Source: Acetobacter aceti
GTDB lineage: Bacteria > Pseudomonadota > Alphaproteobacteria > Acetobacterales > Acetobacteraceae
Direction: 5' to 3'
Length of the DNA: 64,000 bases
NCBI RefSeq assembly: GCF_002005445.1
Contig: NZ_CP014692.1
Span: 1,426,001 to 1,490,000, forward strand
In this document: positions 1 through 64,000 of the stretch, one piece after another
Numbering within the stretch: the first letter of the stretch is position 1
Layout: each line of letters opens with the position of its first letter
Program-made: the position numbers and the translations under genes
The notes under the pieces: model-generated
What the model was told of the DNA's origin: nothing
Seen by the model: the letters and a program-made list of their open reading frames with translations, nothing else
The model's database searches: none

Positions 1-13
1 TCACGGTCAGGCG

Positions 14-1279
14 TCAGTTGGTGTTGTTGTGGCGATGATGAGATGAGGCCGGATGCGCATCCTGCTGGTGTTTCGACGTATCCGGGTGGTCGGCCGGGAT
101 GCTGACCTCGGCTCCTGCGCGGAGATGATCTGTCCCGTCAGTGACCACACGATCGCCCGTTTTCAGACCATCGCTGACGACGGTGCGCGCGCCATCGGTG
201 ATGCCCGGTTTGACGTTGCGGACTTCCACGGTGTTGTCCGTTTTCACGACATAGACGAACTGGCCGTTTGGTCCTGTCTGAAGCGCGTTGGAAGGGACAA
301 TGATCGCATCATGCAGCGTTTTCACCAGCAGACGGGCGTTCACAAACTGATTGGGAAACAGATGTTCGTCCTCGTTCGGGAAAATGGCGCGCAGGCGCAC
401 GGTTCCTGTGGCTGTGTCGATCTGGCTGTCGAGTGAGCTCACGCTTCCGGTTGCGATCTTCTGCGTGTTCGTACTGTTCCACGCATCGACCTGCAGTGGC
501 TTGCCTGCCCGGAGCTGGTCGGCAACTTCGGGAAGCTGGTCCTGCGGCAGGGTGAAGATCACGGAAATCGGCTGCATCTGGGTCAGGATGGCGAGTCCAC
601 CCGACTGTCCCGCCGTGACATAGTTGCCTTTGTCCACGGCGCGGATGCCGACGCGTCCATCTACGGGCGCCGTGATGTGGCAATAGACAAGCTGGAGTTT
701 CTGGTTATCAACCAGCGCCTGATCGACTTTTACAGTGCCTTCAAGCTGCTTGACCGTGAATTCCTGATCCCGTGCGGTCATGGCGGCCACACTGTCCTGT
801 TTGATCAGTTTCTGATAGCGGGCGTTGTCGACGCGGGCACGTTCAAGCTGCGCCTGATCCTGAGCAAGCTGGCCCTGATACTGGTGCAGGGCGACTTCGT
901 AAGGGCGAGGGTCAATGATGGCGAGCAGATCGTCTTTTTTGACGTGCTGGCCTTCCGTGAACTTCACGTCCATCAGATAGCCTTCGACACGGGTCTGCAC
1001 CGTCACATTCGTGATGGGCACGACGGTTCCGAGTTCGGTCAGAATGACGGGCATGTCACCGGTTGCGACGGTCTCGACGGTGACTGGTTGCGCCACTCCG
1101 GCAGCGGAGCTGACCCTGCGGCTGGCTTTCTCTCGATGGGTGACAAAAACGATAAAAACGTAAGCCAGTATGCCAAGCAGCAGAAGCGCGAGTGTTACCC
1201 ATATCCAGCGACGGGAACGGGAAGGGCGGTGAGTGGAGGAGGACGGGGAGGAGGCAGGAGAAGAATTGTGTTCACTCAT
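14..1279 (-). CDS. RND efflux periplasmic adaptor (MdtA/HlyD family)
   Basis: A 421-residue membrane fusion protein that would link an inner-membrane RND pump to an outer-membrane channel for drug or solvent export. A Ser/Arg-rich cytoplasmic head is followed by one membrane anchor (about residues 25-47), then a barrel-sandwich/lipoyl region, a coiled-coil hairpin (about 130-190), the family-typical stretch GIRAVDKGNYVTAGQ, and a His/Asp-rich tail. Length and order fit MdtA-type adaptors. The pump genes would lie downstream, to the left of the window edge, so substrate cannot be judged. An AT-rich leader with a perfect dyad lies upstream. Family assignment is firm; the specific transporter is unknown. 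Confidence 0.9.
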   Translation of the reverse strand: MSEHNSSPASSPSSSTHRPSRSRRWIWVTLALLLLGILAYVFIVFVTHREKASRRVSSAAGVAQPVTVETVATGDMPVILTELGTVVPITNVTVQTRVEGYLMDVKFTEGQHVKKDDLLAIIDPRPYEVALHQYQGQLAQDQAQLERARVDNARYQKLIKQDSVAAMTARDQEFTVKQLEGTVKVDQALVDNQKLQLVYCHITAPVDGRVGIRAVDKGNYVTAGQSGGLAILTQMQPISVIFTLPQDQLPEVADQLRAGKPLQVDAWNSTNTQKIATGSVSSLDSQIDTATGTVRLRAIFPNEDEHLFPNQFVNARLLVKTLHDAIIVPSNALQTGPNGQFVYVVKTDNTVEVRNVKPGITDGARTVVSDGLKTGDRVVTDGTDHLRAGAEVSIPADHPDTSKHQQDAHPASSHHRHNNTN

Positions 1280-1724
1280 AACTTCTGTCGATTTCCGTCC
1301 ACAGGTTCTGTCGGGGCGTTCTTAAAGGGTTCGTGTCGATTAAGCAGAGGCCTGACCCGAGGTCTGCATAGCAGCAAAAAGCCTTGCTTCAACATTCAGG
1401 AATACAACTTTCAATCGTTAAAAATTTTTTCATATCACGGGGATCTTTGGACTTATCATACTGAAAATAAAATACATTTTCTTATAATGTATGAATGGCC
1501 ACCAGTATGAAGTTTTATTCATTTTTATAGGTCAATTGCGAATTGTTCTCGAGAAAACCGGTATTGTGAAATATTGCAACGCGGCAGCCGGTTTTTGCTA
1601 CATTCAGTATCAGTTGGTTCAGGGCGATAATTATTTTGCATTTCACGGAAATACCGATTCGGCGTCTCTGGCAAAAAAGCGTTTTTTTCACTAAGTGATG
1701 GGGGCTGGGAGTACCAATCGCACA
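1280..1724. other. AT-rich intergenic region between adaptor and ankyrin-type gene
   Basis: No convincing gene in about 445 bases. Small ORFs on both strands lack ribosome binding sites and family resemblance. The region is clearly more AT-rich than its flanks and should hold the divergent promoters of the adaptor gene and the ankyrin-type gene. The only distinct element is the dyad at 1472-1492. Confidence 0.6.
1472..1492. promoter_or_regulatory. Inverted repeat, candidate TetR/AcrR-type operator
   Basis: Perfect 7-base arms ATACATT and AATGTAT separated by 7 bases. The arm sequence recalls the TACATT/AATGTA half-sites of the E. coli AcrR operator, though the spacer here is longer. It lies about 190 bases upstream of the efflux adaptor start, a sensible place for a repressor site. 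No regulator gene is adjacent within the window. Confidence 0.35.
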
Positions 1725-2348
1725 ATGTACAGCTTCTGTTCTGATACACTACGCCAGTCCGTCCGGCAGGCGCTCATGCCTCTTCTGCTGCTGGCGGGGG
1801 TGGTGGGCGTAACGCCCATTCACTGTGCCTGCGCGCAGGATGCGGATCAGGAGGAAGCGGAAGACGCCGCCAAGCAGGCCGAAGCGAGACGTGACGCCCG
1901 CAAGGCAGCGCCTCCTGCCGCCTTGCCGGGTGCGCAGTCGAACGAGGATGAAGCTGGCCATGCCAATGGTGACATGGAACCAACCGCCGCGCTGTTCGAA
2001 GCGATCAATCGCGGCAGTCTCGGTGCTTCCAAGGAAGCTGTCAGCCGTGGCGCCGATCTGAACGGTCACAATGTTCTGGGGCAGACCCCGCTGGATATGG
2101 CCATCGACCTGAACCGCAATGACATCATGTTCTTTCTGTTGTCCATGCGAACCATTGACGACTCAGCGGGTGTTACAACCAGCACTTTCGCGAATTCTGG
2201 CGTCAATATGAAGGGCGGATCAGGCCACCTGAGTATCGGTGGTCGTGCGGCCCGTGGCAAAATGCAGTCGGTCATTGATCGCCGTTATGATGCCTCAGGT
2301 GGACAGCCCCAGCCATCGGTCGGGTTCCTTGGCTTTGGCGGCAGCTGA
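1725..2348 (+). CDS. Secreted ankyrin-repeat-like protein
   Basis: About 207 residues from the ATG at 1725 (MYSFCSDTLRQSV...), which gives a proper signal peptide ending near CACAQ; an upstream GTG at 1695 would add ten residues. After the signal comes an acidic, Ala-rich low-complexity stretch (QDADQEEAEDAAKQAEARRD). One to two ankyrin-like units follow (LFEAINRGSLGASKEAVSRG, then NVLGQTPLDMAIDLNRNDIM), and the tail is Gly-rich. Ankyrin units usually mediate protein binding; location would be periplasmic. Partner and role are unknown. It is followed by a strong terminator, so it is a single-gene unit. Confidence 0.7.
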   Translation: MYSFCSDTLRQSVRQALMPLLLLAGVVGVTPIHCACAQDADQEEAEDAAKQAEARRDARKAAPPAALPGAQSNEDEAGHANGDMEPTAALFEAINRGSLGASKEAVSRGADLNGHNVLGQTPLDMAIDLNRNDIMFFLLSMRTIDDSAGVTTSTFANSGVNMKGGSGHLSIGGRAARGKMQSVIDRRYDASGGQPQPSVGFLGFGGS

Positions 2349-2380
2349 GCTTGCCGATCTGAATAACGGGTGTTGCGTAA

Positions 2381-2409
2381 GGCGTTCCGTTCTTCGGAAC
2401 GCCTGTTTT
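2381..2409 (+). terminator. Rho-independent terminator after ankyrin-type gene
   Basis: Perfect 9-bp stem GGCGTTCCG/CGGAACGCC with a 5-base loop, followed by TGTTTT. It lies 33 bases after the stop codon. Confidence 0.8.
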
Positions 2410-2438
2410 GATTTCCAATAAGGTGGAATCAAAACAGG
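2402..2438. repeat. 12-bp perfect inverted repeat overlapping the terminator
   Basis: CCTGTTTTGATT at 2402-2413 pairs with AATCAAAACAGG at 2427-2438 around a 13-base loop, followed by TTTT. It shares two bases with the preceding hairpin, so the two structures compete. It may act as a second terminator between the convergent ankyrin-type and ccrM genes. The rest of the gap to 2584 shows nothing recognisable. Confidence 0.7.
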
Positions 2439-2584
2439 TTTTGCGAAATGCTGACCAAGGTCCACGAACCATCCCAACAATGCGTTGAGATAGACCAGAA
2501 GCAGGACGAAAAGGTCCGTGGTCGGTATTCTCCAGCAGGGTTCTCGACATCAGTCGGAACCCGTAACGGAGCTCCGGTCGCCGC

Positions 2585-3730
2585 TTACTGAGCCGCGATG
2601 GGAACTTCCGCTCCCACCAGATCAAGGGTCGCTTCCGTATCAGCCGCAAGGCTTTCCGACCGCAGGGAATCCAGTGGTACCAGCGTGTCATCACGTTCGA
2701 AATGCCAGAACGTCCAGCCATTGCAGGATGGAGCGTTCGTCAGCAGCGCACCCAGCTTGTGGATCGAACCGCGCTGTGTCCCACTCACCAGCGTGCCGTC
2801 AGGAGTCACGGTCGCGGAGACACGCCGCTGACGGTCATAAACCACCGTTCCGGCCATGATGAAATTGCGCTCGACCAGACTGCCGAACGGAACGCGCGGG
2901 GCTTCACGCTTCATCGGTGTGGTGGCGACAGCATCCTGAGGCAGGGGTTCTTCGCGTTCGACGCGCTCAGCGGCGGCCCTGGCATAGTCAGGGTGACGTT
3001 CAATGCCGACGAAATGACGACGCAGACGTTTCGCCATGGCGGCTGTGGTGCCAGTGCCAGTGAAGGGATCGAGGATCACATCGTTCTCAGCCGTGGAAGA
3101 GAGCAGCACACGATGCAGCAGGCTTTCCGGCTTCTGCGTCGGGTGCAGCTTCAGGCCGTGCTCGTTCCGCAGGCGCTCATTGCCCGTGCAGAGCGGCAGA
3201 TACCAGTCCGAACGCATCTGAACGTCGTCGTTCAGGGCTTTCATGGCCTGATAGTTGAAGCGATATTTGCTGTCCTGACTGCGGGCGGCCCAGATCATTG
3301 TCTCATGTGCGTTGGTGAAGCGACGGCCGCGAAAGTTCGGCATCGGATTGGATTTGCGCCACACGATATCGTTCAGGATCCAGAAGCCGAGATCCTGCAG
3401 GATCGCACCCAGCCGGAAAATATTGTGATACGAGCCGATGACCCAGATCGTGCCATCCTTCTGTAGAAGGCGACGGGCCTCGCTGAGCCATTCCCGCGTG
3501 AAACGGTCATAGGCTTCCAGATCCGAGAACTTGTCCCAGTCATCATCCACACCATCGACGATGCTGTCATCCGGACGTCGAAGCTCACCACGGAGCTGAA
3601 GGTTGTATGGTGGGTCAGCAAAGATGCAGTCCACGCTCCCTGTCGGCAGGGAGCGCATGACATCGACGCATTCGCCGCAGAGGATTGTGTCGAGCGGAAG
3701 ATCCGAGGTGTTCTTGATAGCGGCGCTCAT
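2585..3730 (-). CDS. ccrM: CcrM-type adenine-N6 DNA methyltransferase (GANTC)
   Basis: 381 residues. Catalytic motif DPPY is at 39-42 and the SAM-binding motif DPFTGTGTT at 221-229, the beta-class order (catalytic motif first). The TQKPESLL stretch at 198-205 and a C-terminal extension containing [19 protein letters not shown] match CcrM enzymes with their added DNA-recognition domain. Family members methylate adenine in GANTC and act as a cell-cycle clock in alphaproteobacteria. Its start overlaps the rnhB stop by 4 bases (ATGA), so the pair is translationally coupled, as in many alphaproteobacteria. The GANTC specificity is inferred from family, not shown here. Confidence 0.95.
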
Positions 3731-4359
3731 GCACGGCCTCCGGTGGCGAGAGTAAGTTCAAGCTGCTTGCGGACAGTGCCGAAGCCGCGGCGATGGTGCG
3801 GTGTGCACCCCTGTGTCGTGATGGCGTTGCGATGAGCGGCGGTGCCGTAGCCTGCGTTCTTCGCCCAGCCATAGCCGGGCCAGCGCGCATCCAGGCGGCT
3901 CATGATTCTGTCGCGGGTCACCTTGGCGAGGATCGATGCGGCGGCGATGGACAGGCTGATGCCGTCACCGCCGACGATCGTACGGACGGGCACATCAAGC
4001 GGTGGTTTGCGGTTGCCATCGACCAGCGCGATGCGGGGAGGGGATGGCAGTTTGCCCACGGCCCGGGTCATGGCGAGCTGCGCGGCCCGCAATATGTTGA
4101 GCTGGAGAATTTCCTCAACCGACGCGGCTGAAATGCCGATTTCGATACCCGGAACGCTCGGCAGACGGGCCGCAATGGCCTCACGGCGAGCCTGCGTCAG
4201 GGCCTTGGAGTCATCAATGCTCGCGGCCAGATCGTCCGGGACGCCCGCGCCGAAAACAACGGCAGCCGCAACGACAGGTCCGGCGAGAGGGCCGCAGCCG
4301 GCCTCATCCACTCCGGCCACGCGGCCTCCATATTCTGTTTCCAGCAAAAAATCCGGCAT
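3727..4359 (-). CDS. rnhB: Ribonuclease HII
   Basis: 210 residues from the ATG at 4359, chosen because GGAAAGGGGA lies just upstream; an upstream in-frame extension to 4503 runs through the leader hairpin and is unlikely. The enzyme cuts RNA of RNA/DNA hybrids and removes misinserted ribonucleotides. Motif [15 protein letters not shown] (16-30) carries the catalytic Asp-Glu pair, followed by DDSKALT and later LVDGN. It is first gene of an operon with ccrM. The leader carries a 15-bp hairpin and many GANTC sites, so expression of both genes may respond to methylation state. Confidence 0.95.
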
Positions 4360-4377
4360 GGTCCCCTTTCCGAAGTC

Positions 4378-4414
4378 TTCAAACGACTCGATATGAATCA
4401 TCGAGTCGTTTGAA
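4378..4414. repeat. 15-bp perfect hairpin in the rnhB-ccrM leader
   Basis: TTCAAACGACTCGAT (4378-4392) and its exact reverse complement (4400-4414) flank a 7-base loop. On the transcribed minus strand it sits a few bases before the rnhB Shine-Dalgarno. No U-tract follows, so it is not a classic terminator; a translational or DNA-level (cruciform, protein-binding) role is possible. Each arm contains a GANTC site and so does the loop. Confidence 0.85.
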
Positions 4415-4521
4415 TCACGATTCGCAATAAAGGAAAACCATTTTGTCCCGTGACCGCGCAAGAGTCGCGAGCAAAAAAAATCCCCGGAAAGGGGAAAAAA
4501 CACTCAGACTCTTCACGAGTC
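4385..4521. promoter_or_regulatory. Cluster of eight GANTC sites upstream of rnhB-ccrM
   Basis: GANTC occurs at 4385 (GACTC), 4395 (GAATC), 4403 (GAGTC), 4412 (GAATC), 4419 (GATTC), 4462 (GAGTC), 4507 (GACTC) and 4517 (GAGTC). Five fall within 39 bases. Random expectation is about one per 256 bases. This is the predicted promoter and leader of the methyltransferase operon, so the enzyme's own product probably modifies its control region. In Caulobacter the ccrM promoter also carries GANTC sites linked to autoregulation. Confidence 0.75.
4473..4495 (-). terminator. Weak hairpin with T-tract, minus strand
   Basis: TCCCC-GGAAA-GGGGA stem, followed on the minus strand by eight T. The stem is short. 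It would back up the stronger terminator of the CsbD-like gene just upstream, insulating the rnhB leader. Confidence 0.45.
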
Positions 4522-4523
4522 GT

Positions 4524-4554
4524 AAAAAAAGAGCCGGATACTGGACCCGGCTCT
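4524..4554 (-). terminator. Rho-independent terminator of CsbD-like gene
   Basis: On the minus strand an 8-bp stem AGAGCCGG/CCGGCTCT is followed by seven T. It begins about 15 bases after the CsbD-like stop codon. Confidence 0.85.
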
Positions 4555-4568
4555 CCTTTATTGCAGGC

Positions 4569-4871
4569 TCAGCCCTTGCGGCGCGGCATCAGCAGCCAGC
4601 CGATGAACGTGCCGACCACCGAGGCGATACCCAGTGAGAGAAGCGGCTTGTCACGCACGAACGACACGCCTTTCTCGACAAGGCTTTCAGTCTCTTCATA
4701 CAGGTCGGCAAATTCCTCACGGGCGATACCGGCGAGCTGGTCAACCTTGCCTTCAGCCTGAAGACCCAGATCGCCTGTCAGGCCACCGGCTGCGTCCTTG
4801 ATGTGACCTTTGGCCTGATCGACGATGCCATGAATTTTTTCTTCCGTGGTGTTGATCTTGTCGTCTGACAT
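4569..4871 (-). CDS. CsbD-like/ElaB-like membrane-anchored stress protein
   Basis: 100 residues from the ATG at 4871, preferred over 4892 because AAAGGA lies nine bases upstream. The N-terminal half (KIHGIVDQAKGHIKDAAGG...) is a CsbD-type helical repeat; the C-terminal half (FVRDKPLLSLGIASVVGTF, then a basic MPRRKG end) matches the single membrane helix of the ElaB/YqjD/DUF883 family. These small proteins accumulate under stress or in stationary phase, and ElaB/YqjD bind ribosomes at the membrane. The combination in one small chain is notable. It stands alone, with its own terminator. Confidence 0.75.
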   Translation of the reverse strand: MSDDKINTTEEKIHGIVDQAKGHIKDAAGGLTGDLGLQAEGKVDQLAGIAREEFADLYEETESLVEKGVSFVRDKPLLSLGIASVVGTFIGWLLMPRRKG

Positions 4872-5098
4872 GTCTGTTTTCCTTTCGAGCATCCTGAGGC
4901 GTCAGTGGGACGCGGAACCGCAATACGGTTCGTGTCGGTGCAGTTGGAACCGATCTCACTGATGATGCAACGCTTTTTGTAGCCAACAGTTTGGAGGTAA
5001 CTTGAATGAGTTTCTTGCGTAAGCCATGCGTTCGCAAGGATACGTGAGTCCGCACCGGCATATTGTGCCCTGAGCGGAAAATCTGTTTGGTGGCCGAC

Positions 5099-6493
5099 AT
5101 GCCAGCCTTACGTCGATCGCAGATCATCGCCCTGACCATTTCCAGTCTGCTGTTTATGGAGCAGCTCGACGGCACCATTCTGGCGACAGCCCTCCCGGCC
5201 ATCGCTTCCTCCCTGCATGTCGATCCGGTTGCGGCTTCCGTAGCGCTGACCTCCTACATCGTCGGGCTGGCTATTTTCATTCCCGCATCCGGTGCGTTGG
5301 CGGATCGCTTCGGTAGCCGCACAACCCTGATGACGGCGATCACCCTGTTCATTGTCTGCTCCATCCTGTGCGGACAGGCGAACAGTCTTCCCATGCTGGC
5401 TTTCGGTCGCATGTTGCAGGGCGTAGGGGGCGCATTGATGGTCCCGGTCGGCAGGCTGGTGCTGCTCCGAAGTGTCGCCAAATCAGAGCTGCTGAAAACC
5501 ATGACATGGATGATGATGCCCGCCACACTCGGCCCGATGCTCGGCCCCGTGCTGGGCGGTTTCATCACCACCCTGCTGTCATGGCGCTGGAACTTCTACA
5601 TCAATGTTCCCGTCGGCCTCATCGGCCTCTATCTGACGTGGAAACATATCCCCCAGTTGCGCGAAACCCGCAGCCGTCCATTCGACTGGCCCGGCATGGG
5701 ACTGGCTGGCGGCGGTCTGGCCTTGCTCTCGTTCAGCGCGGAAATGATCAGTCACAACGCAAAACCCTACTGGCTCTCCGCCATTCTGCTGCTCGCTGGA
5801 GCCTGTCTGTTTCTCTGCTATTTCCGCCACATGAAGCGCTGCCCCAATCCGGTCCTGGATTTCCGGTTGATGGAGGTTCCCACCTTCCGCCTGTCCGTCC
5901 TGAGTGGTGCGGCCTCTCGCCTCGCAGCCGGGTCTTTTCCGTTCCTGATGCCCGCCATGCTGCAGATCGGTTTCGGCCTGAGCCCGGCGCAGAGCGGCAT
6001 GGTGGTCTTTTCTGCCCCAATCGGGGCGCTGTGTTCACGGCTGTATGTGCCACCACTTTTCCGTCGTTTCGGTTTCCGAACCGTGATGATGACCATGGGT
6101 TGGGGCGGTGCGCTCACTTTCGGAGCAATCGCCTGCTTCCAGCCGGGCTGGCCACTCTGGACGCTGACATTGGTGCTGCTGGCGTCCGGCGCCGTGCAGG
6201 CGATCCAGTTTTCGGCCTACAACTCCATCGCTTATGCCGACCTGCCGGAAGAGCGAATGAGCAATGCGACCAGCTTCTACTCCACCTTCCAGCAGATGAT
6301 GCTGTCAGCAGGAATTTGCGTGGCCGCCCTTGCCGTAACGGTGTCGCGCGCCGTTCAGGATCATCCGCAGGCGGTAGCGGCGGATTTCAGGGTGGGGTTT
6401 CTGGTCGTGGGGGCGCTGACGTGCATCGCTGTGCCGGTGGCGGCGCGACTGCGGCCGGATGCGGGGGCTAATGTAAGTGGGTATAAAGGATAA
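5099..6493 (+). CDS. MFS multidrug transporter (DHA2 type)
   Basis: 464 residues from the ATG at 5099; a TTG at 5063 would add twelve. A proton-driven exporter of the EmrB/MdtD kind: FMEQLDGTILATALP in helix 1, the MFS loop motif GALADRFGSRTT between helices 2 and 3, and family motif C-like LGPMLGPVLGGF in helix 5. About 14 hydrophobic segments are visible. No adaptor or regulator gene adjoins it. Substrate cannot be assigned from sequence. It is divergent from the CsbD-like gene across about 230 bases. Confidence 0.9.
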   Translation: MPALRRSQIIALTISSLLFMEQLDGTILATALPAIASSLHVDPVAASVALTSYIVGLAIFIPASGALADRFGSRTTLMTAITLFIVCSILCGQANSLPMLAFGRMLQGVGGALMVPVGRLVLLRSVAKSELLKTMTWMMMPATLGPMLGPVLGGFITTLLSWRWNFYINVPVGLIGLYLTWKHIPQLRETRSRPFDWPGMGLAGGGLALLSFSAEMISHNAKPYWLSAILLLAGACLFLCYFRHMKRCPNPVLDFRLMEVPTFRLSVLSGAASRLAAGSFPFLMPAMLQIGFGLSPAQSGMVVFSAPIGALCSRLYVPPLFRRFGFRTVMMTMGWGGALTFGAIACFQPGWPLWTLTLVLLASGAVQAIQFSAYNSIAYADLPEERMSNATSFYSTFQQMMLSAGICVAALAVTVSRAVQDHPQAVAADFRVGFLVVGALTCIAVPVAARLRPDAGANVSGYKG

Positions 6494-6626
6494 AAATCCC
6501 TCTTTAAATTATAATAGAAAACGCTAAAGGTGAATTTATGGATTTTTCCTGTTTTCAATTGGAAAAACGGCTTATAGATTTCAAAAATCTTTATTTATAG
6601 AAATTTATGTTTAAATAGAGGGTAAT

Positions 6627-7073
6627 GTGCAATTATTTTCTAGAAAAATTTCTCTGTTATTTTTGGTTTTTATGGTAACATCATTGGCTTATGCTCAGGA
6701 ATATAGTGGCAGGCTTACTCCGAGAAATCCATTGTTGTTGGCTTTTCCGAAAAATAGCAATCATGTCGTAAAAACACTTTCTTATGGTCGCCATGATATG
6801 CCTTGCTATTCTTTTTGGGCAAAATCGGGACAAATTTTTTCCCTTAAATCTCTCTATGATAGGGATAATAATGTTAGATTTGCTATTTTCTCACCTAATT
6901 TCAAGTACTATCATATAAAAAAAGAAAATCAGCCAGCTTTTTATCAGGATATTCCAGAAGGAAAAACTCTTAATGTAGGTGGATATATGAATCCTGTTAA
7001 ATATTTTTTCTTCAGCTCTGCCAGAGAATGGAAAATATCTTCTTTGTCTTATTATATGGAAAAATCCAGATGA
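6627..7073 (+). CDS. Secreted PliG/PPC-like protein, probably frameshifted
   Basis: 148 residues from a GTG at 6627 preceded by AGAGGG. A signal peptide (cleavage near AYA-QEY) leads to a compact beta-rich domain: CYSFWAKSGQIFSLKSLYD, NNVRFAIFSPNF and a Gly-rich turn. This order resembles g-type lysozyme inhibitors (PliG) and related PPC-like folds, in which the last strands carry LP.xGxY. Those strands appear in the +1 frame after the T6 run near 7004 (LPENGKYLLCLIIW, then VERDPYVKFYIEIS), ending at 7152. The original gene was therefore probably 6627-7152. Very AT-rich, unlike its flanks. The function is a guess from fold. Confidence 0.6.
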   Translation: MQLFSRKISLLFLVFMVTSLAYAQEYSGRLTPRNPLLLAFPKNSNHVVKTLSYGRHDMPCYSFWAKSGQIFSLKSLYDRDNNVRFAIFSPNFKYYHIKKENQPAFYQDIPEGKTLNVGGYMNPVKYFFFSSAREWKISSLSYYMEKSR

Positions 7074-7143
7074 AGGGCTTCCTCTTGTTGAAAGGGATCC
7101 GTATGTAAAATTTTATATAGAAATATCAAAAAATAATTTAAAT

Positions 7144-7545
7144 TCAAAATAAAATATTTGAATATGACTTCTCTATTTCTTTTTCGGTTGTAGCTGATAG
7201 TAGTGTCTTTGCTTTTTTGGTGCTTTTTATTCGAAAAGATAGACCATTCAATCCACCATTTACAGATAAAGTTACTTTTGATACATCGCCTGTATCTTCA
7301 GAAATTTTGTTGCACCCGCGGGATTTCCAATAAAAGCATGATTCCTCAATGCAAAGAGGAAACTGAGATAGCAAAGTTGGATTAGAAATGAAATCAGCAA
7401 GGCTGCTGAAGCAGCTTTTGTCATTATTGTATTTTGTGTTTGGTAAGGTCGGTAAATTTTTTGTTATATTTTCATTGTATTTTTTGTTGGCATCTTCGTA
7501 ATTATAGCGCCCAGTAAGTTGAATTAATCCATTGAGGCAGCCCAT
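7144..7545 (-). pseudogene. GH19 chitinase/lysozyme fragment
   Basis: 133 residues matching the C-terminal half of family-19 glycoside hydrolases: GLIQLTGRYNYED, ESCFYWKSRGCN, and VNGGLNGLSFRI. These are the hallmark GRGPIQLTGRxNY, WFWKSRGCN and INGGLNG blocks of phage endolysins and bacterial GH19 lysozymes. The N-terminal half with the catalytic glutamates is absent: upstream sequence is AT-rich with an in-frame stop 15 codons before the ATG. The arginine-glycine pair before GLIQLTGR is replaced by LN. It is convergent with, and overlaps by a few bases, the extended PliG-like gene. Most likely a decayed cell-wall hydrolase or effector. Confidence 0.75.
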
Positions 7546-8130
7546 CTGGGGTGGTGGGCGTAGTGCGGAACAAGTTTTCTTAATAAATCATAGTCTATAT
7601 CAGGCATGATAAGCCTGTATTTTCATGATTAAAATTTGAATTAATGTATTGTATTTTTATATTTAAATTCAACAATGATTTTTAATTTTAAAAATAAATA
7701 ATTGTTTTCACAATTTAGAAGTTTTTATGCTTCTATCGTATTCGTGTTGGCTGCTATGCTTCAGTACTGGGGCTGCCTGTAATGAGGTGGCGATTGAGAA
7801 TCGTTCAGGACTCATCGACGATACCCTGTATAAATACGTTTCCCAGTGCCGGAAAATTGAAATGACAAATTCAGTGTCATCGGTCAGATCAAAACGGCAC
7901 GGCAGAGGTAAAATCGACGGTGTTCAGGCTCCGGTTAAAGAAACAGGCGAAGCGCCGAATTCAGGCGTCAAACGCGAGGTTCAAGACGTTGCCTTGCCGG
8001 AATGCCGTGCCTTGTCAGCCGGTTGTCGTTGGCGTAACCGGAGTTCAACAGAACCCCGAGCCGACTGAGCCATATCTGGTCTAAAGGGCCGTGTTTCAGG
8101 TCCACACACCTCAATGACGTTGGGATTGCG
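7546..8130. other. Intergenic region upstream of acnB
   Basis: The first 180 bases are AT-rich decay, the rest has normal composition. An ORF at 7727-8068 has no ribosome binding site or recognisable domain and I do not accept it. A dyad ATGACA-N7-TGTCAT lies at 7862-7880 and could be a regulator site for acnB. Otherwise nothing is seen. Confidence 0.5.
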
Positions 8131-10920
8131 ATGAACGCCTACTCAGATTACCTGACCGAAATCCAGGAACGAAAAAGTCAGGGGCTTTCCCCAAAGCCGA
8201 TCGACGATGGCGGTCTCGTTCGTGACATCATCGCATTGATTGAGGATGTCGGTAACCCGGAACGGGCCGACGCACTCAAGTTCTTCATTTACAACACCTT
8301 GCCGGGCACCACGAGCGCCGCTGGCGTCAAGGCCGCGTTCCTGAAGAAGATCGTCGAGGGCGAAACGGTCGTCCCCGAGATTACACCCGCCTACGCGCTC
8401 GAACTGCTGTCGCACATGAAAGGCGGCCCCTCGGTCAAGGTTCTGCTCGACATTGCTCTTGGCGATAACGCAGCGATCGCCATGCAGGCTGGCGAGGTGC
8501 TGAAAACTCAGGTTTTCCTCTACGACGCCGACCTGTTCCGGCTGCGTGATGCCTACAAAGCAGGTAACACCGTCGCCAAAGACGTGCTTGAGAGCTACGC
8601 GAAGGCCGAGTTCTTCACCAAACTTCCGCCTGTTGAAGACGAAATCAAGGTCGTCACTTTTATCGCCGCTGAAGGCGATATTTCGACCGACCTCCTGTCT
8701 CCGGGCAATCAGGCTCATTCCCGTTCGGACCGCGAGTTGCACGGCCAGTGCATGATCTCGCCGGCGGCCCAGCAGGAAATCGTCGCGCTCCAGAAGCAAC
8801 ACCCCGATGCACGCGTGATGATGATCGCCGAAAAGGGCACGATGGGCGTCGGTTCGTCGCGTATGTCAGGCGTGAACAACGTGGCGCTCTGGACCGGCAA
8901 ACAGGCCAGCCCCTACGTTCCATTCGTCAATTATGCCCCGATCGTCGCGGGCACCAATGGCATTTCACCGATCTTTGCGACCACCGTTGACGTGACCGGT
9001 GGCATCGGCATCAATCTGAAAAACTGGGTCAGAAAGACCGATGCAGATGGTAAGCCGGTTCTGAATAGTGATGGCAATCCCATCCTTGAGGAAAAATACT
9101 CGGTCGCGACCGGCACCATTCTGAACATCGACGTGAAGAACAAGACGCTTCGCGACGCGAATGGCAAGGAACTGGCCGATATCTCTGCGTCCTTCACGCC
9201 CCAGAAGCTGGAGTTCATGAAGGCCGGCAGCTCCTACGCTATCGTTTTCGGTAAGAAGATCCAGACATTTGCTGCGCAGACGCTGGGAATCACCGCCCCG
9301 ACCGTTTTCGCGCCGAACAAAGAGATCACCATCGACAACCAGGGCCTGACGGCGGTCGAGAAAATCTTCAACCGAAACGCGGTCGGCGTGACACCGGGCA
9401 AGGTTCTGCATGCAGGGTCGGACGTCCGCGTGCAGGTGAACATCGTCGGTTCGCAGGATACGACCGGCCTGATGACAGCGCAGGAACTTGAGGCGATGGC
9501 GGCGACCGTCATTTCTCCTCTGGTGGATGGTGCGTATCAGTCGGGCTGTCACACGGCATCCGTCTGGGACAAGAAGGCACAGGCGAACATTCCGAAGCTC
9601 ATGAAATTCATGAACGACTTCGGTCTGATCACAGCCCGTGATCCGAAGGGGGTCTATCCCCCGATGACGGACGTGATTCACAAGGTTCTGAACGACCTGA
9701 CCGTGAGTGACTGGGATATCATCATCGGTGGTGACAGCCACACCCGTATGTCCAAAGGTGTGGCGTTCGGCGCCGACTCAGGCACGGTGGCGCTGGCTCT
9801 TGCCACCGGTGAGGCGACCATGCCGATCCCGCAGTCGGTCAAGGTGACGTTCAAAGGCACGATGCAGCCGCACATGGACTTCCGTGACGTGGTGCATGCG
9901 ACACAGGCGCAGATGCTCAAGCAGTGTGGCGACAACGTGTTTCAGGGTCGTATCATCGAAGTGCATATCGGCACGCTTCTTGCCGATCAGGCCTTCACCT
10001 TTACCGACTGGACAGCCGAGATGAAGGCCAAGGCCTCCATCTGCATCTCTCAGGCAGAGACGCTGATTGAATCGCTGGAAATCGCCAAGTCGCGCATCCA
10101 GATCATGATCGACAAAGGCATGGATAATGCCGCGGGCACACTGAAGGGGCTTATCGCCAAGGCGGACAAGCGCATTGCTGGCATACGCTCGGGCGAACAT
10201 CCTCCGCTTGCTCCGGACGACAATGCAAAATACTTTGCCGAGGTTGTTGTTGATCTCGACGTGATCAACGAGCCCATGATCGCTGATCCGGATGTCAACA
10301 ACAAGGATGTGTCCAAGCGTTATACCCACGACACAATCCGCCCGATTTCCTACTATGGCGGCAACAAGAAAGTCGATCTCGGGTTTGTCGGTTCCTGCAT
10401 GGTGCATAAGGGCGATATGAAAATCGTGGCCCAGATGCTCAAGAATATCGAGAAAGCAAAAGGTAAGGTGGAGTTCAATGCTCCGCTCGTCGTGGCTGCT
10501 CCAACCTACAACATCATTGACGAGTTGAAGGCCGAAGGGGACTGGGAAATTCTGGAGCGGTATTCCGGCTTCGAATTTGACGACTCACACCCGAAAAGCG
10601 CTCCACGCACCGAGTATGAAAACATCCTTTATCTGGAGCGCCCTGGCTGTAACCTGTGCATGGGTAATCAGGAAAAAGCAGAGAAGGGCGATACCGTTCT
10701 GGCGACCTCGACCCGCCTCTTTCAGGGCCGTGTTGTAGAAGATTCCGGGACCAAAAAGGGTGAATCACTTCTGGCGTCAACGCCGGTTGTTGTGCTGTCG
10801 GCGATCCTTGGCCACACGCCGAGCACTGAAGAATACATGGAGGCCGTGGAAGGAATTGATCTGACCACATTCGCTCCACCTAAGGCGCCTCTGCTGGATT
10901 CCGCATCTGTGCACTACTGA
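8131..10920 (+). CDS. acnB: Aconitate hydratase B / 2-methylisocitrate dehydratase
   Basis: 929 residues, the [4Fe-4S] enzyme converting citrate to isocitrate in the TCA cycle; AcnB also acts in the methylcitrate cycle. An N-terminal HEAT-like domain (1-160) precedes the swivel domain, the AcnB order. Iron-sulfur and active-site blocks are visible: GGDSHTRMSKG, FVGSCMVHKGDM, and RPGCNLCMGNQ near residue 840. It is longer than the roughly 865 residues of E. coli AcnB; extra length lies near 300-330 (charged insert after KNWVRK) and near 635-690 (helical segment). It is transcribed alone and ends in a strong terminator. Confidence 0.96.
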   Translation: MNAYSDYLTEIQERKSQGLSPKPIDDGGLVRDIIALIEDVGNPERADALKFFIYNTLPGTTSAAGVKAAFLKKIVEGETVVPEITPAYALELLSHMKGGPSVKVLLDIALGDNAAIAMQAGEVLKTQVFLYDADLFRLRDAYKAGNTVAKDVLESYAKAEFFTKLPPVEDEIKVVTFIAAEGDISTDLLSPGNQAHSRSDRELHGQCMISPAAQQEIVALQKQHPDARVMMIAEKGTMGVGSSRMSGVNNVALWTGKQASPYVPFVNYAPIVAGTNGISPIFATTVDVTGGIGINLKNWVRKTDADGKPVLNSDGNPILEEKYSVATGTILNIDVKNKTLRDANGKELADISASFTPQKLEFMKAGSSYAIVFGKKIQTFAAQTLGITAPTVFAPNKEITIDNQGLTAVEKIFNRNAVGVTPGKVLHAGSDVRVQVNIVGSQDTTGLMTAQELEAMAATVISPLVDGAYQSGCHTASVWDKKAQANIPKLMKFMNDFGLITARDPKGVYPPMTDVIHKVLNDLTVSDWDIIIGGDSHTRMSKGVAFGADSGTVALALATGEATMPIPQSVKVTFKGTMQPHMDFRDVVHATQAQMLKQCGDNVFQGRIIEVHIGTLLADQAFTFTDWTAEMKAKASICISQAETLIESLEIAKSRIQIMIDKGMDNAAGTLKGLIAKADKRIAGIRSGEHPPLAPDDNAKYFAEVVVDLDVINEPMIADPDVNNKDVSKRYTHDTIRPISYYGGNKKVDLGFVGSCMVHKGDMKIVAQMLKNIEKAKGKVEFNAPLVVAAPTYNIIDELKAEGDWEILERYSGFEFDDSHPKSAPRTEYENILYLERPGCNLCMGNQEKAEKGDTVLATSTRLFQGRVVEDSGTKKGESLLASTPVVVLSAILGHTPSTEEYMEAVEGIDLTTFAPPKAPLLDSASVHY

Positions 10921-11070
10921 AAACTACTTCTGACACTTGGGATCTGAAGGATTGGTGGCTTGTCAGAAAACTTTTTTGACAAGTCACTCTATCTGATCTC
11001 AATCGGTCATTCAGATAACCTGCCGGGCTGAAAGCCATATCGGCACGTGCTTATGGATATTTGATCAGGA

Positions 11071-11104
11071 AACCCCGGAGCGGCCTATCTGTTCCGGGGT
11101 TTTT
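11071..11104 (+). terminator. Terminator downstream of acnB
   Basis: AACCCCGGA/TCCGGGGTT, 9-bp stem with a 13-base loop, followed by TTTT. The whole 10921-11257 gap contains only this and a weaker hairpin (CTTGTCA/TGACAAG, 10959-10983). Confidence 0.9.
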
Positions 11105-11257
11105 CATTCTGGAACTCATCAATTCCGATCCCCGGTTGATTGGAAAGTCTGAAAGCGGTGTCAGACAGGATTATGCCTCGCGCACAGCGTCCGTTACCTT
11201 GTGTTCACCCCGAAAACAGTCCCGGCCATCAGATCGAGACGTTGCCACAGCATTCCA

Positions 11258-12850
11258 TCAAAGAAACGCCGCCACAAAATCTTCCAGCGTATCCGCCTCA
11301 TCCGCCGGTTTGTCCTGCCGGATGCGTGATACCCTTGGGAACCTCAAGGCAACACCGCTCTTGTGTCTTTTTGAATACTGCGCTGCATCAAATGCTATTT
11401 CCAGCACAAGGCCCTTTTCAATTTCCCTGACCGGTCCGAAGCGCCCGGCAGTGTGATCACGCACCCACTTATCGAGAAACTTCAGTTCCTCATCAGTAAA
11501 TCCGGAATAGGCTTTGCCGATCGGCACCAGTTCTTTCAGGTTTCCAACAGTGCGCCAAAGTCCGAACGTGAAGTCGGAATAGAAACTGCTTCGTTTCCCG
11601 TGGCCGCGCTGGGCATACATGACGACGGCATCCACTGTCAGAGGTTCGCGTTTCCATTTCCACCACGGTCCTCGCGGGCGGCCGGGCACGTACAGACTGT
11701 CAGCTTTTTTCAGCATCAGCCCCTCGATGCCTTCACTTCTGGCGTTCTCTCGCAGGGCAGCCAGTTCACTGAAGTCGGTAAACGGAATCAGTTCCGAAAG
11801 CGTCATACGAGGCGGCTGCACCCGTGCAAACCAGCTTTCCAGTCGGGCACGGCGGAGATCGAAGGGGAGAGATCGCAAATCTTCTCCATCTTCAAACAGA
11901 ATATCGTAAAGCCGGACACCCGCCGGATTGTCGCGCAGCATGGCGGCTGTCGGTGCTTTCCGATTGAGGCGCTGCTGCAGGATGGCGAAAGGCGCGACCT
12001 CATCATCGTGAATCACAAGAAGTTCGCCATCAAGAACAACCTGACTGCCAATGTCACTCATGACGGTCAGAAGTTCGGGAAACGCCTTGCCAATATCTTC
12101 TGCTGTACGGGTGTAAACGCGTTCTCCGTCCGGGGTGGCGACAAGCTGCACCCGGATGCCGTCCCATTTCCATTCCGCACGCCATTCAGAAGGAGTAAAA
12201 GTCGCGAGATCCACGCCTTCCAGTGGCTGAGCAAGCATGGGAGGACGGAAAACCGGAGCATCTTTCGGGTCGGGCCGTGGACCTTTCCCTTCGATCCAGT
12301 GGAGCAGGGGCGTGTAAGGCGCTTCCAGACCGTGCCAGACCTCCTCGATTTCATCGGCTGTAAGACTGGCCATTTCCGCAAGCGCGGTTTTGGCCAGACG
12401 TGCTGAAGCGCCGACACGCAGAGAGCCGGTAATCAGTTTCAGGAGCGCGTAGCGTGAAGAGACATTCGAGTTATCCAGCCATCCGGTAATAACGGCAGCA
12501 ACTTCTATTTTTGAAATATCCCGCAAGGTCTCGACCACTTCCGTCAGAGTGGGCGGGGTATAAGAGGATTCATTCTGGTCCGCCTGCCAGATCAGGGCGA
12601 CCGTTTCCGCCAGATCGCCGACATAGTCGTAAGACCAGGCGAAAAGTTGTGGATCAATGCGCTCCATGGCCAGCGCCCGCAACATTGCGGGTTTGGCCGA
12701 CGCGAAGGAGAGAGTACCCGCCATGGCCGCCAGCGCGTAGCCACGGTCAGGGTCTGAAGCCATCGAAAAATACTCTTTCAAAAGAGCAATCTTCATGTGG
12801 CGGGACGGGGTGAAAGCGAGACGCTCAAGCAGAGCGGCAAAGGCAATCAT
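11258..12850 (-). CDS. ATP-dependent DNA ligase (ligase-associated repair module)
   Basis: 530 residues. The adenylated lysine lies in EWKWDGIR (Lys228), followed by ERVYTRTAEDIG, VLDGELL, EGLMLKKADSLY and WWKWKREPL: the ordered motifs I, Ia/III, IV and V of ATP-dependent ligases. An N-terminal DNA-binding domain (1-200) and C-terminal OB fold frame the core. It belongs to the bacterial PP_1105-like group found with an exonuclease, an Lhr-type helicase and a phosphoesterase, all present here. It would seal nicks in a repair pathway separate from NAD-dependent LigA. The ATG overlaps the preceding nuclease stop by 4 bases. Confidence 0.93.
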   Translation of the reverse strand: MIAFAALLERLAFTPSRHMKIALLKEYFSMASDPDRGYALAAMAGTLSFASAKPAMLRALAMERIDPQLFAWSYDYVGDLAETVALIWQADQNESSYTPPTLTEVVETLRDISKIEVAAVITGWLDNSNVSSRYALLKLITGSLRVGASARLAKTALAEMASLTADEIEEVWHGLEAPYTPLLHWIEGKGPRPDPKDAPVFRPPMLAQPLEGVDLATFTPSEWRAEWKWDGIRVQLVATPDGERVYTRTAEDIGKAFPELLTVMSDIGSQVVLDGELLVIHDDEVAPFAILQQRLNRKAPTAAMLRDNPAGVRLYDILFEDGEDLRSLPFDLRRARLESWFARVQPPRMTLSELIPFTDFSELAALRENARSEGIEGLMLKKADSLYVPGRPRGPWWKWKREPLTVDAVVMYAQRGHGKRSSFYSDFTFGLWRTVGNLKELVPIGKAYSGFTDEELKFLDKWVRDHTAGRFGPVREIEKGLVLEIAFDAAQYSKRHKSGVALRFPRVSRIRQDKPADEADTLEDFVAAFL

Positions 12851-13869
12851 GCCGCAGCCTCCCCATAAGCTGTTTCGTCCTCTTCCTCATATCCCACAAG
12901 CCTGAGCGCACGGCCTTTAATACCCATCTGTCCCAATGCGTGGATCAGGGCGTCTTCCCGGCCATGCGTGACCCAGACTTCGGATGCCCCCGTCGCCTGA
13001 CAGGTGTCGAGCAGGGCGTCCCAGTCGGCATGGTCACTGATGACGAGAGGAAGTTCGACCCCGCGTGCCTTGGCGCGCTGTCGGATATGCATCCAACCGG
13101 ACGCCAGACAGACCACCGGTTCGGGGAGCCGTCGCGCCCATCGGTCGGCAATGGCGGAGGGAGGGGCCAGCACGATACCTCCCCGAAGTTCTTCCTTGCG
13201 GGCGACCGTAGCGGAGTTGAGTATGCCCTGCGGCACGCCGAAGCTTTCGTAAAGTTGGCACATCGGAAGCAGCGCGCCATGCAGCCACAGAGGCTTGTGA
13301 TAGCCTTCCTCCCGCAACAGCGCGATCAGCCGCTGGCATTTCCCGAGCGCATAACACCCCACGACATGGGTTCGTTCGGGAAACAGCCTGACGTCATGGA
13401 GGAGTTTGGCGATTTCGTGTCTGGGATCAGGAAGCCGGAAGACCGGAAGCGCGAATGTCGCTTCAGTCACAAAGAGATCACAGGGCACAACCTCGAACGG
13501 ACGGCAGGTCGGGTCTCCGGCCCGTTTATAATCGCCGCTGACGACTGCGCGCTGTCCCTGATACTCCATGACCACCTGAGAGCTGCCCAACACATGCCCT
13601 GCGGGCGCCAGCCAGAGCCGCACATCGCCCTGCATTACACACTCGCCGTATGTCAGCGCCTGCTGGTGGGCGCCGGCCCGTTCCTCGCCCATACGCAGCC
13701 GCATGATGGCGAGTGTCTCTGGCGTGCTGATGACGTGCTGGTGATAGGGGCGGGCATGGTCGGAGTGGCCATGGGTGATGACGGCACAGGACACGGGACG
13801 GAGCGGGTCGATATAAAAATTCCCCGGCTTGCAGAACAGACCTTCAGGTTTCAGTTCCAGCCAATCCAT
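12847..13869 (-). CDS. Ligase-associated SNM1-like metallo-beta-lactamase exonuclease
   Basis: 340 residues. The metal site THGHSDHARP (His33, His35, Asp37, His38) is the metallo-beta-lactamase signature; VLGSSQVVMEY, then SGDYK, and the beta-CASP-like part follow (CYALGKCQRLI, ISDHADWD). This is the nuclease of the ligase-associated repair set; a Pseudomonas relative was described as manganese dependent. It forms one operon with the ligase (overlapping stop/start) and is divergent from the helicase over 74 bases containing a perfect dyad. Role: DNA end or flap processing before ligation, inferred from context. Confidence 0.92.
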   Translation of the reverse strand: MDWLELKPEGLFCKPGNFYIDPLRPVSCAVITHGHSDHARPYHQHVISTPETLAIMRLRMGEERAGAHQQALTYGECVMQGDVRLWLAPAGHVLGSSQVVMEYQGQRAVVSGDYKRAGDPTCRPFEVVPCDLFVTEATFALPVFRLPDPRHEIAKLLHDVRLFPERTHVVGCYALGKCQRLIALLREEGYHKPLWLHGALLPMCQLYESFGVPQGILNSATVARKEELRGGIVLAPPSAIADRWARRLPEPVVCLASGWMHIRQRAKARGVELPLVISDHADWDALLDTCQATGASEVWVTHGREDALIHALGQMGIKGRALRLVGYEEEDETAYGEAAA

Positions 13870-13896
13870 GCCCAGCCCTCTGCTGTTTCGTTATTT

Positions 13897-13913
13897 GTTC
13901 TCTCTCATAGAAC
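13897..13913. promoter_or_regulatory. Dyad in the divergent promoter of the repair module
   Basis: GTTCT-N7-AGAAC, perfect 5-base arms, centred in the short gap between the nuclease and helicase starts. The GTTC core recalls alphaproteobacterial LexA half-sites, but those are direct repeats GTTC-N7-GTTC, so LexA control is only a possibility. Confidence 0.35.
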
Positions 13914-13943
13914 CCCTGAAACGCCCGTGCGTTCCTCAGGAAG

Positions 13944-16367
13944 ATGATCACAGAACTTCCTCCGCTCTTCCAGAGCTGGTTTGATGGGCAGGGCTGGACG
14001 CCCCGCCAGCACCAGCTTGCCGCAGTTCAGGCGGCACGGGATGGCGTATCAGCCCTGCTCATCGCACCGACCGGTGGCGGCAAAACACTGGCTGGCTTTC
14101 TCCCAAGCCTGATCGACCTTGCGGGCAACGATGAGCCGCCTTCGCACCTCCACACACTCTATATCAGCCCTCTGAAAGCGCTTTCGAACAATGTCGCGCA
14201 GAGTCTGGCTCGTCCGGTTGTTGAAATGACGCTTCCCATTCGGGTTGAGGTGCGGACGGGCGACACTTCGGCCAGCCAGCGAAAGCGCCAGCAGAAAACC
14301 CCACCGCATATCCTGCTGACGACGCCGGAAAGTCTCGCGTTGCTTTTGTCCTACCCGGAAGCAGCGGACTATTTTCAGTCGCTGAAACGTCTCGTCATAG
14401 ACGAGGTTCATGCGCTTGCAGGCACCAAAAGAGGCGATCAACTCGCCCTGTGCGCCACGCGCCTGTATGCGATGGCGCCAGCGCTGCAATGCTGCGGATT
14501 ATCGGCCACCGTGGCTCACCCAGTCGCCATGGCCGCCTGGGTGTCGCCGACCGGAAAAGCTTCCGATGTAAGGACCATCATCGCGGAGGAGGGGGCTGCG
14601 CCGGATATCAGCCTGCTCATGCCGGATGGTGGCGGTTATTTTCCCTGGTCCGGTCATATGGGACTTGGAAGCGCGAGCGCCATTCTGAAAGCCATTCAGC
14701 AGGCCCGACTGACCATCGTTTTTGTAAACAGCAGAGCGCAGGCCGAGCTTCTGTTTCAGGCTCTGTGGAAGGAAAATACTGAGAATCTACCGATTGGCCT
14801 GCATCACGGAAGTCTGGATGGTGTGCATCGCGCCCGTATTGAAGAGGCCATGGCCAACAGCGCGCTTCGGGCTGTCGTTGCGACTTCTTCCCTTGATCTG
14901 GGGCTGGACTGGGGCAATGTCGATCAGATCATACAGGTTGGCGCGCCGAAAGAAGTGGCGCGCCTTACCCAGCGCATTGGTCGCGCCAATCACCGCATGG
15001 ACGAACCATCACGCGCGCTGATCGCGCCAGCCAATAGGTGGGAAGTCATTGAGTGTGAAGCAGCCAGGGATGCTGTGCTGCAACACGATCTGGATGGTGA
15101 GCCGCCACGGGCAGGCACCTTTGATGTGCTGGCCCAGCATATTCTCGGCACGGCTTGTGCAGGACCGTTTGACCCGGAGAAGCTTTACGAAGAAGTCTGC
15201 CGCTCCGCACCCTACCAGAATTTATCGCTTCAGGATTTTGAAGCTGTTCTTCGGTTTGTGGAGGACGGTGGTTATGCGCTGCGTTCCTATGACCGGCATC
15301 GGCGTCTGTTTCGTAACGATCTGGGCCAGATCTGGGTTCGTAACGAAAAGATCATAAAACAGTACCGCATGAATATCGGCACGATTGTCGACTCTCCGTT
15401 GCTGCGCGTCAAAACACGGCAGGGGAAATACTGTGGTGAGATAGACGAGTTTTTCGCGTCCACGCTTCTGCCGGGTGACACCTTTCTGCTTGGTGGAGGG
15501 CTGTTTGAGTTTCTGGGCATGCGGGACACGAGTGTTCAGGTCGCCACCGGGCGAGGGCAGAATCCCCGTGTGCCTGTATATGGCGGCAATCGCCTGTCCA
15601 TCTCGTCCAATCTGGCGAAGCGGGTTCTGACAATTCTGAGCACGCGCTCTCTGTGGCCTGACCTGCCTGAAACGGTTCAGAACTGGTTACAGAAACAGGA
15701 ACGCTATTCCCGCATGCCAGCCCCGGAGGGACTCCTGATTGAAACATTTGCTTATAAGAAAAGATATTATCTGATCTGTTATGCTTTTGAAGGACGTAAT
15801 GCCCATCAGACTCTGGGAATGCTTTTAACGAACAGACTTGAGCAGACCGGAGCTGCGCCTCTGGGCTTTGTCGCAAATGACTATGCTCTGGCGTGCTGGT
15901 CCGTTCATCCGCCTGAAAATATTGGAGAGCTTTTCAGCGAACAGTTGCTGGGCGACAACCTGCAGGAATGGCTCGATAAAAGCGCCATGCTCCGGCGCAC
16001 CTTTCGTGAAGTGGCGCTGATTTCCGGGCTTGTTGACCGTAATCTCCCCGGTCGTGAGAAAAGTCGGCGGCAAATGACCATGAGCACCGATCTTCTCTAT
16101 GACGTGTTGCTCAAATACGATCCCGACCACATTCTCCTGCGGGCAACGCGTATGCAGGCCGCAGCGGGACTGACCGACCTTAACCGGCTTTCGGCGATGC
16201 TGAAACGGGTGAGCGGTAAACTGGATATTGTGAGCCTTCCACGGATTTCTCCTTTTGCGGTGCCTTTGCTGCTTGAACAGGGGCGTGAAAAAATCAAAGG
16301 GGGTTCTGGTGAGGAGGCGCTTCTGGCTGAAGCGGAGGCACTTTTCAGATTGTCTGAAAAATCGTGA
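13944..16367 (+). CDS. Ligase-associated DEXH-box DNA helicase (Lhr-core like)
   Basis: 807 residues. Q-like motif WTPRQHQ, Walker A APTGGGKT (41-48), DEVH box (153-156), SAT (GLSATVAHP), VFVNSRAQAE, and motif VI QRIGRANHR define a superfamily-2 helicase of the Lhr type, with the winged-helix and Lhr-specific C-terminal domains after residue 400. Related enzymes translocate on single strands and unwind hybrids in the 3' to 5' direction. It is divergent from the nuclease-ligase pair and overlaps pdeM by 4 bases (GTGA). It is the motor of the repair module. Confidence 0.93.
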   Translation: MITELPPLFQSWFDGQGWTPRQHQLAAVQAARDGVSALLIAPTGGGKTLAGFLPSLIDLAGNDEPPSHLHTLYISPLKALSNNVAQSLARPVVEMTLPIRVEVRTGDTSASQRKRQQKTPPHILLTTPESLALLLSYPEAADYFQSLKRLVIDEVHALAGTKRGDQLALCATRLYAMAPALQCCGLSATVAHPVAMAAWVSPTGKASDVRTIIAEEGAAPDISLLMPDGGGYFPWSGHMGLGSASAILKAIQQARLTIVFVNSRAQAELLFQALWKENTENLPIGLHHGSLDGVHRARIEEAMANSALRAVVATSSLDLGLDWGNVDQIIQVGAPKEVARLTQRIGRANHRMDEPSRALIAPANRWEVIECEAARDAVLQHDLDGEPPRAGTFDVLAQHILGTACAGPFDPEKLYEEVCRSAPYQNLSLQDFEAVLRFVEDGGYALRSYDRHRRLFRNDLGQIWVRNEKIIKQYRMNIGTIVDSPLLRVKTRQGKYCGEIDEFFASTLLPGDTFLLGGGLFEFLGMRDTSVQVATGRGQNPRVPVYGGNRLSISSNLAKRVLTILSTRSLWPDLPETVQNWLQKQERYSRMPAPEGLLIETFAYKKRYYLICYAFEGRNAHQTLGMLLTNRLEQTGAAPLGFVANDYALACWSVHPPENIGELFSEQLLGDNLQEWLDKSAMLRRTFREVALISGLVDRNLPGREKSRRQMTMSTDLLYDVLLKYDPDHILLRATRMQAAAGLTDLNRLSAMLKRVSGKLDIVSLPRISPFAVPLLLEQGREKIKGGSGEEALLAEAEALFRLSEKS

Positions 16368-17029
16368 GCAAAACTGAAATTACACTTGGGGAGAACCGTC
16401 TTTTTCTGTTGCCGTCAGGCGCGGTTTTCATTCCTGACGGTAATATTCTTGTTGTTTCAGACCTGCATTTTGAAAAGGGAAGCTCGGCACTCACGTATGG
16501 CCTGCTCCTTCCACCGGGTGACACGTCTTCAACGCTCGAACAACTGGAACAGCTCGTAAAAGACTGCGCTCCGCAAAAAATGATCGCTTTGGGTGACAGT
16601 TTTCACGACAGGGACGCCTTCAACCGGCTCTCATCAGAAGACTGGCGACGGCTGGAGCGTATCACTGAGCAGACGAATATGGTCTGGATTACGGGCAACC
16701 ATGACAGTGAACCGTTCCATGACCTCTCCGGAGAGTGGGTTGAAGAGTTCAGGTACGAAAATCTGCTGTTTCGCCATATCCCCTCTGATGACATCCCGTC
16801 AGGATATGCGGAAATTTCCGGACATTTTCATCCCAAGATCCAGATGCGGATCAGGGGGCACAGGCTGAGTCGTAAATGCTTTCTTGCCAGCAGAGAGCGA
16901 CTGATATTGCCAGCCTGTGGAAGCTACACGGGTGGATTGGATATCAATCACCCACAGATAAAATCGCTTTTTCCGGAAGGCAGAATGTGTTTCGCATTGG
17001 GAAACGATAAAGTCTACCGCGTGGAGTAG
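16364..17029 (+). CDS. pdeM: Ligase-associated endonuclease/phosphoesterase PdeM
   Basis: 221 residues from a GTG overlapping the helicase stop. Calcineurin-type metal motifs occur in order: VVSDLHFEKG (Asp33, His35), ALGDSFHD (about 75-82), GNHDSEP (111-117) and GHFHP (153-157). This matches the fourth component of the ligase-associated module, annotated in the family as a metallophosphoesterase or DNA damage response endonuclease. Substrate is unknown; DNA end cleaning is inferred from context. Confidence 0.92.
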   Translation: MSKTEITLGENRLFLLPSGAVFIPDGNILVVSDLHFEKGSSALTYGLLLPPGDTSSTLEQLEQLVKDCAPQKMIALGDSFHDRDAFNRLSSEDWRRLERITEQTNMVWITGNHDSEPFHDLSGEWVEEFRYENLLFRHIPSDDIPSGYAEISGHFHPKIQMRIRGHRLSRKCFLASRERLILPACGSYTGGLDINHPQIKSLFPEGRMCFALGNDKVYRVE

Positions 17030-17067
17030 TCTTTGCGGATTGCATGAGAAATCCGTCGATCTGGACT

Positions 17068-17095
17068 AAAAAACGGGACAGCATGAACCGTCCCG
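17068..17095 (-). terminator. Terminator of glyQS operon
   Basis: CGGGAC/GTCCCG stem with a 10-base loop, followed on the minus strand by six T. On the plus strand an ATTTTC tail means it may also stop pdeM transcripts. Confidence 0.8.
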
Positions 17096-17117
17096 ATTTT
17101 CTCAGACCGCGAACCGA

Positions 17118-19193
17118 TCACCCGTCAATCTGGCTGAAATCCGCAATCAGACGCGTCATCCGCACCAGTTCCGACAACAGCTTCAGACGATTGCCACGCA
17201 CCTGCGCATCGTCGGCATTGACTGTCACTTTGTCGAAGAACGTGTCCAGCACGGAGCGCAGGCTGGCAGCCTCGCGCATTGCATCGGAGTAGTGTTCTTC
17301 TCCAAAGGCCGTTTCAACCTTGGGAATGACCGCACCCAGCGCATTGGCCAGAGCAATTTCCTCTTCCTGCGTATAGAGCGAGGCATCCGGCGTGCCCTCG
17401 TGCGGGCCGTCCTTCTTGTCCTCGATCCGCAGGATATTCGCGGCACGCTTGGTCGCGGCGAGCAGGTTCCTGCCGTCTTCCGTCGCCAGCATGGAGGCCA
17501 GCGCCTCCGTGCGGGCCAGCAGACGAACGATATCGCTGTCTGTATTCCCGACCGATATGGCGGCGAGAATGTCGTGACGTGCGCCCTCGCTACGAAGCTG
17601 CACACGCAGACGTTCGGCGATGAAGCCGGGCAGAAGATCCAGATCAGGCGCGTTCTGAAGGGCAGGGGGCAGAGCCTCGGACGCCTTTACAAACAGCGCG
17701 ACCAGATCAAGGCGCAGACTGTTGGTGCGGATCAGATTGATGATTCCCAGAGCCGCACGACGCAGGCCATACGGGTCGCCGGAACCGCTCGGCTTTGCAC
17801 CGACAGCGAAGAACCCGACCAGCATGTCAAACCGGTCAGCCAGCGCCAGAGCGATGGAAACAGGAGCCGTCGGCACGCTGTCAGCAGGACCGCGCGGCAT
17901 ATACTGCTCGGCAATAGCAGTGCTGACATCCTCAGGCTCATGGTCATGACGGGCGTAATAACCGCCCATTACGCCCTGCAACTCAGGGAACTCACCAACC
18001 ATGCCGGTGGAGAGATCGCTCTTGCTCAGCAGCGCGGCACGAGCAGCGTGGGCCGGGTTGGCTCCCACCATCGGCGCGATGATTTCCGCCAGACGCACAA
18101 GCCGCTTCACCCGTTCGCCCTGACTGCCCAGATCGGCATGGAACGTGACACGGTCGAGGCCCGCAACGCGTGACTCAAGTGTCTGCTTGCGATCCAGATC
18201 CCAGAAGTGACGCGCATCGGAGAAGCGCGCGCGAAGCACGCGCTCGTTGCCGGCAATGACCTGTGCGCCGCCGTCAGTCGGCTCAATGTTCGCCACGAAC
18301 GCGAAGCGCGGAGCGGCGGTGCCGTCGCTGTGACGCAGAGCGAAGTAGCGCTGGTTCACACGCATGGAAACCTGCATCACCTCGGCAGGCAGTTCCATGA
18401 ACGTCTCGTCGATACGACCCAGCAGCGGCACGGGCCATTCGACCAGTCCGGCCACCTCGTCCACCAGCCCGGCGTCGGGAGCGATGTTCAGCCCTTCCTG
18501 TCCGGCCAGATCGTTGATGCCTTTGACGATGGCCTGACGACGGTCAGACGCTTCGATCATCACGCGACGGCTGTTCAGCCCTTCGCGCCAGTCCGCGACA
18601 CCCTTGACCGCAAACGGCTCGGCGCGTGTGGAGCCAACCGGGAAGAAGCGGTGTCCTTCCGTAAGGTTACTGCCTGTCAGGCCGTGACCGGTATCCGTGT
18701 CCGTCGCCAGTGAGAACGGCACGACCGTTCCGTCCAGAATGCACAGGATACGACGCAGCGGACGCACCCATGTAAAGCTGCTGCCCGTGCCCCAGCGCAT
18801 GGACTTCGGCCAGGGGAACTGGCGCAGGATTTCGGGCAGACGCTCGGCCAGAGACACTTCGGCGGACACGGCAGGCGTTGCACAGTTCAGTACCCAGAAG
18901 CCGTTTTCCAGAACCAGATCGTCCTTGCTCACACCATGTTTACGCGTGAACCCGGCCAGCGCCTGTTCCGGCGCACCGTCACGCGGACCACGCTCGGCCA
19001 CGGTCTCGGCGGGGACTTCCGTGTTCAACTGGCAGGTCAGGGCAATCCGACGAGGACCGGTAAAGGTTTTCACCTCACGCGGATTGAGAGCGGCGAAGGC
19101 TTTTCCGAACAGACGGGCCAGATCCTCGCCCGCCGTTTCCTGCATACGGGCCGGGATTTCTTCCGAGAGAAGTTCGAGCAGAAGTTCAGCCAT
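17118..19193 (-). CDS. glyS: Glycyl-tRNA synthetase beta subunit
   Basis: 691 residues, the usual length. The start MAELLLELLSEEIPARMQ is the conserved beginning of bacterial beta subunits, with RVNQRYFALR and the HD-like and C-terminal anticodon-binding parts further on. With GlyQ it forms the alpha2-beta2 enzyme that charges tRNA-Gly in the cytoplasm. It starts 3 bases after glyQ ends, so the two are co-translated. Confidence 0.97.
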   Translation of the reverse strand: MAELLLELLSEEIPARMQETAGEDLARLFGKAFAALNPREVKTFTGPRRIALTCQLNTEVPAETVAERGPRDGAPEQALAGFTRKHGVSKDDLVLENGFWVLNCATPAVSAEVSLAERLPEILRQFPWPKSMRWGTGSSFTWVRPLRRILCILDGTVVPFSLATDTDTGHGLTGSNLTEGHRFFPVGSTRAEPFAVKGVADWREGLNSRRVMIEASDRRQAIVKGINDLAGQEGLNIAPDAGLVDEVAGLVEWPVPLLGRIDETFMELPAEVMQVSMRVNQRYFALRHSDGTAAPRFAFVANIEPTDGGAQVIAGNERVLRARFSDARHFWDLDRKQTLESRVAGLDRVTFHADLGSQGERVKRLVRLAEIIAPMVGANPAHAARAALLSKSDLSTGMVGEFPELQGVMGGYYARHDHEPEDVSTAIAEQYMPRGPADSVPTAPVSIALALADRFDMLVGFFAVGAKPSGSGDPYGLRRAALGIINLIRTNSLRLDLVALFVKASEALPPALQNAPDLDLLPGFIAERLRVQLRSEGARHDILAAISVGNTDSDIVRLLARTEALASMLATEDGRNLLAATKRAANILRIEDKKDGPHEGTPDASLYTQEEEIALANALGAVIPKVETAFGEEHYSDAMREAASLRSVLDTFFDKVTVNADDAQVRGNRLKLLSELVRMTRLIADFSQIDG

Positions 19194-19196
19194 GAC

Positions 19197-20099
19197 TCAG
19201 CCCTCCACCTTCTTTGTGGCGACTTCTTCGGCCAGCCAGGTTTCACAGCAGAGTTTCGCCAGCGTGCGGACGCGACCGATATAGGAAGCGCGCTCGCTCA
19301 CGCTGATAACGCCGCGCGCATCGAGCAGGTTGAACAGGTGGCTGGCTTTCAGGCACTGATCGTAAGCAGGCTGGGCCACACCGGCTTCCGCCAGCGCCAC
19401 GGACTCTTTTTCAGCGTCGATGAAGTGGCGATGCAGCATCTCCGTGTTCGCCAGTTCAAAGTTATGCCGCGAGTAATCGCGCTCGGCCCGCAGGAACACG
19501 TCGCCATACTTCAGCCCCGCGTCGTTGAAGGCGAGGTCATAGACGTTCTCGACGCCCTGCACATACATGGCGAGGCGCTCAAGTCCGTAGGTCAGTTCCG
19601 TAGACGGCACCGACACAGGAATACCGCCGACCTGCTGGAAGTAGGTGAACTGCGTCACTTCCATGCCGTCACACCAGACTTCCCAGCCGAGACCCCATGC
19701 GCCGATGGTCGGGTTCTCCCAGTCATCCTCGACAAAACGGATGTCGTGCAGATCCGGGTCGATCCCGATGGCGCGGTAGCTCTCCAGCAGAAGTTGCTGA
19801 CTCTCTTCCGGCGTCGGCTTCAGCAGCACCTGATACTGGTAATAATGCTGGAGCCGGTTCGGGTTCTCGCCATAGCGTCCGTCGGAAGGACGGCGGGACG
19901 GCTGCACATAGGCGGCCTTCCACGGCGTATCGCCCAACGCCCGCAGCGTGGTGTGCGGGGAGAGCGTGCCCGCGCCGACCTCGATGTCGTAGGGCTGAAG
20001 GATGGCGCACCCTTGGGCCGACCAGAAGCGATGGAGGGTCAGGATCAGATCCTGAAACGACAGGGGTTTGCCGGTAGGGCGAGGGGACGCCGGGTCCAT
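19197..20099 (-). CDS. glyQ: Glycyl-tRNA synthetase alpha subunit
   Basis: 300 residues from the ATG at 20099 ([20 protein letters not shown]); the frame stays open upstream to 20354 but that part is not family-like. Class II catalytic core: [39 protein letters not shown], and [24 protein letters not shown] blocks. Catalytic subunit partnering GlyS. It heads the glyQS operon. Confidence 0.97.
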
Positions 20100-20283
20100 G
20101 GGACTTAACAAGCTCCGCTTATATGCAGGGGCGGGCACCATACAGTGATGAAGCCCGGACGGAAAGAAAGGAGCCGGAGGGGACCGTCGTGCGTTACGGG
20201 AATGACGGCTCGCGGGGCTGTTTCTTGTCTCGGAGGTCATTGGCGGGCAAGACGGATACGAACAAAAGAAAGAGACAGTGCCG

Positions 20284-21912
20284 ATGAAGCGCTTCTTCAA
20301 CTCCCGAGAAACTCTGGTGACGGAATCGCTCGACGGCCTGTTGCGCTCTTCCATGGGGCAGCATCTCTGCCGCCTCGACGGCTATCCCGAGATCAAGGTT
20401 GTCCTGCGTAAAGAACGCAATCCGGAGCATGTGGCGATCATCTCGGGCGGTGGCTCCGGCCACGAACCGGCCCATGCGGGTTTTGTCGGGGAGGGGATGC
20501 TGGACGCGGCAGTGTGTGGCTCCGTGTTCGCTTCGCCCGGTGTCGATGCCGTACTGGCCGCGATTCTGGCCGTCTCGGGAAAAGCCGGATGTCTGCTGGT
20601 CATCAAGAGCTATACCGGAGACCGCCTGAACTTCACGCTGGCCGCCGAGCAGGCCCGCGACATGGGTATTCCTGTCGAGACGGTCATCGTGGGCGACGAT
20701 ATCGCTCTCCCTGACAGTCGTTTTCCGCGTGGGCTTGCCGGAACCGTGCTGGTCCAGAAGATTGCCGGTCATGCGGCGTCACAGGGCGAGCCGCTGGATG
20801 TCGTGGCCCGAAAGGCGCGGGAGGCCGCAGAGAAAATTGCGTCGATCGGTCTCTCCCTGACGGACTGTAACGCCTACGACACCGCGCATAAAACCCGTCT
20901 GGACGACACTCAGGCCGAACTCGGTCTGGGCATTCACGGCGAGCCGGGCGCCCAGCAGATCGACGTCGCCAAAGCGGACAACCTCATGGCGCAGGCGGCG
21001 GCCGCGCTTCAGAAGGCGCTTTCTGGTGGTGAAAAGAAATACGCCCTGCTGCTCAACATGCTCGGCAGCATCCCGCCTGTTGAAATGACGCTGCTGCTCG
21101 AAGCCTTCGCCAAAACACCCCTCGCGCAAAAGGTCGAACTCATCATCGGGCCAGCGCCCGTCATGACGGCACTGGATATGAACGGCTTTTCGCTGACCGT
21201 CATTGAACTGACTGACGACATCACCAAGGCGCTGAAGGCGTCCGTCGAGCCGCCCGCATGGCCCGGTGTCGCGACTTTCGGCAAACCCGCCCTCCGCAAG
21301 ATGCCCGCGCTTCCGGAAACCTTTGAAGTCGCGGCCTCCTCCAGCCCGCAACTGGAAGCTCTGATGCGTACGGGGGCCGAAGCCCTGATCGAAAATGCTG
21401 ACAGTCTCAACGCGCTTGACGCCAAGATCGGCGATGGCGACGCAGGCTCGACCTTTGCCGAAGCCGCAAAGGAAATCCTCAATGCGCTGGACCGTCTGCC
21501 TCTCGCTGACCCGCACGCGCTGTTCGGCACCATCGGGCGCGTGCTGACCCGTCACACTGGCGGTTCCAGCGGGGCTCTTCTGTCGGTTCTGTTCTCGACA
21601 GCAGGCCGCAGCACGTCATCATGGGCCGTGGCGCTACAGGAAGGGCTGGAGGCCATGCAGACACTGGGAGGCGCGAAGCCGGGTGACCGGACCATGATCG
21701 ACGCGATTGATCCGGCTCTGAAAGCGCTGGCTGATGGCGGCTCGATCAGAGACGCGGCAGCAGCGGCCCGCAAGGGCGCCGACGCCACCAGAAAGATGGG
21801 CAAGGCTCACGCCGGACGCGCGTCCTACGTGCCGGAGAGCCAGATGAACGACGTGCCGGACCCCGGCGCGGAGGCGATCGCCCGGTTGCTGGAAGCCATG
21901 TCTGCATCGTGA
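20284..21912 (+). CDS. Dihydroxyacetone kinase, fused DhaK-DhaL (ATP type)
   Basis: 542 residues from the ATG at 20284. The DhaK half has [14 protein letters not shown] (54-67) and the substrate-binding His218 in LGIHGEPG; the DhaL half has [13 protein letters not shown] (378-390), whose aspartates bind Mg-ATP. One-chain fusion means direct ATP use, as in Citrobacter and yeast, not the PTS-driven three-subunit system. It phosphorylates dihydroxyacetone to feed the triose pool, sensible in a bacterium that oxidises glycerol. The next gene follows after a 55-base gap with a small hairpin (TTCCCG/CGGGAA). Confidence 0.95.
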
Positions 21913-21967
21913 TGATTGAAGAAGGATTCCCGCTGTTTCGGGAACCCCGTTGCCAGAGGCATGAAGT

Positions 21968-22441
21968 ATGAGTCTTGAATCCGTTAAAGCCTTTTTTGTC
22001 GCCAACGCGCCCGACGTGGAGATCATCGATCAGGGCGCGAGCACGGCGACGGTCCCTCTGGCGGCTCAGGCGCTGGGCGTAAAGGAAGGCCAGATCGCCA
22101 AGACACTGGCCATCAAGGTGGGCGAGGAGCGGGTTCTTGTCGTCATGGCCGGAGATGCACGCCTCGATAACCGCAAGACCAAGGCCGCGTTTGGCGCACG
22201 CCCCAGAATGCTCCCCGCCGAGGAGGTTCTGGAACTGACCAGTCATCCCGTCGGCGGTGTATGCCCGTTCGGTCTGCCGCAGCCGATGAAAGTCTATTGC
22301 GACATCTCACTGAAAGCGTTTGACGAGGTGTATCCGGCGGCAGGTTCGCTAACGAGTTCGGTAAGGCTGACACCGGGGCGAGTGGCGGAACTGGTTGATG
22401 CGGGGTGGGTGGATGTGAGTCAGGATGTGGTCGTGGAGTGA
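21968..22441 (+). CDS. YbaK/EbsC-type aminoacyl-tRNA deacylase
   Basis: 157 residues, a single YbaK/ProX editing domain: IAKTLAIKVGEERVLVVMAG near the start, the Lys-containing DARLDNRKTKAAFG, and HPVGGVCPFGLP in the middle, with VRLTPGRVAEL at the end. Members hydrolyse mischarged tRNA such as Cys-tRNA(Pro) in trans. Its exact substrate in this subgroup is uncertain. Probably co-transcribed with the dihydroxyacetone kinase but unrelated in function. Confidence 0.88.
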   Translation: MSLESVKAFFVANAPDVEIIDQGASTATVPLAAQALGVKEGQIAKTLAIKVGEERVLVVMAGDARLDNRKTKAAFGARPRMLPAEEVLELTSHPVGGVCPFGLPQPMKVYCDISLKAFDEVYPAAGSLTSSVRLTPGRVAELVDAGWVDVSQDVVVE

Positions 22442-22663
22442 GGGGTAGATAAGGTCTGCTTCAAAAGACGATTATACCATTTGTAGGTATGTCTGCTTTC
22501 GCTCTACTTTATGAAGGCAAAAACATCTGAGCGGAAGTTTCTGCAGTAGACGGTCCGTAAGATTCCCTCGGCGGGCATGGAATGCGTCTTCGACATAGAA
22601 ACAGGCTCGGCCGAAATGCGAGGGCTAAGCAGAGTAAGAGGGTTCGGCAATCACAACAAAATA

Positions 22664-23038
22664 TTATACATCAGGTGTTATCAGCTTGGTCCCATTTTTC
22701 AAAATGGCCCATCCTGTTTTATAAAGTAAATAGCAAAAGAAATCATTATCTGATAGAGGATTTTTTTCAGGAAGGTTGTTATTGTGTGTTATAAAATTCC
22801 CTAATATTCTACGAGAAACTACGAATGGAGAGTCCCCAGAAAACTTAGCTATCTTTTTCTCAACGTCGTATTCTACTATAAGATTTTTCTGAATGGCAAA
22901 CTCAAAAAAATCTACAAGATTTTTTATAGCTTCTGATGTGTGAATATTATTTTCTACATCGGAATTAATGTCGTTCCATATGCCATATAAATTATTTCCA
23001 TCTAAATATTTTAATGCTTCAGAAAATTTCTCTGACAT
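22664..23038 (-). CDS. Small acidic protein, DUF596/immunity-like
   Basis: 124 residues, acidic, no signal peptide or membrane segment. The layout (LYGIWNDINSDVEN near the start, a central KNLIVEYDVEKK, and a tail with WAILKNGTKL) resembles the DUF596 group found as orphan or contact-dependent-inhibition immunity proteins. The resemblance is from memory of the pattern and is weak. It is very AT-rich, sits alone between housekeeping genes, and no toxin gene adjoins it. Gaps on both sides (22442-22663, 23039-23259) hold nothing recognisable. Confidence 0.6.
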   Translation of the reverse strand: MSEKFSEALKYLDGNNLYGIWNDINSDVENNIHTSEAIKNLVDFFEFAIQKNLIVEYDVEKKIAKFSGDSPFVVSRRILGNFITHNNNLPEKNPLSDNDFFCYLLYKTGWAILKNGTKLITPDV

Positions 23039-23259
23039 TTCTCACCTAAAAAATTGAGTTTTGTTTCTCGTGCTCCTTTTGCAACCTATTTTTTATCTCT
23101 AATTTTTCGAGTGTCTGTTTGTCGAAATCCCTTAATTATGTTGCAAAACATAATTTAGTTTTTATGAATACACAGGATCTTTTCCCCTCCCAAAAGTGGA
23201 CTATTTATAGATAACATCAGATATTTTAAGCATAAAATCGTTCAAAGCTTTTAGTGCGA

Positions 23260-23805
23260 TCAGCTTTCATCGGACCTTTTCTGCAAACCCGCAAAAACCT
23301 TCCGCATCTTCACAACCTTCGGCGCAACAACAACCTGACAATACCCATTGTCAGGATTACGCCTGAAATAGTCATCATGTTCCGCTTCCGCTGGCCAGAA
23401 TGTGGTCAGCGGTTCGATCTGCGTAACCAACGGCGCATTCCACAGGCCCGACTGTTCGATTTCCTGCCTGACAGCTTCCGCCGTTGCACGCTGTTCTTCA
23501 CTGGTCCAGAAAATGACCGACCGATACTGGGTGCCTCTGTCATTCCCCTGCCGGTTCAGCGTGGTCGGATCGTGTAGCGTGAAGAAAATCCGCAAAAGCT
23601 GGGCATAGGAAATCACCGCCGGATCAAAGATGACTTCCACGACTTCCGCATGACCGGTGAGGCCAGAGCAGACCTCTTTATAAGTCGGGTTTTCGGTCTT
23701 GCCGCCCGCATAGCCGGACTGCACGCTCAGGACGCCGTTGATGGAGACCAGCACGGCCTCCACGCACCAGAAGCATCCTCCACCGAGTATCGCTGTTTCA
23801 GTCAT
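23260..23805 (-). CDS. msrA: Peptide methionine-S-sulfoxide reductase
   Basis: 181 residues. Catalytic GGCFWCVE (Cys11) at the N-terminus, SGYAGGKTENPTYKEVCSG, and a FFTLHDPTTLNRQGNDRGTQ-like block define MsrA. A Cys in NGYCQVVVAPK near the C-terminus can act as resolving cysteine. It repairs oxidised methionine with thioredoxin as reductant. A single-gene unit; the DNA upstream holds a large nested palindrome. Confidence 0.96.
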   Translation of the reverse strand: MTETAILGGGCFWCVEAVLVSINGVLSVQSGYAGGKTENPTYKEVCSGLTGHAEVVEVIFDPAVISYAQLLRIFFTLHDPTTLNRQGNDRGTQYRSVIFWTSEEQRATAEAVRQEIEQSGLWNAPLVTQIEPLTTFWPAEAEHDDYFRRNPDNGYCQVVVAPKVVKMRKVFAGLQKRSDES

Positions 23806-23942
23806 GGGGTGGTCCTGTCAGTTCATCCTGTGGAAGTCTGTCTTACCTTCAACCACATGCGGGCGACAGGGTTTCTCCGCCGCTCACACATAAGAGGAAA
23901 CCCGCAAAAACTATCACCCCACAACACCATGGTCTTAAACAT

Positions 23943-24022
23943 AAAAAGTTTTTGGTGAAGCTTTTTTCAAAAAGCTTCAAAGAACACCGCCTTTTTGAAA
24001 AAAGGCGGTACCCAAAACTTTT
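23943..24022. repeat. Nested palindromic repeat element (three stacked stems)
   Basis: About 80 bases between msrA and valS. Inner hairpin one: TGAAGCTTTTT/AAAAAGCTTCA (23956-23979). Inner hairpin two: ACCGCCTTTTT/AAAAAGGCGGT (23986-24009). Outer arms AAAAAGTTTTTGGT and ACCCAAAACTTTT also pair imperfectly, so the whole can fold as a cruciform. From memory similar elements are frequent in acetic acid bacterial genomes; this cannot be checked here. It would also terminate transcription on either strand. Confidence 0.75.
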
Positions 24023-24044
24023 ATCTGCTTAAGACACCCAGCAC

Positions 24045-26738
24045 TCACCCCAGACGGGCGAGTGCTGCCTTCAGGCGATCCCGATCACCCTGCTGGGTCA
24101 CCAGACGCTCGCGGGTTTCCTCAACAATCTCCGGTTTACCACGGGCGATGAAGTCCGCATTGCCCAGCTTGCGCTCGGTTTTCTCGATTTCACCTTCCGC
24201 CTTGTCCAGCTCCTTCGCCAACCGGGCGCGTTCAGCGTCCAGATCGATGATATCGGCAAGCGGCAGAACCAGCGTCGCTTCATCAAGCACCGCCTGAGCC
24301 GAGCCTTTCGGCACATCGCCGTCCAGAACGCCGATTTCGGAAACACGGGCCATACGGCCAATCGTTTCCCTCCAGCGTGTGGCGCGATCCTGCGTGGTGG
24401 CCGATGCATCCTTCAGCAGCACAGGCGACAGACGGGAAGGGGGCACATTCATTTCCGAACGCACAGTGCGGATTTCGGAAATAAAGCGTGTCAGCCAGTC
24501 GATTTCCTCAACAGCCGCCTCGGCTCCCGGCACGGTCACAGGAACCGGCCATTTAGCGCCCATAAGCTCGCCACGCGGACCATAGCCGAACTCGTGCCAG
24601 AGCGTGTCGGTGACAAACGGCATGATCGGCTGAAGCAGACGCAGGATCGTCTCCAGCACCCAGGCCGTGACGGCGCGCAGTTCGTCGGCTTCCGGCGTTG
24701 TGTCGCCCGAAAACAGCGGCTTGGTCAGTTCCAGATACCAGTCGCAGAAACGGTTCCAGACAAAGCGGTAGCAGGCACCAGCATATTCATCGAAACGATA
24801 GGCTTCGAGCGCGCTGGTCGCCTCGCTGATGGCCTTGGACGCTTCGAAGATGATCCAACGACCGAGCGGGCTCTGCACGGTCGAAGGATCGAAGCCCTCA
24901 ACCGGCTTCACCCCGTTCATCTCGCAGAAGCGCGAGGCATTCCACAGCTTGGTCACAAACGCACGATGATCTTCGACGCGCTTCGGGCCAAACTTCAGAT
25001 CACGCCCGACGCCGGTCAGCGCGCAGATGGTGAAACGGACCGCATCCGCGCCGTACTGGTCGAGCAGTTCCAGAGGGTCGATGCCGTTGCCCTTGCTCTT
25101 CGACATTTTCTGGCCACGCTCATCGCGCACCAGACCATGAATGAACACGGTGTGGAACGGCACATCCTTCATGAAGTGCAGACCCATCATCATCATCCGG
25201 GCGACCCAGAAGAAGATGATGTCGAAGCCGGTGACGAGCACATCGGTCGGATAATAGTGGGCCAGATCTGGCGTCTTTTCAGGCCAGCCGAGGGTGGAGA
25301 ACGGCCACAGGGCGGAGGAAAACCACGTGTCCAGCACGTCTTCATCCTGCGTCAGTTCGACATCTTCGCCGTAGTGCGCTTTCGCCTGCTGCTTGGCGTC
25401 GGCGTCGTCATATCCGACGAAAACGGCGCCATCCGGGCCATACCAGGCAGGGATACGATGCCCCCACCAAAGCTGGCGGGAGATGCACCAGGGCTGAATG
25501 TCCCGCATCCAGGCGAAGAACGTGTTTTCCCACTGGCGCGGCACGAAGGTGACATCGCCTTTCTCAACGGCTTCAATCGCCGGACCGGCGAGGGTCGCCG
25601 CATCGCAATACCACTGCGTCGTCAGGCGCGGCTCGACCACAGCGCCACCACGCTCGGCGTGCGGCACCTGATTGGTGTGCGGTTCGATCTCGACGAGGTA
25701 GCCCAGAGTCTCAAGCTCGGCGACAATGGCCTTGCGGGCGTCCTCGCGGGACATGCCTTCCAGAGCGCGTACGAAAGCAGGATCGGCCAGACCGTCAACG
25801 GTGTGAAGATCGTCTCCGATTTCCGCAAGCGTAACGGCAGCGCCTTCATCCAGCACTGTCAGCATCGGCAGATCATGACGCTTGCCGACTTCAAAGTCGT
25901 TGAAGTCATGCGCCGGGGTGATCTTGACCGCGCCAGTGCCTTTTTCCGGATCGGAATAGGTGTCGGCAACGATGGGAATACGCCGACCGGTCAGCGGCAG
26001 GACAACAAAACGTCCGACCAGAGCCTTGTAACGCTCGTCCTCGGGGTGCACGGCGACAGCCGTATCGCCCAGCATGGTCTCCGGACGGGTCGTGGCGACG
26101 ACAATGGATTCACCGTCAGAGTCCGCGACCGGATAGCGGATGTGCCAGAGATTACCGCGAACTTCCTTGTTCTCGACTTCAAGGTCGGAAATGGCGGTTC
26201 GGAAATGCGGGTCCCAGTTGACGAGGCGACGGTCACGATAGATCAGCTTGTCACGATACAACGAGACGAAGACTTCCTTGACGGCCTTGGACAGCCCGTC
26301 ATCCATGGTGAAGCGCTCGCGCGACCAGTCGAGGGACGAGCCGAGGCGGCGAAGCTGGCGGGTGATGCCGCTGCCGGATTCACCTTTCCATTTCCACACA
26401 CGGTTGAGGAACTCTTCGCGGCCAAGCGCCTGTCGCGTGGTGTTTTCGCCAGCCAACTGCCGCTCGACCACAAGCTGGGTCGCAATGCCCGCGTGGTCCG
26501 TGCCGGGCTGCCAGAGTGTGTCGCGCCCCTGCATGCGCTGCCAGCGGATCAGCGTGTCCTGCAACGTCATGGTCAGCGCATGCCCCATATGGAGCGTGCC
26601 GGTCACGTTGGGCGGCGGGATCATGATGGTGAAAGGCGTGGCCTTGCTGTTCGGATCGGCAGCGAACCGTCCCTCAGTTTCCCAGGTTTCGTAGAGCTGG
26701 GCTTCGGTGTCGGTCGCCTGAAACGTTTTGCTGAGCAT
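24045..26738 (-). CDS. valS: Valyl-tRNA synthetase
   Basis: 897 residues. HIGH-type motif TLHMGHAL (48-55) and KMSKS (544-548), editing domain between them, anticodon domain after about 620 and a C-terminal coiled coil (DLDAERARLAKELDKAEGEI) typical of ValS. Class I enzyme charging tRNA-Val. It lies 3' of the popZ-like gene, separated by a strong hairpin, an order also seen in Caulobacter. Confidence 0.97.
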   Translation of the reverse strand: MLSKTFQATDTEAQLYETWETEGRFAADPNSKATPFTIMIPPPNVTGTLHMGHALTMTLQDTLIRWQRMQGRDTLWQPGTDHAGIATQLVVERQLAGENTTRQALGREEFLNRVWKWKGESGSGITRQLRRLGSSLDWSRERFTMDDGLSKAVKEVFVSLYRDKLIYRDRRLVNWDPHFRTAISDLEVENKEVRGNLWHIRYPVADSDGESIVVATTRPETMLGDTAVAVHPEDERYKALVGRFVVLPLTGRRIPIVADTYSDPEKGTGAVKITPAHDFNDFEVGKRHDLPMLTVLDEGAAVTLAEIGDDLHTVDGLADPAFVRALEGMSREDARKAIVAELETLGYLVEIEPHTNQVPHAERGGAVVEPRLTTQWYCDAATLAGPAIEAVEKGDVTFVPRQWENTFFAWMRDIQPWCISRQLWWGHRIPAWYGPDGAVFVGYDDADAKQQAKAHYGEDVELTQDEDVLDTWFSSALWPFSTLGWPEKTPDLAHYYPTDVLVTGFDIIFFWVARMMMMGLHFMKDVPFHTVFIHGLVRDERGQKMSKSKGNGIDPLELLDQYGADAVRFTICALTGVGRDLKFGPKRVEDHRAFVTKLWNASRFCEMNGVKPVEGFDPSTVQSPLGRWIIFEASKAISEATSALEAYRFDEYAGACYRFVWNRFCDWYLELTKPLFSGDTTPEADELRAVTAWVLETILRLLQPIMPFVTDTLWHEFGYGPRGELMGAKWPVPVTVPGAEAAVEEIDWLTRFISEIRTVRSEMNVPPSRLSPVLLKDASATTQDRATRWRETIGRMARVSEIGVLDGDVPKGSAQAVLDEATLVLPLADIIDLDAERARLAKELDKAEGEIEKTERKLGNADFIARGKPEIVEETRERLVTQQGDRDRLKAALARLG

Positions 26739-26768
26739 CGCCTCTAACCAGATGGAAGGTGTTTGAAC

Positions 26769-26804
26769 AAAAAGAAACGCAGCGCTTGTGCCGCGCTGCG
26801 TTTC
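26769..26804 (-). terminator. Terminator between popZ-like gene and valS
   Basis: Perfect 12-bp stem GAAACGCAGCGC/GCGCTGCGTTTC with a 7-base loop, followed on the minus strand by TTTTT. It separates valS from the tolC-popZ transcript; valS must then start close to 26738-26770. Confidence 0.85.
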
Positions 26805-26879
26805 CTCATACCGCTTGGAGCGGGTTTCTGACCAGCCATCCCTGAACCGTTTCCGGTCGGTCAGGCCGGGTCAAAGGGA

Positions 26880-27806
26880 TCAGCGGTCGCTAAGACGCTC
26901 GATCTCTTTCTGAACAGCCTGCTGCACGATACCGGACAGGTGCTGATCCAGCCATTCCTTCAGGAATGCACGGACTTCGTCACGAACGATATCTTCAATG
27001 GTCAGGTTTCCACCGCGCGTAATAGACACTCGTCTCTCCTTATGTTCAAAAGATTGTTTGCGGCGCAGCATCTGTTGCAGCGCGCCAAAAGAATGTTCCG
27101 TAGCACCGACAGTCTGCTTGTCCAGAGCGATCTGTACTGGCAGCGGGGCATCAGAGTCTGAATAACCGGCAGCAGCTTCCGCCGGAGTTCTGTTCTCGCT
27201 CATTCTGGTCCTAGCCTGTTGTGACTCGGTAGTTTCCACCAGTTGCACTGGTCGAGACAAGGGGGGAATGACAGGTATTGGGGTTGGCAGGGGGACGGGA
27301 GCATGATTTTCGGTTTCTGCCGTTACCGATACATGCGTCTCTGCTGGCTGAACGGGAGCAGGCTCCGGTTCAGGCGCAGGAGATTCAGGTTGAGCCGCGT
27401 GCACTGGCTCTGCGGACACTACGGCTGGAGCAGGCTCAGGTGCTGATGCGGGCTCAGGTTTGTGTTCTGGCTCGGGACTGACTGCTTCGGGAGGAAGAGC
27501 CGGTGCGTGAACTTCGACAGGCGGTTCTGCATGACTCTCTGCGTCAGGCTCTTCTTCATGCGCAAACATGGAAGAGTCGAGCACGAGGACGCTGTCGTCA
27601 TCGTCATCGTCCTGCGTGGCGGGGACAGGAAGCGGTGCGACCTCTTCAGGTTTCGTTCTCGCCTGTCCCGTGATCTGGGGTGAGGTTTCAGCAGCCTGTT
27701 GAGACGCTGCATGCGCCTCCTTTCCTTCCTGCAAAATGCGGCGGATGGAACTCAGAACGGTGTTGATGGAACCGTTTTCAGGCTGCGTGTCGTTATTTTC
27801 TGTCAT
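26880..27806 (-). CDS. PopZ-like (DUF2497) pole-organising protein
   Basis: 308 residues. A short N-terminal helix with the conserved SINTVLSSIRRILQEG, a long Pro/Glu/Ala-rich acidic linker (about 60-180), and a C-terminal helical oligomerisation region (NLTIEDIVRDEVRAFLKEWLD followed by QQAVQKEIERL) reproduce the PopZ layout. PopZ forms a polymeric matrix at cell poles that anchors centromere and cell-cycle proteins; the acidic linker sets its material state. The neighbouring valS supports orthology. The linker is long compared with Caulobacter PopZ. Confidence 0.85.
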   Translation of the reverse strand: MTENNDTQPENGSINTVLSSIRRILQEGKEAHAASQQAAETSPQITGQARTKPEEVAPLPVPATQDDDDDDSVLVLDSSMFAHEEEPDAESHAEPPVEVHAPALPPEAVSPEPEHKPEPASAPEPAPAVVSAEPVHAAQPESPAPEPEPAPVQPAETHVSVTAETENHAPVPLPTPIPVIPPLSRPVQLVETTESQQARTRMSENRTPAEAAAGYSDSDAPLPVQIALDKQTVGATEHSFGALQQMLRRKQSFEHKERRVSITRGGNLTIEDIVRDEVRAFLKEWLDQHLSGIVQQAVQKEIERLSDR

Positions 27807-27829
27807 TCAAAAACCTTTCCACGCCGCGC

Positions 27830-29269
27830 TTATCGTCCGGGCTGATCCAACGCATAGTCGTTCAGACCCCACAAACGATCCTTAACCGCGTCATAATAGG
27901 CTTTCTCATTATAAAGCGGTACGTTCAGATGTAGATCAAGAGCCGTCAAGCGTCCGATTGCAGAGGCGACGTTGTAAGAGGACGTGACCATATTGCTCAA
28001 GCTTTGAACAAGGGCGACCTGAGCCTGAAGAAGCGTGCTCTGCTGCTGAAGCACTTCAAGAGTAGTGCTTGTGCCAACAATGGCCTGTCTTTCCACGCCA
28101 TCAAGGGCGACCATGCCAGCCCTGATGGCTGCGTGATTGCTCTCGATAGCGGCTTTGTAAGACACCAGACGCTGCCAGTTTGATGCCGCGGCCTGTGCGG
28201 CGGTTCGCCGCTGGACATCGACGGCGCGACTTGAAGCCTGCGCCTGCTGCTTGGCCTGTCGTACTTCTGAATATTCCGAGCCCCCCTGATAGAGAGGTAC
28301 GCTTACATCCAGTGTGGCGTATTTATCATCGTTGGTCTGACCACCAAGCTGCTGGTTGACCTGACGCATGTAGGCTGCCGAAGCCGAGACAGTCGGCATC
28401 AGAGCCGCCATAGCGACTGCTACAGCATCTTTCTGCGCCGATTCGGTGAACAGCGCCGTAATGACGTCGGGATTGTTTTTCACCGCCAGAGCCACGGCCT
28501 CGTTCTCCGATTTGACCGGGAGCACAAGTGGTTGGGGTGGAATAAGGTTGGGCGGAGGGGCCATGCCCACCACCTGCATATAGGTAGCCTGTGCGGTCTG
28601 AAGGGTTCCCTCCGACTGCTGGCGCGTGGCTTTCGCGCTCGCATAGGCAGATTCGGCCTGCGCCACATCGGTACGCGTGATCTCACCAACGCGGAAGCGC
28701 TCGTTTGTCGCTTTAAGCTGCTGTTCGAGAACGCGCTCGTTGTTGATGTTCAGCTGCAGGAGCTGTTCGTCCTCAATCACGCCGACGTAAGCGTTCACAA
28801 CACTGATGAAGACCTGTTGTTCCGTGGAGATCAGCTTGGCTCTTTCGGCCATGACCTTGTTGACGGCCTGGTGCGTCTGGGCGGTTGTCTTGCCACCGGT
28901 ATAGATGGGCTGGGTCGCAATCACATTCGCCGCAAAACCGAACGTGCTGTATTTGCGCTGATAGCTCGAAATGCCTTGCGACGGATCACCGGTGTAGTTG
29001 TTGCTGCCCTTGTAGTAGCTGGGGTTGAACTGCCCCTTGATGGTGGGATGCCATCCTGCCAGCGCGGTAGGAACGTTTTCGTCCGTCGCTCTCAGTGTTG
29101 CGCGTTCCTGCTGAAGTGTCGGATTGGTCAGATAGGCGACAGAAAGAGCTTCCTCAAGCGTGTGAGGAATGAAACTGGGCTCGCCGCTGCCGTCGTATTT
29201 CTGGGCCATGGCTGTCGAACTGCACAGCAGAGCTGCCAGTCCAAAGCCTAGGCGGCAGGAATGCTTCAT
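27830..29269 (-). CDS. tolC: TolC-family outer-membrane efflux protein
   Basis: 479 residues with signal peptide (cleavage near TAMAQ). Two repeated halves of outer-membrane-factor type: LEEALSVAYLTNPTLQQERA at the start, GEITRTDVAQAESAYASAKA in the first half, and VGTSTTLEVLQQQSTLLQAQ in the second. It is the trimeric exit duct for RND and type I pumps. It lies between pcm and the popZ-like gene, a common alphaproteobacterial arrangement; its start follows an AGAGAG Shine-Dalgarno. Confidence 0.94.
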   Translation of the reverse strand: MKHSCRLGFGLAALLCSSTAMAQKYDGSGEPSFIPHTLEEALSVAYLTNPTLQQERATLRATDENVPTALAGWHPTIKGQFNPSYYKGSNNYTGDPSQGISSYQRKYSTFGFAANVIATQPIYTGGKTTAQTHQAVNKVMAERAKLISTEQQVFISVVNAYVGVIEDEQLLQLNINNERVLEQQLKATNERFRVGEITRTDVAQAESAYASAKATRQQSEGTLQTAQATYMQVVGMAPPPNLIPPQPLVLPVKSENEAVALAVKNNPDVITALFTESAQKDAVAVAMAALMPTVSASAAYMRQVNQQLGGQTNDDKYATLDVSVPLYQGGSEYSEVRQAKQQAQASSRAVDVQRRTAAQAAASNWQRLVSYKAAIESNHAAIRAGMVALDGVERQAIVGTSTTLEVLQQQSTLLQAQVALVQSLSNMVTSSYNVASAIGRLTALDLHLNVPLYNEKAYYDAVKDRLWGLNDYALDQPGR

Positions 29270-29392
29270 TTAACTTCTCTCTTTGCTACCTGCTCCGCAT
29301 ACTCGACCGGAGTTGAGAGCTTATGCCACGCTGGTGTCGGACTTTCCACTATTCTACTTAACAGCAGATTGCCACGCCGGAATTTTATATCT

Positions 29393-29428
29393 GCGGCGTT
29401 TGCTTTTTTCTCAGAAGGCAAACGCCGC
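29393..29428 (-). terminator. Perfect 11-bp hairpin at the end of pcm
   Basis: GCGGCGTTTGC/GCAAACGCCGC spans the pcm stop codon. No T-tract follows on the minus strand, so it may be an attenuator or RNA-stability element before tolC. Confidence 0.5.
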
Positions 29429-30148
29429 CGGCCGCTCAAAAGCGGGCAGGACTGGGGCTTCGGCATCGAAAAAGCGATGGATGGACCATCCTTCAGACCT
29501 GTCGGCTTCTGCCAGAAAAGCAGTGGACGTGCCGTCGTTCGGACGAAGGATTCCTGCCACACGACCATTTTCGCTCAGTTGAGAGGAGCAGAAACGCGGG
29601 ATTTCGGAAATGGCGCCGTCAAAAATGATCAGATCGAAAGGGGCGTTTTCCGGGGCGCCGGAAAGAGGGGACGCATGCGTCCATGATATTACGGCAGACA
29701 CGTGATCCGTAAAGGAGATGCCGATGGCCCGAAGGGTATCATCTTCCTCCAGCGCTACCACCTCTGCTCCCAGCATGGCGATGAGAGCAGCCAGATAGCC
29801 TGTGCCCGCCCCGACAACGAGAACGCGTTGTCCTGTCCGGATGTCGGCCATCTGCAGGAGTCGTGCAGTGACCATGGGTTGCAGCAGATAACGACCATTT
29901 CCGAGCGGAAGAGTGAGGTCCGAATAGGCGAACTGCCGTTCATTGCCGGGCACTGCGTATTCGCGCGGCAATGTCCGCATTGCAGCGATGATGCGGGGAT
30001 CATTGACCTCCACAGGACGAACCTGATCATCAACCATCCGTTGCCGGGCGTCATCGAAAGCCGAAGAAATTTGGTCAGCGGTGGGAGTGATCTCTGGGGA
30101 ATACGGGGCCATCACTGAGGTCCGTATCCGGTCTGCGGCGTGGGTCAT
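29411..30148 (-). CDS. pcm: Protein-L-isoaspartate O-methyltransferase
   Basis: About 245 residues from the ATG at 30148 (MTHAADRIRTSV); a later ATG (MAPYSPEITP) and an earlier TTG are also possible. It repairs isoaspartyl damage in proteins using SAM. Visible: RMVDDQVRPVEVNDPRIIAA, the conserved LPLGNGRYLLQPMVTARLLQ, SAM motif VLVVGAGTGYLAAL, and FDLIIFDGAISEIP. This form is common just ahead of tolC in alphaproteobacteria. Confidence 0.92.
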   Translation of the reverse strand: MTHAADRIRTSVMAPYSPEITPTADQISSAFDDARQRMVDDQVRPVEVNDPRIIAAMRTLPREYAVPGNERQFAYSDLTLPLGNGRYLLQPMVTARLLQMADIRTGQRVLVVGAGTGYLAALIAMLGAEVVALEEDDTLRAIGISFTDHVSAVISWTHASPLSGAPENAPFDLIIFDGAISEIPRFCSSQLSENGRVAGILRPNDGTSTAFLAEADRSEGWSIHRFFDAEAPVLPAFERPAAFAF

Positions 30149-30322
30149 GATGGTCACGTTCCGTTTCAGTCTGTGTGAGATCCTTGGCAACGCAGCCGTT
30201 CCAGGATTGTCATTGCGATAATGAGAAAACCCAGCAGACCGGCTTCGTCAACTCCTTGTATCGCAAACAGTGCTGACAATGGGTTGAGCAGAGGCGGCCG
30301 ACACGGGAATCACAGACAGGGC

Positions 30323-30351
30323 TTGACCCGCAGGAGGACGTGCGGGATATA
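30323..30351 (+). promoter_or_regulatory. Promoter of tRNA-Cys
   Basis: TTGACC (30323-30328), 17-base spacer, GATATA (30346-30351), then a GC-rich discriminator and the tRNA 16 bases further on. Confidence 0.6.
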
Positions 30352-30367
30352 GCGCAGGCACCGATGA

Positions 30368-30441
30368 GGTCCGGTGGCAGAATGGTGATGTAGCGGACTG
30401 CAAATCCGCGAATGTGGGTTCGATTCCCGCCCGGACCTCCA
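30368..30441 (+). tRNA. tRNA-Cys (GCA)
   Basis: Cloverleaf read by eye: acceptor GGTCCGG/CCGGACC, discriminator T, encoded CCA end; anticodon arm GCGGACTGCAAATCCGC with anticodon GCA; T arm GTGGGTTCGATTCCCGC. 74 bases. Layout matches bacterial tRNA-Cys, including the U discriminator. Confidence 0.97.
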
Positions 30442-30773
30442 GTATTTCCTGAAAATCGCAGATAACCGGGAAAGCCGGTCTGATTTTACGGTTACGGCTG
30501 TTTCCGTTTTACAGGTCTCAAAACCGCACGCCCGCCTGAACAGTCTTTTCTCACTGAATGGACATGACAGAGTCCCGCTGCCTCTTGTGAGGGTCTGACG
30601 GGCAATTGTGTCCGGCGCCATTCACCTGCTTACTGGCGATGGTGAGAGACCGTACGCGCAGAGACCCGACAAGGTCAGGCCTCCAGGCTCTCTCTGTCTT
30701 TTTCATGAACCGCGATCAGGCGCTGGAAGCAGTTCCTTGTTTCCGACTGCCTGATGGAATCCACGATTCCGCC
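30442..30773. other. Intergenic region after tRNA-Cys
   Basis: About 330 bases without a credible gene. A weak hairpin (ACCGG/CCGGT, about 30466-30481) could end the tRNA transcript. ORFs here are antisense to the tRNA or lack ribosome binding sites. Confidence 0.5.
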
Positions 30774-31748
30774 TTATTCCCTCGCCATCTGACAGGCGAG
30801 GGCTGATGCTGCCCCGAAGAGGCCCGGCTCAGGGTAATGGATCATTCTGACAGGAATTTTCCGCATCAAGGATTCGAATCGTCCTTTTGCAATGAAGCGG
30901 GGAAAGAAGTCCGAATGAGGCAGGATTTCCATCAGGCGTTTACCCAGTCCTCCGGCGATGACCACACCCGTTGCGCCGTGAGCAAGAGCCATGTCGCCTG
31001 CAAATGATCCCAGTAGCTGACAGAACCGGGTCATTCCTTGCGTGGCGATCTGGTCATGGCCCTCCAGAGCCATCGTCCAGAGCTGCCTGTCGTTCAGCTT
31101 GCGACTCATTTCTCCCCTGTCCTCGGCGATGAGGTCGCATATGGGAATGATCGCCGGTCCTGAAATGAGTCTCTCCGCCGAAACGCGCCCGTGGAGCGCG
31201 CGAAGACGATTGAGCAGCCGGTCTTCAAAATCGTCTGAGGGGCTGAAGCCGATGTGACCACCTTCCGCGCCCCGGACGAGGGTTTCCCCTCGGTTACGGA
31301 TGATGCTGGCCGTCCCCAGACCTGTTCCCGGACCAATCGTCAGAATGGTGCCTTCTGAGGGTAGCGGTCGATCCGGTCCGCACAGATAAGGCTGACTGTC
31401 GTGATCAAGATGCGCGACGGCATGGGCGACGGCTTCAAAATCATTGAGCAGCAGAGGGTTGTCGACAGACAGTTGTCTCGGAAGATCAGCTCTAACGATG
31501 ATCCAGGGGTTGTTCGCCATTGTCAGGACTTCGCCCTGAACGGGAGCGGCAACCGCCAGAGCGGCCCGGCGTGGGAGAGTGCGCCCGCTGACCTGACGAA
31601 AATGAGCCCATGCGCTTTCCAGCGTATCGTGGTCCACCACATCCAGAATCAGGGGCTCATCAAGTGATCTGACTCGCCCCTGATCCACCGTTGCGATGCT
31701 GAAACGCGCATGGGTTCCACCGATATCGGCGACGACGATCTCTTCCAT
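30774..31748 (-). CDS. glk: Glucokinase
   Basis: 324 residues of the bacterial Glk family. VADIGGTHARFSIA (6-19) is the phosphate-binding loop; LNDFEAVAHAVAHL holds the sugar-binding Asn-Asp; LTIGPGTGLGTASI and GAEGGHIGFSPSDDFE follow, the latter with the catalytic-site Glu/His signature. Cytoplasmic ATP-dependent phosphorylation of glucose, feeding the pentose phosphate pathway. The SDR gene lies upstream on the same strand, about 84 bases away. Confidence 0.94.
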   Translation of the reverse strand: MEEIVVADIGGTHARFSIATVDQGRVRSLDEPLILDVVDHDTLESAWAHFRQVSGRTLPRRAALAVAAPVQGEVLTMANNPWIIVRADLPRQLSVDNPLLLNDFEAVAHAVAHLDHDSQPYLCGPDRPLPSEGTILTIGPGTGLGTASIIRNRGETLVRGAEGGHIGFSPSDDFEDRLLNRLRALHGRVSAERLISGPAIIPICDLIAEDRGEMSRKLNDRQLWTMALEGHDQIATQGMTRFCQLLGSFAGDMALAHGATGVVIAGGLGKRLMEILPHSDFFPRFIAKGRFESLMRKIPVRMIHYPEPGLFGAASALACQMARE

Positions 31749-31832
31749 GATCAGCAGGCTTCCTTTTTGTTCACCAAAGATAAAAAGTGCTGTGTTTCAG
31801 CGGTAAGTGGCATTGCTTCGGAAACAGAGGAT

Positions 31833-32765
31833 TCAGGCTGTCTGTTTCGAGGCAGGTTTGGTGGAATCGCCCTGGCGGGGTCGTTGGTCTGCATTGATGC
31901 GTGTCATGATGACTCTCCGGATGATCCCCGGCGTGAGACGGTCGATCAGGCGCAACAACCGGAATGGCCAGGGAAAGATTGTCTCCCCCTTATTGTGGGC
32001 AAGAGCGGCGATGATGTGGCGAGATGCGGCTTCCGGCGTCACGAGAAAAGGGCGGGGCCCGATAATGCGGCGACTCATGTCCGTATCCACAAAGCCCGGC
32101 GCAATAAGAACCACTTTCACACCCAGAGGAGCAAGCGCCATGCGCGCCGAACTTGCGAATCGGGCCAGACCGGCCTTCGATCCACCATAACCGGCGGCAA
32201 AAGGCAGGTCATGATAGGCCGCCACGGAGCCGATAAGCGCGATCCTGCCGCCGCCGCGTGCCTGCATCCTGTCTGCGGCCGCCATGGTGAGGGCGGAGGG
32301 AACCGCATAGTTGACGAGGCCGAGTTCAAGCACGGTTTCGGCGCGTTCCGTTTTTTCCGAAGCCGTTTTCATATCGGAGAGGCCGGCGCAGAGAATTACT
32401 GTGTCAAAATGTAACTTATCGTCGTCGGCACGAAACGCCGCGAGCGCCATGGGACCATCTGCGAGGTCGATTTCCCTGGTCAGGACAGACGCGCCCCGTT
32501 CCCGGCAAATTTGCGCGACATCCCGCAGGCGACCGGCATTGCGGCCCCACAGGGCAAGGCTGCTTCCTGGTCTGGCGTGATCGCAGGCAAGCGCTTTTCC
32601 GATGCCGCCCGAAGCGCCTGTTATGAGAATGCTAATCGGTTTCGTCAGGGCATGGCTTGTCGCGGCAGGCTTTCTGATGGATGAAAAGCGGGAAAACCGA
32701 AACAATCTGTTGTGACGTTTGTGTTGTTTCACGTTGGCAGCGGTTTCTTTCAACGGTATGTCCAA
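31833..32765 (-). CDS. SDR-family oxidoreductase
   Basis: Up to 310 residues. Cofactor motif ITGASGGIGKALA, then NAG-like CAGLSDM, Ser in IGSVAAYHD, and active-site YGGSKAGLARFA (YxxxK); the C-terminal stretch has a hydrophobic, basic end typical of membrane-associated classical SDRs. The 5' end is uncertain: the frame opens with a TTG at 32765 but the Rossmann fold begins only near residue 45, and no ATG lies between. Substrate unknown. Confidence 0.85.
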   Translation of the reverse strand: MDIPLKETAANVKQHKRHNRLFRFSRFSSIRKPAATSHALTKPISILITGASGGIGKALACDHARPGSSLALWGRNAGRLRDVAQICRERGASVLTREIDLADGPMALAAFRADDDKLHFDTVILCAGLSDMKTASEKTERAETVLELGLVNYAVPSALTMAAADRMQARGGGRIALIGSVAAYHDLPFAAGYGGSKAGLARFASSARMALAPLGVKVVLIAPGFVDTDMSRRIIGPRPFLVTPEAASRHIIAALAHNKGETIFPWPFRLLRLIDRLTPGIIRRVIMTRINADQRPRQGDSTKPASKQTA

Positions 32766-32838
32766 TGCCCTTCACGCACCGAGAGAGAAGGTGCTGGTTA
32801 TGGTATCGCGCGGGACCGCGTGTTTGCAGGGAGAGTTC

Positions 32839-34005
32839 ATGACCCAGACGGCGCGCCTTGTCATTACCCCGGTCAGGGGTTTCCGTCAGTTGTCGACTTT
32901 CATCCGCCTTCCGCGCCGACTGTATGCTGGCAGTGCCGGGTATGTGCCGCCACTGGACATGGAACAACGCAATCTGCTCGATCCGGCGAAATCGGCTTTC
33001 TACCACCATGGAGAAGCGCAGTATTTTCTGGCCTGGCGCAATGGTCGGGCCGTCGGACGGATTTCTGCGCAGATAGATAATCTGGTGCGCGACGCCGCTC
33101 CGGAAACGGAGCTGACACCGCAAACAGGATTTTTTGGCGCTCTGGATGCAGAGTCCCCGGAAGTGGTTGCGCCTCTTCTGGAGGCCGCTGCCGAATGGTT
33201 GCGCGCAAAAGGCATGAACTCGATGCTCGGGCCGTGGACGCTGAACAGCAATGGTGAATATGGCACGATGATCGAGGGACAGCAGGCTGCCCCCATGGTC
33301 ATGATCCCCTGGCATCCACCGTTTCTCAGCGAGGCCATTGAGGCTGCGGGTCTCACGAAAGAGATGGATGTCCTGTCCTATCAGATGGAGATGGGCCCCC
33401 ACGCCGAGAATGCGCATATTGTTCCGAAAGGGCTTTCTCTCGGGGAAGGGCGTCTTGGCGCGCTGTCCGTCCGTCCGATGGATGCGAAGAATATCGAGCG
33501 TGACGGCGAGATTCTCCGGACGCTGTACAACGATACCTGGCGAGAGACCTGGGGTTTCGTTCCGTACACGGAAGACGACATGAGCGGCATGATCCATGAG
33601 ATCAAGCCCATCCTTAAATCGGAGCATTTCGTCCTCGTTGAACAGGACGGTGAACCCGCGGGTGTCGCGCTGGTGGTGCCGAATGTTTTCGATGTGTCTG
33701 GTGATCTGGGAGGCGCGCCGTCCCCTCTGGGATGGGCGAAGCTCGGCCTGCGTCTGTTGCGGCATGATTTCCATTCCGCCCGTGTCATCCTGCTTGGCGT
33801 CGGTAAATCGCTTTCGGGGACGGCGCTGGGAGCGCTTCTGCCTGCATTGCTGATCAGCGAACTGATGAAGCGGGGCCACAGTCTGCCCTACCGGAAGATC
33901 GAACTTGGATGGGTGCTGGAGACCAACACGCCCATGCGCCGCCTGATCGAACGGATTGTTCCGGAGCCGACCAAGAAGCACAGGGTGTTCCGTCGTTCTC
34001 TCTGA
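32839..34005 (+). CDS. GNAT-fold acyltransferase-like protein (YghO-like)
   Basis: 388 residues from the ATG at 32839, preferred because AGGGAGA precedes it; the frame is open from 32719. The N-terminal RLPRRLYAGSAGYVPPLDME, the central GPWTLNSNGEYGTMIEGQQ and a C-terminal RKIELGWVLETNTPMRRLIE are conserved in a family annotated as YghO-like N-acyltransferases. No acyl acceptor is known. It is divergent from the SDR gene; the two starts overlap if the longest SDR frame is used. Confidence 0.8.
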   Translation: MTQTARLVITPVRGFRQLSTFIRLPRRLYAGSAGYVPPLDMEQRNLLDPAKSAFYHHGEAQYFLAWRNGRAVGRISAQIDNLVRDAAPETELTPQTGFFGALDAESPEVVAPLLEAAAEWLRAKGMNSMLGPWTLNSNGEYGTMIEGQQAAPMVMIPWHPPFLSEAIEAAGLTKEMDVLSYQMEMGPHAENAHIVPKGLSLGEGRLGALSVRPMDAKNIERDGEILRTLYNDTWRETWGFVPYTEDDMSGMIHEIKPILKSEHFVLVEQDGEPAGVALVVPNVFDVSGDLGGAPSPLGWAKLGLRLLRHDFHSARVILLGVGKSLSGTALGALLPALLISELMKRGHSLPYRKIELGWVLETNTPMRRLIERIVPEPTKKHRVFRRSL

Positions 34006-34187
34006 GAGGCGGCGTTTCTACCTATTACATCATGTCACGCTTCTAAAATGCACGCTCAGGCAGTGCTGCATGTCATGATCGGCTATATCGTGTCCGTTCA
34101 AATAATAATGATGCGCCGTCTGTGAATATCACGTCGGACGGTGACGCATGCTCAGCCACGTTTTGTTATTTGTAATCCTGTCCAGCA

Positions 34188-34221
34188 CAGTTGATGAGAA
34201 GTAGTTGTTTTCCGTCAACTG
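34188..34221. promoter_or_regulatory. Dyad before the FUSC efflux operon
   Basis: CAGTTGA (34188-34194) and TCAACTG (34215-34221), spaced by 20 bases, end just before the FUSC gene. A candidate regulator site, possibly LysR-like as in aae systems; no regulator adjoins. The rest of the 34006-34225 gap shows nothing else. Confidence 0.3.
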
Positions 34222-34225
34222 AGTA

Positions 34226-36343
34226 GTGAGGCTGGAGATTAGGGTGGGCGTGCGTGGTCATACATCTGCCCCGCACTGGTGGTCATTACGACGACTGGTG
34301 TGGATGCCTTCACCCGGCAAAGATTACTTTCCTGCCGGCTGGTTCATGTTCTGTGTACGAACATGGCTTGCCGTCTGGCTCGCTCTGGCCGTGTCCTTCT
34401 GGCTGCAGATCTCCTCGCCGGGATCGTCTGCCGTGACCGTCATGATTCTGGCCCAGCCCCTTCGCGGCCAGATGCTGTCCAAAGCCCTTTACCGGCTCGC
34501 CGGTACTTTTGTTGGCGCATTTGTCGCCTTGGCGCTGACATCCTGTTTCAGTCAGGATCGCGCCCTTCTTCTCGGCGGGGTCGCCCTATGGCTCACCCTT
34601 TGCTGCATCATGGGGACGCTTGAGCGGGATTTCCGTGCTTATGCCGCCATGCTGGCAGGTTACACGGTGGCGCTGATCGCCATTGGCTGTATCGACACAC
34701 CGGAAACCGCTTACGATGTCACCGTCAATCGTGTGTCGGCCATCGTTATCGGGATTGCCGCGACCGCCGCCGTCAATGACGTCTTCGGTTCGCCGACCGC
34801 CTGGAGCAAGCTCACACACGCGCTGGATTCACTGGCTTCCATGGTGGCGCGGATCGCCCGGGATTCTGTCGCGGGCCGATCGGTGCCGGATGCGGCGGCA
34901 TCCGCAGGTATCGCTGGCCAGATCATGGCGCTGACGTCTCAGGTCTCCTTCGCCCGCACGGAGATTTCAGACGGACGGCTCCGTATGGTCGGCGCGCGCT
35001 CCGCCATGGTGGCCCTGCTGGAAATGCTGAACTGCAGCCGGGCGATTGCCATGGTGCTTGAACGCGGTCTGGTGTCTGACGATGTGCTCAAGCGTGTCCG
35101 CTCCGCCTTCGGCACCGGCGATGCGGCGTCATCGCCCCGCATCGCCGTCGAGGATCTGGAGCAACTGGCGCGGGAAACCCATCTGGACGCGGCGGGTAAT
35201 GAGACCCGGCTGACTCTGGACGAAGCCTGGTTCATCGAGCGCGTCATGTCCCTGCTGTCCTACTGGCGCTGGGCCGAGGATGGTGTGGATTGTGTTCACA
35301 AGGGCGGACATGCCCGGACGCAGGCGCCCGAACTGAAGATTGTGACCCATCAGGACGTCATTCTCGCGCTTCTGAACGGTCTGCGCGTGCTGATCGGTTT
35401 TTCGCTCGCGGCGGGTCTCTGCATTCTGACCGGTCTGCCGCAGAGCTATTCCGCATTGTCCCAGACCGCAATCGTTCTGACACTGGCGGCAACGACCTAT
35501 GACGTCCGGGCCTTCGGGATGGGCGCATTGATCGGCATGCCATTGGCGATCGTCGTCGCAGCCATTCTGAACTTCGGTATTCTGCCACATGGGGCGGAGA
35601 TGACGTTCTTTGCGATCATGGTGATCCCCGTCATCTTCGGAAGCTGCCTGCTGTTGCTCAATCCGAAGACGTCCGCGATCGGCTTCAATGCAGGCGTGTT
35701 CTTTTTCGTCATTCTCGGCGTCGCCAATGAGCAGAGTTATAACCTCGCGCAGTTCATCAACCGTGACGAGCAGTATCTCTTCGCAGGCGTGCTGATCTTC
35801 ATCACTCTCACGCTGCTCCTGCCACCCAAGGCGAAAACCCGTCGTTTCCGGGTGGCGATGGCTATCGGGCACGATCTCCATCGGCAATTCGAAGGTCATG
35901 GCGAGCAGGAGGGATCGGCTCTTATCAGCCGTCACTATGACCGGCTGACCAAGCTCAGGATGTGGAACAGCTACCTCCGGCCTTCAAAGGCGCGGGATCG
36001 TGTCTTTGCCCGTTTCGCCAGTCTTGATGATCTTGGTGGAGCGCTGGCCCGTGCGCGCCGGCATCTTCAGCGTGCGGCAACGATCCCGATTGTGAGAGCC
36101 GAAGCTGAAGCGGCCCTGCGGTCTTCGATCATCTATAATGTAGATGCCGCCATAACCCGTATGACCATTCATGCGGAGCGTCTTCTGCTGCTGTCAGAAA
36201 ATCTGCCGCATGGTGAAATGGCGACGGTTCTGGGTGCTGTGTCAGGCATGGCGGGCGCGATCCGTATTCTGGAACAGAACCGTTCCGCCATCAGGCTTTA
36301 TGATCTCAACCCTGTCCCTGCGATGCGCTGGAGAGCCCAATGA
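34226..36343 (+). CDS. FUSC-family efflux pump (AaeB-like)
   Basis: 705 residues; a GTG at 34244 has the better Shine-Dalgarno (GGAG six bases upstream) and may be the true start. Two membrane clusters (about 40-190 and 385-530), each followed by a cytoplasmic helical domain, are the FUSC layout. The block VMILAQPLRGQMLSKALYRL is the conserved FUSC entry motif. With the following DUF1656 and HlyD-type genes it forms an AaeXAB-like exporter of aromatic or other organic acids. The substrate is inferred; acid export would suit an acetic acid bacterium. Confidence 0.92.
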   Translation: MRLEIRVGVRGHTSAPHWWSLRRLVWMPSPGKDYFPAGWFMFCVRTWLAVWLALAVSFWLQISSPGSSAVTVMILAQPLRGQMLSKALYRLAGTFVGAFVALALTSCFSQDRALLLGGVALWLTLCCIMGTLERDFRAYAAMLAGYTVALIAIGCIDTPETAYDVTVNRVSAIVIGIAATAAVNDVFGSPTAWSKLTHALDSLASMVARIARDSVAGRSVPDAAASAGIAGQIMALTSQVSFARTEISDGRLRMVGARSAMVALLEMLNCSRAIAMVLERGLVSDDVLKRVRSAFGTGDAASSPRIAVEDLEQLARETHLDAAGNETRLTLDEAWFIERVMSLLSYWRWAEDGVDCVHKGGHARTQAPELKIVTHQDVILALLNGLRVLIGFSLAAGLCILTGLPQSYSALSQTAIVLTLAATTYDVRAFGMGALIGMPLAIVVAAILNFGILPHGAEMTFFAIMVIPVIFGSCLLLLNPKTSAIGFNAGVFFFVILGVANEQSYNLAQFINRDEQYLFAGVLIFITLTLLLPPKAKTRRFRVAMAIGHDLHRQFEGHGEQEGSALISRHYDRLTKLRMWNSYLRPSKARDRVFARFASLDDLGGALARARRHLQRAATIPIVRAEAEAALRSSIIYNVDAAITRMTIHAERLLLLSENLPHGEMATVLGAVSGMAGAIRILEQNRSAIRLYDLNPVPAMRWRAQ

Positions 36344-36546
36344 ACGCGCCTCTTCAGTCCGTCATCAATATAGGCGGACTGCTGGTTTCCTCGTTTCTCG
36401 TGCATGTCGGCCTCGGCCTTCTGACCATGGTGATCCTCAAGCCGATCCTGACCAGGACACGTCTGGACCGGTTCATGTGGAATGTGCCGCTCGCCGAGTT
36501 CGGCATGCTCATTATCTTTACCGGGATCTACACGATCCTGCTCTGA
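36340..36546 (+). CDS. DUF1656 small membrane protein (AaeX-like)
   Basis: 68 residues with two membrane helices (about 10-33 and 48-66). MWNVPLAEFGMLIIF is the family block. ATG overlaps the FUSC stop (ATGA). Found with FUSC/HlyD efflux genes as AaeX in E. coli; its function is unknown. Confidence 0.9.
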   Translation: MNAPLQSVINIGGLLVSSFLVHVGLGLLTMVILKPILTRTRLDRFMWNVPLAEFGMLIIFTGIYTILL

Positions 36547-36667
36547 ACGGAATGCTGATCTGGCCATCCGCCGGACGGAAAACGGAAAAAGGAGCGTTGA
36601 GAGGCAATGGAACGACTGCAAAGCATGCTGACGTCCGGTTGGAACGTCATGGACAGAGGACCGGATC

Positions 36668-37624
36668 GTGTTTGAAAAAGCGAGAAAGGCTCTCCAGTAC
36701 ACAACCACTGCAGTTATTCTCATCATTGCAGCGATTACGGCTTTTGTTCTGTGGGATTACTATACATCCGCTCCATGGACGCGAAACGGACAGGTCCGTG
36801 TCCAGACCGTCAATATCGCGCCGCGTGTCTCCGGGCCGATCATCGCCCTTCATGTCCATGACAATCAGGTCGTGCATGCGGGAGACGTGCTGTACGATAT
36901 CGATCCGTTCGACTTTCAGGTTGCGGTCGCCAATGCGACAGCCGTGGCGGATCAGCGAAAGGCGGATCTTGTTCTGAAAACGGCCCAGCATAACCGTCGG
37001 GACAGGCTGACCGATGCGGCGGCGTCACCGGAAGAAAAGCAGGTTTATGAAGCGACCGCCGAGGTCGCGAGGGCTGTCTATGCCCAGGCGCTTGCACAGC
37101 TTTCGCAGGCGAAGATCAATCTGGAACGAACCCACATCCGGAGTACGGTAACGGGGCCTGTCAACAATCTGATCATGAGGGTGGGCGACTTCGCCACGGC
37201 AGGTAAACCGAACATCACGGTGATTGATCAGAGTTCCTACTGGGTGGATGGTTATTTCGAGGAAACCAAGATCGGCTCGATCAACATTGGCGATCCAGTT
37301 CGCGTGGACCTGATGGGCTTCCATCATCCGCTCGAAGGACACGTGGTCAGCATCACCCGAGGCATTGCAACTTCCAACGCGACCAGTGGTGTGCAGGGTC
37401 TGCCGACTGTGGACCCGGTCTATACATGGGTGCGTCTGGCCCAGCGTATCCCGGTCCGAGTCCAGATCGACCGTATCCCGGATGATGTGACGGTGTCTGC
37501 CGGCATGACCGCAACCGTGACGATCGTTGGCAGCAAGGGGCATCGGGCGCATGATACGCTTCAGGATGCGTTCGAGCGGCTGCATGACACAGTATTCGCG
37601 GTCGGTGCCGGGACGCATCGCTAG
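36668..37624 (+). CDS. HlyD-family adaptor (AaeA/EmrA-like)
   Basis: 318 residues from a GTG preceded by GAGGACC. One membrane helix (about 10-30), then YTSAPWTRNGQVRVQTVNIA and APRVSGPIIALHVHDNQVVH (the biotinyl-lipoyl fold), a short coiled coil (90-170) and a beta-barrel region ending in SAGMTATVTIVG. Periplasmic link between the FUSC pump and an outer-membrane channel. Last gene of the operon, followed by a terminator. Confidence 0.93.
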   Translation: MFEKARKALQYTTTAVILIIAAITAFVLWDYYTSAPWTRNGQVRVQTVNIAPRVSGPIIALHVHDNQVVHAGDVLYDIDPFDFQVAVANATAVADQRKADLVLKTAQHNRRDRLTDAAASPEEKQVYEATAEVARAVYAQALAQLSQAKINLERTHIRSTVTGPVNNLIMRVGDFATAGKPNITVIDQSSYWVDGYFEETKIGSINIGDPVRVDLMGFHHPLEGHVVSITRGIATSNATSGVQGLPTVDPVYTWVRLAQRIPVRVQIDRIPDDVTVSAGMTATVTIVGSKGHRAHDTLQDAFERLHDTVFAVGAGTHR

Positions 37625-37699
37625 GTCCGGTTCAGGCTGCTTTGCATGAAGAATGGCGGATGGCCTCGTCCTGGTATTCTCGGGACGCAGAAATGGATA

Positions 37700-37745
37700 T
37701 CCGTGAGACGTTATGGACAGGGCGTCTCACGGACTGCGCTTTTTC
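37700..37745 (+). terminator. Terminator of FUSC efflux operon
   Basis: 11-bp perfect stem TCCGTGAGACG/CGTCTCACGGA, then a T5 run a few bases later. It also lies just beyond the convergent DMT transporter gene. Confidence 0.75.
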
Positions 37746-37763
37746 GCATAGGGGGCCGTCCCG

Positions 37764-38705
37764 TCAGTTAAGGCCCTGTGGCGTCACAGGACTCGGCTGC
37801 TGGCAGCACATGGCGTCAGCCAGCTCAGCAGAGGAATATTGACCGGTCGCCGCCGGTGTTTTCGCAGCTCTGTAGCGCAGCGCTGGAGCCAGATTCCATA
37901 GCACGGCGGCAAGCACGATCCCGCCGCCAATGAGTGCTCCCGTGCCTGGATATTCGGAGAGGACCAGCCAGACCCATAATGGTCCAAGTACGACGTCAAG
38001 CAATTCCACCAGGGCCGCTTCAGTCGAACTGATGAAACGGCTTCCCATCAGGAACAGCAGGAAGGAAAGGGCGGTCGTCAAAACCCCGAGCGCGAAAAGA
38101 AAAGCGAGATCGTGAAGTCCGGGAACCGCGCCTGAGGAGAAGGGAAGAGCAACCAGTGAACAAAGGAATGCGGCGACAGCATTGATAAGGGCGAGATTAA
38201 GCCGTGGGACGGCGCGCGCTAATATCAGCAATCCTGCAAAGGTGACAGTCATGAGAAGAGCCAGCAGATTTCCGGATATATCTGCAAGATTCACTCCCTG
38301 GCCAGCAACAATTCCTACGCCGATGAGTGAGACCACGCTGGCGACGAGCGCACGGCGCGGGCTGCGTTCGCCGATGAAGACCCAGCCGATCGCGGCCGTA
38401 AATAAAGGCAGCGTCGCATAGAGAATCATCACGTTTGCCACGCTGGTCAGTGTCAGCGCCGCGGCATAGGCCCCCATCGCGACAGCCGACAGGAGAGAGG
38501 CGCCAAGTCCAGCCCAACCAAAGACACTCTCTTGCGCAGGCCAAAGGACAGCGATTGCCAGAAGGGCGCAACCGGCAAAAAAGGAGCGCCACAGGATCAG
38601 GTCGCCGACCGGCACATCAATAAGATGCACAAACAGGCCAGCCAGGCTCCAGAGCAACGTCGCGACGGTCACGAGTATCAAGCCGTACTGCCTCTGTCGC
38701 GGCAT
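37764..38705 (-). CDS. EamA/DMT-family transporter
   Basis: 313 residues from the ATG at 38705. Ten hydrophobic segments in two EamA repeats: RQYGLILVTVATLLWSLAG opens the first, and LPLFTAAIGWVFIGERSPRR ends it with the family-typical Glu-Arg. Members export amino acids, nucleosides or metabolites. Divergent from a TetR gene, with two operator-like palindromes between them, so it is likely the regulator's target. Confidence 0.9.
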   Translation of the reverse strand: MPRQRQYGLILVTVATLLWSLAGLFVHLIDVPVGDLILWRSFFAGCALLAIAVLWPAQESVFGWAGLGASLLSAVAMGAYAAALTLTSVANVMILYATLPLFTAAIGWVFIGERSPRRALVASVVSLIGVGIVAGQGVNLADISGNLLALLMTVTFAGLLILARAVPRLNLALINAVAAFLCSLVALPFSSGAVPGLHDLAFLFALGVLTTALSFLLFLMGSRFISSTEAALVELLDVVLGPLWVWLVLSEYPGTGALIGGGIVLAAVLWNLAPALRYRAAKTPAATGQYSSAELADAMCCQQPSPVTPQGLN

Positions 38706-38735
38706 CAAGCACCTCAATTATAACGGACTCGGAAG

Positions 38736-38751
38736 CATACCGACCGGTCTG
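38736..38751. promoter_or_regulatory. NemR-like TetR operator, site 1
   Basis: CATACC-GACC-GGTCTG. Compare with the E. coli NemR box TAGACC-N4-GGTCTA from family knowledge. It lies just before the DMT transporter start. The centre is 34 bases from site 2. Confidence 0.5.
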
Positions 38752-38769
38752 TTTGCAAGTTTGACGAAT

Positions 38770-38785
38770 TAGGGCGATCGGTCTA
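38770..38785. promoter_or_regulatory. NemR-like TetR operator, site 2
   Basis: TAGGGC-GATC-GGTCTA, two mismatches to the symmetric TAGACC-GATC-GGTCTA. Ten bases before the tetR start, fitting autorepression. Confidence 0.55.
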
Positions 38786-38795
38786 ATTTTGTCCA

Positions 38796-39380
38796 ATGAA
38801 AAAACGGAATACCCGGGAAATTCTTATCGAGGAAGGTCTCAGGGCTTTTCTTATGAATGGCTTCGAAGGCATCGGCATTCAGCCGATCCTCAAGCGGGCC
38901 GGGGTCACGAAAGGGTCGTTTTACAATTTCTTCCCCAGCAAGGAGGCTTATGCGCTTGAGGTGATCGAAGCGTATTCGCTTCGATACGAGGCCTTTCGGA
39001 TGCGCAGCTTTGCCGGGGATAGTTCGCCGTTACGTCGGTTGTGGGCCTATTTCGAGGATCTTGAGACCGAAATGGAACAGGCGCCGGAGACGGCAGGATG
39101 CCTCTATGGCGTCCTGTCCCAGACGAGCACTCCTCACAATGAAGCCTTGCGGCGCCGTGTGAAAGTGGCGTTCGCGCACTGGCAAGCGCAAATGGCGGAT
39201 CTGCTCAAACAGGCTCAATCGGTCGGAGAACTGGAGGCTGATGTCGATGCCGCAGACGTCGCCGGTGCTATCATTGATGCGTACGAAGGGGCGGTCATCC
39301 GGATAAGGGCTGAAGGGGATATGAAGCCAATGCGGCGCTTCCGGGAACTGACTCTGAAACGTCTCATTCCGGCGGTGTAA
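38796..39380 (+). CDS. TetR-family transcriptional regulator
   Basis: 194 residues. N-terminal helix-turn-helix (GFEGIGIQPILKRAGVTKGS, then FYNFFPSKEAYALEVI); the C-terminal ligand domain resembles AcuR/NemR regulators of electrophile stress. Start at the ATG at 38796 gives the family N-terminus NTREILIEEGLRAF. Predicted to repress itself and the divergent DMT transporter through the two palindromes. NemR-type regulators sense reactive electrophiles through cysteine; one Cys lies at about residue 107 (TAGCLYGVLS). Confidence 0.9.
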   Translation: MKKRNTREILIEEGLRAFLMNGFEGIGIQPILKRAGVTKGSFYNFFPSKEAYALEVIEAYSLRYEAFRMRSFAGDSSPLRRLWAYFEDLETEMEQAPETAGCLYGVLSQTSTPHNEALRRRVKVAFAHWQAQMADLLKQAQSVGELEADVDAADVAGAIIDAYEGAVIRIRAEGDMKPMRRFRELTLKRLIPAV

Positions 39381-39621
39381 CGGGCAGCGTAAAAGAGCAT
39401 GCTCGTGGTCTTTTGCCAGACTGAAGTTGTTCAGGGAACTTGTAAAGCTCAAGGTCTATGACACGCCGAGATCGACGATCCGTGCGACATCCAGTTTGTG
39501 TGAGGTCGCATGGGACTCAACTGAAGACATATCCTTCAGACAGGACGTCTGGTTTCACTTTGGCTTGCTCTGTCTTGTCGTGCTCGATAGGATTCTCCGA
39601 CAGGCCATTTCCGGTCTTCGC

Positions 39622-40086
39622 ATGAGGCAGAAACTGGTGCGTCGGGTGACTGAGACAAAAGTGGGAAGGTGGGGCGTGATTCTGCTGTTGCAGGTCGCGT
39701 TGCTTCTGACTGCGCTGATGCCAGCCCAGGCCATGATGTCGCATGTGCAGAATGGAAAACCGTCAGGAGACAGGCACGCCAGCGGCATGGCGATGGACGG
39801 AATGATTCACTCTGCTGCTTCTGGTCCGTCCGACTGTGCCGGCCACCATCATCACGCTCTGTCTGAGGCGGCACACTCTCGGCATTGCAGCACTCATCAT
39901 GAACATGGTCCTGATTGCTGCATGAGTGACGGGTGCGTTCAGCTCCCGTTGATGGCGGACCTGCGGGTGTCGGCCGTTTATGGAAAACGGCTTCTTGCTG
40001 CAACACATTATCATAGACCCGCATTCGGTCTGCCTCCGGGAGAGGCGGCCATACCGGCGTTGCCGCCTCCCAGAACCCTGTCCTGA
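39622..40086 (+). CDS. CopL/DUF2946-like periplasmic metal-binding leader protein
   Basis: 154 residues from the ATG at 39622, chosen because a good signal peptide follows (WGVILLLQVALLLTALMPAQ); the frame is open from 39427. The mature part is rich in His, Met and Cys (DCAGHHHHALSEAAH, EHGPDCCMSDGC), which suits copper binding. In Xanthomonas a similar small gene, copL, precedes copAB and is needed for copper induction. Position just before copA supports the same role. A 6-bp hairpin (ACCGCC/GGCGGT, 40090-40104) follows the stop. Confidence 0.7.
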   Translation: MRQKLVRRVTETKVGRWGVILLLQVALLLTALMPAQAMMSHVQNGKPSGDRHASGMAMDGMIHSAASGPSDCAGHHHHALSEAAHSRHCSTHHEHGPDCCMSDGCVQLPLMADLRVSAVYGKRLLAATHYHRPAFGLPPGEAAIPALPPPRTLS

Positions 40087-40172
40087 AAAACCGCCTGAGG
40101 CGGTGATCTGTCCCGAAGGACCGGTGTTACCGGCCATCCTTCCTCTGTGATCTTTTTCAGGATCTTTCAGAC

Positions 40173-42140
40173 ATGATTGAGTCTGTTTTCCCGAAACACG
40201 CGCCCATCGGGCGTCGTCGTTTCGTCACCGGCGCGGCTGCTCTGGGCTGTGGGGCGGCTGTTTCTCCAGCTCTGGCGCACAAGGCGGTCACTGAGAGCCC
40301 GCTTTCGGCCGAACTGCCGGACGTATCTTCGTCCTTTCTTCTGAACGTCGAGAAAATCCCGGTTCGGGTTGGGCGGCAGAAAACCAAAGGGATTGGAATC
40401 AATGGTTCTATTCCGGCGCCTACCTTGCGCTGGCGGGAAGGTGATACTGTCGAACTTCAGGTCAGAAACCATCTTCATGAAGACACATCGATCCATTGGC
40501 ATGGCATTCGTCTTCCGGCCGACATGGACGGAGTGCCGGGACTGAGTTTCGCGGGAATTCCTGCGGGAGAGACGTTTACCTATCGTTTCCCGGTCCGGCA
40601 GAGCGGTACTTACTGGTATCACAGCCATTCCGGTGGACAGGAACAGGCCGGGCTCTATGGGGCGCTGGTGATCGACCCGGCTGACAGGCCTGCCTATACG
40701 GCGGACCGGGATTATGTGGTGCTGCTGTCCGACTGGACGGACGCCGATCCCATGGACATCGTCTCCAATCTGAAATTTGACGGCGACTATTACAATTTCC
40801 GCCAGCGTACGGTCGGCGACTTTCTGCACGATGTTCGCAAGGACGGCCTGATGGCGAGTGTCCGGGACCGGCTGATGTGGGGCGGCATGAACATGGCTCC
40901 CACGGATATCTCGGACGTGTCGGGAATCATTTACACCTATCTCATGAATGGCCGATCGCCGGACAAGGGATGGACGGGCCTTTTTCGTCCGGGAGAGCGC
41001 ATTCGGCTCCGCTTCATCAACGCGGCCTCCATGACGCTGTTCGATGTGCGCATTCCGGGTCTTACGATGCAGGTTGTCGCGTCCGACGGTAACGACGTGG
41101 AACCGGTCCATGTGGATGAATTCCGTATTGCCCCGGCAGAGACATACGACGTGATCGTGCAGCCCGCGGCTGACGAAGCTTACACGATCTTTGTGCAGTC
41201 AGAGGATCGCACTGGCTACGCACGCGGAACGCTTGCCACACGGGAGGGCGCTCTGGGGGCTATCCCGCCCATGGATCCACGACCGCTGAGGACAATGGCG
41301 GACATGGGTATGGCGGGCATGAAGGGCATGGGCATGGGCATGGATGGGGAGCAGAAAAGCGACCCGATGGCCGGAATGCATATGGAGCCCCATGACCAGG
41401 CTTCTTCAGGAAAGACGGTAACGGCGGTCCCGCAGAAAGCTCACCGTCACGCTGCCATGGACCACATGAATATGGGTCAGGCGGATAGGGGAGACATGGC
41501 CGGGATGGAGATGGGCCGCATGGATATGTCGGGAATGTCCATGCGGCACCCCATGCCGGAGACTCACTCTGACGGCGCAAGGCAGAGTGGGCCATCCGGC
41601 GATCATGCCGTGGCGTTGCCCGTCAATCAGCCTTCGTCATTGAAAACAGGAGTCGAGGTTCAGAGTCTTGCTTCAAACCCTCAGAACCGCCTTGGGGAGG
41701 CCGGGGATGGCCTTGATGGCAATGGACGCAGATGCCTTCGCTACACAGATTTGCGTGCCCTGAAGCCGGGGAGTGACCTGCGTGAGCCTTCCCGGGAGAT
41801 TGTGTTTCATCTGACGGGAAATATGGAACGCTTTATCTGGGGTTTTAACGGGAAGAAATTTTCGGAGGCAGAGCCTGTCAGGTTGCTGGTTGGGGAACGT
41901 GTCAGGTTTATCCTGATCAATGACACCATGATGGAGCATCCCATCCATCTGCATGGCTTGTGGAGTGAGCTGGAGAACGGACATGGGAGGTTTCAGCCGT
42001 ACAAGCATACCGTGAACGTCAAGCCGGGGGAGCGGCTAAGCTATCTTGTCACGGCGGATGTGCCAGGATTATGGGCGTATCATTGCCATCTTCTCTATCA
42101 CATGGATACCGGCATGTTCCGGACGGTGGTGGTGGCGTGA
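40173..42140 (+). CDS. copA: Copper-resistance multicopper oxidase CopA
   Basis: 655 residues. Tat signal (PIGRRRFVTGAAAL, cleavage after ALA35). Three cupredoxin domains with copper ligands IHWHG (107-111), YHSHSGGQ (149-156), HPIHLHG and YHCHLLYHMDTGMF at the C-terminus. Met-rich segments lie between about 370 and 465 (MAGMKGMGMGMDG; MAGMEMGRMDMSGMSMRH), as in PcoA/CopA. Periplasmic oxidation and sequestration of Cu(I). It overlaps copB by one base (TGATG). Confidence 0.96.
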   Translation: MIESVFPKHAPIGRRRFVTGAAALGCGAAVSPALAHKAVTESPLSAELPDVSSSFLLNVEKIPVRVGRQKTKGIGINGSIPAPTLRWREGDTVELQVRNHLHEDTSIHWHGIRLPADMDGVPGLSFAGIPAGETFTYRFPVRQSGTYWYHSHSGGQEQAGLYGALVIDPADRPAYTADRDYVVLLSDWTDADPMDIVSNLKFDGDYYNFRQRTVGDFLHDVRKDGLMASVRDRLMWGGMNMAPTDISDVSGIIYTYLMNGRSPDKGWTGLFRPGERIRLRFINAASMTLFDVRIPGLTMQVVASDGNDVEPVHVDEFRIAPAETYDVIVQPAADEAYTIFVQSEDRTGYARGTLATREGALGAIPPMDPRPLRTMADMGMAGMKGMGMGMDGEQKSDPMAGMHMEPHDQASSGKTVTAVPQKAHRHAAMDHMNMGQADRGDMAGMEMGRMDMSGMSMRHPMPETHSDGARQSGPSGDHAVALPVNQPSSLKTGVEVQSLASNPQNRLGEAGDGLDGNGRRCLRYTDLRALKPGSDLREPSREIVFHLTGNMERFIWGFNGKKFSEAEPVRLLVGERVRFILINDTMMEHPIHLHGLWSELENGHGRFQPYKHTVNVKPGERLSYLVTADVPGLWAYHCHLLYHMDTGMFRTVVVA

Positions 42141-42892
42141 TGCGGCGTCTGACGCCAGTTGCCCTGGCAATTGCAGCGGCATGCGGGTCTTCCGCCGATG
42201 CGGCGCCAATGAACAAGGCAATGGCTGTTTCCTATGTGAACGGCATCATGCCCGTCATGGATCAGCGCACTTATGTCCATGCGTTGCTGGACCAGTTTGA
42301 GGCACGTTACAGCAGTGCTGGCGGGCAGTTCCGTTATGATGGGCAAGCGTGGTTCGGTTCCGATTACAATAAGCTGTGGCTGAAATCGGAAGGGACAGTG
42401 GGAACCGATGGTCGTTTCGGAGATGGAGATCATGAGATTCTTTATGATCGCTCAGTCTCGCGTTATTTTGATGTGCAGTCGGGGGTGCGGCTGGACATAG
42501 ATCGTGGCCCCACACGCGCCTGGGGAGCTATAGGTCTTCAGGGATTGGCTCTTTATTTCTTTGATGCCGAAGCGACTTTCTATTTCAGCGATAGGGGCGT
42601 CGCTGCACGTCTGACAGGTTCGTATGATATCTTCATTACCAATCGGTTGATTCTGCAACCGCAGGCAGAACTTAATTTTTATTCAAATTCTGACAGTGCG
42701 CGAGGTGTTGGCAGAGGGCTGTCCGACATCGATGCGGGTTTGAGATTACGCTATGAATGGCACAGAAAGATCGCGCCTTATATTGGCGTCACATATTCGA
42801 ACATGTTCTATGAAAACAGGTTTTTTCAAAAAACCTTCAGTCAGACCGGCAATGGTGTGAACTTCACTTTCGGTATTCGAAGCTGGTTCTGA
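42140..42892 (+). CDS. copB: Copper-resistance outer-membrane protein CopB
   Basis: 250 residues with signal peptide (AACGSSADAA). Beta-barrel-like pattern with DNKLW-type block DYNKLWLKSEG, VQSGVRLDIDRG, LQGLALYFFDAEATFY and terminal Phe (GIRSWF), as in PcoB/CopB. It lacks the long Met-rich N-terminus of some homologues. Works with CopA; translationally coupled to it. Confidence 0.93.
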   Translation: MRRLTPVALAIAAACGSSADAAPMNKAMAVSYVNGIMPVMDQRTYVHALLDQFEARYSSAGGQFRYDGQAWFGSDYNKLWLKSEGTVGTDGRFGDGDHEILYDRSVSRYFDVQSGVRLDIDRGPTRAWGAIGLQGLALYFFDAEATFYFSDRGVAARLTGSYDIFITNRLILQPQAELNFYSNSDSARGVGRGLSDIDAGLRLRYEWHRKIAPYIGVTYSNMFYENRFFQKTFSQTGNGVNFTFGIRSWF

Positions 42893-42969
42893 CTGTTCGT
42901 TGGGCAATGAGATTTTTCAAGAAAACGCTCTTCCAATAAAATGGAAAGTGGATGTTTCTGCCGGCTCCA

Positions 42970-42984
42970 TTAACCTTTGATTAA
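42970..42984. promoter_or_regulatory. CtrA-type box upstream of flp
   Basis: TTAA-CCTTTGA-TTAA, an exact match to the TTAA-N7-TTAA core of CtrA sites in alphaproteobacteria. It lies about 100 bases before the Flp pilin ATG, where a promoter is expected. In Caulobacter the pilA pilin gene is CtrA-activated. Confidence 0.55.
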
Positions 42985-43084
42985 AAGTTTTGCGGCAAAT
43001 CTCTAACGAGCCCGAGCGTGAGAAAGACCATGACCGCTCCAGAGGCGCAACAGGTAACTTACTGTGACGACAGGATCAGGACAC

Positions 43085-43312
43085 ATGGACTACTTCATTG
43101 TTCAGAAAATTGCTGAAAGCAAAGCAGTTGAACGGCTCCGTACTCTTTTTGCAGACCGCGAAGGTGTGACGGCTATCGAATATGCTCTTATCGCAGGGCT
43201 TATTGCTGTAGCTTCTTTTGGTGCGATGAAACTGCTTGGTTCTTCGTTGCAGACGCTGTTCAGCACGATCTCCACAACTCTTGGTAGCGCACCGACTTCC
43301 TCGGGCAGCTAA
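43085..43312 (+). CDS. flp: Flp/Fap-type IVb pilin
   Basis: 75 residues from the ATG at 43085 with AGGA upstream. Leader ends at Gly27; the mature pilin begins VTAIEYALIAGLIAV, with Glu5 and Tyr6 as in Flp pilins, followed by a short Ser/Thr-rich tail. Major subunit of the Tad pilus used for surface adhesion. First gene of the tad operon, 26 bases before its peptidase gene. Confidence 0.95.
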   Translation: MDYFIVQKIAESKAVERLRTLFADREGVTAIEYALIAGLIAVASFGAMKLLGSSLQTLFSTISTTLGSAPTSSGS

Positions 43313-43338
43313 GGCAGCCTGACGGGCAGATACGAAAG

Positions 43339-43824
43339 ATGCTGCGGTATATCGCATTGGATGCAGCATCTTTCCTGCTTGTTTTTTCAGCGTGCACGGA
43401 TATTCATGCACGAAAAATATATAACTCAGCTTCTCTTTTAATATTTGTTCTGTCCATTTTCGTGTCCTGTGCACGAGGGGACTTCTTAAAAGAGATGATC
43501 GCTGTTATATTACTGTTTCCAATATTTTATACTTTATGGATTTTCCGTATATTCGGAGGTGGAGACGTCAAGCTTATTTTGGCAGTTATCCCTCTGGTTC
43601 CCCTTTGCGATCTGGTTTCTCTGTTTCTGTCCATTTCGATAGCAGGCGTTTTTGTCGCCTTGTGCTGCCTGATTGTATCGGCATTGAGTCAGCGAAATAG
43701 TAGTTTTCAGGCGTCTTTACAAAACATTTTTGTTTTTCGCGTGAAATCATCCATGTCCGTTCCTTACGGCGTGGCTATTGCGATGGGTGTTCTTGTTGAA
43801 ACACTCAAAGATCAGGGCATGTAA
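43339..43824 (+). CDS. cpaA: Prepilin peptidase CpaA/TadV
   Basis: 161 residues, about four to five membrane helices. Catalytic aspartates in CTDIHARKIYN (Asp21) and FGGGDVKL (Asp76), the A24 peptidase pair. Cleaves the Flp leader in the inner membrane. Stop overlaps the cpaB start by one base (TAATG). Confidence 0.93.
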   Translation: MLRYIALDAASFLLVFSACTDIHARKIYNSASLLIFVLSIFVSCARGDFLKEMIAVILLFPIFYTLWIFRIFGGGDVKLILAVIPLVPLCDLVSLFLSISIAGVFVALCCLIVSALSQRNSSFQASLQNIFVFRVKSSMSVPYGVAIAMGVLVETLKDQGM

Positions 43825-44693
43825 TGAAACTTTATCGCTACATATTATATTCTTGCTTTGCTGTTCTGACGGTTGTTTGTTTCGTTCTGATTTTCAGGCT
43901 GGCTGCAAAGCAGCAGGATGCGCCGCGGGTTGTGCAGGTGGTGAAGCCTGAGCCGATGGTGGCGGTGCTCGTCGCCAATCGGCAGCTCTATGCTGGTGAA
44001 GTCCTTCATTCTTCTGATATTACCGGTGCGAGTATCCCGAAGGCTTTTGTTTTGCCGGGAACTGTAATGGACTCATCTTCAGCCAGGCAGAATGTGATTG
44101 GTAGCCTGTTGCGGGTGTCAATCCCCAAGAACGCACCTGTTAGAGGTGAGGATGTTGTGCATGCCGGAGACGGAGGATTTCTTGCCGCATTGCTGAGTCC
44201 AGGCAAGAGGGGTGTCGCCGTGCCTGTTGATCCATCAAATGCAGTTGGCGGATTGATCTGGCCTGGCGATTATGTGGACGTCCTTCTTATGCCAACTCTG
44301 GAGCATGGTCAGGAAAACTCTGATTTTCAGACGTCTGCTGTCAAAACTCTTTTGCAGAATGTTCATGTTGTTGCTGTAGATCAGCATCTTGTCCGGGGCC
44401 AGGGGCCTGCAAACGCTTCTGCGCAGAATGCAAGAACTATCGTTTTGGAACTGAATTCAGAGGATGCGCAAAAACTGGCTCTGGCAGAGAAGGTGGGACA
44501 TCTGACCTTAACTTTAAGGTCTATGACCAAGTCAGCGGAGGATGCTTCAGTAGCAGGCGCTACCTGGAATGACGATATTTTTGAGTCAAAAATTAAAGAA
44601 AAAAAAGTGGAGCCGCATAAAACGGCAGCAATTGAAAATTCCATACATGTGTTTAATGGGTTAACGGAAGTCATAAGCAATGAACATGAGTAA
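43824..44693 (+). CDS. cpaB: Flp pilus assembly protein CpaB/RcpC
   Basis: 289 residues. N-terminal membrane anchor, then an SAF-like domain (AVLVANRQLYAGEVLHSSDI) and the RcpC block KRGVAVPVDPSNAVGGLIWP with GDYVDVLLM. Periplasmic protein thought to stabilise or gate the secretin. Ends 14 bases inside cpaC. Confidence 0.92.
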   Translation: MKLYRYILYSCFAVLTVVCFVLIFRLAAKQQDAPRVVQVVKPEPMVAVLVANRQLYAGEVLHSSDITGASIPKAFVLPGTVMDSSSARQNVIGSLLRVSIPKNAPVRGEDVVHAGDGGFLAALLSPGKRGVAVPVDPSNAVGGLIWPGDYVDVLLMPTLEHGQENSDFQTSAVKTLLQNVHVVAVDQHLVRGQGPANASAQNARTIVLELNSEDAQKLALAEKVGHLTLTLRSMTKSAEDASVAGATWNDDIFESKIKEKKVEPHKTAAIENSIHVFNGLTEVISNEHE

Positions 44694-46092
44694 TATAAAA
44701 AATATATTGAAATTTTCTGCTGTCAGTTTGTTTTCTTTTCTGGTGGTGGTAAACGAAATTCACGTAGCTCAAGCAAGGTCATCTTCAAGCATTATTCTTG
44801 AAGTAGGCAATGGTAAACTCATTGAATTGGATTCGAGCGTTACCAGCGCATTCGCGGCTGATCCAAAGATTGCTGAAGTAAGACCGGCAAATTCAAAAAC
44901 ACTTTTTGTTTTTGGAACGGGGGTGGGTCGCACCACAATTTCTGCCGTCAATGGGGAAGGGCATCCAGTTGGGCAGTATGATATAGTTGTCAATCCTTCT
45001 CAGTATGCGGCGCACCAGGTAAAAGAAATTGCGACGCAATCTTCGGGGGTCAATTATGGATCTCGTGCGGGTCAGAACGGCCTGGACCTTACGGGTAATG
45101 CACCAAATCCGGAAAATGGAGAACGTGCGTGGGAGATGGCTAAGGATCAGGCTGGTAAAGCTGATGTTTACGATCATGTAAGATTAAAAGACTCCACTCA
45201 GGTCAATTTACAAGTGCAGATTGTAGAAATGTCGAGGCAGCTTGTAAGAGAAATCGGTGTTGAATGGCAAAATATGAACGCTTTGGGGACAAGTGCTGTC
45301 ATCGGACTTGCAACTAAAAATCCGCTGGCGGCACTAGCGTCAAGTCAAAGTAGCTTTGCTTTTCTGTCACGATTTAAAATTGGTGGAAAGCAAACTACTT
45401 TAGAAACAATCATTGATGCTCTTGCTCAGGATCAGTTGGTGCACATGTTGGCTGAACCTAATCTGACGACTTCCAGTGGGGAGCCTGCTAGCTTTCTCGT
45501 GGGTGGTGAATATCCGATACCAATTTCATCTTACAATAACACAGTTTCTGTTCAGTTTAAGCAGTACGGTATTTCTTTGTCGTTTGTTCCTACAGTCCTG
45601 TCGGGCGGACGAATAAACCTTCATGTAAGGCCGGAAGTCAGCCAGCTTTCAAGCAATGGCGCTGTATCGTTTGGTGAGGGTAATGCAAGCATAAGCATCC
45701 CTGCAATAACAGTTAGCAGAGCTGATACGACCATAGAATTGGGTAGCGGACAAAGCTTTGCGATTGCAGGACTTTTTCAGGATAACACAACGACACAAGG
45801 GCTTGGACTGCCGGGACTTGGCGATATCCCGATATTGGGTGCTTTGTTTAAATCGAACAGTTTTCAGCATAACCAAAGCGAATTGGTCATTATTGTTACT
45901 CCTTATATTGTAAAGCCTGTTTCCAACCCTGACCTTCTTTCAAAACCAAATGATCACTGGTCTGCTCCGGATGACTATCAAAGAGTGTTCCAAATGAGCC
46001 AGACAGGTGGGAGGCGAAAAGGTATTGAAAAAAATGCGGGTAACAAAGCTGAAGAAAGAATTCCTTCAGATGTCGGGTTTATGGTAGATTGA
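44680..46092 (+). CDS. cpaC: Flp pilus secretin CpaC/RcpA
   Basis: 470 residues with signal peptide (cleavage near VAQA). N-terminal pilus-formation domain (LDSSVTSAFAADPKIAEVRP), a BON-like middle, and the secretin domain containing AEPNLTTSSGEPASFLVGGE, the conserved VRPEVSQL, and LPGLGDIPILGALFKS. Outer-membrane ring through which the pilus exits. Confidence 0.95.
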   Translation: MNMSNIKNILKFSAVSLFSFLVVVNEIHVAQARSSSSIILEVGNGKLIELDSSVTSAFAADPKIAEVRPANSKTLFVFGTGVGRTTISAVNGEGHPVGQYDIVVNPSQYAAHQVKEIATQSSGVNYGSRAGQNGLDLTGNAPNPENGERAWEMAKDQAGKADVYDHVRLKDSTQVNLQVQIVEMSRQLVREIGVEWQNMNALGTSAVIGLATKNPLAALASSQSSFAFLSRFKIGGKQTTLETIIDALAQDQLVHMLAEPNLTTSSGEPASFLVGGEYPIPISSYNNTVSVQFKQYGISLSFVPTVLSGGRINLHVRPEVSQLSSNGAVSFGEGNASISIPAITVSRADTTIELGSGQSFAIAGLFQDNTTTQGLGLPGLGDIPILGALFKSNSFQHNQSELVIIVTPYIVKPVSNPDLLSKPNDHWSAPDDYQRVFQMSQTGGRRKGIEKNAGNKAEERIPSDVGFMVD

Positions 46093-46093
46093 A

Positions 46094-46390
46094 ATGAGAC
46101 ATAACTTTCAATATTATCTGATTATCGTAGCCGTATGTTTGGTTCTCGATGGTTGTGCGCAGGTAGACCCTCTTTATCAGGCTTCGGCTTGGAATGCACA
46201 GAATTCGAATGGAAAGAATTTATTATTACAAGTAGAAAATGCGCATGATCTTTCCGTGGGAAGATCTGTTTCGGATTACAATGGTTCGTTAGCCGTAGAT
46301 GCTGTCAAAAGACTGCGAGATGGTAAAATAAAAACTCTGGAAAAAGTTAAGCTGAGTGACGTTGCTAGTAGTCAATCAGGTGCACAATGA
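46094..46390 (+). CDS. Small lipoprotein, CpaD-like
   Basis: 98 residues. Signal with lipobox-like LVLDGCAQ (Cys at about 21). The remainder, SVSDYNGSLAVDAVKRLRDG, is reminiscent of the end of CpaD pilus lipoproteins, but CpaD is usually about twice as long. Position between secretin and CpaE is where cpaD lies. Probably a reduced CpaD that targets or stabilises the secretin. Confidence 0.65.
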   Translation: MRHNFQYYLIIVAVCLVLDGCAQVDPLYQASAWNAQNSNGKNLLLQVENAHDLSVGRSVSDYNGSLAVDAVKRLRDGKIKTLEKVKLSDVASSQSGAQ

Positions 46391-47643
46391 GTCAGTTTAA
46401 ATCGATTGATCACGGGCATTCATTCGAAGGAGCTCTTAAGAAAAGTTCTTCAGAGTTTAGTATTCAAGGTTTTGTTTCTGATGTTGCTAGTGAAAATGTG
46501 TTGAGAGAGGTATTGGATGAATTTCATCCTGGAAAATTTTCTCTTGCATGTCTCTCGTGCTCTCTTGCCGCTGTAAAATTAAGTCGCGGTATTTCTCCAG
46601 ACATTTTAATTATTGATGTTTCTGGAGAAGATCAGCCAATTACATCTTTGGTTGAACTTTCAAATGTCCTCGAACCTGATGTAAAAGTCCTTGTTATTGG
46701 TGATAGGCAGGATGCAAATTTTTATAGGCAGTTAACCAGAGGTCTAGGGGTAGCTGAGTATTTATATAAACCCCTCAATAGATCAATGGTCTCTAGATTT
46801 TTTGGACCATTTTTAAATGAGGACGAATATACGCCAGAAGCTACTCGTGGAGGTAGGGTTCTGGGTTTTGTCGGGGCAAGGGGAGGAGTTGGCACGACAA
46901 CAATCGCAGCTAATTTCTCATGGTATTTAGGTGAAGTTGCAAGACGTCACAGTCTTATTATAGATGGTGATTTGTATACTGGAGCTCTATCTATTCTTAT
47001 GGGTGTCAAAACTGATAGTGGACTTCGTACTGCATTTGAAACACCACAACGTGTGGACGAATTGTTTATTGAAAGAAGTGCGCAAAAAATTGGAGAAAGA
47101 TGTGATATTCTGAGTAGTCAGGCTGATATGTCAGAAATTATTTCAATTTCAAAAAGTGGTCCGAGTCATCTTATCGATGTAGTGAAGAAGAAATATAATT
47201 ATATATCAATAGATATACCAAAAGGATTTGGAGAAATTTCTAGAAATATGATGGATTTGTGTGAACAAAAAATCATAATTATAGACCCTTCTCTCGCTTC
47301 ATTACGAGATGTTCTAAGATACATAGCTTATCAAAAAAATAGTAAATATGGATCGAGACCTTTAGTTGTTCTGAATAAACTCGGACAACCGGGCTCTCTC
47401 TCTCTTAAAGAAGTTACGGATGTATTAGGCCGTCCTCCTGATGTAGTTGTTCCATTTTTACCAAGAGTTATTAATGAATGCGAAATATCTGGATACCCGG
47501 CAGCTCGCTTAAAAAATGCATTTAGCTCTGCCATATCAGTTTTAGTACAAGAGGCTGCATCAGTAGCAATGGAAACAAAAAAAAGTAAAGTTGGAAAAAT
47601 AAGAAATAAAATAGAAGATATTTTTGTGAGGTGGCAGTCATGA
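46387..47643 (+). CDS. cpaE: Pilus assembly localisation ATPase CpaE/TadZ
   Basis: 418 residues. Receiver-like N-terminal domain (25-140; ILIIDVSGED) and a MinD/ParA-type ATPase domain with GARGGVGTTTIAANF (163-177) and IIDGDLYTGALS. The first residue of the deviant Walker A is Arg instead of the usual Lys. TadZ proteins place the pilus machine at the pole. Overlaps neighbours on both sides by 4 bases. Confidence 0.93.
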   Translation: MSQFKSIDHGHSFEGALKKSSSEFSIQGFVSDVASENVLREVLDEFHPGKFSLACLSCSLAAVKLSRGISPDILIIDVSGEDQPITSLVELSNVLEPDVKVLVIGDRQDANFYRQLTRGLGVAEYLYKPLNRSMVSRFFGPFLNEDEYTPEATRGGRVLGFVGARGGVGTTTIAANFSWYLGEVARRHSLIIDGDLYTGALSILMGVKTDSGLRTAFETPQRVDELFIERSAQKIGERCDILSSQADMSEIISISKSGPSHLIDVVKKKYNYISIDIPKGFGEISRNMMDLCEQKIIIIDPSLASLRDVLRYIAYQKNSKYGSRPLVVLNKLGQPGSLSLKEVTDVLGRPPDVVVPFLPRVINECEISGYPAARLKNAFSSAISVLVQEAASVAMETKKSKVGKIRNKIEDIFVRWQS

Positions 47644-48986
47644 GTTTAAGTCCACGTTTTGGGAAAGTGTCATCGCAAATTCCTACGTACGTTGGAAAAG
47701 GTGATGACAGCTTCAATGTCCAGCATAGAGAAATAATTGGTCAATGGGCTGAATTGCATGGATTGTGCTTGGAGAGATTGGATCCAGTCGCGGTCTCTAA
47801 ATTGCCTCCTGAGCGGCTTATTCCGGAAATTGAACGTGTAGTTGATGAGACTGCAACAGAAAAAAGAATTCAGCTTAATGCCCGTGAACAAAAAATTTTG
47901 GCAAATGAACTTGTAAATGATATAAATGGTCTTGGTCCTATTCAACCACTTTTGGATGATGATCGTATCACTGATATTATGGTTAATGGTCCATATAAAA
48001 TATTTGTTGAGAAATCAGGAAAACTGGTTGATTCAGGAGCGCAGTTTAGAGATAGACGGCATTTAATGGCTGTAAGCCAAAGAATTGCATCTGCTATTGG
48101 AAGAAGAATTGATGAATCAAGCCCAACAGTTGATGCGCGTTTGGAAGATGGTTCTCGAGTAAATATAGTTTTTCCCCCATTGGCTCTTGATGGGCCTTAT
48201 TTGTCTATACGAAAATTTTCAAGAAAGAAGATAGACTTTAAGAAATTGGTTGAAAACGGTAGTTGTTCTGTCCAGTTGGCTAAAATATTAGAGATCGCTT
48301 CTCGTATACGATTGAATGTAATTGTATCGGGTGGAACTGGTTCTGGAAAAACAACTTTAATGAACGCAATGTCTAGGTTGATAGACCCAAGTGAGCGAAT
48401 AATTACTGTTGAAGATGCGGCAGAATTACAGTTTCAGCAGCCACATGTTGTTCGGCTAGAGACGCGACCCCCATCCATTGAGGGAACTGGTGAAATAACT
48501 CAAAGGGATTTAGTGCGTAATGCATTACGTATGAGACCCGATCGAATTATTATTGGAGAAGTGCGTGGCCCTGAAGCATTTGATATGCTGCAAGCTATGA
48601 ATACTGGTCATGATGGAAGTATGTCCACAATTCATGCGAACACAACAAGAGATGCAATAACTAGAATAGAAAATATGGTACAGATGGGTAATTTTGGATT
48701 GCCGACATCTTCCATAAAAGCTCAGATTGTGGGTGCTGTTGATCTAATAATTCAAATAGAACGGCAACGTGATGGTGTAAGGCGGATTGTACAAGTTACA
48801 GATGTCTCTGGTATTGAAGGTGAAGTTGTTACTTTAAATGATATTATATCATTTCATATTGACGGTGAAAACTTTAATGGAAAAATAAACGGGCATTATG
48901 CGGTGTCCAGGTCAAGACCAAGTTTTTATAAGACTCTGGTATATTATCAACTTGATCATGTGTGGTCTGGAATATTTGAGGATTAA
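47640..48986 (+). CDS. cpaF: Pilus motor ATPase CpaF/TadA
   Basis: 448 residues from the ATG overlapping cpaE (ATGA). N1/N2 helical part, then Walker [10 protein letters not shown] (231-239), acidic box VEDAAELQ (257-264), Walker B IIIGEVRG (303-310), and the His box [13 protein letters not shown] (322-334). Hexameric secretion-type ATPase powering Flp pilus extension. Codon use is already AT-rich compared with the 5' genes of the operon. Confidence 0.96.
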
Positions 48987-48989
48987 GAT

Positions 48990-49961
48990 ATGCATATTCT
49001 TAACGAAATTTATTTTTATATTTTTATTGTACTTATATGTAATTTATTAGTCGTGTTTGGTTTTTTTAATCAAAAAAAATTAGACAACTATATAAGTAAA
49101 AGATTTGATGATGTTCTGGATTGTGGAAAAAATATAGATTTTTATATAAATAATAATCCAAAGATTATAACAAATAAAGTTATATCAAAAACATATTATG
49201 ATTATATATTTAATTTTTTATTTGGATTTGATAAAAATGCAGATATTTGTTCTTTTTATGAATTTAAAAAATATCTTTTATTTTCTTTTTCTTTGTTTTT
49301 TTTGTCGTTTGTTGTTTTGTCTTCTTATATTTCATTTAATTTTGTTTTTTGCTTTTTATTCTTTATTATTTGGATAGTATTTGTTAGATTTTATTTTATG
49401 CGAAAAACAAATAAATATAAAAAGAATCTTATTGAGCAATTACCAGATGCTGTTTTTATGATGGCTAGAAGTTTAAAAATTGGAGTTTCATTATCTCGCA
49501 CTCTTGAATTGATATCTAGGCAATCACCCGAACCAACTAAATCTTTATTTGAAGATGTTGTAAAAAAAATATCTGTTGGCAAAGAGTTTAGTGAAGTATT
49601 GGATGAATTGTCGATTAAAGCTGGAGTTAATGAATATAAATTTTTTTCAATTATTACAAAATTACAAAATAGAACTGGTGGAGGACTCGCGGACATTTTG
49701 GATGGCTTTGGACAAAATATTAGAAAGAGAATTTCAACAAGAAAGAAAGCAATTGCATTGGCTTCTGAGGCACGTATGAGTTGTTATGTTTTGTCAGCTT
49801 TGCCGTTGTTTATGGCTGCAGTATTAAGTATAATGAATCCTCAATATATTTCAGTTTTATATAAAACAGATGCCGGGTTGAAGCTTTTGTATATCGCGAT
49901 ATTTCTGTTTTTGTTTGGTATATCTTCGATGTTTCTGGTCACAAAATACACTTTGAGGTGA
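48990..49961 (+). CDS. tadB: Pilus inner-membrane platform protein TadB
   Basis: 323 residues of GspF/T2SSF type. Membrane helices near 5-25, 88-130, 262-285 and 295-320. The cytoplasmic core has EQLPDAVFMMARSLKIGVSL, then LSIKAGVNEYKFFSIITKLQ and GGGLADILDGFGQNIRKR, the TadB signature. Forms the platform with TadC. Strikingly AT-rich, with long Phe/Leu/Lys/Asn/Ile runs. Confidence 0.92.
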   Translation: MHILNEIYFYIFIVLICNLLVVFGFFNQKKLDNYISKRFDDVLDCGKNIDFYINNNPKIITNKVISKTYYDYIFNFLFGFDKNADICSFYEFKKYLLFSFSLFFLSFVVLSSYISFNFVFCFLFFIIWIVFVRFYFMRKTNKYKKNLIEQLPDAVFMMARSLKIGVSLSRTLELISRQSPEPTKSLFEDVVKKISVGKEFSEVLDELSIKAGVNEYKFFSIITKLQNRTGGGLADILDGFGQNIRKRISTRKKAIALASEARMSCYVLSALPLFMAAVLSIMNPQYISVLYKTDAGLKLLYIAIFLFLFGISSMFLVTKYTLR

Positions 49962-49965
49962 TGTT

Positions 49966-50871
49966 ATGTATTTCATTTTTTTTGTATATATTATACTTTT
50001 TATTGCATTTATTATTGATGTGGATGCTGCTTTCTCTTTTAGAAAGAGAAAAGAATTGAGAATAAATAATATATATAAAAATGATTATGTGATTAATTCA
50101 AGTGAAATTAAAAATAATAAATTATATATAATTTTCTTGAATAAAATAACAAGTATCATATCTAAATTGAAATTGATAAATTTTGATTCTGATCATAAAG
50201 AAAAAAAATATTTAGATTTATTTGGAATTGATTATAGTTATTTTTTATCCATTAAAGTATGTATGTCGTTTTTTTGTTTTTTTGTTTTTTTGTTTTTTTT
50301 ATTTTTTTTAAAAATTGAAATGATTTATTTAATTTTATTTTCTTTGGTGTCGGGGTTTGTCGGTTTTAAATTCCCCGATTTTGTTTTGAATCAAAAAAGA
50401 AAATATCACTTTTCTCGTGTTGAAACTGGGATGGCGGACGCATTGGATCTATTTTTGGTGTGTGCAGAGGCTGGCTTGGCAATGGAATCAGCAATGGAAT
50501 GTGTAGCTATTGAAATGGTTGATTTAAATAAAGATGTAGCTGACGAGTTTAGAATAACTATAAATGAAATGAGAATTAGTAATGATAGAGTAAGGGTTAT
50601 AGAAGATTTAGGAAGAAGAACTGGATTGGCAACTATGCAGCGTCTCAGTGGAGCTTTAATTCAAACATTTGAAACAGGGTCTTCATTGGTATCTGTTTTA
50701 AAAGTTCTTGTTTCTGAAATAAGAGAGGATTCTTTAATAAAATTTGAAGAAAAAGCAGCTAGACTTTCTATTATGTTGACTTTTCCAATGATTATATTTC
50801 TGCTTCCATGTATGTTTATTGTTATAGCAGGTCCAGCAATGCTTAATTTGATGGGTGTTCTTAAAAATTAA
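49966..50871 (+). CDS. tadC: Pilus inner-membrane platform protein TadC
   Basis: 301 residues. Helices at 1-18, 92-130 and 265-295; T2SSF core with ETGMADALDLFLVCAEAGLA, GRRTGLATMQRLSGALIQTF and EKAARLSIMLTFPMIIFLLP, typical TadC. Very AT-rich. Residues 101-111 (a Phe-rich membrane segment) are encoded by four tandem copies of GTTTTTTT, a slippage-prone tract. Last tad gene; no tadD, E, F or G follows before the insertion sequences. Confidence 0.92.
   Translation: MYFIFFVYIILFIAFIIDVDAAFSFRKRKELRINNIYKNDYVINSSEIKNNKLYIIFLNKITSIISKLKLINFDSDHKEKKYLDLFGIDYSYFLSIKVCMSFFCFFVFLFFLFFLKIEMIYLILFSLVSGFVGFKFPDFVLNQKRKYHFSRVETGMADALDLFLVCAEAGLAMESAMECVAIEMVDLNKDVADEFRITINEMRISNDRVRVIEDLGRRTGLATMQRLSGALIQTFETGSSLVSVLKVLVSEIREDSLIKFEEKAARLSIMLTFPMIIFLLPCMFIVIAGPAMLNLMGVLKN
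50268..50299. repeat. Tandem 8-bp repeat (GTTTTTTT x4) inside tadC
   Basis: Four exact copies of GTTTTTTT, followed by T, A, and another T8 run. The unit is not a multiple of three, so gain or loss of a copy shifts the tadC frame. At present the frame is intact. Confidence 0.9.
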
Positions 50872-50921
50872 ACGAAATATATTTCTTTGTGTATGATCAA
50901 AGTTAACCTGGACGGACACTA

Positions 50922-51783
50922 GAAGGTGTTATGCACCTTGAGCGAGTATAGCGGCGTTTCTGAGCATGAAGCATGCGAAAGCGACGACATGGAGACTTGC
51001 GAGTGTTGAGGCATAGCGCTCGTAATCCTTGACGAGCCTACGGCATCGCGTGGCCCATGCGAAAGATCTTTCGACGACCCAGCGACGAGGTAGCAGAACA
51101 AAACCGCGCTTGGCCTCGGGCAATTTGACGACCTCAAGGGCGATACCGTGAGCCCGCGCTGCCTCTGCCGGCCTCTCACCCGTATATCCCTGATCGACAT
51201 AGGCCAGTTCGACGCTTTCGTCCGTCACTTCCTGAATGGCGGCAGCGAGGCGTCCGACCTCGGCGCGATCGTCCCGATTGGCTGGCGTGACGTGCAGGGC
51301 CAGCAGATGGCCAAACGTGTCCACGGCCATATGCAGTTTCGAGCCCTTTTTGCGTTTGGCCCCATCATATCCGGCGCGTGCCCCGCTCTCCGGCGTCGAA
51401 CGCAAGGTTCGGCTGTCAAGAATAGCCGCCGTGGGTTCCGCCTTGCGGCCTGAGGCCATGCGCAGCACAGCACGCAGGTCAGACGCCAGCGCTTCGAAGC
51501 AGCCTGCCTCCATCCAGCGACGGGATTGCTGATAGACCGCCGACCAGGGCGGCAGATCGTTCGGCATGGCGCGCCAGGCGATCCCGTAGCGGATCACGTA
51601 GCGCAACCCGTTGAACAGTTCGCGCAGATCATGCCGCCGCTGTTCCGCGTCCTCTCGCATCAGAACCAGATACGGAACAACCAACGACCATTCTTCGTCT
51701 GACACGTCAGAGGGATACGGCTTGCGAGCTTGCTTCATTCAGCATTACTGAAACAATCACGCGCGAAAGTACATAACACCCTC
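50922..51783 (-). mobile_element. Complete IS5-family insertion sequence (single ORF)
   Basis: About 862 bp. Terminal inverted repeats GAAGGTGTTATGCACCTT (left) and GAGGGTGTTATGTACTTT (right, inverted), three mismatches over 18 bases. Both ends are flanked by TA within CTAG, fitting the TA duplication of many IS5-group elements. It has landed inside an older IS5 relative or at its edge. Confidence 0.85.
50929..51738 (-). CDS. IS5-family transposase
   Basis: 269 residues, intact. N-terminal YPSDVSDEEWSLVVPYLVLM, catalytic ILDSRTLRSTP (first Asp), AYVDQGYTGE (second Asp) and VVERSFAWATRCRRLVKDYE (Glu within the R-x-x-E context). The DDE set is complete, so the element is potentially active. 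It spans nearly the full IS, beginning 46 bases inside its end. Confidence 0.93.
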   Translation of the reverse strand: MKQARKPYPSDVSDEEWSLVVPYLVLMREDAEQRRHDLRELFNGLRYVIRYGIAWRAMPNDLPPWSAVYQQSRRWMEAGCFEALASDLRAVLRMASGRKAEPTAAILDSRTLRSTPESGARAGYDGAKRKKGSKLHMAVDTFGHLLALHVTPANRDDRAEVGRLAAAIQEVTDESVELAYVDQGYTGERPAEAARAHGIALEVVKLPEAKRGFVLLPRRWVVERSFAWATRCRRLVKDYERYASTLASLHVVAFACFMLRNAAILAQGA

Positions 51784-51786
51784 TAG

Positions 51787-52181
51787 GTCAGGCGTTCGTG
51801 AAACAACCAGACTGTTTTGGCATCCGGCACGCGGTCCGTCATCCTCCGCCTGTATTCCAACGATACTGCGTATCGCCGGAACCTTGCAGGCTCCGCCCCA
51901 GACCAAGGAAACGCATGAAGGACAGGTGGTCGTGGATCAGGTATTCCGTCCGCTCGTCGGACAAATTGTTCAGTGTCTGGATGACCAGAATTTTGAACAT
52001 CAGCACTGGACCAAACGGCGGACGACCGCCTTTGCTTCCGTCTGAATAGGCCGGTGCCTTGTTCAACTCCGGACGAAACACCTCAAAATCCACAGTCCGG
52101 GAAAACGCCTCAGGTTGGTCACCGAGCCCACTCAACCGGGCAAGCCGCTTTTCAACATCAAAAAAAACCAGGTTGCGTCAT
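51787..52181 (-). pseudogene. Mutilated IS5-group transposase
   Basis: N-terminal third of a second IS5 relative: MTQPGFF from the ATG at 52181, then after one extra base in a T8 run the frame resumes DVEKRLARLSG, VDFEVFRPELN, GSKGGRPPFGPVLMFKIL, LSFMRFLGLG. A palindromic insert of about 55 bp (51842-51896) then shifts the frame, after which DRVPDAKTVWLFHERLT runs into the end of the complete IS at 51786. The catalytic C-terminal two thirds are missing. At least three independent lesions. Confidence 0.85.
51848..51891. repeat. Palindromic insert within the transposase remnant
   Basis: CGATAC-TGC-GTATCG at the core (51861-51875), flanked by TTCC/GGAA and GCCTG/CAGGC pairs, giving an imperfect hairpin of about 44 bases. 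It interrupts a conserved protein block, so it is an insertion, perhaps a REP- or MITE-like unit. Confidence 0.6.
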
Positions 52182-52283
52182 GAGCCACTCCTCCAGTCAT
52201 CACACAAGAAATGGAATCATAGAGAAAGCCCAAACCCAGAGGGTTTTTCGAACCAATATTATATAAGTAAATACCTTATTTTC

Positions 52284-52313
52284 TTGACTATTTATATGTT
52301 TTGTTGTTATATT
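52284..52313 (+). promoter_or_regulatory. Sigma70-type promoter of a disrupted gene
   Basis: TTGACT (52284-52289), 18-base spacer, TATATT (52308-52313), in AT-rich DNA. It stands 54 bases before an ATG with a strong Shine-Dalgarno. Confidence 0.55.
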
Positions 52314-52366
52314 GATAATGCAACCCTAAGAAAAAAGGAAAATTATACAAAAAGGAGATTTCAATA

Positions 52367-52436
52367 ATGGCTATTTCATACAGAAAATACAAAAAGAAAA
52401 TTACAGCAACAGTCCGACTTAATGGCGAATGCCTTA
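52367..52436 (+). pseudogene. 5' fragment of an unknown gene cut by an IS
   Basis: AAAGGAGATTTCAATA precedes ATG, an unusually strong start. The native part reads MAISYRKYKKKITATVRLNG and three further residues before the left end of the next IS; the frame then runs 16 codons into the IS to a TAG at 52484. Lys-rich, AT-rich start of an unknown protein. The remainder is not seen on the far side of the IS pair. Confidence 0.6.
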
Positions 52437-53286
52437 GGACCGATCGACATTCAGGATTCCCTTTTTTTGGAATGAGTGATTCATAGAGCACCGTGTTGGA
52501 ACACGGAGCGTGGGATGGGGATCAAGCGTTACGAGTTGACCGAGGTGCAATGGCAGAGGATTGCGCCTTTGCTACCCGGCAAGGTCGGTGATGCAGGCCG
52601 TAGCGGGACGGATAACCGCATGTTCGTGAATGGCTGTCTTTGGGTTCTGCGCTCCGGCGCGCATTGGAAAGACCTGCCTGAGCGGTATGGCAAATGGAAG
52701 ACGGTACATCGTCGGTTCAGCCGATGGTGCCATGCCGGGGTGTGGGAAAAGGTTTTCGAGACGCTGACGGCCGATCGGAACAATCAGTATCTGATGCTCG
52801 ATTCAACCATCGTTCGCACCCATCAGCAGGCCGCGAGCGGAAAAGGGGGGCCAAAGATCAGGCGCTGGGGCGTTCTCGAGGTGGTCTGACGACCAAGATT
52901 CATATGCTGGCCGATGCGCTGGGCCGCCCGCTGTGCTTCGTGGTCACGGCTGGTCAGGTTGGCGACGTCACCCAGGCGCCGGCCCTGCTCGCGGGTCAGG
53001 AGGGGGCTGCCGTCATTGCCGACAAAGCCTATGACAGCAATGCGTTACGTGCCCTCATCGCTCAGATGGGTGCAGAAGCCGTCATTCCTTGTAACCCGAC
53101 CCGCAAGATTATCATCTCCCACGATGCCATCGCCTACAGGATACGTAATCGTATCGAGCGGTGCTTCAACCGCCTCAAGCACTTCCGACGCTTCGCTACC
53201 AGATATGATCGACGCACCATCCATTTCCTCGGCTTCGTTCACCTCGCCTCAGCCATGATCTGGATGATCTGAATGTCGATCCGTCC
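52437..53286 (+). mobile_element. Complete IS5-family (IS427-like) insertion sequence, two-frame
   Basis: 850 bp. Terminal inverted repeats GGACCGATCGACATTCAG and GGACGGATCGACATTCAG, one mismatch over 18 bases, flanked by TA on both sides (52435-52436, 53287-53288). Carries a two-frame transposase. Confidence 0.88.
52515..53272 (+). CDS. IS5-family transposase, two ORFs joined by -1 frameshift
   Basis: OrfA runs from the ATG at 52515 to 52889 (MGIKRYELTEVQWQRIAPLL; DSTIVRTHQQAASGK). OrfB continues in the -1 frame (GAKDQALGRSRGGLTTKIHM, then ADKAYDSNALR, RIRNRIERCFNRLKHFRR) to 53272. The shift lies at GGAAAAGGGGGGCC near 52841-52852: after reading AAA GGG GGG a slip back by one gives GCC AAA GAT, which restores the family sequence. 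Programmed frameshifting at such A/G runs is known in the IS427 group, so the gene is probably functional. Confidence 0.85.
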
Positions 53287-53290
53287 TAGC

Positions 53291-54292
53291 TGTTTAGTCC
53301 CGTGTTTTGATGGTGCATTATTCAGTCAGGAATGGAGGGATGCACTGTGGGACAGATTTTACACGGGAGCGCCCGCACGACAGAAGCGGTCCGTCGAGCG
53401 ATACACGATAGTCAAGAGAGCCTGAGGGTTCTGGCCAGGCGTTATGGGATCAACCCGAAGACGGTTGCGAAGTGGAAGAAGCGCACTGCGGTCGGTGATT
53501 TGCCGACCGGCCCCAAAGACGCGCATTCGACGGTGCTGAGCATTGAGGATGAGGCGATCATCGTTGCTTTCCGCCGTCACACGCTGCTGCCGCTGGACGA
53601 CTGCCTCTACGCACTCCAGGCGACGATCCCGCACCTGACGCGATCATCCCTGCATCGCTGCCTGCAACGACACGGGATCAGCCGACTACCCGAGGTGACG
53701 GGAGACAAAAAACCCAGGCGCAAGTTCAAGGCTTATCCGATTGGCTATTTTCACATTGATATTGCTGAAGTGCAGACTGCGGAGGGTAAGCTGCGCCTGT
53801 TTGTCGCGATAGACCGTACCAGCAAATTCGCCTTTGTCGAACTGCACCGGGAAGCCGGAAAAATGATTGCCGCAGGTTTTCTGCGGAACCTGATCGCAGC
53901 AGTCCCTTATGCCATCCATACAGTTTTGACCGACAACGGCATCCAGTTCACCAGTCAGACACGGCATAAATACGCCTTCCACCCTATCTTTGATCGGGTG
54001 TGCGACGAAAACGGTATCGAGCATCGGCTGACAAAGGTGAAGCATCCATGGACCAACGGCCAGGTTGAGAGGATGAACCGCACGATCAGGGAGGCAACAG
54101 TCAAACGCTTCTATTATGAAACACATGACCAGTTGCGTCAGCACCTCGCGGACTTCGTCATGGCCTGCAATTTCGCCCGAAGGCTCAAGACGCTACGCGG
54201 TCTCACTCCATATGAATTCATTTGCCAGCAGTGGGAAAAAGAACCATCACGGTTCATACATAACCCGCACCATCAAAATACGGGACTAAACA
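53291..54292 (+). mobile_element. Complete IS481-family-like insertion sequence
   Basis: About 1.0 kb. Terminal inverted repeats TGTTTAGTCCCGTGTTTTGA and TGTTTAGTCCCGTATTTTGA (inverted), continuing to about 28 bases with few mismatches. It starts only a few bases after the preceding IS ends. No clear target duplication; TAG is found just outside both ends, so the boundaries may be 3-4 bases wider. Confidence 0.82.
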
Positions 54293-54297
54293 ACTAA
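53332..54297 (+). CDS. IS481-type DDE transposase (rve integrase core)
   Basis: 321 residues. N-terminal helix-turn-helix (SLRVLARRYGINPKTVAKWK), then an integrase core with FHIDIAEVQ (Asp), VLTDNGIQFTS (Asp) and NGQVERMNRTIREATVKRFY (Glu). Intact DDE triad. A GTG at 53347 with GGAGG upstream is an alternative start. The stop codon lies about 3 bases beyond the recognised right terminal repeat. Confidence 0.9.
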   Translation: MEGCTVGQILHGSARTTEAVRRAIHDSQESLRVLARRYGINPKTVAKWKKRTAVGDLPTGPKDAHSTVLSIEDEAIIVAFRRHTLLPLDDCLYALQATIPHLTRSSLHRCLQRHGISRLPEVTGDKKPRRKFKAYPIGYFHIDIAEVQTAEGKLRLFVAIDRTSKFAFVELHREAGKMIAAGFLRNLIAAVPYAIHTVLTDNGIQFTSQTRHKYAFHPIFDRVCDENGIEHRLTKVKHPWTNGQVERMNRTIREATVKRFYYETHDQLRQHLADFVMACNFARRLKTLRGLTPYEFICQQWEKEPSRFIHNPHHQNTGLNN

Positions 54298-54319
54298 TCA
54301 CTTAAGCAGTGATTCAAAT

Positions 54320-55654
54320 TTACCTGCGTCGCATAAAAAATAACAAAATATGGGATAGAGAAAATAACTTTGACCGTTTATTGGTCTTTTTTACTGTGGC
54401 GGGTGATGATATGAAAAAAAATTCATGTTCATAAAAATGGTCTTCATGAGAAATTCGATTATCTCTGTGATTTGAAAGAAATTTATTGTTCACTATCAGA
54501 CCTGTGTACCCTCTGGCTTTTTGCAATTTTATCGAAGGAACCAGCCAGTCATAAGTTGTGACATGATTCCAGAGCTCATCAAAAAGCATGCAATCAACGG
54601 AATATTCAGACACATTGCCAAGAATTAAATAGTCATTGTTTTGAGTTTTGAATTTATTTGTTAGAGAAAACTCTCTTTTTTCTATGTTAAATGTTAAGAA
54701 TTCTCCATAAGAGACAATAACACTAAGGCCAGTGGCCTTGATAGGTTCGAGGATATCTGCCGGAGTAAATCTTTGAATGGCATCTTCAACATGGTTTTTC
54801 TGGCAGAGACTTTCAAATACCATATTTTGAAAATCTGGTCTGTTCATGAATTCTTGCGTTATGCCAGACTTTGTTGGTCGTGGACTTTGCAGAGCTTTTT
54901 CAAAGATTTGAGGGTGTTTTTTTAGGGCCGCATTCAGAATATTTCGATGATTATCTTTGCTTGCTTTTCTTATTTTTTGAAATGATATCCGAAGTTTTTC
55001 CGGATTTTCAATGTTTTCTAGTGTCTCTCTGAGATTTTCTGTTCCCTTTATGTGAAATAAAATCACATGCCCTGTGTAAAATACTTTTATATATATAGGA
55101 TTTTTTGTGTATTTTTTATAGAAATCTACGTGCTTTTTATCTTCTTCAACGGCCTCGTCATACAGAATATAGACATTTTCGGCAAAATCTTCATCTCGAA
55201 CGCCCATACCTTTCATGTCAGGCTGGAAAAATGCGTCGTAACTGGATGCGGCGCCCTCACGTTCATCGATATCAAGAGACCAGCGTGGCGCTAGGGCTAT
55301 GCTATGAGATGCTTTGAGTTTCTTTGAATATTTGAGAGCGGCGTAACCTCCCATCGAATCACCGTAAGTGTATATGGTTTCTTTTTTATCAGAAATGTTT
55401 TTTGCAAATTCTATTAATTCCAGTGATTTTTTACTTCTATACCAGTTTCTTTTTTTTGAAACGATCCCAATTGTATCTAGGTTAAGCTTTTTGCAAGAAT
55501 CTCTAAAGAGATACTCACCTGAGTAGGAACCTGCTTCATAATAACCAACCTCACCAAACCCGGAAAATGTTATAAGAGTAAAATCGCTTGATCCGATATT
55601 TCTATATACGAAACCATCTTCATTTTCGTAGACAAGCATATCTTTGGACCACAC
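54320..55654 (-). CDS. Two-domain alpha/beta-hydrolase-like protein, unknown role
   Basis: 444 residues from a GTG; an ATG five codons later (MLVYENEDG) is possible. Residues 15-210 look like an alpha/beta hydrolase: oxyanion region TFSGFGEVG (29-37), nucleophile elbow YGDSMGG (Ser100), Asp166 in ILYDEAV, His196 in YTGHVIL. Residues 220-444 form an unrecognised domain ending in a basic MRRR. If one T is removed from the run at 55694-55697, an ATG at 55703 opens the same frame (MKFKQCFESWNINVARVWSK), suggesting a 5' frameshift. Very AT-rich, bordering the IS cluster: likely acquired. I do not recognise the family. Confidence 0.75.
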   Translation of the reverse strand: MWSKDMLVYENEDGFVYRNIGSSDFTLITFSGFGEVGYYEAGSYSGEYLFRDSCKKLNLDTIGIVSKKRNWYRSKKSLELIEFAKNISDKKETIYTYGDSMGGYAALKYSKKLKASHSIALAPRWSLDIDEREGAASSYDAFFQPDMKGMGVRDEDFAENVYILYDEAVEEDKKHVDFYKKYTKNPIYIKVFYTGHVILFHIKGTENLRETLENIENPEKLRISFQKIRKASKDNHRNILNAALKKHPQIFEKALQSPRPTKSGITQEFMNRPDFQNMVFESLCQKNHVEDAIQRFTPADILEPIKATGLSVIVSYGEFLTFNIEKREFSLTNKFKTQNNDYLILGNVSEYSVDCMLFDELWNHVTTYDWLVPSIKLQKARGYTGLIVNNKFLSNHRDNRISHEDHFYEHEFFFISSPATVKKTNKRSKLFSLSHILLFFMRRR

Positions 55655-55790
55655 TCTGGCAACATTTATATTCCAGCTTTCAAAGCATTGTTTAAAACTT
55701 CATGTAAGATAGTTAGTGGTAATATTTCAGTAAAAATTTTTATCTTATTATGTCTTGTTGTTATTTGTTACATGAAAGAGGCTTGTTTAG

Positions 55791-57950
55791 TTATCCTCTT
55801 CCTTCGCGGTACCATCCTGCACCGATTAAAAGGAGCACTGCGATCAATGTCGCCCATGCCGGCAGTAACTGGGTTGCACTTGTCCCAGTCAGAATCCTAG
55901 CGTGCCTTTGTGGGAAACCGAGCGCCTCGACTGAACTTCCGTAATGAACAGGAGGGACGCTGAGCTTCCCCGGGTCATCCCCAAGCCAGGCAACAGTTCC
56001 ACCCGTGCGGGCTGCGACAGGAGCAACTGTTTCGGCTGTCAGACGCAGATCAGAGAACTCTTCCGGGTTTGCTTTCACAGGTGCCGCAAAAGCACGGTGA
56101 TTGCCATCGTCGGCTGTCCAGATTCCAGATTGTGTCACTGGCATCTGCCCGGTTGTGACACCAGAACCCACGCTATGCAGGGTCATTGTCGATTTTGTTC
56201 CGTCTGGAGCCGTGAGCGTAATATCAGCGGAAGCAGTATTGGAAACACTATGGCGTGTGACAGTCAGGGTGCCTTCAGAGATATGCGCTTCGAGACGCTC
56301 CTCCTCAAGGTCCGGCTCTTTCATGAGCCAGTGTGAAATGCGCCGTAGAAGTTCAGCCTGTGGCCCTCCTCCCAGTTCTCCACGAGACCAGAGCCATATC
56401 TGATCGGAAAGCAGGAGGGCGACGCGTCCTTTATCGACGTGATCAAGCACCAGAAGCGGGGACGCGTCAGGACCGCTCATCAGCACCTGTCCACGCGCGT
56501 CATCCGGATGGAGAGCCCGATACCAGGGGCCCCACTCATTCGCACTTTCCGCATCCGGGCTTGCGGAAGTGCTCGGAGCTGGAGCACCCGGCAGTTCGGC
56601 TGTCACCGGATGGCGACGCCCTTCTTCCGTCAGTTGCGGACGGAAGCGACGGATGGTGACGCCGGGTGCGGCTTCGGTCGGGGCCAGATCAGGAGGCGAG
56701 GCGGGTACGTGGGCCGGCAGGACATCTCCAACTGCGGTCTCCTGCAGTGAGTTGGGGCCTGTGAATTCCGGACCGGCAATCAGGAACAGACCACCGCCCT
56801 TGCGCACAAAGCGGGCGATATTGCGCAGGTAGACAGGCGGCAGGATGTGACGGTTTTCGAAGCCGTCAAGAATGATCAGATCGAACTGACCGATCTTGTT
56901 CTGGAACAATTCCTCGACAGGGAAGGCGATCAGGGCCAGATCGGAGAGCGGGGTTCCATCGTCCTTTTCCGGGGGGCGCAGAATGGTGAAGTGAACCAGA
57001 TCGACGGATGGATCGGCTTTCAGCAGACGCCGCCACACACGTTCGCCCTGATTGGGCGTGCCGGAAACAAGCAGCACGCGCAACCGGTCCCGGACACCGG
57101 TGATGGTCAGGATCTCCTGATTGTTCTGCGTGGAGACTTCCCCCGGAAGTGTGGAGACGCTGAGACCCACAAGCGTTTCGCCGGGATGGGAGACAGGCAG
57201 CGAAATGTCCTGTGGCTCGCCGGTATGGACAGGAACGCTCAAAGCCGGGTTGCCGTCGGTTGTCAGGGTAATCGTGGCGGACGCGCCGGGTTGGGTGTCG
57301 GGTCCGAGATCATCGACCTGAACGCGAATAAGCGCGGATTTCCCGACAATGGCGTATGGAGGCGCCTGAAGAATACGCAGACGACGGTCTGTTTCTTCGC
57401 CGCTTCCTGTCATCAGTACGTGCAGAGGCAGGGTGACGGCATGACCCTGACTGTCATGCAGGGCAAGACGTTCCGGAATACCCTTGGGCGCATCACGGGT
57501 CTGGCCGTCCGTGATCAGAATAGCACCAGCCAGTTGCTCGGGAGGGATGTCGGCGGCAGCTTGCGACAGGGCGTCGAACAGGCGGGTGCCCCCTGTCTGC
57601 CCGCCGCGCACAGTGACCATGCGCAGGCCGGGTCCGGTGGAACCCTGTTCGCCAAGAATACGGGCTGCGGCACGGGCGATGGCCGCCCTGTTTTTCACCT
57701 GCATCGAACCCGTCTGATCGACGATGACCAGAGCAGTTTCAGGCAGTTCCCGATGTGTTTCCTTCAGGGACTGCGGCCCAGACAGCCACAGCAGAATGAC
57801 CGCTCCCGCAAGCCCACGAAGAAGAGTGCCTCGCATACGGACCAGCAGGCCGATCGCCGTTACGGCAATCAGCAATCCAACCAGCGTAAACAGCAGCCAG
57901 TGCGGCAGCAGGGGCGCGAAAGCGATAGTGTGGGTAAAGCTGTCGATCAT
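55791..57950 (-). CDS. VWA-like/glutaminase-fold membrane protein
   Basis: 719 residues. Two N-terminal membrane helices (18-38, 42-60), a von Willebrand A-like domain with VIVDQTGSM (75-83) and AGAILITDGQTRD, a beta-sandwich region, then a class I amidotransferase-like fold (LRVLLVSGTPNQGERVWRRL; FDLIILDGFENR; GGGLFLIAGP) and a C-terminal helix (LLPAWATLIAVLLLIGAGWY). It is last in the moxR operon, 7 bases after the DUF4159 gene. Part of a widespread but uncharacterised envelope complex with a MoxR chaperone. Confidence 0.85.
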   Translation of the reverse strand: MIDSFTHTIAFAPLLPHWLLFTLVGLLIAVTAIGLLVRMRGTLLRGLAGAVILLWLSGPQSLKETHRELPETALVIVDQTGSMQVKNRAAIARAAARILGEQGSTGPGLRMVTVRGGQTGGTRLFDALSQAAADIPPEQLAGAILITDGQTRDAPKGIPERLALHDSQGHAVTLPLHVLMTGSGEETDRRLRILQAPPYAIVGKSALIRVQVDDLGPDTQPGASATITLTTDGNPALSVPVHTGEPQDISLPVSHPGETLVGLSVSTLPGEVSTQNNQEILTITGVRDRLRVLLVSGTPNQGERVWRRLLKADPSVDLVHFTILRPPEKDDGTPLSDLALIAFPVEELFQNKIGQFDLIILDGFENRHILPPVYLRNIARFVRKGGGLFLIAGPEFTGPNSLQETAVGDVLPAHVPASPPDLAPTEAAPGVTIRRFRPQLTEEGRRHPVTAELPGAPAPSTSASPDAESANEWGPWYRALHPDDARGQVLMSGPDASPLLVLDHVDKGRVALLLSDQIWLWSRGELGGGPQAELLRRISHWLMKEPDLEEERLEAHISEGTLTVTRHSVSNTASADITLTAPDGTKSTMTLHSVGSGVTTGQMPVTQSGIWTADDGNHRAFAAPVKANPEEFSDLRLTAETVAPVAARTGGTVAWLGDDPGKLSVPPVHYGSSVEALGFPQRHARILTGTSATQLLPAWATLIAVLLLIGAGWYREGRG

Positions 57951-57957
57951 GCCGCCC

Positions 57958-60822
57958 TCATTGTCCGAGACGCTTGAGGATCGCGGGAACGTGGACCTGA
58001 TCCGCCTTGTAGTTGCCGGTCAGCGCATAGATGACGGCGTTGACGCCGAACCTGTAGGCAGTCTGCCGCTGCTCGTCTCCGCCGGGAAGCACTGCGAACC
58101 GTGTGTCGCCGTTCTGATCCACGGCCCAGGCATGCGCCCAGTCGGCGCTTCCGATGATGACGGGACTGACGTCATCGTTCTCGGCTTCGCCATCACGCGC
58201 GACCCAGACGGGCTGTCCCGCATAGCGGCCCGGAAAGTCGTGCAGCAGATAGAATGTGTGACTCAGCACATGATGATCATCGAGACGGGTGAGTGGAGGA
58301 ATAGGCAGCCCGGCCGTAACGCGCCGGAGAGCCGCGGCGCTGCCAGGCGCATCACCTGCCAGAGCGTCGTTGTCACTGGAGCCTGATGCCGCGGTATCGA
58401 CGCCCTGCGTGTCGATAATGATCATTCCGCCATGGCCGATAAAGGTGGTCAGGGCGCTGGTCACGGCAGGGTCGGCATGGGCGTCAGTCGTGATCGGCCA
58501 GTAAAGAAGCGGATAATAGGCGAGATCGTCCCTGCCGGGATGAACTCCGTCCGGGTGTCCGATCACGGCGGAAGTGCGAGCGTTCACGTAGTCTGAAAGA
58601 CCCTGAAGCCCCTCCCGTGACACGGCATCGACCTCCGGATTGCCTGTGACCACATAGGCCAGTCGCGTTTCAAGTGCCGCTCCCGGCACGGCGGTCGTAG
58701 CTGGTGGTGCTGTTTCAAGAGCGACAGAGGCTTCCTGAGCATATCCGGAAGAGGTGAGCGCAGCAGAAGAAAGGAACAGGAAAACCGAGAGATGAAAGGC
58801 TTTGCGCGCACGGGCCAAGGAGAAAAACCCCCGCAGAAAAAGGGTCGCCAGCGCATCGACCGCCAGCAACAGAAGAGCGATGGCCAGCAGTACCGGTCCC
58901 ATCAGCCTGTCCGGTCGATGTCCTGCCGGGTTGGTGACCGCGCCTGTGGGAGGCAGGGGGGACAGGTCGTGAAGCGTGTCACCCACGTTCAGCGCGCGTC
59001 GTGCGGCACGTGATCCATACAGGCCGGGAGGATGTTCCGGGGAGACGGCAGTGGCGCCAAACTTGCTGGAGGCGAGTCCGCGAGCAAGAGGAGACGGCAC
59101 ACCAAGCACGCCTTCTCCATCCAGCGTCATGACTGGAGGCAGCACGCTGTTGTCGGAAGGAATGTCTACACCACTGGCATGTTCGACAAGCCGGGTGAGC
59201 ATGGACACGAACAGGCCGGAAAGTGGAAGATTTGACCAGTCCGCCGTGGGGGTAACGTGAAACAGCACGATCTCGCCCTTGCCGAGGGGTGCGTGGGTCA
59301 CGAGAGGCGTGCCGTCTGCCAGCCGCGCCCAGCTATGCGTCGAGAGGTCTGTTGCTGGTTGCGCAAGGATCTGTCGCGAGACAGTGACATCCTGTGGAAC
59401 AGTCAGCCCATGGAAGGGTGAATCGTCCGAGAAAACCGCCAGAGGCTGGGGTTTTCCCCATGACATGGCGCCGCCAAGCTGACGGGCCGCGGGCATCAGC
59501 GTCACAGGAAGCAGCGTCTTTTCCGGGTCTGTATGGGCGACCGTGTCGGCGGGGGCGGTCTCGGGCGTGCCCTGCGCGCTGTCTTCGTGTCCGGCCAGTG
59601 TCCGACCTGCAAAACGGATCAGGGTGCCGCCTTTTCTGACCCAATCCGCAACCTTCTGCCGGGTCTCCGCATCGGCGAGAGTGCCGTCCGGGGCGATCAG
59701 GACAGATAATGGCTGGGACAGGAGCGCGGTCGTGCTGCCGGTGCGCAGATCGGCATTCGGAGCAAGCGCGCGCCGGAGGTAGAAAAGGCTCCCCACCAGC
59801 GGCGTATCACCGCTGCCTGTCGCGATCAGTCCGACAGGACGCAATCTGTCACCTTCATCCAGCAGCAGGGTTCCCGGCGCGCTGCCGCTGCCGTCGATCG
59901 TCAGCATATCGACACGATTACGCATGACCGTTGGCAGGGAAACCGAAACCGGCGCGCTGCTGGCTCCGGCAGCCAGGGTGACATCAGCCAGAGCCAGCGT
60001 TCCGCCGTCCTCACTGTGGGCTCGCACCCGGACCCGGCGTGGAAGGTCGGACGGCATCGCCGCCAGACGCGCCATGACGCCAGCATCCGGGAGAGTGTCA
60101 GGAGAGGTGGTCCGAGATTCCTCCGTGGCGTGACTCAGAACAAAAGCTCCGCTGCCGGTGAAACGGATTTCCTGCACGGCCCCAAATGCCTGCATGGCGG
60201 TTGTGAAAGACCGGTCTGCATTGCCGCCATCCTTACCCGAGGAGGCGAGCCCGTTCGACAGATAGACGACCGCTCCGACGGAAAGGCCGTCTGATTTCAT
60301 TTTCTCTAGCATCTGACCCGCAAGAGCCCGATCGGCAGGCCATGGCAGCGGTCTCAGCGCATCAAGGTTCAGTGCGGCCTGTTCCACGGAAAGAGCCCGA
60401 AAGGCTGCAGGACTTTCCCGTTCTTCGGAAGCTGTCGCCAGAAGGACGGCGGAGCGGCCACTCCGGCCTGCTGCGTCGAGAAGGGCATGAGCCGCCGCGT
60501 TGCGCTCGTTCCAGTCGGGCGCGGTCATCATATCGTTGTCGATGACAAGAAGCAGGGTGCCGCTGCCGGGCAGAGGAACGGGCTTGCCCGGAATGACCGG
60601 TCCGGACAGCCCCAGAATGAGCAGGCTGGCTGCTGCAAGACGCAGGATGAGCAGCCAGAAAGGCGGTGTCGCCGCATCATCCTGTCTGGGATGGAGCGAT
60701 GCCAGAAGAGCCACCGGCGGGAAGGTCTGGACGCGAGGTGAGGGCGGGCGGGCGCGCAACAGCCACCAGAGGGCCGGAAGGCTCAGAAGACCGGCGAGCA
60801 GGACTGGGAACTGAAAGATCAT
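57958..60822 (-). CDS. BatA-type/DUF4159 membrane protein
   Basis: 954 residues. N-terminal BatA-like segment with two helices (FPVLLAGLLSLPALWWLLRA; FWLLILRLAAASLLILGLSG), a degenerate VWA region (LLLVIDNDMM), a central membrane span (MGPVLLAIALLLLAVDALAT), and a C-terminal DUF4159 domain (RLAYVVTGNPEVDAVSREGL; GGMIIIDTQG). DUF4159 resembles a glutaminase-like fold without visible catalytic Cys. Overlaps the DUF58 gene by 4 bases. Function unknown; membrane scaffold inferred. Confidence 0.88.
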   Translation of the reverse strand: MIFQFPVLLAGLLSLPALWWLLRARPPSPRVQTFPPVALLASLHPRQDDAATPPFWLLILRLAAASLLILGLSGPVIPGKPVPLPGSGTLLLVIDNDMMTAPDWNERNAAAHALLDAAGRSGRSAVLLATASEERESPAAFRALSVEQAALNLDALRPLPWPADRALAGQMLEKMKSDGLSVGAVVYLSNGLASSGKDGGNADRSFTTAMQAFGAVQEIRFTGSGAFVLSHATEESRTTSPDTLPDAGVMARLAAMPSDLPRRVRVRAHSEDGGTLALADVTLAAGASSAPVSVSLPTVMRNRVDMLTIDGSGSAPGTLLLDEGDRLRPVGLIATGSGDTPLVGSLFYLRRALAPNADLRTGSTTALLSQPLSVLIAPDGTLADAETRQKVADWVRKGGTLIRFAGRTLAGHEDSAQGTPETAPADTVAHTDPEKTLLPVTLMPAARQLGGAMSWGKPQPLAVFSDDSPFHGLTVPQDVTVSRQILAQPATDLSTHSWARLADGTPLVTHAPLGKGEIVLFHVTPTADWSNLPLSGLFVSMLTRLVEHASGVDIPSDNSVLPPVMTLDGEGVLGVPSPLARGLASSKFGATAVSPEHPPGLYGSRAARRALNVGDTLHDLSPLPPTGAVTNPAGHRPDRLMGPVLLAIALLLLAVDALATLFLRGFFSLARARKAFHLSVFLFLSSAALTSSGYAQEASVALETAPPATTAVPGAALETRLAYVVTGNPEVDAVSREGLQGLSDYVNARTSAVIGHPDGVHPGRDDLAYYPLLYWPITTDAHADPAVTSALTTFIGHGGMIIIDTQGVDTAASGSSDNDALAGDAPGSAAALRRVTAGLPIPPLTRLDDHHVLSHTFYLLHDFPGRYAGQPVWVARDGEAENDDVSPVIIGSADWAHAWAVDQNGDTRFAVLPGGDEQRQTAYRFGVNAVIYALTGNYKADQVHVPAILKRLGQ

Positions 60823-61841
60823 GGGCGTCCGCCTCCCCGGTGACCCGAGAGGGAAGCGCTCAGGGAGAGCAGAGCGGAAGCCGTGGATGTATCAGTCTGG
60901 TGGGGCTGGAAAGTATGCCGGCAACCCTCGGCGATGGTTCTGAGGCGGGTCTGTCTGCGTGCGAAGACGCCGGCGTAGTCAGGGCGAAGGGTTTCCACGG
61001 CGGGAAGGATCAGATCCGGTTCGTTTTCCAGCCCTTCGAAGCGGATGCGTCCCGAATAGGGCAGATCGCGTTCCGCCGGATCAATGATCTGGAGAATATG
61101 GGCGCGGACACCGCTTCCCGCCAACTGACGGAAAAGGGTCGTCACCTCTCTGTCTGGGGCAAGAAGGTCGCTGGCGATGACAAGCTGTGAATAGGGTGGC
61201 AGAGCCGAACCTTTCAGAAGCGTGGATTCATCCGGCTGCTTTGCCAGCGAAGCAAGCGCCAGGGCGATACGGCTTGCGATCCTGCCCGCACCGAGAGGCA
61301 GATCGACACGTCCATTTGGAGACACGAGGCGCACGCGCTCTCCACTACGTTCCAGCAGAGAGGCGACAGCCAGTAACAGCAGTATGGCCCGATCGCGTTT
61401 CAGGGGCAGCGAAGATGGCTGCGACGACCAGATCATGGACGGGCTGAGGTCGCACCAGAGATAGATGGTCTGGGCATGCTCGGCCTCCGTCTCGCGCACA
61501 TAGGCCTTGTGACTGCGGGCCGACTGCCGCCAGTCGATGCACGTAACCGGCTCTCCCGGCAAGGCGGGGCGATACTGCCAGAATGTCTCACCCGGACCGG
61601 AACGTCTCTGGCCGTGCAGTCCGGCCGAGACGGTCGTCGCGATGCGTTCCGCTTCCAGTACGAGCGATGACAGCGTTGACGCCAGCCGGTCCGCTTCAGA
61701 CGCCACAATCGCGGGGTCACCGCTGATGAGGGCGGCATTGTCCCTTCTGGTTGCAGAGGACGCGGATCGCATCTTTCCCGCAAGTCTGGCGAGAAAACCG
61801 GAAGACAAAGCGCCAGAGGACGAAGGAGTGTCGTTTGTCAC
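60819..61841 (-). CDS. DUF58-domain protein
   Basis: 340 residues from a GTG two bases after the moxR stop. The hallmark RPALPGEPVTCIDWRQSARS (91-110) and a VWA-like metal site DLSPSM (131-136) define DUF58. It is the constant partner of MoxR ATPases in bacteria; the complex is thought to assist assembly or metal insertion of envelope proteins. Cytoplasmic, no helix visible. Confidence 0.93.
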   Translation of the reverse strand: MTNDTPSSSGALSSGFLARLAGKMRSASSATRRDNAALISGDPAIVASEADRLASTLSSLVLEAERIATTVSAGLHGQRRSGPGETFWQYRPALPGEPVTCIDWRQSARSHKAYVRETEAEHAQTIYLWCDLSPSMIWSSQPSSLPLKRDRAILLLLAVASLLERSGERVRLVSPNGRVDLPLGAGRIASRIALALASLAKQPDESTLLKGSALPPYSQLVIASDLLAPDREVTTLFRQLAGSGVRAHILQIIDPAERDLPYSGRIRFEGLENEPDLILPAVETLRPDYAGVFARRQTRLRTIAEGCRHTFQPHQTDTSTASALLSLSASLSGHRGGGRP

Positions 61842-61843
61842 GA

Positions 61844-62902
61844 TCAGCCCAGACGGGAGACGAGCCCGTCGATCACATCTTCGATCCGGGTCGAATCGGC
61901 TCTTGCCGAGAAGCTGAGCGCCATACGGTGGGCCAGCACGGGCCGCGCAAGAGCGGCGACATCATCAAGGTCTGGAGAGAGGCGTCCATCCAGCAGGGCG
62001 CGGGCGCGGGTGGCGAGCATCAGGGTCTGAGCCGCGCGTGGACCGGGGCCCCATGCGATGCAGTCTTTTACCGTCTGCACATCGGTGGTCTCGGGACGAG
62101 CGGAACGCACGAGATTCAGGATCGCGTCCACAATGCGTTCACCCACAGGGAGAGCCCGGACCATCGCCTGCGCGTAAAGTACATCCTCGGTGGAAAGGAT
62201 CGGTTGCGGTCCACTCTGTGGCACGCCGGTCGTCGCCAGCAGCATGGCGCGCTCATCGGCGGCTTCCGGAAAGGTTAGCTGGATCTGGAGCATGAAACGG
62301 TCGAGCTGGGCTTCGGGAAGCGGGTAGGTGCCTTCCTGATCGATCGGATTCTGGGTCGCCAGAACATGGAACGGGCGAGGCAGCGCGTATTCCGTGCCGG
62401 CAATGGCCACGCGGTGCTCCTGCATGGCCTGCAGCAGGGCGGACTGGGTGCGCGGGCTGGCGCGATTGATTTCGTCCGCCATCAGCAACTGGCAGAAAAC
62501 CGGTCCCGGCACGAAGCGGAAACTGCGGTGACCGGCGGCGTCTTCGTCCAGAATTTCGCTGCCGGTGATGTCGGACGGCATCAGGTCGGGCGTGAACTGC
62601 ACACGCCGGGAATCGAGGCCGAGGACCGTGCCGAGTGTGGTGACCAGCAGTGTCTTGCCAAGGCCGGGCGCGCCGACCAGCAGGGCGTGACCACCTGAAA
62701 GAATGCTGACAAGCGCCTGATCGACCACATCCTTCTGACCAAAAATGATTCGGCCGATTTCCGCCCGCACATCCTGCAGACGGCGGGCGACAAGATCGAC
62801 CTGCTGCGCTGCGGAGGTGCTGTCCGGGAAGGCGTTTCCACCGGAGGAGCCCGTCTCGGGGGCGAGGGATACGGTCTGGTTTGGCATCATTTCAGGCGTC
62901 AT
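61844..62902 (-). CDS. MoxR-family AAA+ ATPase
   Basis: 352 residues; a second ATG at 62887 is an alternative start. Walker A GAPGLGKT (77-84), Walker B LLMADEIN (139-146), sensor LATQNPIDQEGTYPLPEAQL and the lid domain. Chaperone-like ATPase acting on VWA proteins. Heads the moxR-DUF58-DUF4159-VWA operon and is divergent from the DUF1285 gene by about 90 bases. Confidence 0.95.
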   Translation of the reverse strand: MTPEMMPNQTVSLAPETGSSGGNAFPDSTSAAQQVDLVARRLQDVRAEIGRIIFGQKDVVDQALVSILSGGHALLVGAPGLGKTLLVTTLGTVLGLDSRRVQFTPDLMPSDITGSEILDEDAAGHRSFRFVPGPVFCQLLMADEINRASPRTQSALLQAMQEHRVAIAGTEYALPRPFHVLATQNPIDQEGTYPLPEAQLDRFMLQIQLTFPEAADERAMLLATTGVPQSGPQPILSTEDVLYAQAMVRALPVGERIVDAILNLVRSARPETTDVQTVKDCIAWGPGPRAAQTLMLATRARALLDGRLSPDLDDVAALARPVLAHRMALSFSARADSTRIEDVIDGLVSRLG

Positions 62903-62990
62903 AGGTCCAGTCTGACACGTCCGGGGCTTACATCAAGCCGGGGGGCAACCCTATATCGGTATGGTGCGCAGGCAAACAGATGTGGGTTAA

Positions 62991-63620
62991 TTGAACGTGA
63001 CATCAGATGCTTTTGTCGAAAAATCGGGAGATGACCGCCGGATCGGCGGAGGTGACCAGAAGGGGCGGAAGCCGTATCAGTGCGGCCGGTTGCCCTTCCT
63101 CATCCGTCGGGACGGAGTCTGGCTCTACCGGGGTTCCCCGATCAGACGAAAGCCGATGGTCTGTCTTTTCGCCTCGGCTCTTTCCCGTGCGGCGGACGGT
63201 GCTTACTGGCTCCGCACCCCTGTCGAGGAAGGAACGGTCGAGGTCGAGGATGTGCCATTCGTCGCGGTTGAGCTGGAATGGTGCGGTGTCGGACGGGAGC
63301 AGCGCCTGTGTTTCCGCACCAATATCGATCAGGTCGTCACGGCTGGGCCCGAGCACCCCATTCTGGCCCGGTGGGACGTGCCGCTCGACGCGTGCGACAG
63401 CGCGCCGCCGCCCTATCTCACGGTGAGGCAGGCTGAGGGAGAACTGCCATTGCAGGCCCGCATCTCACGTCCCGTCTGGTACGAGCTGGCGGCTCTTGCT
63501 GAGCCTGGTTGCTGTGAGGGGAAAGCCTGTCTGGGGGTCTGGAGCGATGGCGTGTTTTTCCCGCTGGCTCTCGCTCCACGCGGATGCCGGGAAGGCAATG
63601 ATGAGGGCGAAGACTGCTGA
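62991..63620 (+). CDS. DUF1285 protein
   Basis: 209 residues from a TTG; a GTG two codons later is equally possible. LPFLIRRDGVWLYRGSPIRR followed by KPMVCLFASALSRAADGAYW, then VEDVPFVAVELEW, is the DUF1285 pattern. Function unknown; it regularly lies between moxR-DUF58 genes and a CCA-adding enzyme in alphaproteobacteria, as here. Its stop overlaps the next ATG (TGATG). Confidence 0.85.
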   Translation: MNVTSDAFVEKSGDDRRIGGGDQKGRKPYQCGRLPFLIRRDGVWLYRGSPIRRKPMVCLFASALSRAADGAYWLRTPVEEGTVEVEDVPFVAVELEWCGVGREQRLCFRTNIDQVVTAGPEHPILARWDVPLDACDSAPPPYLTVRQAEGELPLQARISRPVWYELAALAEPGCCEGKACLGVWSDGVFFPLALAPRGCREGNDEGEDC

Positions 63621-64000
63621 TGACGAAAGTCGCGCGGCTTCCGCTTGAGGCGCTCCCTGATTTCCCCGCGCTCTGTCAGATATGGAAGGTGCTGCCTCAG
63701 GCCCGTCTGGTCGGCGGGGCCGTGCGCGACATGCTGAACGGTCTGCCCGCCAGCGATTTCGATTTCGGCACCCCCGAAACGCCGTCGGAGGTGATGAAGC
63801 ACCTGAGGGATGCGGGCATCGGTGTCGTTCCCACGGGCCTGTCTCATGGAACCGTCACCGCCGTGATCGACCATCGCGGTTACGAGATCACGACGCTTCG
63901 CCGGGACGACGTGACGGATGGTCGCCATGCGTATGTCTCCTGGACCCGGAGCTGGGAGGAGGATGCGGCGCGGAGGGATTTCACCATCAATGCAATGTCC
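63620..64000 (+). CDS. CCA tRNA nucleotidyltransferase (5' part, runs off window)
   Basis: 127 residues visible from the ATG at 63620 overlapping the DUF1285 stop. Nucleotidyltransferase motif LVGGAVRDMLNGLPASDFDF with the metal-binding DxD, then ITTLRRDDVTDGRHAYVSWT and EEDAARRDFTINAMS, the class II polymerase-beta-type signature with the RRDFTxNA motif. Adds or repairs the 3' CCA of tRNA. Truncated by the window edge. Confidence 0.93.
   Translation, partial: MTKVARLPLEALPDFPALCQIWKVLPQARLVGGAVRDMLNGLPASDFDFGTPETPSEVMKHLRDAGIGVVPTGLSHGTVTAVIDHRGYEITTLRRDDVTDGRHAYVSWTRSWEEDAARRDFTINAMS

Follow-up and report, generated by a model that had tools for sequence, protein, structure and literature searches.

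Why should the gene of a GANTC methyltransferase be preceded by a dense array of GANTC sites, and what is the role of a perfect hairpin in the same place? The question is raised by a locus of Acetobacter aceti, whose genome comprises 3,725,037 bases in a single contig; it was analysed within a window of 64,000 nucleotides, that is, the whole stretch of DNA considered here. The unit is transcribed from the minus strand and its first gene is rnhB (3727..4359), which encodes ribonuclease HII (NF000595, 220.2 bits at a cut-off of 167). It is followed by ccrM (2585..3730), and the two genes share an ATGA (3727..3730) in which the rnhB stop and the ccrM start overlap, an arrangement that may allow translational coupling. 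The rnhB stop takes the form ATGA in 40 of the 48 Acetobacter loci that we compared; six have another form, and in two the rnhB frame is interrupted. By profile matches the ccrM product, a GANTC adenine methyltransferase, carries N6_N4_Mtase and RAMA domains (PF01555, 220.8 bits; PF18755, 61.2 bits; both above cut-off), and it matches the Caulobacter CcrM structure 6pbd over residues 14-360 (E 1.1e-144). The NCBIfam equivalog for the Caulobacter-type CcrM, NF050803, spans positions 2-349 of 350 on 2588-3730 and gives 628.6 bits, below its cut-off of 830, so we file the protein, on its domains and structure match, as a CcrM in general and outside that equivalog. With a near full-length match, the product encoded downstream of rnhB is a predicted CcrM methyltransferase. 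Upstream of the unit, also on the minus strand, lies a CsbD-like gene (4569..4892, from a profile match), for which a terminator scan detected a separate terminator-like site at 4531-4548. Past the 3' end of ccrM, a plus-strand open reading frame (1695-2348) gives weak ankyrin-repeat matches.

A preliminary description of this DNA had counted eight GANTC within 137 bp (4385-4521), five of them within 39 bp, and our recount gave the same figures, with sites starting at 4385, 4395, 4403, 4412, 4419, 4462, 4507 and 4517. The first five (4385..4423) were found by a site scan and are conserved in alignment. The sixth belongs to a GANTC followed by TTGCG (4457..4466, minus strand), at the upstream end of the conserved block. 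The last two form an inverted pair (4507..4521), located by the site scan and the leader comparison upstream of a terminator-like hairpin that is followed by eight T (4481..4496, minus strand, terminator scan). The conserved unit is smaller than the eight sites: it comprises the six from 4385 to 4466. The sites 4507 and 4517 lie beyond the terminator-like hairpin, and among the other Acetobacter leaders compared their inverted pair is visible by eye in L082-L086 only.

The density of sites is unmatched in the sampled part of this genome. The expectation of one GANTC per 256 bp, from which the preliminary description had started, proved too high, as the motif is depleted: the window holds 147 copies against 316 expected from shuffles, and the rate in 464 kb sampled from the same genome (the window and 20 stretches of 20 kb, together 12.5% of the genome) is 2.23 per kb. 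The depletion in the window is an indirect hint that the enzyme may methylate GANTC in this organism. In these 464 kb no 137-bp interval outside the locus has more than four sites, compared with eight here. Eight sites were reached in 0.02% of 5000 first-order sequences modelled on the region, and in none of 2000 for which the model also took in the 2 kb flanking the region on either side.

Conservation in sister species was assessed in 49 genomes of the genus, all of which gave a CcrM match; that of G035 (68% complete) was weak, which left 48 loci for comparison; in those from G007 and G027 the CcrM match is partial or split. Within the 200 bp before rnhB and the first 10 bp of rnhB, 44 of the 48 loci contain four to nine GANTC, so the cluster is indeed kept in related species. 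In the same 200-bp span L115 has two sites, and L123, L125 and L126 have none; the genomes of L125 and L126 measure 1.7 and 1.5 Mb. As ccrM is still present in these three loci without sites and in the one with two, the array is dispensable. Across all 48 loci the density of GANTC was 32.4 per kb in the 140-bp leaders and 1.45 in the remainder, a 22-fold difference, while seven control pentamers of the same form gave 0-0.8-fold.

An alignment of 43 leaders, from which the duplicate L097 and the loci lacking the layout (L115, L123, L125 and L126) were omitted, revealed how the sites are conserved. The two sites of the hairpin stem show no variation at any letter in the 43 rows, and the site at 4419 reads GAGTC or GAATC, with G, A, T and C invariant and N variable. 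GANTC-TTGC is found in 45 of the 48 loci, N being C in 42 and G in three. The TTGC(G) box (4457-4461) that adjoins GANTC in these 45 loci is possibly a part of the promoter; the box also occurs inside AGCATCTTGC, which is invariant in ten aligned leaders of the genus groups g42, g60 and g73. By eye, many Acetobacter loci (L093-L124) show an inverted repeat ahead of the leader, e.g., ACCGGGA...TCCCGGGT; its loop contains the CTTGCG box, and its arms vary between species in paired fashion. As a regulon motif GANTC-TTGCG was rejected: the genome contains 26 copies of it, compared with 15 of the pattern in reverse, and besides the locus none of the 26 has more than four GANTC in the 230 bp examined.

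The hairpin (4378..4414, minus strand) is as previously claimed a perfect one, with 15 bp, arms at 4378-4392 and 4400-4414, a 7-nt loop at 4393-4399, and one GANTC in each arm and one in the loop. The minus-strand RNA of 4355-4525 folds at -69.1 kcal/mol (z -5.5), and none of 200 shuffles was as stable. A structured leader does accompany the sites, as 89.4% of the hairpin cells are paired in the 43 rows. There are 44 doubly changed cells, and none of 500 shuffles matched the pairing, the double changes or the covariation score; versions of the hairpin slid along the alignment were 27-42% paired, a comparison that favours the hairpin, since the structure was taken from one alignment row. Five hairpin pairs have double changes. 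Of five measures, two (the number of pairs with double changes and the number of pair types) did not rise above shuffles for either stem of the leader in the 43 rows, and both leader tests are weakened by the fact that related species are not independent. G-U is frequent in the hairpin (one pair has 17 G-U, and two further pairs have 7 and 9 U-G), thus an RNA fits better than a DNA dyad. The leader covariation also speaks against transcription beginning downstream of the cluster.

A second, long-range stem is proposed between a 5' arm at 4427..4439, assigned by folding, partner swaps and covariation, and the rnhB ribosome-binding region at 4360..4371 as the 3' arm, assigned by folding and covariation (both minus strand). 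It is 79.8% paired, with a covariation of 0.383 versus 0.149-0.261 for slid versions and with 38 doubly changed cells versus 34 after a slide of +1. Free folding gave this stem, with at least four of ten bases, in 37 of 44 leaders. In the same 44 leaders pairing with the own long-range partner amounted to -15.3 kcal/mol, compared with -12.6 kcal/mol for partners swapped between species, a difference reached in none of 5000 permutations. Free folding of L087 and L127 showed no long-range stem, and L116, L119, L121, L122 and L124 use a purine tract closer to the start codon. Pairing of the upstream tract with the rnhB ribosome-binding region is less certain than the hairpin. We also considered a switch based on pairing between site 4419 and the 5' arm of the hairpin, which free folding shows in L087 and L127; it was set aside because the own clade carries GAATC at 4419.

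In the rest of the family, 40 more Acetobacteraceae loci, hand-picked from 229 genomes with an rnhB match, contained three to six GANTC upstream of rnhB in 22 cases, two in one case and none or one in 17. Asaia (L005) has five sites and Gluconobacter (L006) four, and other Acetobacteraceae, e.g., Rhodopila and Acidisoma, have one or two. We take the groups with a cluster to be the acetic acid bacteria, and g42, g60 and g73 look to us like Gluconacetobacter and Komagataeibacter. In all 11 loci of g42, g60 and g73, six to nine of 11 bases of the ribosome-binding region pair with the first 25 nt when a tract chosen by pattern is folded; the inner hairpin is weaker in L165. Among seven other folded loci, the ribosome-binding region was paired in L174, L175 and L179 and unpaired in L173, L181, L183 and L189. 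A covariance model built from Acetobacter leaders alone, which scores sequence together with structure, was run over 58 loci. All 11 loci of g42, g60 and g73 were matched, with E between 1.5e-6 and 0.06, as were L180 (0.0024), L115 (5e-4), L123 (0.057) and L179 (0.38), and three Acetobacter loci that repeat the model's source genomes; the other 40 of the 58 had no match with an E of 1 or less. Scanned against 464 kb of the own genome, the model matched the locus alone. A search of 4200-5100 against Rfam returned eight matches, all under the gathering scores, and no family. No description of the leader was found in titles and abstract openings of the open-licence literature, which falls short of proving that it is unpublished.

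Are the sites and the stem one device or two? In the preliminary description they made a joint switch, and they do co-occur and are conserved; however, they are separable in relatives. L173-L176, Gluconobacter L006 and Asaia L005 have four to six sites and lack a hairpin whose two arms both carry one, and L159, L163, L164 and L166 keep the stem with the 3' GANTC lost. L169-L171 have a hairpin of 14-17 bp with GAATC and GATTC in the arms in place of GACTC and GAGTC, thus the N pair was changed on both sides and GANTC was kept. Sites without a hairpin and a stem without its 3' site make the two look separable, and the leader RNA looks like a second layer, distinct from the array of sites in the DNA.

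We then compared loci from the wider class of Alphaproteobacteria. Here rnhB was found in 72 of 80 loci, and outside Acetobacter, Asaia and Gluconobacter only none to two GANTC lie upstream of it. Many of these loci have two to seven GANTC directly upstream of ccrM instead, and the gap between rnhB and ccrM is about 40-280 bp in most. The cluster thus tracks the likely promoter of the ccrM unit, preceding rnhB in loci with overlapping genes and ccrM in loci where a gap separates the two. Counts were made in 69 loci (L009-L080), as L022, L056 and L080 (3 of 72) were dropped for want of upstream sequence. In the 200 bp upstream of ccrM the density of GANTC was 14.5 per kb versus 1.51 elsewhere, i.e., 9.6-fold, with control pentamers at 0.6-2.3-fold; at least two sites were present in 54 of the 69 loci, and none in six. 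Of the 69 loci, 51 have TTGA[CT]-(2-5)-GANTC within the 200 bp ahead of ccrM, and in 41 a second GANTC stands 4-7 bp past it. In the rest of the loci (914,916 bp, both strands) the one-site and two-site layouts had 5 and 0 matches, and control pentamers placed in the GANTC slot gave 0-5 of 69. The most common spacing of adjacent sites was 11 bp (38 of 137). By eye, a layout recurring upstream of ccrM in L024-L079 is TTGACGGC-GANTC-N6-GANT-CATnnT, with a 17-bp spacer; the two-site layout of the 41 loci is a looser version of it.

A second sample of 40 loci, hand-picked from 110 genomes of the class with a match, showed the TTGAC-GANTC layout in 22 and its two-site form in seven, with at least two GANTC in 27 and none in seven; it includes two Acetobacteraceae members with none, and at least one locus repeats the first set (L228 has the same letters as L066). 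The layout is absent in 18 of 69 and 18 of 40 loci, respectively.

Within Acetobacter the promoter itself is less clear, and no sigma-70-like promoter was found by consensus in 4200-5100. Candidates picked by eye were TATAAT-like letters downstream of GACTCTTGCG, CATCTT or ACTCTT at the TTGCG box, and a TTGAC-like -35, none of which holds genus-wide. GcrA (PF07750) scored above cut-off in 48 of 49 genomes, the own genome included, where one GANTC lies in the 400 bp upstream of gcrA (L220/L221 set). Of 48 Acetobacter loci, 47 lack a CtrA-type box, TTAA-(6-8)-TTAA, in the 250 bp before rnhB; the one locus with such a box, L125, is without GANTC in 200 bp. In the genome of L125, G039, the best match to the CtrA model is just 146 bits. 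That the array owes its existence to an absence of CtrA was ruled out, as the own genome encodes a CtrA relative (344.8 bits, just below the 350-bit cut-off). About 400 bp upstream of this relative contain four GANTC (L220/L221 set). GANTC upstream of ctrA has also been counted in PMC8116508, as its consulted portion states.

The preliminary description had further proposed a coupling to hemimethylation at the replication fork. The distance between ccrM and dnaA is about 714 kb in the own genome, or about 38% of the half-chromosome; ccrM lies at about 10% in G001 and at 20-22% in G002, G012, G025, G026 and G048, if the largest contig equals the whole circular chromosome; G040 was left out because of its fragmented assembly. 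A late replication of ccrM is unsupported by its position relative to dnaA in these seven Acetobacter genomes, thus no special replication time backs the fork coupling. The place of ccrM is reported as unconserved in Rhodospirillales (PMC8116508).

Taken together, we consider it fairly probable that this region is an autoregulatory control region of the ccrM unit, in which a methylation-sensing GANTC array at the promoter is combined with a translation-limiting leader. The enzyme's own target sites next to a leader that seems to hide the translation start suggest that CcrM senses and limits its own production. The GANTC array would lie at the promoter and transcript start and report local CcrM methylation to RNA polymerase, probably via GcrA. 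Passage of the replication fork would leave the array hemimethylated and change transcription, which would change again once CcrM restores methylation, and this methylation-dependent change would tend to limit CcrM. In the transcript, the hairpin would be held in the long-range stem covering the rnhB ribosome-binding site, so that rnhB translation would be low, and the low translation may be passed on to ccrM through the ATGA overlap. As parts of this model we infer that methylation alters transcription, that the effect is negative, that GcrA is the reader, where the promoter lies, and that the leader acts on translation. Methylation sensing is taken as most likely because the CcrM is near the solved Caulobacter enzyme, because GcrA is encoded, and because of statements in the excerpted text of PMC3973325: in Caulobacter, ctrA, dnaA, ftsZ and mipZ respond directly to methylation, as most probably does ccrM. 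A bolder version appears possible, but we hold it to be somewhat doubtful: the acetic acid bacteria would have a two-layer switch, epigenetic and RNA-based, in which the same GANTC palindromes serve as DNA methylation marks and as the stem of a leader that masks the ribosome-binding site, this leader being a regulatory RNA family outside Rfam and the array a relocated form of the class-wide ccrM promoter with phased GANTC beside a TTGAC box.

Which other explanations would fit the locus? The array might instead be a GcrA-activated promoter, in which methylated GANTC recruits GcrA and polymerase, so that feedback is positive or the unit is simply kept on, with neither fork timing nor negative feedback. 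According to PMC3667746, GcrA at methylated GANTC recruits polymerase, from which positive and not negative feedback would be expected. GcrA is encoded, many ccrM upstream regions have GANTC beside a TTGAC box resembling a -35 (the 51 of 69 loci above), and in Caulobacter a GANTC lies at about -29 in ctrA P1 and at about -24 in podJ P2 (excerpt of PMC4287350). A published scan of orthologues likewise infers ccrM to be a core GcrA-regulated gene, since many of 13 genomes have an extended GANTC motif ahead of their ccrM orthologue, a motif said to be lost in Caulobacterales and Parvularculales (PMC7987155, in the sections consulted). However, the Acetobacter sites are mostly in the leader, not far from the start codon, with the promoter probably upstream of them; the leader should decrease output rather than increase it, and we consider this reading unlikely.

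The conserved letters might also serve polymerase or transcription-factor binding and RNA folding only, GANTC methylation having no regulatory effect. Invariant blocks free of GANTC do exist, such as AGCATCTTGC in 10 of 10 aligned leaders of g42, g60 and g73. Against this stands the variation of N while the four recognised letters are fixed; other genera, moreover, retain clusters with different neighbours and no hairpin, and control pentamers are not enriched or far less so, both in Acetobacter and in the class. We therefore regard it as improbable. Another reading takes the stem as an RNA copy of the CcrM target, so that CcrM (or RNase HII) would bind the leader of its own unit and thereby block translation. 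It agrees with a stem core, CGACUCG/CGAGUC, that is invariant in 43 of 43 rows, and with the GAAUC/GAUUC of L169-L171, which is still a paired GANTC, but not with the four loci that retain the stem although the 3' GANTC is gone (L159, L163, L164 and L166), and it seems quite improbable to us. That a MucR-type DNA-binding protein shields the array from methylation and creates a local hypomethylated switch is highly improbable, its basis being MucR-occluded promoters in Caulobacter, one of them with four GANTC, and MucR-occluded sites in Sinorhizobium, as reported in the excerpted text of PMC5172544.

The autoregulatory reading would matter since the amount and timing of CcrM set how long GANTC sites stay hemimethylated. 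A conserved dense array upstream of whichever gene leads the ccrM unit points to direct methylation sensing by the enzyme's own gene, and the leader would bring translational control to an epigenetic regulator. The array is suited to site-by-site testing in vinegar bacteria, which are harmless.

How does this locus compare with known systems? In autogenous ribosomal protein leaders a long-range stem masks the ribosome-binding site, and in the Acetobacter leader an upstream tract likewise pairs with the Shine-Dalgarno region; unlike there, no ligand or protein is known for the Acetobacter leader, and no Rfam family was above its gathering score in 4200-5100. The original study of the Caulobacter ccrM promoter is said to have described a CtrA-driven promoter with GANTC sites, which are reportedly fewer than in the Acetobacter array. 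As in Caulobacter crescentus, GANTC stands in the ccrM control region, where an effect of methylation on ccrM was called most probable (PMC3973325, in the part consulted). Activation of ccrM by CtrA in Caulobacter (PMC3667746) and binding of CtrA to the ccrM promoter in Sinorhizobium (PMC4433202) are stated in the excerpts of these papers, whereas the Acetobacter loci, with the one exception, lack a CtrA-type box, have rnhB first in the unit and carry a structured leader over the ribosome-binding site. An earlier survey counted GANTC in 500-bp windows, from which methylation control could not be derived (PMC2877005). The locus resembles the GcrA/CcrM promoters of ctrA P1, podJ and mipZ in having GANTC upstream of the gene and GcrA encoded in the genome, and differs from them in having up to eight sites, mostly near the start codon, with GcrA only a putative reader. 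GcrA-type control of ccrM has already been inferred in PMC7987155, and what goes beyond the account in its consulted sections is the TTGAC-GANTC-N6-GANTC layout, the cluster upstream of rnhB and the leader RNA; the Acetobacter array with its structured leader would accordingly be best described as a probable variant of CcrM/GcrA-type control.
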